From positions 1-24,586 of the IMG/VR virus record IMGVR_UViG_3300025280_000159: a stretch of DNA of 24,586 nt; one strand, written 5' to 3'. A program made the translations under genes and the position numbers. Positions 1 through 24,586 of the stretch are shown in pieces. A model generated the notes under the pieces. It ran no database searches, was not told the origin of the DNA, and was given only the letters and a program-made list of their open reading frames with translations. How positions within the stretch are numbered: the stretch's first letter is position 1; each line of letters starts with the position of its first letter. The DNA comes from a virus.

Positions 1-1
1 A

Positions 2-1141
2 TCTACTACAGATTTAAGAATATCAAGTGGAGAGTTATCAATTAATAATCTTACAGCAGGAACAGCTAAGGTTGATGGAGATTTGACAGTTGATGGTAAT
101 ATTGATATGACTGGTAGTGTGTCAGAAATAAATATGGCATTTTCAACACAAATCAATGCAATTACATCTCAAGGAATTGTTGCAGTTGAGGCATCAGGAA
201 TGATTATAGATAATGTTAATTATGGGGGAGATGATCCTACCTTTTTATCAATTTATCCAAGTGAAGTCAATGTAGGTGATGCTCAAATAAGACTTTATAA
301 CTATACTTCTATAGCTTGGAATATAGGAAATGATGCTGATGATAGTCAGAATCTAAAATTTGATTATGGGAATACAACTACAGGTGGAGCAACTAAACTA
401 ACATTATCCAATGGAGGAAATCTAACAGCATCAGGTGATGTTATCTCAGGAGATGATGTTGCAGTAGCAGCTACAGGAAAATTAAGTTTAGATGGTATAG
501 GTGGAGATACTTATATACATGAAGTAAGTGCAGATAAGATGGAATTAGTGGCAGGTGGAGATGAGATGATTACTCTTGATGAGGCTAATCAAAGAATTAC
601 TTTAGAAGCAGATAAATTAGTATATAAACTTGGTAGTGGTGGAGATGAGTGGAGTATTGCAGATTCAGCTTGGGCAGGAACTATTATTGGATATAGAATG
701 ATTGGAGAAGATGCTGCTTCTGATTCTTATGCTTTAACAACATCATTTGTTGTTCCTGATTCTAATATGACAGTAAGGTTTGAATCTCCTCCAAGTGGTG
801 CAGTTGAGGTTATGGTACAAATATATGCAGATACGTTAACTACAAGAAGAAGAATATATTTTGGGTTGTCAGACAATGCAACATATAACACTATTGGAGT
901 GGGTTATGAGCAGTTTCATCATTCTACATCTTCAGCAGATGATGATGAGACCATTCAACATTATTGGACTATCACAGGATTAACAGCAGGAGATACTTAT
1001 AATTATTGGTTTGGAGCAAAAACAAGTGCAACTATACATACATTAAGATGGGGTGGAACATCAACAAATCAATATCCTGATTTTATAATGAAAGTAACAG
1101 CATTACCAACAGCAGTAGCAAATTATGCAGAATATGATTAA
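2..1141 (+). CDS. Fibre-like virion protein, 5' end cut off by the window
   Basis: The frame is open from the second base of the window to the TAA at 1139-1141, so the N-terminus is missing. A TTG at 83 would give 352 residues, but it has no Shine-Dalgarno sequence and the coding frame clearly continues upstream of it. The visible part is Gly/Asp/Thr-rich, low in Cys, and built of short beta-strand-like repeats of the type GDLTVDGNI and GNLTASGDV, a style typical of phage fibre or appendage shafts. The last 130 or so residues look like a compact beta-sandwich with alternating hydrophobic and polar residues, possibly a receptor-binding tip. It is followed after 9 nt by another fibre-like gene with an AAGGAG site, so the two are co-transcribed. 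The fibre role is inferred from composition and repeats; a capsid decoration protein is the main alternative. Confidence 0.6.
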   Translation, partial: STTDLRISSGELSINNLTAGTAKVDGDLTVDGNIDMTGSVSEINMAFSTQINAITSQGIVAVEASGMIIDNVNYGGDDPTFLSIYPSEVNVGDAQIRLYNYTSIAWNIGNDADDSQNLKFDYGNTTTGGATKLTLSNGGNLTASGDVISGDDVAVAATGKLSLDGIGGDTYIHEVSADKMELVAGGDEMITLDEANQRITLEADKLVYKLGSGGDEWSIADSAWAGTIIGYRMIGEDAASDSYALTTSFVVPDSNMTVRFESPPSGAVEVMVQIYADTLTTRRRIYFGLSDNATYNTIGVGYEQFHHSTSSADDDETIQHYWTITGLTAGDTYNYWFGAKTSATIHTLRWGGTSTNQYPDFIMKVTALPTAVANYAEYD

Positions 1142-1150
1142 GGAGAATAA

Positions 1151-1927
1151 ATGGCTTTAACAAATAAAACAATAGCAAGTACCTATGGAGATATTCTTCA
1201 AGCAGATAATAGTGGCTCAGGAAGAACTGCTAATGGCACAACCATTAAAGATGGTTTAGGGCAATCTACAGCTTTAACATTAGGGCAGAATAAACTTCAT
1301 GTAAAGCCTTCTACAGATCAAACTGATGCAGTAGTTATAGAAACATCAGGAGGAACAGATTTATTAGTAGTGGATTCAACCAATAGTGCAGTAAAAGTAG
1401 GAACTACTCAAACTTATGCTAATAGTCAAGTCCAAAGATTTTCAGTCCATGATTTACAACCTGCAGATGGAAAACACCATTCTATGTTTGTTGATAGTGG
1501 TTGGGCAGGTCTAACATCACTAGATTTTGGAACTGGAACAGACCCTGCAACAACATTTACTTTAAGCTCATCAGAAGCAAATGCAAATGCTTTAGTTGGA
1601 TCTATATGGTATATACCTGTTGCAATAACCATAGATGAGGTTAGAGTTATAGGTGGTGGAGAAGCAGCAGATACTATTAATTTCCATTTATTTTCATATA
1701 CAATAGCTACAGGAACTGGAGCAGATGCAGGAGATTTATCAGCAGGAACATTATTAGCACACAATGGAAGCACATTAACAACAGGTGCTGATAGAGTAAC
1801 AACAACAACATTAACAGTAGATTCAGGAAATGTAGCAGCAGATAAGGTGGTTATAGCCACTATAGAGAATGTGGGAGCAACAACAGATTTGACAGCACAA
1901 TTAATTGTAAAATATCATTATCAGTAA
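1151..1927 (+). CDS. Fibre-like or decoration structural protein, 258 aa
   Basis: The ATG start is fixed by an AAGGAG site at 1141-1146 that overlaps the stop of the gene upstream. The protein begins MALTNKTIASTYGDILQ, then has a Gly/Thr-rich stretch with VVIETSGGTDLLVVDSTN, a segment common in phage fibre and appendage proteins that carry a beta-helical or prism shaft. The C-terminal half (about residue 120 on) is Ala/Thr-rich and predicted beta. There is no signal peptide, membrane segment or catalytic motif. It sits between two other large structural proteins and is transcribed with them. A virion appendage or head decoration role is inferred from composition and position. The exact role is not recognisable. 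Confidence 0.6.
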   Translation: MALTNKTIASTYGDILQADNSGSGRTANGTTIKDGLGQSTALTLGQNKLHVKPSTDQTDAVVIETSGGTDLLVVDSTNSAVKVGTTQTYANSQVQRFSVHDLQPADGKHHSMFVDSGWAGLTSLDFGTGTDPATTFTLSSSEANANALVGSIWYIPVAITIDEVRVIGGGEAADTINFHLFSYTIATGTGADAGDLSAGTLLAHNGSTLTTGADRVTTTTLTVDSGNVAADKVVIATIENVGATTDLTAQLIVKYHYQ

Positions 1928-1936
1928 GGAGAAAAG

Positions 1937-3496
1937 ATGGCACAATATATAAAAGAAATTAAATTAGGTACAGCAAAGGGAGATTATATTAAGAGATTAA
2001 CAGGCTCTTATAATGTTGTGTTTGATAAAATCATAAAAGTGGATAATTCTAATGCAGGAATAGATTTAGTTAATTATGGAACAAGTATAGCTAATGATAC
2101 CATGACTGCACCTAAAGCAATTCTAGTTGAAAATGCTGGGGGTGTTGGGTGTGAATTATTGTTTAGTACAGCAGAATGGACTACAGATGCAGATGACACA
2201 GCAGATTCTATGAGTGATGCAACTCACTATTTAGCTATGTTACTACCAGCAGGTGAATGTGTTTATTTACCTAACAATAGACTTGTTGGAACATCAGGAG
2301 GAGTTGGTGGTGGTATGGGTGTTGCAGTTGACAATCAAGCTCCTAACTCTAATGAATATACAGATAGTGGTGCAGATTTAGATCATGCAACAGCTAACAC
2401 AATGGGTTCAGACACAAGCCACACTACACTTAATTTAGAAGATGGACATAGTAAGTATTTCAAAGTAGGTGATTTAATAAGAATAGAAAATGAGATATGT
2501 GAAGTAACTGCTGTAGGTACAGGAGCAGATTTAGCTAATAGTACTTGTACAATAATTAGAGGGCTGTATGGCTCAACAGCAGCAACTCATGCAGATGATG
2601 TTGCAATTAGATTTCCTTTCTTTAATATGCACCATGACTTTGATGATACTTCTTATAATGGTGGTGGTAATGGAAGTGCTACTGTAGCTAAGACAAATGC
2701 TTCAGGAAAGTTTAAAGCAATGAACTTTTTTGGCTATGGGAGGACTGCTGATGCTGTATGTGATGGCTTGGTTGCAGGGAGTGTGGCTTTAAAATTCTAT
2801 AATCAAGGATTCCAAGAATTTGGATTAGCAGGTATTACTTCCAGCACAAAAACTGGGTTGGCTGTTAGCACAGAATACACGTTTTCTCTAAAAATCTCAG
2901 GTGGCTCTGCTGATGATGTGGCTTTTACTACTGATAGTTCAGATGTAACCTTTGGAAATGTGATAGCTAAGATTCAATCAGCGATTAATGATAAATATAC
3001 AACAGGTACTAATCTGAAGAACAAGAAAGCTAGAATTGGCATAGTGAATGGAGATATAAGAATTACTGATAGTTCAAGACTTTCTACAGGTGCAATATTA
3101 ATGGCTGCACCATCTTCAGGAACAACTCCTTTTGCAGTAGGAATTATACCAGCAGTTGGAGTATTAGAAGCAGCAGTTGCTGCAAAACTTCCTGATGATA
3201 CTTTAAGAGATTCAATTACTAATGCTTCAAGAAAGAATACAGCAGCATTTTTACTGGATAATGGTAGAGGACAATTAGTTGGAGCAGGTGGTGGTGGAAG
3301 TATTAACTATGAAACTGGAGAGATAAATATAAACTCATTTTCAAATGCTGAGTTTGTGGTTTCAGCTAATACTAAAGCAGCACATTGTGGTGGAGCAGAA
3401 GATTCAGCAACCACTATCAATGGGGTGGTAACTTTAGAAGCAAGAAGTTGTAATCAGAAAGCAGATACAGAAATTAGAATAATAAGTTTAGGATAA
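1937..3496 (+). CDS. Large virion structural protein, 519 aa
   Basis: It starts at ATG 1937 after AAGGAG at 1926-1931. Residues 1-110 form an Asn/Asp-rich N-terminal domain. A glycine hinge (SGGVGGGMG, about residue 120) follows, then a domain with FKVGDLIRIENEICEVTAVG and IIRGLYGSTAATH (about 175-215) that resembles the small beta-barrel found in many phage particle proteins. Around residues 308-385 a strand-helix-strand pattern, including VTFGNVIAKIQSAIND, looks like the insertion motif of flagellar hook or filament-cap proteins. This resemblance is weak and untested. The C-terminus is Ala/Gly-rich with several Cys residues. It is the last gene of the first structural block and is followed by a strong RNA hairpin. 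Function is inferred from neighbours; it could be an appendage, a head fibre or a baseplate-type component. Confidence 0.55.
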   Translation: MAQYIKEIKLGTAKGDYIKRLTGSYNVVFDKIIKVDNSNAGIDLVNYGTSIANDTMTAPKAILVENAGGVGCELLFSTAEWTTDADDTADSMSDATHYLAMLLPAGECVYLPNNRLVGTSGGVGGGMGVAVDNQAPNSNEYTDSGADLDHATANTMGSDTSHTTLNLEDGHSKYFKVGDLIRIENEICEVTAVGTGADLANSTCTIIRGLYGSTAATHADDVAIRFPFFNMHHDFDDTSYNGGGNGSATVAKTNASGKFKAMNFFGYGRTADAVCDGLVAGSVALKFYNQGFQEFGLAGITSSTKTGLAVSTEYTFSLKISGGSADDVAFTTDSSDVTFGNVIAKIQSAINDKYTTGTNLKNKKARIGIVNGDIRITDSSRLSTGAILMAAPSSGTTPFAVGIIPAVGVLEAAVAAKLPDDTLRDSITNASRKNTAAFLLDNGRGQLVGAGGGGSINYETGEININSFSNAEFVVSANTKAAHCGGAEDSATTINGVVTLEARSCNQKADTEIRIISLG

Positions 3497-3504
3497 TCGT
3501 CGAA

Positions 3505-3567
3505 AGGGTGGAGCAGATTTTTGAAATAATAATATTGGGGTTGTTGTTCAGTTTTTTGCTCTACCCT
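3505..3567 (+). ncRNA. Extended two-part RNA hairpin between structural genes
   Basis: 3505-3515 (AGGGTGGAGCA) pairs with 3557-3567 (TGCTCTACCCT), 11 bp with one G-U. Inside it, 3522-3532 pairs with 3541-3550 with one bulge and two G-U pairs, capped by the loop TATTGGGG. The two helices are separated by a T-rich internal loop of about six bases on each side. No T-run follows the outer helix, so it does not look like a standard terminator. It sits 8 nt after the stop of the upstream gene and ends 36 nt before the next start. Two of the roughly 25 CpGs in the window occur just upstream (3498-3502). Possible roles are an RNase III site, mRNA 3' end protection or a weak terminator. Type is uncertain. 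Confidence 0.45.
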
Positions 3568-3603
3568 ATCCTAACTACTAAAAATTAAAAAAAGAGGTAA
3601 ATA

Positions 3604-4608
3604 ATGGCAGTTACAAGCTTTAAATATGCAGGTATATCAGATCTAACAGCTTACTTTAATCAAGCAGATTCATTTGACAGCAAAAGACAACTATTCCCAA
3701 CTGAAACATCAGGGAGTAATCATTTTTTTAGAGATTCAGGATATGTGGATAGTTTTTTTGTAAATGGCTCTGAACAGGCTTCTCCCCAAGCAGACTTTGA
3801 TAATGTAAATGGAGATGGACAATGGTGTTATAGGTCAGATAACAATGATTTAAAATATCAAAATAGTACCTATTCATCTACTACTATCAATAATCAGATA
3901 TTTGAAGCAGGAAAAGATTTTACAGACTTTTTAAATCAACAATTAACAAATGCTAGTATGGAATTAAATAATCTTTTAGATGCTAGATACCCAACACCAC
4001 TTCCTAAGAATACTCAAATATCAGAAAGTGCTGCAAGTGGATTAACATCTGAATATGATGCTGTAATTGTTAAAGCTACTTGTTATATATGTGCTAGTAA
4101 TTTGATTAGGAGTAAAGATCCTACAAGTGAAGAAGCTGATTATTATTATAATTTAGTTACCAATGCAGAACTTACTGGAATTACAGATAGATTAAATAAA
4201 GGAGAATGGAAATTATCTTTTGAGGTAGATGATAAGGATTCTCAAGGATCTATTAGAAAAATTACTCAGGTAGGAACTATGCAACTGGTTGAAACAGCAT
4301 CACAATATTATGGGCAACCTTATGATGTCCTTCGCATAACCTGTACAACTGGTGGTGCTTATGGAACTGCTAAATGTTCAGTAGATTATTATGGAGATGA
4401 TAAATTGTTTGGCTCTCAAACTACAAATAATATAGTTACAGGTGGATTAGATAGTTGGGGTGGATTAGGTGGAGTGAGGGTAAGATTTCAGGGTGCTTCT
4501 ATGACAGCTGATGACCAATGGGAAATAGAGGTTGCAAGTGAAACTAGAAAAATATCCAATGCTTCTACTGGAACAATTAAATTAAGCAGGAAAAGCAAGG
4601 CATTCTAA
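3604..4608 (+). CDS. Head-tail connector protein, gp36/DUF1320-like, with C-terminal extension
   Basis: The ATG start follows AGAGGT with good spacing. Residues 105-165 carry the pattern of the DUF1320 / Mu gp36 head-tail connector family: a helix rich in Asn/Leu, then LDARYPTPLP, then a helix with DAVIVKATCYICASNLI. Members of that family sit between portal or capsid and tail and help close the head or join the tail. Here the protein is 334 residues, about twice the usual length. The added C-terminal half (about 210-334) is beta-rich, with GQPYDVLRITCTTGGAYG and GGVRVRFQG, and may be a decoration domain. The gene directly abuts a tail-terminator-like gene (TAA then ATG with no gap), the usual order connector - terminator - tube. 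The connector call rests on the central motif and gene order. Confidence 0.6.
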   Translation: MAVTSFKYAGISDLTAYFNQADSFDSKRQLFPTETSGSNHFFRDSGYVDSFFVNGSEQASPQADFDNVNGDGQWCYRSDNNDLKYQNSTYSSTTINNQIFEAGKDFTDFLNQQLTNASMELNNLLDARYPTPLPKNTQISESAASGLTSEYDAVIVKATCYICASNLIRSKDPTSEEADYYYNLVTNAELTGITDRLNKGEWKLSFEVDDKDSQGSIRKITQVGTMQLVETASQYYGQPYDVLRITCTTGGAYGTAKCSVDYYGDDKLFGSQTTNNIVTGGLDSWGGLGGVRVRFQGASMTADDQWEIEVASETRKISNASTGTIKLSRKSKAF

Positions 4609-5055
4609 ATGGCAGTTACTTATGAAAATAATTTTAATTTTATTGTAGATAAGCTGATGGAACTTATCAAAACAGAAATGCCTGTTCCTGTTCAAAAGAC
4701 TACAACAGGGCAACCATTATTAAAAGCTAATGAATCCATAAGATTAATTCCCAATGGATCAAGTTTAGTAGAATATGCTTCATTTATGGAGCAGAGGGAA
4801 TATAGTATAACAATACAATATGTATTTCAGGACAGAAGGGAAAGTCATAATTTCTTAGATCATGTGATGAATAATTCTTCAAGATTAGAAGCATTAATCC
4901 ATGATAATATTACTATGACTTTAGGAGATACCAACTCAACAAGAGCATTTGATTTAAGAATGAATGATATGGAATTAGATGCTGATATAGATGAGGAAGG
5001 ATTCTTTGTAGTTGAATATGATTTCTCTTGTCAGCATATTGGTAATCAAGCATAA
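4609..5055 (+). CDS. Putative tail terminator / completion protein, 148 aa
   Basis: Its ATG begins on the base after the stop of the connector gene. No separate ribosome site is needed, which suggests coupled translation. The protein is small and alpha/beta, with an N-terminal helix (NNFNFIVDKLMELIK), a central strand pair with REYSITIQYVFQDRR, and a C-terminal strand ending FFVVEYDFSCQHIG. This size, fold pattern and position between connector and tube protein match phage tail terminator proteins, which cap the tail tube and fix its length. There is no catalytic motif and no membrane segment. Family assignment is from size, pattern and synteny only. A second head-completion protein is the alternative. 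Confidence 0.5.
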   Translation: MAVTYENNFNFIVDKLMELIKTEMPVPVQKTTTGQPLLKANESIRLIPNGSSLVEYASFMEQREYSITIQYVFQDRRESHNFLDHVMNNSSRLEALIHDNITMTLGDTNSTRAFDLRMNDMELDADIDEEGFFVVEYDFSCQHIGNQA

Positions 5056-5068
5056 GTAAGGAGAAGTA

Positions 5069-5263
5069 ATGAAGATAAAAGCAAATGAAAAAATCTCTAG
5101 ACTAAATGTAAACACAGCACCTGTAAGTCAATCAGAAATTGTAAAACTCAAAAGAGGTGAAGTTGTTGAAGTTGATGATGAGGGTGGAAAAACACTAATC
5201 AGATGGGGTTTAGCAAAAAAAGAAAGTGAAATTAGAAAATCTAAAAGCAAGGAGAATAAATAA
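5069..5263 (+). CDS. Small structural-region protein of unknown function, 64 aa
   Basis: It starts at ATG 5069 after AAGGAG, and its TAA overlaps the ATG of the tail tube gene by one base (TAATG). That points to coupled expression with the tube protein. The middle reads VKLKRGEVVEVDDEGGKTLI, a small beta-barrel-like pattern seen in many short phage proteins encoded beside tail or head completion genes. The C-terminus is a charged Lys/Glu/Ser tail. It has no known enzymatic motif. Position suggests a head-tail joining accessory or a minor virion component. I do not recognise a named family with confidence. Confidence 0.65.
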   Translation: MKIKANEKISRLNVNTAPVSQSEIVKLKRGEVVEVDDEGGKTLIRWGLAKKESEIRKSKSKENK

Positions 5264-6372
5264 TGGCTACAAGTTATGATGTCAGGCATTCACAAGATGC
5301 ACAATTAGGAATAAAACATGAAGCAACTTTTGGAACAGGGTTAGATGTTGCAGATGCTGATACACAAGTATATAGAAGAATACCAATGGCTGAAGCACCT
5401 AAACCTACATTTAATTTTCAAAGAGAAAGCAGAATGCTATCAGGTAGAGGAAGTATTAAAGATGCAGGAGATACTTTATTAATAACAAAAGGTGGAACAG
5501 TTACTTGTCCATTTGATTTTATTGCAACACCTGAATTATTATTACAACATCTAGTAATGGTTGGGCAAGAATTTAATGATCAGACTTCTAATGTCTATGA
5601 TGTTGAATTTGATAGTTCATCTAACTTACAATCAATAGGTGGTGCTGTTAGTGGAGGATTGCCTCATACTGTTAATCTAGCATACATGCCAAATTCTGCA
5701 GGTGCAGCAGATGGAATAAAAGTTGTAGGTGCTTTATGCTCAGACCTTTCCATAAAAGGTGACTATGGTACCAATTCAGGGTGCATTACTATGAGTGGCA
5801 ATTATTGGTCAGGCTTCTCAAATATCCAAGAAGGCAATGGTGCTGGAACAAGAAGTGAAGTTGATTTTACAGGAACTTGGGTTGATCCTGATGAAAATGT
5901 ATTTTTTCACATGGGTGACCTTAAAACTAAAACACTTCAAGTTGAAGCAGGTAGTGCATTAGAAATGATAGTAAAAGGATTTGAAATAAATATTTCCAAT
6001 AATGTACAAGCAATAGGTGGTGATGGTAGTGGTAATCCTGAAATGTACACAATGCCACAATTTGATATTACAGGTTCTTTAACTCTAAAACATGATGCTA
6101 ACTTTGATTTAGGTACAGGAACTAATGTTCTGAGTTCTTATGTCAATAAAAATACTATGGGATTAGCTTTAAAGTTTGGTGATAATACAGTATCAACTGT
6201 AGGTGAAATGAATATTGCAGCAGAGATTCAATTAACAGGTGATCCTACTGTAGAGAATAGTGATCAGGGTGTTTTTTGGAATCTGCCTTTTGAATGCCTA
6301 TATGATTCATCAACTCCATTAGAAGCACTAAAAATTGACATATTTAGTGATACTGCACCAACTGCAATGTAA
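5263..6372 (+). CDS. Major tail tube protein, 369 aa
   Basis: The ATG overlaps the stop of the previous gene. The protein begins MATSYDVRHSQDAQLGIKHE followed by a phrase about an early threonine/glycine turn, the usual opening of siphovirus tube proteins of the Phage_tube_2 type. A central Gly/Ser-rich region and a later set of alternating strands (FDITGSLTLKHD and GLALKFGD) fit the tube beta-sandwich and its inner-lumen strands. The length is at the upper end for the family, leaving room for an extra surface domain near residues 110-200. It precedes the G/GT chaperones and tape measure, exactly the expected order. Many copies would stack into the tail shaft. An AT-rich hairpin follows the gene, as often seen after an abundantly made tail protein. 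Confidence 0.8.
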   Translation: MATSYDVRHSQDAQLGIKHEATFGTGLDVADADTQVYRRIPMAEAPKPTFNFQRESRMLSGRGSIKDAGDTLLITKGGTVTCPFDFIATPELLLQHLVMVGQEFNDQTSNVYDVEFDSSSNLQSIGGAVSGGLPHTVNLAYMPNSAGAADGIKVVGALCSDLSIKGDYGTNSGCITMSGNYWSGFSNIQEGNGAGTRSEVDFTGTWVDPDENVFFHMGDLKTKTLQVEAGSALEMIVKGFEINISNNVQAIGGDGSGNPEMYTMPQFDITGSLTLKHDANFDLGTGTNVLSSYVNKNTMGLALKFGDNTVSTVGEMNIAAEIQLTGDPTVENSDQGVFWNLPFECLYDSSTPLEALKIDIFSDTAPTAM

Positions 6373-6393
6373 TATTGTTTTATTTGGCTCAAA

Positions 6394-6415
6394 TTTGGTA
6401 TATTAAAATACTAAA
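6394..6415 (+). promoter_or_regulatory. AT-rich hairpin before the chaperone ribosome site
   Basis: TTTGGTAT (6394-6401) pairs with ATACTAAA (6408-6415), 8 bp including one G-U pair, around the 6-base loop ATTAAA. The right arm ends next to the GGAG at 6417-6420 that serves the chaperone gene. It has no T-run after it. It could slow transcription or limit access to the ribosome site, lowering chaperone output relative to the tube protein. The helix is weak, and in AT-rich DNA it could occur by chance. Confidence 0.3.
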
Positions 6416-6427
6416 TGGAGATTAAAT

Positions 6428-6697
6428 ATGTCAAAAAACACTAAAGTAGAAGGTGAGAATGTTAAGGAAATATCTTTTGATGTAAAAGATTTAAACCTTG
6501 ATGAAAGAATAGAGTTTATGAGTATTCTTAAAGGAAAATCAATATTGAAAGATTTTGGGTTTGCTAATTATGTTAATATGGTTAGAATAGCAACAACCCT
6601 TACAGATGATGAAATAAATGTTTTTACTGATGAGGAAATTACTTCTATAGCTTGGAAATGTTATAGTGTTATAAATAAAAAAAAACTGAAGAAATAA
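6428..6697 (+). CDS. Tail assembly chaperone G, 89 aa
   Basis: The start is set by GGAG at 6417-6420 before ATG 6428. The protein is small, acidic and helical (VKDLNLDERIEFMSILKGK and TDDEINVFTDEEITSIAWK), as usual for lambda gpG-type chaperones. These bind the tape measure protein and bring in tube subunits. It lies between tube and tape measure genes, the classic position. The 3' end runs over nine A residues and the next reading frame lies one base back, so a share of ribosomes should slip and make a longer G-T protein (see 6677-6685). There is no recognisable motif beyond this; the call rests on size, position and frameshift architecture. Confidence 0.8.
   Translation: MSKNTKVEGENVKEISFDVKDLNLDERIEFMSILKGKSILKDFGFANYVNMVRIATTLTDDEINVFTDEEITSIAWKCYSVINKKKLKK
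6677..6685 (+). promoter_or_regulatory. Probable -1 programmed frameshift site (A9)
   Basis: Nine consecutive A bases lie in the last codons of the G frame, where three AAA lysine codons are read. A -1 slip moves ribosomes into the frame that is open from 6679 to 7083. Long A-runs are established slippery sequences, and the G/GT pair of long-tailed phages is the best known site for such slippage. The G stop is only 9 nt beyond the run. I see no strong stimulating hairpin just downstream. Confidence 0.75.
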
Positions 6698-7083
6698 CAT
6701 TAATTATCAATGTATGGTTGTCTGTTAAGCAACCTAAAACTCATATACCAAAAGAGTTTCCTTATAAGGGTTTGAATCCAGTTGCTAATAAACAAGTAAC
6801 TATAGAAAACAAAGAAGATATATATGAGGTATTAATGAATTGTTATGATGAAGCAATAGAGAGAGGATTTGATGTAGGTGAAGCACTCTATAATCAACTT
6901 TTCTTCTTTGCAGATCCTGAACATATCTATGATAATGATTCTCAAAATCTTATAAAGAAATATATCTATTGTGAAGCCTTTAATTGTCCACCTTACCCAA
7001 GTTTGCAGGAAACCCCTGCTACACTTGTAGATGATTTTTTACTCATAAAAAGAGAAATAGCTAAAGCAACTAAGGAAAAATAA
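6682..7083 (+). CDS. Tail chaperone T part, made as a G-T fusion by frameshift
   Basis: The frame is open from 6679, right after an in-frame stop at 6676-6678, so it covers the A9 slip site. The only internal initiator is a TTG at 6718 with no Shine-Dalgarno sequence, which would leave 121 residues. Read through the slip, the fusion begins at 6428 and totals 218 residues. After the slip the protein enters TEEITLIINVWLSVKQPK and continues with helical segments, including IYEVLMNCYDEAIERGFDVG. It ends one base before the tape measure ATG. In lambda the T part recruits tube subunits to the tape measure. A separate protein from the TTG is the alternative, but it is less likely. Confidence 0.75.
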   Translation, partial: KTEEITLIINVWLSVKQPKTHIPKEFPYKGLNPVANKQVTIENKEDIYEVLMNCYDEAIERGFDVGEALYNQLFFFADPEHIYDNDSQNLIKKYIYCEAFNCPPYPSLQETPATLVDDFLLIKREIAKATKEK

Positions 7084-7084
7084 T

Positions 7085-8911
7085 ATGGCTGGAAGTACAT
7101 TCATACAAAAAATAAAATTACTATTCACAGGTGCTAAAGGAGCAACTAAAGATGCTAAGAAGTTTGAATCATCTTTGAAGAAGATTCAGAAAACAGCAAT
7201 AACACTAGGTGCAAGTTTCTTTGCTGCTCAAGGCATTATTCAGGGATTTAAAAAGATGGCAGAACTTGCAACACAACATGGAAAAGTTCAGTCAGGATTC
7301 ATGGCATTAGGAAAAGAAATTGGAATTACTACCCTTAGTTTAAATAGCTTTAGAGAAGCTGTTAATGGAACTATGAGTGATACTGATTTAATGACACTTG
7401 CTAATCAAGCTATGATGCTTGGAGTGGCTAGTTCTGAGAAAGAAATGGCTAAGTTATTTGATACTGCTCAAAGGCTAGGTAGAGTAATGGGTGTAGATAC
7501 TAAAGGATCTATTGAATCACTTGTTACTGGTATTGGTAGGCAATCAATACAAATGCTAGACAATTTAGGAATTATTGTTAAATCAGAAACAGCTTATCAA
7601 TTATATGCTGAATCTATTGGAAAAACATCAAATCAATTAACAGAGCAAGAAAAGAAGTTAGCATTTAATGCAGAAGCTATGCGACAGGCAACTAATGCTG
7701 TGGCTTTATTGGGAGAAGAAAACCTTAATGCTGCTGATAGATTAGATGCATTAACTGTAAGTGCTGAAAACTTTTGGCAAATGACTGGAACAGAATGGAG
7801 GCAGAATTTAGAAAGATTCTTGGGTCTGTTTGGAGAACAAGCAGGTGGCTCTATTAGTTTTTGGCAAAACTACAGAGCTGCTCAACAAGCAGCATTTGAT
7901 GCAGATTATGTTGGAGCAAGAGATCAGATTATAGGTATAGTTTCATCACTTGAGGAAACAAATCCTGTCATTACTGAACAAGGACAATCTATGGATAAGT
8001 GGACAGAAGTTTTCTCAGGCAATATAATAATTCAAAAGAAAATGCTTCAGGATTATATGGATTTGCAATTTGAGAGAGGTGACGTTGATCAAAATGTTCT
8101 TGCAGCTACTATAATATGGTTTGAAAGGCTTGAAGAATTACAAGTGGCTGAACTTGAGAGATTAAATGATCCTGCATATTTAGCAAGGGTAGAAAGTATA
8201 AAAGAAGAAAATGAAGCAATAGAAAAAAGAGTTGAATTAAGAAAACAAGAAGCAATAGCAGATGAAGAATATTTTGAAATATTGGCTCAAAGTAGTGCTG
8301 CTTGGGAAAATGCAACATTAGCAACAAAGAATCTTGATATGGCAAGAAATGAGTTCTTTGAAAACAGTGAGGGTATCTCATCAGTTGCAAATCTTTTTAC
8401 AGCACATATGAAAAACATGGTAGCATCTTCAGATGGTCTTACTAAATCCCAAATAAATTCAGCTATGGCAGTTGGAGCTGCAAATAAAAGTGCTGCAAAG
8501 GCAGCAGGTCAAGCAGCCTCAATGTATATAATGGCTAAAGCACAAGAAGCAGTTGCTTCATTCCTTGCAGATGCATTTAATAAAGGTGGTATTTTTGGTG
8601 GTATTTTAGGAATAGGTGCAGCAGGGGTTGTTGGGAGTTTGTTTTCAGGTGCAGTAAGACAAATTTCTGAAACTGCTTTTGCAGCAGAAGGTATGAATGA
8701 GATAGTAACTGAGCCAACAATGATTATTGCTGGTGAAGAAGGACCTGAGTATGTTGATATTGAGCCTACTACAAATGAGGGTGCAGGTAGAGGTGGTGGT
8801 GTTAATATTTCTTTTACTGGGAATGTTCTAAGTTCAGATTTTATTGAGAATGAAGCTGTTCCACTTATTAAAGAAGCATTAAGAAAAGGTGGAGATATAG
8901 GCATTTCATGA
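7085..8911 (+). CDS. Tail tape measure protein, 608 aa
   Basis: The ATG follows AAGGA and begins one base after the chaperone stop. The N-terminal 45 residues are basic and Lys-rich, then a hydrophobic stretch (ITLGASFFAAQGII, about 40-55), then long Ala/Gln/Glu-rich helices with likely coiled coils through about residue 440. A glycine-rich hydrophobic segment lies at about 500-525 (GGIFGGILGIGAAGVVGSLF), a typical tape measure membrane-active region. The C-terminus has EPTMIIAGEEGPEYVDI, a motif I recall from the tail end of phage tape measures. At about 0.15 nm per residue the tail shaft would be near 90 nm. The stop overlaps the next start as ATGA. Position right after G/GT makes the call firm. 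No lysozyme or peptidase domain is visible. Confidence 0.85.
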   Translation: MAGSTFIQKIKLLFTGAKGATKDAKKFESSLKKIQKTAITLGASFFAAQGIIQGFKKMAELATQHGKVQSGFMALGKEIGITTLSLNSFREAVNGTMSDTDLMTLANQAMMLGVASSEKEMAKLFDTAQRLGRVMGVDTKGSIESLVTGIGRQSIQMLDNLGIIVKSETAYQLYAESIGKTSNQLTEQEKKLAFNAEAMRQATNAVALLGEENLNAADRLDALTVSAENFWQMTGTEWRQNLERFLGLFGEQAGGSISFWQNYRAAQQAAFDADYVGARDQIIGIVSSLEETNPVITEQGQSMDKWTEVFSGNIIIQKKMLQDYMDLQFERGDVDQNVLAATIIWFERLEELQVAELERLNDPAYLARVESIKEENEAIEKRVELRKQEAIADEEYFEILAQSSAAWENATLATKNLDMARNEFFENSEGISSVANLFTAHMKNMVASSDGLTKSQINSAMAVGAANKSAAKAAGQAASMYIMAKAQEAVASFLADAFNKGGIFGGILGIGAAGVVGSLFSGAVRQISETAFAAEGMNEIVTEPTMIIAGEEGPEYVDIEPTTNEGAGRGGGVNISFTGNVLSSDFIENEAVPLIKEALRKGGDIGIS

Positions 8912-10716
8912 TAACCTTATCAGAAAGATTCTCAAATGATATACAGGGAAAAGATACTTATTTAATTCCACTTGTTATTATTGATAATAGGTTTTATTTA
9001 TCTACAAACAAATTAACCCTAGAAAATCATTATGATCCACTTGTTAAAAGCATAGGTAACATCAAAGAATCTATAGATACAACTAGCAAGAAATTTAAAA
9101 TATCTAGTGTTTCTATCAAGTTCTTTAATTTTGAATATAATGGAGAAAGGATTACAGATAGACTATTTGAACAATCTGTAATGAACTCAAGGGTAGATAT
9201 ATATTATAAATCTCCATCATGTGAATCTTTGGAAGATTGTATGAAATTATATTCAGGATATATTAGAGATATAAAAGAAAATGCAGATTTATTAAGTATA
9301 GAAATTGAAGATGTAACAGAAACCTCTCTACATAAAAAAGTTCCTTATAGATATACACCATCAGAAGGGTTGCCTGAAAAACATCAGAACAAACTTATTC
9401 CTATGGTTTATGGTTTTGTAGATAAATCTCCTCTTGTATATTCTCCTTATCCATTGCCTGATGGCTTTGGTGATAACAAATTTATATTAGATTCAGATGA
9501 TTTAGATATAAAATCAATAGATGTTCTACAAATATTCACAAATGATGTTTATTTGAATGTAAAAAGAGATGCAGATCTTCTGATCGCAGAAATTGTAGAT
9601 ACATTATATCAAGGATTGCTAGAAAATCAATGGATAGAAACTAATAATCAGATAATAATTGATAAAACAGTAAGCACAGACTGGAGTTCAGAAGCAACAG
9701 TAGATTATGGTGTTGGAACTCCACTTACACATGGATTTGCAGAAATAGAACAGACTTCTGATGTAAAATATGTGGGAGGGGTACATAAAATAAACTATGA
9801 TAGTAGTGGGGAGATAAAAACAAATATTATGGCTTTTCAAGATTCTGAGGGTACAATAGAATCAGATGGAAACACTGATGGATTGTATTTAATGATTAAA
9901 CAATTTGGGAATGAACATGAGTTAGACTTTGGTATTCCATCATGGGTTTGGGGAGATCCTTCAAATATTTACCTTCTTCCTATTGAGGTTGATGGAGAGG
10001 TGGTGTTGGTATATTATGGAGAGAGTTTTATGACTTTTGAAATTAATTCTTCTTTAGCATCAGATTCTGATTTATTAAAAGGGTTGGTTGAAAATGTAGA
10101 GGGTGATATAAAAGAAATAAAGGGGATAATTAAGCTAAATTATGATTTTGAGGCATTTGCAAAAGACAATCCAACTGCCAATGAGCCAACATATCCTATT
10201 TTGTTTTTTTCACAAGTAGGATTGGGGTTTGGAATGCCATTATTTCCTGAATGGGATTCTCAAGGACTACTTGATTATGAAACAATAAGCAAATCAGGGG
10301 ATACATCTTTTCCAGTTAAAGATATTACAAGCAACAAGTTTTCAATAGGAGATAGTGCTGCTCTTCAGGCTGCCATTTCCAATCTTATAGATATTTTCTT
10401 TGATTGGTTTGGAGCACCTCCTAGCGATTTTCAATTTGATTCACAAGCACTTATGGATTGGTTTAAAATAAACCATCTAAATGTAACAAGAACAGCAATA
10501 TTAAAAGATTTTAATAAGTATGATTTATATGCTTCTGTAGATGGTAGAGTAGATGATATAAATGGAACATATACTGGACAGGGAACAACTGTACTTGGTG
10601 GAGAAGTAGGAACTCAACAAAGGCAAGAAATTGCTATAAGCAGACCTCAATCACCAAGACCAGTAAAACAAGTTAAGCAAGTTAAAAAGAAAACAGATAA
10701 AGGGAGTGCATACTAG
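8908..10716 (+). CDS. Tail tip / distal tail protein, 602 aa
   Basis: It begins inside the tape measure stop (ATGA overlap) and ends in a TAG that shares its last base with the GTG of the next gene. The first 150 residues hold alternating strands with LYSGYIRDIKENADLLSIEI, then VPYRYTPSEGLPEKHQNKLI and PMVYGFVDKSPL. This arrangement is usual for minor tail proteins that form the ring or upper hub at the tail tip. The middle region is beta-rich without a known motif. The C-terminus is a basic Pro/Lys/Gln tail (PRPVKQVKQVKKK). Placement directly after the tape measure supports a tip role. A precise lambda equivalent (gpM, gpL) cannot be assigned from the sequence alone. Confidence 0.65.
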   Translation: MITLSERFSNDIQGKDTYLIPLVIIDNRFYLSTNKLTLENHYDPLVKSIGNIKESIDTTSKKFKISSVSIKFFNFEYNGERITDRLFEQSVMNSRVDIYYKSPSCESLEDCMKLYSGYIRDIKENADLLSIEIEDVTETSLHKKVPYRYTPSEGLPEKHQNKLIPMVYGFVDKSPLVYSPYPLPDGFGDNKFILDSDDLDIKSIDVLQIFTNDVYLNVKRDADLLIAEIVDTLYQGLLENQWIETNNQIIIDKTVSTDWSSEATVDYGVGTPLTHGFAEIEQTSDVKYVGGVHKINYDSSGEIKTNIMAFQDSEGTIESDGNTDGLYLMIKQFGNEHELDFGIPSWVWGDPSNIYLLPIEVDGEVVLVYYGESFMTFEINSSLASDSDLLKGLVENVEGDIKEIKGIIKLNYDFEAFAKDNPTANEPTYPILFFSQVGLGFGMPLFPEWDSQGLLDYETISKSGDTSFPVKDITSNKFSIGDSAALQAAISNLIDIFFDWFGAPPSDFQFDSQALMDWFKINHLNVTRTAILKDFNKYDLYASVDGRVDDINGTYTGQGTTVLGGEVGTQQRQEIAISRPQSPRPVKQVKQVKKKTDKGSAY

Positions 10717-13223
10717 TGGCTCTTATATATGAATTAGCACACCCTCTATTAATAGATGATACTCAGATTACTTTTAGAATAAAAGATCATTTAGATGCTG
10801 ATTTAACTACAACTGAAGATGGATTAAAACTTGTTAATGCTTTCACTTATATGAACTCAGCAGATTTTACTAATGACACTAACAATGTTGGAACAATATT
10901 AACAATTAGAAACTTTGCATGGACATTAGGACATGGATATGAGGCTGGTGGATTTGATTATAGTGGATATTTTCAAGCATTAGATGGTCTATCAGGTAAT
11001 TCCCACACCTATAATCAAGGCACTCTTGGTGTTTCTGAACCATATATATCAACTACATTACCTGCATATAGGTTTCTACATGGGGCTGATATTGCTAGCA
11101 ATGGTGCTAGTGATTCAACATTTTGGGGAGATGTTGCTGGATATTCATATAGTTCTCCTGAATCAATAGTTTGGGAGGCTGGAAATGAAAATTATAGCGT
11201 ATTAATAACTTTTAATCTTCCTACAAGTGGATCACATTGGGAATCTGATTATGTAAGGTGCAAACACATGGATACTCTGTGGGATAGCAACGCTCTTGTT
11301 GCTGGGTTTGATGTAACTATGGGAGATGCTCCTTTTGTTGAGCAAATTCCAACTGAGGCTTGGATTAATTGGGTTAATATTAATAAAGTTGATTTTTATG
11401 GATATGAGGGTTGCATTGGTGCAATTTTTTCTATTCTTGAGATTGATGCAAGTAGTAATCCTACAGAACTAATAAAAATATACCCAACATCTGAAGTTCC
11501 TGAAATTGCTGATTCTTTCACTTCTCAAGTGACTTCCCTTCAGCCTTATGTGTGGGGAGCAAATCCTCCTAATTATATACCAATAGAAGAAGCAACTACA
11601 TATAATTTTGGGTTATCTATAACAGATATAAATATTCCTACTTCAGTTGTTGAGAATGAAACAGTAGAGTGCAGTTTTAAGATTAATTCTGTAGATTTTA
11701 ATGGACAAGTTAATACTACAATATTTGGCATTTCTTTTCAGAATAATTTAGGAGAAGAAGTAATAGTTAATTATGGAACTATTCAATGGGAAGGGGGAGA
11801 TGATACAACCCAATCTTATGATATAACAGCAGGTGGGCAAATACAAGCAAATTTCACATATACAGCAAATGATGTTGCAACACAACAAACAGATAGTTTT
11901 TATATATTTTCTCAAATGATTACACTTGATGCGAGTGCTTATGGTGATGATAGTGATGATGCTCAAAGTCAGTTTAATCAACTCGTGGAAGAAGAGGGAG
12001 ATATATTTGAAGGGGGACAGCTTGGAACATTTGCTGATACTCCATATATTCAAGTTCTAGATGAAGGACAAGATCCTGATGATGTGGAAATACCTAGCGA
12101 ATTTGCTATTGTTAAACCTTCAGATATTATTTATCACTTAGCAAAGACAGAGCTTGGATATGATAAAGATATAGATCCCAATTCTATCGATGAATCTAGA
12201 GCCAATCATGATGATGGTTGGGATTTAGGATTCTGTATAAATAAAGAAATAGATAGCAAGAAATTAATACAAGAAATATCTCAATCAAGCAAATCATTCC
12301 CAACCTTTTCAAATGATAGATTAAAATTCATTACTATAAAAAGCACTTATGATGGAACTGAAGATATAAATACTATTAAAAGTGCTGAAGTTATTAAATA
12401 TAATTTTTCAAGAACTAAGATAGAAGATGTTAAAACTCAGATTGAAGTTAAGCATAAATATGATTATGGATTAAAGAATCATATAGAAACTACTGGTGAA
12501 ATAAAGATTAATGAACATTATGTAGTGAATAATGCTTATTGGCTCACAGGAACTTATGGTGATTTGTTGGGAGGAAATCTTATATTGAATAATTATTATG
12601 GAATTAAAAGAACTGATACTGCAATAGATCATATAGATACATTCTTAACAGTTGAAAATGATTATATAAGAGAGTCAGGCTTGGCTGAGAGGTTTGCTAG
12701 ATATTTATTATACTGGCACATGAATCAGCACAATATTGTTGAACTCACATTACCTTTAAAGTATTTTGCTCTAGAGATTGGAGATTTAATTGAGTTTGAT
12801 GATATGATATTAGGCAAAAAAGTATATGGGGAAAATTATTCAAGAACTGGAGTTGATTTTGATATGCCTTTTAGATGTGGTCAATATATCTTGCCTTTGT
12901 TTATGGTTACAGAAACTAGCAAAAGCATAAAAGATATTAAAATTAAAGCCATACAGCTACATAACATGACTACTGGAGAATTAAATTATAAAGGGGAGGT
13001 ATATCCATCAATAGATGAATCAGATGTAAATCCACAAGATTTTCCTACTGATATTCCTGAAGATGAAGAAATAATTGTTTATCCTGAAGGGGATTTGAAT
13101 CAAGATGGTATTGTAAATGTGTTAGATGCTATACTCTTAATTCAGATAATATTATATGGTGACCAAGAAGGTGGAAATTCAAATGATTTAATTGATTCCT
13201 TAGATGATATGTTAGATGAATAA
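10716..13223 (+). CDS. Tail hub / host-recognition protein with C-terminal dockerin-like repeat, 835 aa
   Basis: The GTG start overlaps the previous stop by one base and is served by GGGAG upstream. Residues 1-470 are Gly/Asn/Ser/Thr-rich and beta-like. From about 470 the protein contains SDIIYHLAKTELGYD, then DDGWDLGFCINKEIDSKKL and DRLKFITIK, an order reminiscent of the hub domain in gpJ-like central tail proteins. Then comes a strand-rich region to about 765. The last 60 residues are acidic, and residues about 791-812 contain DLNQDGIVNVLDAILL. This has Asp/Asn at calcium-loop positions 1, 3, 5, 9 and 12 plus the following hydrophobic helix, a single dockerin type I repeat. Hub function is inferred from position and the partial pattern. 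Confidence 0.65.
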   Translation: MALIYELAHPLLIDDTQITFRIKDHLDADLTTTEDGLKLVNAFTYMNSADFTNDTNNVGTILTIRNFAWTLGHGYEAGGFDYSGYFQALDGLSGNSHTYNQGTLGVSEPYISTTLPAYRFLHGADIASNGASDSTFWGDVAGYSYSSPESIVWEAGNENYSVLITFNLPTSGSHWESDYVRCKHMDTLWDSNALVAGFDVTMGDAPFVEQIPTEAWINWVNINKVDFYGYEGCIGAIFSILEIDASSNPTELIKIYPTSEVPEIADSFTSQVTSLQPYVWGANPPNYIPIEEATTYNFGLSITDINIPTSVVENETVECSFKINSVDFNGQVNTTIFGISFQNNLGEEVIVNYGTIQWEGGDDTTQSYDITAGGQIQANFTYTANDVATQQTDSFYIFSQMITLDASAYGDDSDDAQSQFNQLVEEEGDIFEGGQLGTFADTPYIQVLDEGQDPDDVEIPSEFAIVKPSDIIYHLAKTELGYDKDIDPNSIDESRANHDDGWDLGFCINKEIDSKKLIQEISQSSKSFPTFSNDRLKFITIKSTYDGTEDINTIKSAEVIKYNFSRTKIEDVKTQIEVKHKYDYGLKNHIETTGEIKINEHYVVNNAYWLTGTYGDLLGGNLILNNYYGIKRTDTAIDHIDTFLTVENDYIRESGLAERFARYLLYWHMNQHNIVELTLPLKYFALEIGDLIEFDDMILGKKVYGENYSRTGVDFDMPFRCGQYILPLFMVTETSKSIKDIKIKAIQLHNMTTGELNYKGEVYPSIDESDVNPQDFPTDIPEDEEIIVYPEGDLNQDGIVNVLDAILLIQIILYGDQEGGNSNDLIDSLDDMLDE

Positions 13224-13653
13224 AACAGATTTAATAAATAGAAAAAATTTACCTGTAGCCAGTACAGGAACTCTCAAATATGGGAGAGGAGATGTTATCT
13301 TTGAAACCAATGGAGAGATAGCAGTCTTTGAAATTGGTTATATTGGAGCAGTAAGAGGGTTTAAAAAATTAGGAAAGGGTTGGATTATAAAAGCATCTAG
13401 TAGTAAGATAATTATATTCAGCACAGCACAAGTAGAATTATCAGAATTATTATTTACCTATATTGGAGAATTAAAGATAACTAGCTGTAAATGTACTTGC
13501 TGGGATAAAACAAAATTTCATGCTAGAGTTCAGAACTTAAATAGAAATGATTGGAATATAAATTATGGTGAGTGGGGATCTGATGCTAGGAAATATGAAG
13601 AAATAGAAACACAAAAGATAATTAGAAGAAAGGTGAGAAAAACATTATTTTAG
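13216..13653 (+). CDS. Small tail-region protein of unknown function, 145 aa
   Basis: It starts at ATG 13216, inside the last eight bases of the tail hub gene, and has no clear ribosome site of its own, so translation is probably coupled. The first 90 residues look like a compact beta domain (GTLKYGRGDVIFETNGEIAV, then GWIIKASSSKIIIFST). At about residue 94 there is a Cys cluster, SCKCTCW, that could bind a metal or form disulphides. The C-terminal 40 residues are basic. It has no catalytic motif. It lies between two tail proteins, so a minor virion or assembly role is likely. The family is not recognised. Confidence 0.65.
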   Translation: MNKTDLINRKNLPVASTGTLKYGRGDVIFETNGEIAVFEIGYIGAVRGFKKLGKGWIIKASSSKIIIFSTAQVELSELLFTYIGELKITSCKCTCWDKTKFHARVQNLNRNDWNINYGEWGSDARKYEEIETQKIIRRKVRKTLF

Positions 13654-13662
13654 GAGAAAGAA

Positions 13663-14871
13663 ATGGCTAAAAGACAAGTTGGCAAATGTAGATTTTATGC
13701 AGATATTCCAAGTTACTTAAAAATATTGGGAAGCTATGGTGGATCAGAAGGATTTTATACAGAAGAAGAAGGAGCTGATGTGGTTGATGCTTTTCCTTTA
13801 GATAATCCTGAAAATGTTTGGCAAATGAATCCCTCTCAAACTACAACCTATGAAGTTCCTAATATTGGTTTTCCATATTGGAAATTTTGGATAAATACTC
13901 AGCTTGGATTGTCAGATGAGGAACTATTAGCATTGCCTCAAAATAGAGAACTTGCTGAACTTATAACCAACATTCCTTCAAGCACATCTTCAGGTTTATA
14001 TGCAGGGATTCTAGGGCATAATATTGGAACTAATGCTGCAAATGCATTGCCACAAATAACTGTTGGAGGATATGAAATAATTGAGGGTTCAGTAGATTTT
14101 GGAGAAGATGGTACTGAGGGAACTGGAGATGATATAATAACTGAAGAATCCACAACACTTCAACTTGCTAATGGTGTAAATAGTTTTAATGAAATTGTTA
14201 ATTTTCCTGCAGAAGACTCTCTCATTGAACATAATGGATATTCTTTAATTGATATAACAGGCTTTGAGTATAATGTTAATCATGTTTTTAATATTGGATT
14301 TAATGTAAATGTTGGAGATGTTGATGAAGTTGATATAGGAGCATTTACTTTTGGGCGTTGGTTCGAACCTGAACATGCCTTTGACATTAAAGCAACTATA
14401 GACCATAGCTATGATGGTGTTAAGCTACAAAATACTATAGGAGGAAGCACTTTATCTAATATTAGCTATCTAGGGCAAAATAATTGGGGAAACCTTCCTG
14501 CATGGACATTAGAAAAACAAGAAGGACATGATTATAATATTGGAGCAAACAGGGCAAGAAGAAGCTGGAAAGTAGGACTTAGCTATTTAACTGATGATAA
14601 TCTTTTTGATAAAGCAGGAAATGAAAATAAATTCTTTACTTGGACAGATCAAGTAGATGGAGAAGATGGAGATCCTGAATATGTATTTGATAGCAGTTTA
14701 TCCTCATTTTTCAAGCTCAGCTTAATGGGCAAACTACCTTTTATCTTCTGCCCTGATTCAAGTGCTGATGATTTAGAATTTGCATTATGTAGAATTACCA
14801 ACAAACCTTCCTTCAAGCAGGTAGCGAACAACCTGTTTTCAACCTCCCTCGTAATAACAGAAACTTACTAA
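13663..14871 (+). CDS. Tail-associated structural protein, 402 aa
   Basis: The ATG at 13663 follows TAGGAGAAAG. The protein starts MAKRQVGKCRFYADIPSYLK, is acidic, and rich in Asn, Gly, Phe and Tyr with little repeat structure. The middle has several SYLGQNNWG-type aromatic segments. The last 40 residues (from about 362) read DLEFALCRITNKPSFKQVAN, then LFSTSLVITETY. This ending resembles the C-terminal signature of minor tail proteins found at the end of tail modules in uncultured phages, an identification from memory. A strong terminator follows, so it closes the late structural operon. It may be a tip fibre or receptor-binding protein. No enzymatic motif is visible. Confidence 0.6.
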   Translation: MAKRQVGKCRFYADIPSYLKILGSYGGSEGFYTEEEGADVVDAFPLDNPENVWQMNPSQTTTYEVPNIGFPYWKFWINTQLGLSDEELLALPQNRELAELITNIPSSTSSGLYAGILGHNIGTNAANALPQITVGGYEIIEGSVDFGEDGTEGTGDDIITEESTTLQLANGVNSFNEIVNFPAEDSLIEHNGYSLIDITGFEYNVNHVFNIGFNVNVGDVDEVDIGAFTFGRWFEPEHAFDIKATIDHSYDGVKLQNTIGGSTLSNISYLGQNNWGNLPAWTLEKQEGHDYNIGANRARRSWKVGLSYLTDDNLFDKAGNENKFFTWTDQVDGEDGDPEYVFDSSLSSFFKLSLMGKLPFIFCPDSSADDLEFALCRITNKPSFKQVANNLFSTSLVITETY

Positions 14872-14891
14872 TATAAATAAGATAATAGCAC

Positions 14892-14923
14892 ACATTAAAG
14901 GCTCTTAATTGAGCCTTTTGTGT
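14892..14923 (+). terminator. Rho-independent terminator of the structural operon
   Basis: AAAGGCTC (14897-14904) and GAGCCTTT (14911-14918) form a perfect 8-bp stem around the loop TTAATT. After one mismatch four more pairs extend it outward. The 3' arm runs into TTTTGTGTT. It lies 20 bases after the last tail gene. It also reads as a hairpin on the other strand, with an A-rich left flank that gives a T-run there, but there are no opposing genes. Confidence 0.8.
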
Positions 14924-14974
14924 TACTAGATATATATTTGTTATATTAATTTCTCCTTATAAATAAAAGAAAAG

Positions 14975-15004
14975 TTGCTTTTAATGTATATTTATAGTTA
15001 TATT
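14975..15004 (+). promoter_or_regulatory. Putative sigma-70-type promoter for the early region
   Basis: TTGCTT (14975-14980) and TATATT (14999-15004) are separated by 18 bases, close to the bacterial consensus for both boxes. It lies between the terminator and the first gene of the next block, where a promoter is expected. AT-rich sequence makes such matches common, so support is moderate. Confidence 0.35.
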
Positions 15005-15045
15005 TAGGGAGGTTAGGGTTAATTAAATAAATGGAGATTAAAAAC

Positions 15046-15681
15046 ATGAATACAAAAGAAAATAAATATACAAAATCAAAAGAAATAATAACTAACTCAA
15101 AATTCACTTTAAAAGGTGTGAAAACATTTTTAGGTAGAGAAGGTTATGGAGTAAATGCTACTTTATATTATGAAGGTAAAAAGGTTGCATTTTTGTTAGA
15201 TAGTGGTAATGGTGGAGAGTTAAGTGTAGATTGGGAAAGTAAGTATGATAGGAAAAAAGAGGAATTTATAAGAATACCTATAGTTGAAGAAGCTAAATTA
15301 TATAGAGATACTCTTATTAATTCTTTACCAAAAACTACTTGGGGAGATTTAAGCGAAGCTAGGGGAGAAAAATCTATAATAGATTCTAAAGATGACTACA
15401 CTTGGGATACTGAGGCTATTATGAATACTTTAGTAGATTATGAATTAGATAATAAAGAGTGGAAAAAGAACTTGAGAAATCTTTGCATATTTAAAACTAA
15501 AGAAAAACAAATAATCAAGTTTAGGACAAAAGTAAAAGATTTTAATAATATTACCAATACAAAGAAATATGGTAGTATTAAAGTAATAGAGTATTTTGAG
15601 AAAGAATATAAAGATTGTGTAATACTTAATCTTCTACCTCAGAATAAGGCTTTTGAGTATTTTGTTAAATATATTAAATAG
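15046..15681 (+). CDS. Hypothetical early protein, 211 aa
   Basis: I choose ATG 15046 over the in-frame ATG at 15031. The earlier ATG is part of ATGGAGATTAAAA, and its GGAG (15032-15036) makes a proper Shine-Dalgarno site for 15046. The same GGAGATTAAA leader precedes the genes at 15809 and 6428 as their ribosome site. The protein is Lys/Glu/Asn-rich, begins MNTKENKYTKSKEIITN, then has a beta-like segment (YGVNATLYYEGKKVAFLLDS) and later helices. It has no known motif, signal peptide or membrane segment. It is the first gene after the putative promoter. The function is unknown. Confidence 0.65.
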   Translation: MNTKENKYTKSKEIITNSKFTLKGVKTFLGREGYGVNATLYYEGKKVAFLLDSGNGGELSVDWESKYDRKKEEFIRIPIVEEAKLYRDTLINSLPKTTWGDLSEARGEKSIIDSKDDYTWDTEAIMNTLVDYELDNKEWKKNLRNLCIFKTKEKQIIKFRTKVKDFNNITNTKKYGSIKVIEYFEKEYKDCVILNLLPQNKAFEYFVKYIK

Positions 15682-15704
15682 GTTAATGAAATAAATAAAC
15701 TTCT

Positions 15705-15766
15705 TTGGCACATAGAAGGTAGAGGATAGCTTAAGGTGATACCAATCCAATACAAAAATGTGCCAA
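15705..15766 (+). ncRNA. Intergenic inverted repeat enclosing about 44 bases
   Basis: TTGGCACAT (15705-15713) is a perfect complement of ATGTGCCAA (15758-15766), a 9-bp helix that is GC-rich for this genome. The enclosed 44 bases contain a possible inner hairpin GGT-GAT-ACC and a second option GGTA/TACC. No gene fits in this 127-base gap and no T-run follows the helix. It ends 42 bases before the next start. It may be a small structured RNA or 5' leader element. Chance pairing is possible. Confidence 0.35.
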
Positions 15767-15808
15767 TAATTTGAAAGGTTAAATAAATAATAAAATGGAG
15801 ATTAAAAA

Positions 15809-16030
15809 ATGAAGAAAGTAAAATTATTAGTAATAGCAAAAGATTATAATGGTCATAAAGATATATTATTTATGATGAATGAAAATGATAGCAGAATTAC
15901 TGAAAATGGTAAATCAAATAATGGCAACTATGAGATTTTAGATTATGGTGATTTTGAAAATAATATATTGACAGTAAGTGATAATGTTAAATATAAAGTG
16001 TTTGAAGATTGGAGTGTAAAGGAAATATAA
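15809..16030 (+). CDS. Small hypothetical protein, 73 aa
   Basis: The ATG follows GGAGATTAAAAA, a leader nearly identical to that of the gene at 15046. The leaders share about 30 bases including GGTTAA and AAATAAAT blocks. The protein is acidic, begins MKKVKLLVIAKDYNGHKDIL and ends YKVFEDWSVKEI, and looks like one small alpha/beta domain. There are no Cys residues, no membrane segment and no motif I recognise. Its place among small early genes suggests a host-takeover or regulatory role, but nothing in the sequence shows it. Confidence 0.65.
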   Translation: MKKVKLLVIAKDYNGHKDILFMMNENDSRITENGKSNNGNYEILDYGDFENNILTVSDNVKYKVFEDWSVKEI

Positions 16031-16044
16031 ATAGGGAGAAAACA

Positions 16045-16128
16045 ATGAGAGAAAAAATCACTAGCATAATATTTTATATATGTCAGTTATACTTGATTTA
16101 TCTATTAATTATGGAACTTTTAAAATAA
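16045..16128 (+). CDS. Tiny single-span membrane protein, 27 aa
   Basis: A strong AGGGAG site at 16033-16038 lies seven bases before ATG 16045. The peptide is M-R-E-K-I-T-S followed by a hydrophobic run (IIFYICQLYLIYLLIMELL) to a TAA at 16126-16128. That gives a short charged N-terminus plus one membrane helix of about 19 residues. The next gene begins 13 bases later with its own AAGGAGG, so the peptide is part of the operon. A membrane-active early peptide (superinfection exclusion, host inhibition) is possible. It is too small for a usual holin. Evidence is ribosome site, spacing and hydrophobicity only. Confidence 0.55.
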   Translation: MREKITSIIFYICQLYLIYLLIMELLK

Positions 16129-16141
16129 GGAAGGAGAATAC

Positions 16142-16393
16142 ATGAGTGAATATTATTTAAGAGTAGATGAACATACTCCAATGCTTTTAAAGGCTTTGAT
16201 TAGATATGGACCTTATAGGCAGAATTATTATGCTAAAGAATTGGGGATTAAGCCTAGCAATTTATCATCTTACTTGAATGGAAAAAAGAAGATGTCAAAA
16301 GAATTATGTGGTAATTTGTTGGGGTTATTAGGATTCAATCCTTCATACCCATATATACACATAGAAAACAATTTAAGATTTACAAATAAATAA
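16142..16393 (+). CDS. Cro/XRE-like helix-turn-helix protein, 83 aa
   Basis: AAGGAGG precedes ATG 16142 at ideal spacing. Residues about 28-62 read NYYAKELGIKPSNLSSYLNG followed by KKKMSKELCGNLLGLLG, a good XRE/Cro-type helix-turn-helix: helix, the GI turn, recognition helix with PSNLSSYLNG, then the lysine-rich wing-like link. The protein has no oligomerisation or protease domain, so it resembles a Cro-like or small operon regulator, not a CI-like repressor. It sits at the front of the DNA-metabolism genes and may control them. No clear operator repeats are visible nearby. Confidence 0.7.
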   Translation: MSEYYLRVDEHTPMLLKALIRYGPYRQNYYAKELGIKPSNLSSYLNGKKKMSKELCGNLLGLLGFNPSYPYIHIENNLRFTNK

Positions 16394-16408
16394 ACAAAGG
16401 AGGGCATT

Positions 16409-16996
16409 ATGCCTGTAAAAATACATGGGAAAGATTACACAACTTGTGCAGAAAGATTAGCAACTTTTCACAAGAGATTTAAAGACCAAACTAAATCAAT
16501 TATCACAGAGATTATTCAATTCAAAGATGGTATTGTTGTAGTGAAGGCAGTAGTCAAGGTTGGTGAGGAAGTTTATGTTGGTCATGCTTATGAAGAAATA
16601 GGCTCAACACAGATTAATACTACAAGTGCTTTGGAGAATGGAGAAACAAGTGCAATTTCTAGGGCAATGAAATTCTGCTTAGGTGATGTTGATATATCTA
16701 ATGAGATAGCTAGTGCAGAAGAAGTGGCTACTGCTATAAATAAGCAACAAAATGCACCCTCTAAGCCTGAAAAAGTTGATTTGAGTGGTGATGGTTGGAG
16801 AGATGAGCCTATTGGCTTTAAAAAGGGAAAAAATGAAGGCAAGAGTTATAGAGAAGTAGATGAGGAAACTCTTGTGTGGATCATAAATGATTGTAAGGTT
16901 GAAACTTGGAAGCAGAAAGCAGTTGCAGAAATGAAGCTAAGAGAAAATAAACCACAGGAAGCTGCTACAGAAGAAGCAGATGAATTGTTTGCATAA
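16409..16996 (+). CDS. Probable single-strand annealing recombinase with ExoX-C/DUF3820-like tail, 195 aa
   Basis: AGGAGG precedes ATG 16409. Residues 8-92 include YTTCAERLATFHKRF, IITEIIQFKDGIVVVKAVVK and SALENGETSAISRAMKF. This layout belongs to a phage protein family that I associate with Rad52/ERF-type single-strand annealing proteins. Residues 135-175 (IGFKKGKNEGKSYREV, then DEETLVWIINDCK) match the small domain at the C-terminus of exonuclease X-like and DUF3820 proteins, thought to bind DNA. An acidic end (EEADELFA) recalls SSB tails. It sits next to nucleases and a resolvase, as recombinases do. The annealing role is inferred, not shown; an SSB-like role is the alternative. Confidence 0.6.
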   Translation: MPVKIHGKDYTTCAERLATFHKRFKDQTKSIITEIIQFKDGIVVVKAVVKVGEEVYVGHAYEEIGSTQINTTSALENGETSAISRAMKFCLGDVDISNEIASAEEVATAINKQQNAPSKPEKVDLSGDGWRDEPIGFKKGKNEGKSYREVDEETLVWIINDCKVETWKQKAVAEMKLRENKPQEAATEEADELFA

Positions 16997-17118
16997 TGAG
17001 TAAGAAAGAAGAACTGCATATCTTGTGGGGATTAGTGACAAGAATCAATAATATGGTCTTTGGATACCAACCAAGAGGAAGGGATTATAGACCTAGAAAA
17101 AGAAGGAGAAAAAGATGA
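16996..17118 (+). CDS. Small basic protein, 40 aa
   Basis: The gene overlaps the preceding stop as TAATG and the following start as ATGA, so it is locked into the operon by two translational couplings. The peptide begins MSKKEELHILWGLVTRINN and ends in a strongly basic tail, RPRKRRRKR. The basic end suggests nucleic-acid binding, perhaps helping the annealing protein upstream. No known family is recognised. The tight overlaps on both sides are the main evidence that it is real. Confidence 0.6.
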   Translation: MSKKEELHILWGLVTRINNMVFGYQPRGRDYRPRKRRRKR

Positions 17119-17357
17119 GTGAAAAAAACAAACCAAGAGATGAATTTGATTATTCAGGTAAATTCTTTGATAAACTATATTCTAAATATTCAGCAGTAGC
17201 TATTAAGAAGGTAGAAAACAGGGTAGATATAATTGAAAAAAATTATAGCATACAAAGCATGAATATTGCAGATACTTACAAAGCAGTTATGTGGGAAATC
17301 TTTGAAATTGATAGAAGACTCAAGGAGATTGAAAAGTGCATGAAAATCAAAGAATAG
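17115..17357 (+). CDS. Hypothetical helical protein, 80 aa
   Basis: It starts in the ATGA overlap with the small basic protein, with AAGGAGAAAAAG upstream as its ribosome site. The sequence is charged and largely helical, with a likely coiled coil from about residue 25 to the end (VAIKKVENRVDIIEKNY and EIFEIDRRLKEIEKCMK). It has no motif, signal or membrane segment. The coiled coil suggests an oligomerising or adaptor protein in the recombination region. The function is unknown. Confidence 0.65.
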   Translation: MSEKNKPRDEFDYSGKFFDKLYSKYSAVAIKKVENRVDIIEKNYSIQSMNIADTYKAVMWEIFEIDRRLKEIEKCMKIKE

Positions 17358-17411
17358 TAAAAAATAACTGAGAGGGAAAAGTTCTGGGTTACAATTTAAA
17401 AGGAGAAAAAG

Positions 17412-17510
17412 ATGATAGTAATATTAATTGTTTCACTTGTATTAAATGTATTGTTTCTAATTAAACTAAAATGGACACTTGATAAACTTCATAGAGTGTT
17501 AGGGAGATAA
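17412..17510 (+). CDS. Tiny single-span membrane protein, 32 aa
   Basis: AAGGAG at 17399-17404 lies seven bases before ATG 17412. The peptide starts MIVILIVSLVLNVLFLIK, one membrane helix, then a basic amphipathic tail ending HRVLGR before TAA 17508-17510. The next gene starts one base later, and the last codons double as its ribosome site (GGGAG). The C-terminal codons belong to a repeated cassette seen again at the ends of the next two genes. Cellular role unknown; N-out/C-in insertion is likely from the positive tail. Confidence 0.55.
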   Translation: MIVILIVSLVLNVLFLIKLKWTLDKLHRVLGR

Positions 17511-17514
17511 TATG
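17490..17514 (+). repeat. Ribosome-site cassette repeat, copy 1
   Basis: The sequence CATAGAGTGTTAGGGAGATA followed by ATATG ends the 32-aa gene and starts the first nuclease gene. It matches copies at 18048-18073 and 18523-18549. It encodes H-R-V-L-G-R, supplies GGGAG and includes the next ATG. Confidence 0.6.
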
Positions 17515-18069
17515 ACATTCAATGATAGAGGCTGGGATAGACCTAAATTAATCTCAATTAAAAAACAATTTATTGAAGAAGCATATTTATATTCATTTAA
17601 ATCAAGAGAGTTTACTTCAAACAGGCATGATTTTCATGAAGGTGGAATAAATGCAAAACAAAGAAAAATGTATGAAGGTAAATTAGGAGAAAAAATATTT
17701 AAACAATTCCTGATAGACAATAACATTGATTTTACTGAAGATTCTTCTCATCATACTGAAGCAGATAAATATGACTTTATCATCAATGAAGATTTATTGG
17801 TTGATGTAAAAACAAGAACAAAAGATTTTCATACTAGAACACTTGAGATGGTGGAACAATTCAATAAGAATCCAAAACATATTTATATATCTGTGCGATT
17901 ATATGTTGAAGATAAAAATGGATTTATTATTGGCTGGGTTGGGAGAAGTGATATTAAAAAAATAAATAGAATAGAGAATAATGGGTATTTAGATAATTAT
18001 GTTATTTATGATAATGAATTAAGGGATATGAATACTCTAATGGACAACATAAGAGTGTTGGGGAGATAA
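17512..18069 (+). CDS. PD-(D/E)XK nuclease-like protein 1, 185 aa
   Basis: ATG 17512 follows GGGAGATAAT. The expected elements of a PD-(D/E)XK nuclease fold appear in order: helix with E60 (KMYEGKLGEKIFKQF), a strand with D88 (KYDFIINEDLL), then D98-V-K100 (VDVKT). The rest (ISVRLYVEDKNGFIIGWVGR) fits the later strands of the fold. Such phage proteins cut DNA and act as junction-resolving or recombination nucleases, or as restriction-like enzymes. The first 50 residues are an extra N-terminal extension. The next gene is a related, shorter nuclease-fold protein. The C-terminal MDNIRVLGR is shared with it. The fold is well supported; the exact substrate is not. Confidence 0.7.
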   Translation: MTFNDRGWDRPKLISIKKQFIEEAYLYSFKSREFTSNRHDFHEGGINAKQRKMYEGKLGEKIFKQFLIDNNIDFTEDSSHHTEADKYDFIINEDLLVDVKTRTKDFHTRTLEMVEQFNKNPKHIYISVRLYVEDKNGFIIGWVGRSDIKKINRIENNGYLDNYVIYDNELRDMNTLMDNIRVLGR

Positions 18070-18073
18070 TATG
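18048..18073 (+). repeat. Ribosome-site cassette repeat, copy 2
   Basis: CATAAGAGTGTTGGGGAGAT and the following AATATG end nuclease 1 and start nuclease 2. The match to copy 3 extends upstream to 18040. Protein level: N-I-R-V-L-G-R here against N-I-R-M-F-G-R in copy 3. Confidence 0.65.
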
Positions 18074-18550
18074 AATCAGGCTCTTGAGAGAAGAAAGGCT
18101 TATGGTAGAATAGGTGAAAAATGTTTTGAAAGATTCTGCTCAGTTAATAATATATTCTTTAAGCAGTTTGGAATAAGTAATGAAGAAGGCTTTAATATGG
18201 GTAAGGAAAATTATTTTAAAATCCCTAAGTTGATACAATCTTCTCCTGACTATATTATGGTAAGTGATAAGTTTCATTTTGTTGAGTGTAAGGTAGCAGA
18301 TAAACAAACTGCATCTCATGTGAAAATAAAAGACCATGATTTAAAGTATTACAAACAATGGTCAAGTGTTGGGAGTTTGCTGTTTTACATTTATGATGAT
18401 ACCCACAAGGAATCTTTCTTAATTGAGTTGTGTTATATTGAGCAGCTATTTGAACATGGAGAACTTGAGGCTGGGTATTACCCTGAGAATAATAAAATGT
18501 TTTATATGATACCAATGGATAACATAAGAATGTTTGGGAGGAGAATATGA
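18071..18550 (+). CDS. PD-(D/E)XK nuclease-like protein 2, 159 aa
   Basis: ATG 18071 is preceded by GGGGAG from the cassette repeat. The catalytic elements are clear: E16 in YGRIGEKCFERF, P59-D60 in SSPDYIMVSD, and E72-C-K74 in FVECKVA. This is a textbook PD-(D/E)XK order, compatible with Holliday-junction resolvase or VRR-type nucleases. The start region aligns with nuclease 1 (RK-Y-G--GEK-F--F---NNI-F), so the two are probably tandem duplicates that diverged. The end, MDNIRMFGRRI, is shared too. Its stop overlaps the HNH gene start as ATGA. With a RusA-like resolvase also present, a distinct role such as degradation of host DNA is plausible. Confidence 0.75.
   Translation: MNQALERRKAYGRIGEKCFERFCSVNNIFFKQFGISNEEGFNMGKENYFKIPKLIQSSPDYIMVSDKFHFVECKVADKQTASHVKIKDHDLKYYKQWSSVGSLLFYIYDDTHKESFLIELCYIEQLFEHGELEAGYYPENNKMFYMIPMDNIRMFGRRI
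18523..18549 (+). repeat. Ribosome-site cassette repeat, copy 3
   Basis: CATAAGAATGTTTGGGAGGA and the following GAATATG end nuclease 2 and start the HNH gene. It differs from copy 2 by few bases and has an improved GGGAGG site. Confidence 0.6.
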
Positions 18551-18834
18551 AGAATAAAACTTTACAATATGTTGAATGGATTAAAACTAAACAATGTCTT
18601 ATATGTTATAAAGACAACCCTGATCCTCATCATCTTCAGGCAATTGGTATGGGAGGTAATCGTAAAAAACCTACACCTAGACATTATTCTTGTATCCCAT
18701 TGTGTAGGCTACATCATAGTGAATTTCATTCTAAAGGGAAAACAGATTTTGAGGATAAATATATAATTGATTGTTGGAAAGAAGCTTGGAGATTATTAAG
18801 AGAATGGATATGTGTTAAACTTTTTAATTATTAA
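18547..18834 (+). CDS. HNH endonuclease, DUF968/NinG-like, 95 aa
   Basis: The ATG overlaps the nuclease 2 stop and uses the GGGAGG of the cassette. Motifs: C17-x2-C20 (QCLICYK), D26-P-H28-H29-L, a Gly-rich link (GMGGNRKKP), then C49-IPLC53-R-LHH-SEFH. This is the zinc-stabilised HNH arrangement of DUF968-type phage nucleases, including the DPHH and PLCRxHHxxxH signatures. Such enzymes nick or cut branched DNA and are commonly encoded in recombination modules. The length is typical. The last 30 residues (CWKEAWRLLREW) form an amphipathic helix. All likely metal and zinc ligands are present. Confidence 0.8.
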   Translation: MKNKTLQYVEWIKTKQCLICYKDNPDPHHLQAIGMGGNRKKPTPRHYSCIPLCRLHHSEFHSKGKTDFEDKYIIDCWKEAWRLLREWICVKLFNY

Positions 18835-18881
18835 GGAAATATTTGTTAAGTTTGGGTTAAGGTTAAAAAAGGAGATTAATT

Positions 18882-19700
18882 ATGAGCAAACGTTTTATTG
18901 ATACATCAATATGGGGTAAGAGATGGTTTAGGGAGTTCCCACCAAAAATGAAGTTATTTTATTTCTATTTATTAACTAATTGTGATCATGCAGGAATGTA
19001 TGATGTTGATTTAGAATTAGCTGAGTTTCAAATAGGAATGCCTGTTAAACAAGAAGATGTGGACAAGTATTTAAAAGACCACATTGAGGTAATAAAAGAT
19101 GATAAGTGGTTTTTAAGAAAGTTTGTTGATTTTCAGTATGGTATATTAAACCAAAATGTAAAAGCACATGCTAGTGTTATGAAAATATTAGATAAATATA
19201 ACTGTTTAGAAACTGTTTCAAACAGTTTAAATACTGTATCTAGTACAGTTCAAGATAAGGACAAAGATATAAACATAGATAAGGTTAAGGATAAGGAGAA
19301 AGATATGAATCCAGCATTATTAAAAGTAAGTGAAAAACAAAAAAAGACAATAGGTTATAGAAGAACTATATTTTTAAGAAAGGTAAGTGAGTTTGCAGAA
19401 GAATATGATAAAGAGATGAGAATTGATTTTGCTGATTATTGGACAGAATCAGGTGGTAATAAAATGAGATTTGAGAAGGAAAAAGTGTTTGATGTTTCTA
19501 AGAGGTTAGCAAGGTGGAGTAAAAATAACTTCAATAAGAAAGATGAAACTGGTAAGTTTAAGTTAGATGCTACAGGAAATTCTTACATAGGATATTGTAG
19601 CAAATGTAGAGTATCAGATTTTTTCAATAAATGGGAATTACAAAACCTTGATAGTAGATGTTGTAAAGTAAAGATAATTCCAGTTAGAGAGGATAAATGA
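18882..19700 (+). CDS. Replication organiser / DnaD-like initiation protein, 272 aa
   Basis: AAAGGAGATT precedes ATG 18882. Residues 1-100 begin MSKRFIDTSIWGKRWFREFP and LFYFYLLTNCDHAGMYDVDL. This is the winged-helix opening of phage replisome-organiser proteins that bind the origin and load helicase. A charged linker at about 123-141 (DKDKDINIDKVKDKEKD) follows, then a helical region from about 150. The C-terminal 40 residues hold YCSKCRV and DSRCCKV, four Cys that could form a zinc ribbon. Its stop overlaps the next gene as ATGA. No helicase or polymerase gene is in the window, so those would come from the host or from outside the window. No iteron array is evident. Confidence 0.7.
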   Translation: MSKRFIDTSIWGKRWFREFPPKMKLFYFYLLTNCDHAGMYDVDLELAEFQIGMPVKQEDVDKYLKDHIEVIKDDKWFLRKFVDFQYGILNQNVKAHASVMKILDKYNCLETVSNSLNTVSSTVQDKDKDINIDKVKDKEKDMNPALLKVSEKQKKTIGYRRTIFLRKVSEFAEEYDKEMRIDFADYWTESGGNKMRFEKEKVFDVSKRLARWSKNNFNKKDETGKFKLDATGNSYIGYCSKCRVSDFFNKWELQNLDSRCCKVKIIPVREDK

Positions 19701-20518
19701 AATCAGGCTGGAAAGCAGCACAAGGAAATGAAGATGCAGATCTAAAGATTATATCTCTAGGAATGGGGGTACAATCTACTGCTGTATATTTAATGAGTTC
19801 TATGGAATACAAATTGCCCAGAGCAGATTATGCTGTCTTTGCTGATCCACAAGCAGAACACCCTAAAACTTATAAATTATTAGAATGGTTGCTTGATTGG
19901 AAAAAGAAAAATAATGGGATAGAGATCATAGTAAATAAAGAGGAGAATTTATATACAGATATTAAAAGTGCATATAAAAACAATACTAGAGTGGTTTCTA
20001 TTCCTGCACATACACATAAAAATGGAATAGTAAGAAGGCAATGCACAGAAACTTATAAGATAAATCCTGTTATAAAAAGTGTTAGAAAATTACATGGATT
20101 AAAGCCTAGAAAAAGAATGAAACCAACAGAACTTTGGCTAGGAATATCTACTGATGAGATTCAAAGAATGAAAGAATGTTGGAAATATAATATAGATTAT
20201 TTTTATCCATTGATTTATCACAATATGAGTAGGGCAGATTGTATGAATTTTTTTAGAGAGAATAATTTTCCAATTCCTGTAAAATCTAGTTGTGTGTTTT
20301 GTCCATTCCACTCTGATAAGTTTTGGAGATCTTTAAAAATAGAAAATGGGAGTGCTTGGAAGATGTCTGTAGAAATAGATAAAATTATAAGACAACACCC
20401 TAAAATGAAACAAAGACAATATCTTTCAAGACATTGTAAACCTTTGGATCAGATAGATTTTCAAGAGAATCAGACAGATTTGTTTGTAGAAGAATGTGAA
20501 GGCTATTGTGGTCTTTAG
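19697..20518 (+). CDS. PAPS-reductase-like / adenine nucleotide alpha-hydrolase protein, 273 aa
   Basis: ATG overlaps the previous TGA. The N-terminal nucleotide loop is SLGMGVQSTA (20-29), in place of the SGGKDS of classical N-type ATP pyrophosphatases. Next come ADPQAEHPKTY (49-59), RRQCTETYK (113-121) and LWLGISTDEIQRMKE (146-160), then SSCVFCPFHSDKFW (197-210). The last residues add C267-x3-C271. Family enzymes activate substrates with ATP or carry out sulphur chemistry: CysH, and DndC/SspD in DNA phosphorothioation. The paired Cys suggest a metal or Fe-S cluster. No sulphate-assimilation genes are nearby; instead a Mom-like DNA modification gene follows, so a role in nucleotide or DNA modification is inferred. 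Confidence 0.75.
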   Translation: MKSGWKAAQGNEDADLKIISLGMGVQSTAVYLMSSMEYKLPRADYAVFADPQAEHPKTYKLLEWLLDWKKKNNGIEIIVNKEENLYTDIKSAYKNNTRVVSIPAHTHKNGIVRRQCTETYKINPVIKSVRKLHGLKPRKRMKPTELWLGISTDEIQRMKECWKYNIDYFYPLIYHNMSRADCMNFFRENNFPIPVKSSCVFCPFHSDKFWRSLKIENGSAWKMSVEIDKIIRQHPKMKQRQYLSRHCKPLDQIDFQENQTDLFVEECEGYCGL

Positions 20519-20519
20519 A

Positions 20520-20593
20520 AATTGAGGGGAGTGTCCTTAACCTTTCAAATCCCTACACTCTCATAGGGTTTGATCTCCATGCTCCCCTCAGTT
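20520..20593 (+). promoter_or_regulatory. Long stem-loop closing over the zinc-ribbon start codon
   Basis: Bases 20520-20534 pair with 20579-20593 over 15 positions without a gap (three G-U), with the core TGAGGGGAG / CTCCCCTCA. Inside, CCCTA (20551-20555) and TAGGG (20564-20568) form a second hairpin with an 8-base loop. The stem starts one base after the stop of the PAPS-reductase-like gene, and its 3' arm contains the ATG at 20579. It would hide that start unless opened. A T-run is absent, so termination is unlikely. Confidence 0.55.
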
Positions 20594-20746
20594 AAATGTA
20601 ATAAATGTGGAGAAAATAAATCTCAAGATAAGTTCTATAAAGTTTCAGGATATGTAATCAGGACCTGTCATAAATGCTATATAGAAATAAGAAAGAAAAG
20701 GAGCAAGGAAATTGCTAGAAGAAAAAAGGAAGCTAAATGGTTTTGA
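20579..20746 (+). CDS. Mini zinc-ribbon protein, 55 aa
   Basis: ATG 20579 reads to a TGA at 20744-20746, overlapping the Mom-like gene by 10 bases. The peptide has VKCNKCGENKSQDKFY and later RTCHKCYIEIRKKR: C7-x2-C10 and C30-x2-C33 with 19 residues between, a four-Cys zinc ribbon. A strongly basic helix (RKKRSKEIARRKKEAK) follows. This arrangement is widespread in phages as a short DNA-binding protein, often beside HNH or DNA modification genes. There is no strong ribosome site; AGGG at 20565-20568 is 10 bases before the ATG but lies in the inner hairpin. DNA or RNA binding in support of the modification genes is inferred. Confidence 0.65.
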   Translation: MLPSVKCNKCGENKSQDKFYKVSGYVIRTCHKCYIEIRKKRSKEIARRKKEAKWF

Positions 20747-21681
20747 GTGAAAGATACAAAGTAGAATCTATAAAATCTCAAGAAACCTATGACTGGTTAT
20801 TACATAAACATTATGCTAAAAGAATACCATCTATTTCTTATTCTTTTGGGTTATTCAAAAATAAAATATTAGAGGGTGTATGTACTTTTGGTATGCCACC
20901 AAGTCCAAATTTATGTGAAAGTATAGCAGGGGAAAAATATAAAGATAAAGCTATAGAATTAAACAGGCTATGTGTTAATGAAGGTTTGCCTAAAAATTGT
21001 CTATCTTTTTTTGTTAGCAAAGCACTTAAAATAATAAAAGATTATGACATTGTTATTAGTTTTAGTGATATAAATATGGATCACAATGGGTATATATATC
21101 AGGCTTGTAATTTTTTATATACAGGAAAAACAAGCAATAGAAAACAATTAATAGATAAACATGGTAATGAATTTCATTTTAGAAATGTAGGACACATTCA
21201 GAAAAAGTTAAATGGTAACAAAAATACAAAGCATAGAAAAAGAAGATTAAATGAGGATAGTTTAGATAGGCAGGTTATTGCTAATTATTTAAGAGATAAT
21301 AAAGGGGAATATACTGCAAGTCAGTTAGATAAAATTTTTGGGTATAAAGATACTACTGCACATTGGTTTAGATTAGATAAGGGCTTTAGTTTTCCAACTG
21401 TAGACGATTGGATTAAATTAAAAGAAATATTAAAGTTTGATAATAGCTTAGATGATATTATGATAAACTATGAGTGGTTTCCTGATAGAAAAGACATAAT
21501 AAAACAACTTGAATTAAAAGAGGTAGATATAAACCCTAAGCACAGATATTTATTTATAAAAGGTAAATACAAAAATAGAATATTAGATAGCTTAAATTAT
21601 GAAATTAAGCCATATCCTAAAGGCAAGAATAAAAGATATGATGCAAGTTATAAGCCTGTAATACAAGGGAAATTATTTTAA
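20737..21681 (+). CDS. Mom-like DNA modification enzyme fused to a methylase-associated domain, 314 aa
   Basis: The ATG lies inside the end of the zinc-ribbon gene. Residues 1-150 match the Mom pattern: HKHYAKRIPSISYSFGLF (23-40), EGVCTFGMPPSP (46-57), IELNRLCV (73-80), then VISFSDINMDHNGYIYQACN and FLYTG (106-130). Mom of phage Mu is a GNAT-fold enzyme that converts adenines to a carbamoylmethyl form and so resists restriction. Residues about 176-250 (SQLDKIFGYKDTTAHWF, FPTVDDWIKLKEILKF) form a separate domain with an HWF motif that I recall from C-terminal parts of phage DNA methyltransferases, presumably for target binding. The last 60 residues are basic. The usual Mu Mom is shorter. Substrate and product are not proven by the sequence. 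Confidence 0.75.
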   Translation: MVLSERYKVESIKSQETYDWLLHKHYAKRIPSISYSFGLFKNKILEGVCTFGMPPSPNLCESIAGEKYKDKAIELNRLCVNEGLPKNCLSFFVSKALKIIKDYDIVISFSDINMDHNGYIYQACNFLYTGKTSNRKQLIDKHGNEFHFRNVGHIQKKLNGNKNTKHRKRRLNEDSLDRQVIANYLRDNKGEYTASQLDKIFGYKDTTAHWFRLDKGFSFPTVDDWIKLKEILKFDNSLDDIMINYEWFPDRKDIIKQLELKEVDINPKHRYLFIKGKYKNRILDSLNYEIKPYPKGKNKRYDASYKPVIQGKLF

Positions 21682-21682
21682 A

Positions 21683-22042
21683 ATGAATAACTTAGAAACT
21701 ATAACAATAGACCATAAAGTCTTTTCAAGAAATGCTATAGATAAGATGCACTGGGCAGAGAAAGGAAGATTGAAAGGGCAGTACAGGATCTTAATTAGGA
21801 ATCAGATGAGGTTGAATAAGATAAAAGCAACTGAAGATAAGTGTGTAATAAAGATAGAATGTCATGTTAAAAGATTAATGGACACAGATAATATGTGGGG
21901 TGGCTTAAAACAATTTATAGATGCTTTATGTACAGAAAACTTTATTTATGATGATAGCACTACATGGTTAAATATTAAAGAAATTAGACAGATCAAAGCA
22001 AAGGAATCCAAAATAGTTGTAGAAAGAATGGTGTGTTCTTGA
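21683..22042 (+). CDS. rusA: RusA-like Holliday junction resolvase, 119 aa
   Basis: ATG 21683 begins one base after the stop of the Mom-like gene. The RusA pattern is present: RLMDTDNMWGGLKQFIDALC with D67, D69-N70, K76 and D80, then NFIYDDS with D90 and D91. In RusA the Asp residues bind Mg2+ and cut four-way junctions. The length is typical (about 120). The gene stands between the modification genes and the terminase genes, so it likely debranches concatemers before packaging, a role fulfilled by RusA-type enzymes in other phages. The N-terminal TITIDHKVFSRNAIDKMHW fits the first strand and helix of the fold. Confidence 0.8.
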   Translation: MNNLETITIDHKVFSRNAIDKMHWAEKGRLKGQYRILIRNQMRLNKIKATEDKCVIKIECHVKRLMDTDNMWGGLKQFIDALCTENFIYDDSTTWLNIKEIRQIKAKESKIVVERMVCS

Positions 22043-22049
22043 TTATAAT

Positions 22050-22397
22050 ATGCCTATGGCTAATGCTAAAAAAGATACAAAATCTACAGGCAGACCAAAG
22101 AAATATGATATAGATACAGAAGAAGTAGAAAAGTTGGCAGGATTTGGTTGTACTAACAGAGAAATGGCTAGTTTTTTTGGGTGTTCAGAAGATTTAATTA
22201 AAAAGAGTTATTCCAGTTTTCTGACAAAAGGGAGAGATGAGGGAAAAATTAGATTAAGAAAAATGCAATGGAATGCAGCAGATAGAGGTAGTGTTCCAAT
22301 GTTAATATGGCTAGGCAAACAAGTATTAGGACAATCAGATAAACAAGAGATAACTGAAGTAAAACCAATAGATGATATAGTGTTTGATGGGTTGTAG
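22050..22397 (+). CDS. terS: Terminase small subunit, 115 aa
   Basis: ATG 22050 is used; a second ATG two codons later (22056) is possible, and neither has a good Shine-Dalgarno site. GRPKKYDIDTEEVEKLAGFG (14-33) is followed by CTNREMASFFGCSEDLIKK (34-52), a helix-turn-helix typical of TerS DNA-recognition domains. Then come a helix with DEGKIRLRKMQWNAAD and the phrase GSVPMLIWLGKQVLGQSDK. The Trp/Leu/Gly phrase before QSDK is very common in phage TerS proteins. The end overlaps the start of TerL by 11 bases. It would bind the packaging site on phage DNA and help load TerL. Confidence 0.8.
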   Translation: MPMANAKKDTKSTGRPKKYDIDTEEVEKLAGFGCTNREMASFFGCSEDLIKKSYSSFLTKGRDEGKIRLRKMQWNAADRGSVPMLIWLGKQVLGQSDKQEITEVKPIDDIVFDGL

Positions 22398-23670
22398 TCT
22401 TACACTACATAAAGCAGACTATTTACCACACCAATTTGAATTTATAAAAAGTGGGTTTGTTGGAGAAAATAAAGACAAGAAAATAGTAGCCATGACAGGG
22501 GGTATGGGGAGTGGCAAAACATTTAGCTTCATAGTTAAGACAGCCATCAATCACATCACAAGAAAGAACAAAGAAGGTGTTAGCAATGGTTGGATCATAT
22601 ACCCTACTTACTCATTAGCAGAAGAGGTCTTTGTTCCTCCATTCCTAAAGATATTAGAAGACAAAGGTATTGCCTATGATTATAATGTATCTAAGCATAC
22701 TATTAAAACAGCTTATGGAAACATAAAGATCTTCCAAATGATTAAGCCTGATAAGATTGTGGGTGTGTCTTTAAGTTATTGTGGCTTTGATGAGTTTGAT
22801 GTATCAAGCTATAGGTATTGTGAAACAGCATTTAATAAAGCTATTGGTAGAATGAGGGATTGTGACAACCCTGAGATATATATAACTACTACCCCTGAAG
22901 GATATAAATATACTTACACTCTCATGGTAGAGAAATCAGATGATAATAAACTTTTAGTTAGGGGAAAAACAAAAGATAATGTATATTTGCCACAAGGATA
23001 TTTAAAATTATTAGAAGATAATTATGATAAGAACTTATTAAAGGCATACTCTTTAGGTGAATTTGTCAACCTCCAACAAGGTCAAACTTTTTATGGATTC
23101 AACAGAGATGCCAATGTTCAAGCAGTACCATACAACAGAGCAAAGCCAGTATTGGCAGGGTGGGACTTTAACTGTGAACCCCAAGTCTGTGTACTTGCAA
23201 ACCTTTATGAACAACAACCCCAAGTAAGAGTATTTGATTGCATAGCACTTACTCATTCAGGTAGTGGAGATCTCCTAACTGAAAGAATGTGTGAAACAAT
23301 CAAGAATAAATACCCTAATAGTGAATACATAGCATACCCTGATGCAACAGGAGCATCTAGATCAACCTCATCAATGTACTCAGATCTAGATATAATTAGA
23401 AGGAATGGCTTTAAAATCAAAGCTATGAAAACTAATCCAAGAGTTGTAGACAGGGTTAATGCTACAAACAAAGCATTAGATGGAAATATAATAATAGATC
23501 CTAGATGCAGTACACTAATAGAGGATTTAGAGAAAACTTGTAACAAACAGGGGACAAGAGAAATAGACAAGAGCAATAAAATGTATAGCCATGCAAGTGA
23601 TGCTTTCTCATACCTAATTCATTGGGAACTGCCTATTTTGAAACCTACATTGGGGAGTATTAAGAGATGA
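22387..23670 (+). CDS. terL: Terminase large subunit, 427 aa
   Basis: I use ATG 22387; the in-frame TTG one codon earlier is less likely. The ATPase domain has Walker A GGMGSGKT (38-45) and Walker B CGFDEFD with D135-E136 (132-138). A TTTPEGY (about 181) motif follows, typical of coupling regions. The nuclease domain carries D260 in AGWDFN, D319 in AYPDATG and D405 in HASDAFSY, an acidic triad for a RNase H-type fold that cuts concatemers. The length is typical for TerL. It powers DNA packaging through the portal encoded next, whose start overlaps as ATGA. All key residues are present. The cos or headful type cannot be told from this. Confidence 0.9.
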   Translation: MGCSLTLHKADYLPHQFEFIKSGFVGENKDKKIVAMTGGMGSGKTFSFIVKTAINHITRKNKEGVSNGWIIYPTYSLAEEVFVPPFLKILEDKGIAYDYNVSKHTIKTAYGNIKIFQMIKPDKIVGVSLSYCGFDEFDVSSYRYCETAFNKAIGRMRDCDNPEIYITTTPEGYKYTYTLMVEKSDDNKLLVRGKTKDNVYLPQGYLKLLEDNYDKNLLKAYSLGEFVNLQQGQTFYGFNRDANVQAVPYNRAKPVLAGWDFNCEPQVCVLANLYEQQPQVRVFDCIALTHSGSGDLLTERMCETIKNKYPNSEYIAYPDATGASRSTSSMYSDLDIIRRNGFKIKAMKTNPRVVDRVNATNKALDGNIIIDPRCSTLIEDLEKTCNKQGTREIDKSNKMYSHASDAFSYLIHWELPILKPTLGSIKR

Positions 23671-24586
23671 TACCAAATTTAAATGAACTATTAGTTTTAA
23701 ATGCTAAATTTGATGTTAAGCAGAAGTTAAAGAATGCTTGGAAAACAGCAAGACTAGATGCCTTAGAGTTTTATAAGGGCAGAAGTCTGCCATATACCAT
23801 GGATTACTTTGATAAGACTTTGTTTGATAAAGTTCCTGCTGCTAATGTTAATGTAACCAAAAGAATAGTGGATAGAATTTCTCTTGTATATATGAAGCCA
23901 CCCAAGAGAACATATACCAAAGAAGACACTCCATTATTATTCCACCATAAAGATTTTAAATTACAAAGAGCAGAAAGATTCACTAATCTGCTTGATGCTG
24001 TGCTTATTAAACCATGTATGAGATTCAATGATAAGAATGAGCAGCAGATTGAATATGATTTGATATGGGATTATGAGCCTATCTTTGGAGATGATCCTCT
24101 AAAGCCTACAGCAATCACTTATCCTATAGCCACTAAAGATTCTGTAATGGATAATACTCCTGAATTGTGGGTATATTGGGATAAAGAAAACACATTCACT
24201 TATGATAACAATGGAAAGATTTATACAGATGAAATGAATCCTGAGATGATTAATCCTTATGGTGTACTTCCTTTTGTTGAGTGCTGGAGAGATGGAAAGC
24301 CTGAATCAAGTTATCTAGATACAGATGCTTCAAGTGATTTAATCCAAACCAATAAACTAATTAATGTGGCTGAAACTAACAAAAATGCTAACATCATGTT
24401 CCAATCCTTTGGGTATATTTACATCAATGGCTCACAATTAGAGAAAGATGATTTGGACATTGGTCCTGATAAAATCTCATTTCTAGGTGCAGATGGAACT
24501 ATGAATCTAGTATCTCCTCCTGATACTGTGGGTACAATAACCAATGCAGTAACTACTTCATACAAGATGTTAGCACAAAATTATCA
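23667..24586 (+). CDS. Portal protein, 3' end cut off by the window
   Basis: ATG 23667 overlaps the TerL stop. The frame is open to the right edge, giving 306 complete codons. The protein begins MIPNLNELLVLNAKFDVKQK, then LEFYKGRSLPYTMDYFDKTL. This is the usual start of long-tailed phage portals, with an N-terminal helix, a GRSLPY-like turn and the KVPAANVNVTKRIVDRI core. It continues with VLIKPCMRFND, then YGVLPFVECWRDGKPESSYL and TNKLINVAETNKNANIMFQS, regions of the wing and stem. The missing part would hold the rest of the stem and the crown. The gene order TerS-TerL-portal strongly supports the call. Capsid genes are expected beyond the edge. Confidence 0.85.
   Translation, partial: MIPNLNELLVLNAKFDVKQKLKNAWKTARLDALEFYKGRSLPYTMDYFDKTLFDKVPAANVNVTKRIVDRISLVYMKPPKRTYTKEDTPLLFHHKDFKLQRAERFTNLLDAVLIKPCMRFNDKNEQQIEYDLIWDYEPIFGDDPLKPTAITYPIATKDSVMDNTPELWVYWDKENTFTYDNNGKIYTDEMNPEMINPYGVLPFVECWRDGKPESSYLDTDASSDLIQTNKLINVAETNKNANIMFQSFGYIYINGSQLEKDDLDIGPDKISFLGADGTMNLVSPPDTVGTITNAVTTSYKMLAQNY

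Follow-up and report, generated by a model that had tools for sequence, protein, structure and literature searches.

The window analysed here, a 24.6-kb IMG/VR virus record whose source is called the window phage below, encodes a Mom-type DNA-modification protein that carries a methyltransferase-type insert, and the novelty of the locus lies inside this member of a known enzyme family. The HTH-like core of the insert is, by sequence comparison, homologous to the C-terminal module of phage DNA methyltransferases. We consider it probable that the locus combines an autonomous Mom adenine modification, to which a putative target-recognition module has been added, with a PP-loop gene that is independent of it. 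Mom is one of the few enzymes that add a large group to adenine, thereby blocking very many restriction enzymes; how it selects its adenines is, to our knowledge, little understood.

Three co-directional genes upstream of a RusA-like resolvase gene

Genes for the PP-loop protein, the zinc ribbon and Mom follow one another in a tight co-directional array (Table 1), in which the ATG of the PP-loop gene overlaps the stop of the gene upstream and the zinc-ribbon gene overlaps the Mom start by 10 nt. The initial annotation had described three adjacent or overlapping genes, and an open reading frame check found them at these positions. Its assignments of the individual products were also borne out. 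The first protein has an ATP-pyrophosphatase fold with conserved cysteines, as judged from its match to PHROG 424 ('phosphoadenosine phosphosulfate reductase', E 4.5e-38), from Foldseek comparisons and from four invariant cysteines. The second, of 55-58 aa, is a mini zinc ribbon with four cysteines, for which tblastn gave no match in cultured phages, and the third is a Mom-like GNAT protein that matches the Mom profile PF25680 at 9.8e-35 (120.5 bits against a curated cut-off of 27.1) and PHROG 1384 at 2e-58. A RusA-like resolvase gene follows 3' of the trio.

The product of the gene upstream of the array is a putative replication protein; its sole match is to a family of unknown function, and the label is plausible. 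A relative of this protein is also encoded directly 5' of the PP-loop gene in the related locus L064. The rest of the window-phage genome is found on a second contig (30.4 kb) with structural- and lysis-type genes by appearance, and inspection of that contig recognised no sulphate-assimilation gene. An Rfam search of the window gave no match. Elsewhere in the window, at 10716-13223, a phage tail-type protein ends in a dockerin-like repeat of ~36 aa (PF00404, 4e-4, just below the cut-off); a homologue with two dockerin-like repeats by eye adjoins the PP-loop gene of L054.

Table 1 Features of the Mom locus and its neighbours in the window
Feature	Positions	Strand	Basis or remark
Putative replication protein (context)	18882..19700	+	phrog_19415, unknown function
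PP-loop ATP-pyrophosphatase, 'PAPS-reductase-like'	19697..20518	+	273 aa, PHROG 424
RNA hairpin, PP-loop stop to zinc-ribbon gene	20520..20593	+	covers ribbon ATG (20579)
4-Cys mini zinc ribbon	20570 (TTG) or likelier 20579 (ATG)..20746	+	CxxC-x19-CxxC
Mom-type GNAT DNA-modification protein	20737..21681	+	314 aa; Pfam, PHROG, model
Insert in Mom, residues ~172-266, HTH-like core ~174-243	21250..21534	+	alignment, profile, model
Conserved Mom C-terminal strands/tail (KHRY...YPKG), 3' of insert	21535..21681	+	alignment, model
RusA-like resolvase (context)	21683..22042	+	PHROG 4e-7

The Mom protein contains an insert shared with phage DNA methyltransferases

An AlphaFold2 model of the Mom protein, built with 18 relatives (pLDDT 85), superposes on Mu Mom 8bv8, the inactive S124A mutant, over 194 residues (Z 19.4, 2.7 Å). 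The position of Mu Ser124 aligns with Ser90, a residue matched by hand in the sequence alignment and invariant in the alignments. The window Mom thus resembles the Mu protein as a GNAT-type Mom in its conserved core, its catalytic-serine position and its tail, but differs from it by an HTH-like insert of ~95 aa. Aligned with cultured-phage Moms, the window protein shows the insert immediately ahead of the conserved KHRY tail, and in the model the GNAT strands resume past the helical insert, up to residue ~276-295. The insert is absent from the aligned Moms of JeffCo, Riggi, E21, PM87, LP65, A511 and SfMu. In JeffCo, Riggi, A511, LP65 and E21, core and tail are ~40-50% identical to those of the window Mom, whereas the insert is lacking and the records are without a PP-loop gene of the window family.

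A profile of the insert matched parts of phage DNA methyltransferases (6.5e-11 to 4e-8), and the PADLOC MTase_II profile matched residues 153-242 of Mom (1.3e-6). The HTH-like module is held in common with DNA methyltransferases such as those of Bacillus phage CM1 and Pelagibacter phage HTVC134P, in which it is a part of the methyltransferase, whereas in the window it is inserted in a GNAT fold. When the insert region was compared with 50,697 cultured-phage records by tblastn, two methyltransferases and the tail of the JeffCo Mom were recovered, and no Mom with the insert. Neither a Pfam search with the insert alone nor a PDB sequence search (3bs3, E 0.8) gave anything significant, and Pfam HTH_3 was found in just one insert homologue, weakly (E 0.008). 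The model shows the insert as helical with an HTH-like pattern; when the complete Mom model was used for a structure search, only GNAT folds were returned, such a whole-chain query being uninformative on an HTH in the insert. Extra domains on Mom have been described in jumbo phages, where Mom is fused to endonuclease domains (PMC7824862); these fusions share with the window Mom the addition of a domain to Mom, but the added part there has a restriction endonuclease fold, while here it is an HTH-like insert common to methyltransferases.

Insert size classes and tandem Mom genes

Among the Mom proteins of the loci compared, the distance from core to tail falls into sharp classes of 5-46, 106-112 and 219-223 aa, with 106 short, 61 one-module and 8 two-module members, counts in which some contigs are present twice. 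Two-module Moms have an additional stretch that resembles YunG (PF24585, 3.6e-5). These inserts of 219-223 aa, found in L035, L036 and L183-L188, consist of the HTH-like module and a YunG-like domain; in the latter, motifs with Cys, His and Asp (GHCYVASE, ENSTHWFL, IIDLT) are conserved. Some phages have more than one Mom gene: two tandem, in most cases overlapping Mom genes with differing variable regions were seen in L022, L157, L167 and L190, and three in L173:4908-7125 and L239:3401-5618. L164 is also among the marine phage contigs with tandem Mom paralogues, and a divergent Mom-like paralogue (core profile 3e-15) lies at L038:2309-3226, 5' of RusA and a normal Mom.

We infer that the insert contacts DNA, and the pattern of size classes and tandem genes fits exchangeable specificity modules. 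That the insert is purely structural, serving for example in dimerisation without any target selection, appears unlikely to us. The function of the insert is deduced here from comparison, and we did not find the homologous methyltransferase module characterised either, which leaves room for such a role; the homology to modules of DNA methyltransferases, the helical HTH-like pattern and the tandem Moms with differing inserts within one phage, however, argue against it.

PP-loop and Mom genes are mostly found apart

According to the initial annotation, the three genes would form one route, with the PP-loop protein as the activator of a precursor, the zinc ribbon as the DNA-targeting factor and Mom as the enzyme that puts a novel group on adenine. 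The tight co-directional arrangement is in keeping with such a route, as is the fold of the window PP-loop protein, which is that of sulphur-transfer PP-loop enzymes. Co-occurrence across related phages had been proposed as the check, and there the genes were found mostly apart. Among close Mom relatives, searched as whole records, a PHROG 424 gene was missing in 35 of 35 other than the window-phage contigs, these records being fragments in which absence is no proof of absence. A wider Mom set comprised 115 non-redundant clusters at 90% identity, window phage included. The window PP-loop family lay near Mom in three of them, namely in the window phage, in L193, where the protein is 67% identical to that of the window and its gene lies 0.9 kb 3' of Mom, and in L211 (55% identical). 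Other, distant PP-loop proteins were encoded near Mom in eight more of the 115, at ~0.6 to 2.5 kb. In all, PP-loop genes of several types were located within ~2.5 kb of Mom in ten clusters beyond the window phage, which corrected the impression from a first Mom scan that PP-loop genes are never near other Moms. Because of these ten clusters, with L193 and L211 of the same family as the window, a loose tie between PP-loop and Mom is conceivable, and they also count in favour of the common route.

As a matched control, we used related-phage loci anchored on the upstream HNH gene of the window, a small set of 16 clusters. A PP-loop gene was present in three of these and Mom in three, the two together solely in the window phage. 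Set against this control (3/16), the 3/115 near Mom represents no enrichment, and Fisher and hypergeometric figures gave no sign of attraction between the genes. The reverse search gave a similar picture: none of 79 viral records with PP-loop relatives contained a Mom above the family cut-off (one match was sub-threshold), and among nine cultured-phage records with the PP-loop gene, Mom was missing in eight. The ninth, Pelagibacter phage HTVC034P, has PP-loop and Mom ~4.8 kb apart even with the linear record circularised, and its Mom adjoins the terminase. Both genes are also present in Psychrobacter phage vB_PmaS_Y8A, as ORF4 and ORF69 (PMC10434257). A PP-loop gene of the window family was found in none of 11 diverse Mom phages (SfMu, Mu-type, and ten others), and our literature search found neither a Mom/PP-loop pair described as a system nor a Mom with such an insert.

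Since the genes are mostly apart in more than 100 related viruses, we do not see the trio as one new pathway, and a route running through all three proteins is very improbable. We likewise regard it as highly unlikely that the PP-loop protein supplies an activated group, for example one bearing sulphur or an amide, which Mom would attach to adenines chosen by the insert to give an undescribed DNA base. From their co-occurrence across records, PP-loop and Mom look like separate tenants of one variable slot that divides the replication genes from the packaging genes. Gene orders at this slot include Rep, PP-loop, small ORF, DNA methyltransferase and terminase in L064, and RusA, probable methyltransferase, Mom, TerS and TerL in L039.

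The PP-loop protein is probably independent of Mom

The PP-loop model was closest to LarE[4Fe-4S], TilS, CysH and NcsA in Foldseek, with TtuA also among the fold matches, and a relative in the PDB is PptA (21fy, E 3e-4). Its SxGxxS-type loop reads SLGMGVQST, in which S20, G22, G24 and Q26 are invariant, and Cys116, Cys199, Cys202 and Cys271 recur without exception in 41 PP-loop relatives. A Pfam search of the window protein gave nothing at E<=1, PAPS reductase (PF01507) included; the relative in HTVC034P passes PF01507 (28.3 versus 22.5 bits). Phage members of PHROG 424, as in Geobacillus phage PK5.1, Thermus phage P23-77 and Pelagibacter phage HTVC034P, share with the window protein both the PP-loop fold and the cysteine pattern RRQC...CxxCPFH...CxGxCG. 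The protein is likely to bind Fe-S or a metal through these conserved cysteines, and the model makes a sulphur-transfer or adenylating activity plausible.

Such an activity could, separately from Mom, be a DNA phosphorothioation-like or other base-thiolating one of the SspD/DndC kind, which we consider doubtful. The protein has a distant PADLOC match to SspD (1.2e-8) and is like SspD/DndC, CysH and LarE at fold level, the matches to LarE, NcsA, TtuA and CysH being in line with thiolation. Moreover, in one large marine cluster (L089, L091, L094, L099, L101, L103, L105, L108, L114, L118 and L119) a C5 cytosine methyltransferase gene overlaps or abuts the start of the PP-loop gene, and methyltransferases lie within 3 kb in several others. 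This adjacency, however, comes mostly from one clade: methyltransferase motif matches around PP-loop genes numbered 23 near versus 2 far, and because one 20-member cluster dominates these counts, we set the enrichment aside as evidence of function. Unlike in the SspD/DndC and CysH systems, neither sulphate-assimilation nor Ssp/Dnd partners are nearby in the window; a scan of 14 other, non-structural window proteins found no SspA/B/C, DndDE or other Dnd partner, and no cysteine desulphurase was recognised, host partners being conceivable. We read the PP-loop protein as probably independent of Mom.

The zinc ribbon in comparison with Mu Com

The initial annotation had the zinc ribbon target DNA, a view we do not share: Mu Com, an RNA-binding protein, is the better comparison for it, and the insert in Mom is the better candidate for DNA targeting. 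In Mu, Com is a small 4-Cys zinc protein encoded just 5' of mom that binds mRNA and activates mom translation (PMC6483171). The window pair could work in the same way, with the ribbon binding mRNA and opening Mom translation, and with the hairpin at 20520-20593 or a small one at ~20702-20716 as the control element; we put this forward tentatively. Size, four cysteines, position directly 5' of Mom and overlap are like those of Mu com-mom, from which the window differs by a PP-loop gene 5' of the pair. In five of the 106 testable Mom clusters, against 0.95 expected, a zinc-ribbon ORF runs up to the Mom start and ends there; with the window phage left out, four clusters remain (P ~0.016), so that the enrichment is suggestive only. 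The hairpin that covers the zinc-ribbon start is strong (-30.6 kcal/mol, z -3.7, none of 200 shuffles as good) and, among the loci compared, confined to window-phage contigs; a role in translation control is possible.

Several observations speak against such a pair. The Com profile PF10122 gave no match at E<=10 in the window, nor any in relatives, and the nearest profiles, themselves weak matches (2e-4), are zinc ribbons of HNH/EndoVII proteins. The fold of the RNA around the Mom start is not unusual (z -0.3), although the strong hairpin lies upstream, at the zinc-ribbon start. The overlap of 10 nt compares with 80 nt in SfMu com-mom, which has the Mu layout. Most Mom relatives are without such an ORF. 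At L038:840-1064, a 4-Cys ribbon with a pattern like that of the window is found 5' of Rep, away from Mom.

Discussion

The locus is best explained not by one three-enzyme pathway but by a third gene that would encode a self-sufficient Mom. As members of its family do, this Mom would modify adenines in phage DNA at N6 with a small acyl-type group, carbamoylmethyl-type in the Mom family, with a host metabolite as the source, and host restriction enzymes would then be unable to cut. The HTH-like module, borrowed from or common to DNA methyltransferases, sits after the GNAT core and ahead of the last strands; its most likely role would be to read or hold DNA and thereby to alter which adenines are modified. 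The zinc-ribbon gene would either act on Mom production in the manner of Mu Com or be an unrelated small zinc protein, and the PP-loop gene, widespread in phages and independent of the others, would have been acquired in the same variable slot, which has replication genes on one side and packaging genes on the other.

The co-occurrence result strikes off a weakly founded 'new pathway' for the trio. Moms with zero, one or two modules, together with the phages that carry them in tandem, offer a direct route to testing modular specificity in this family.
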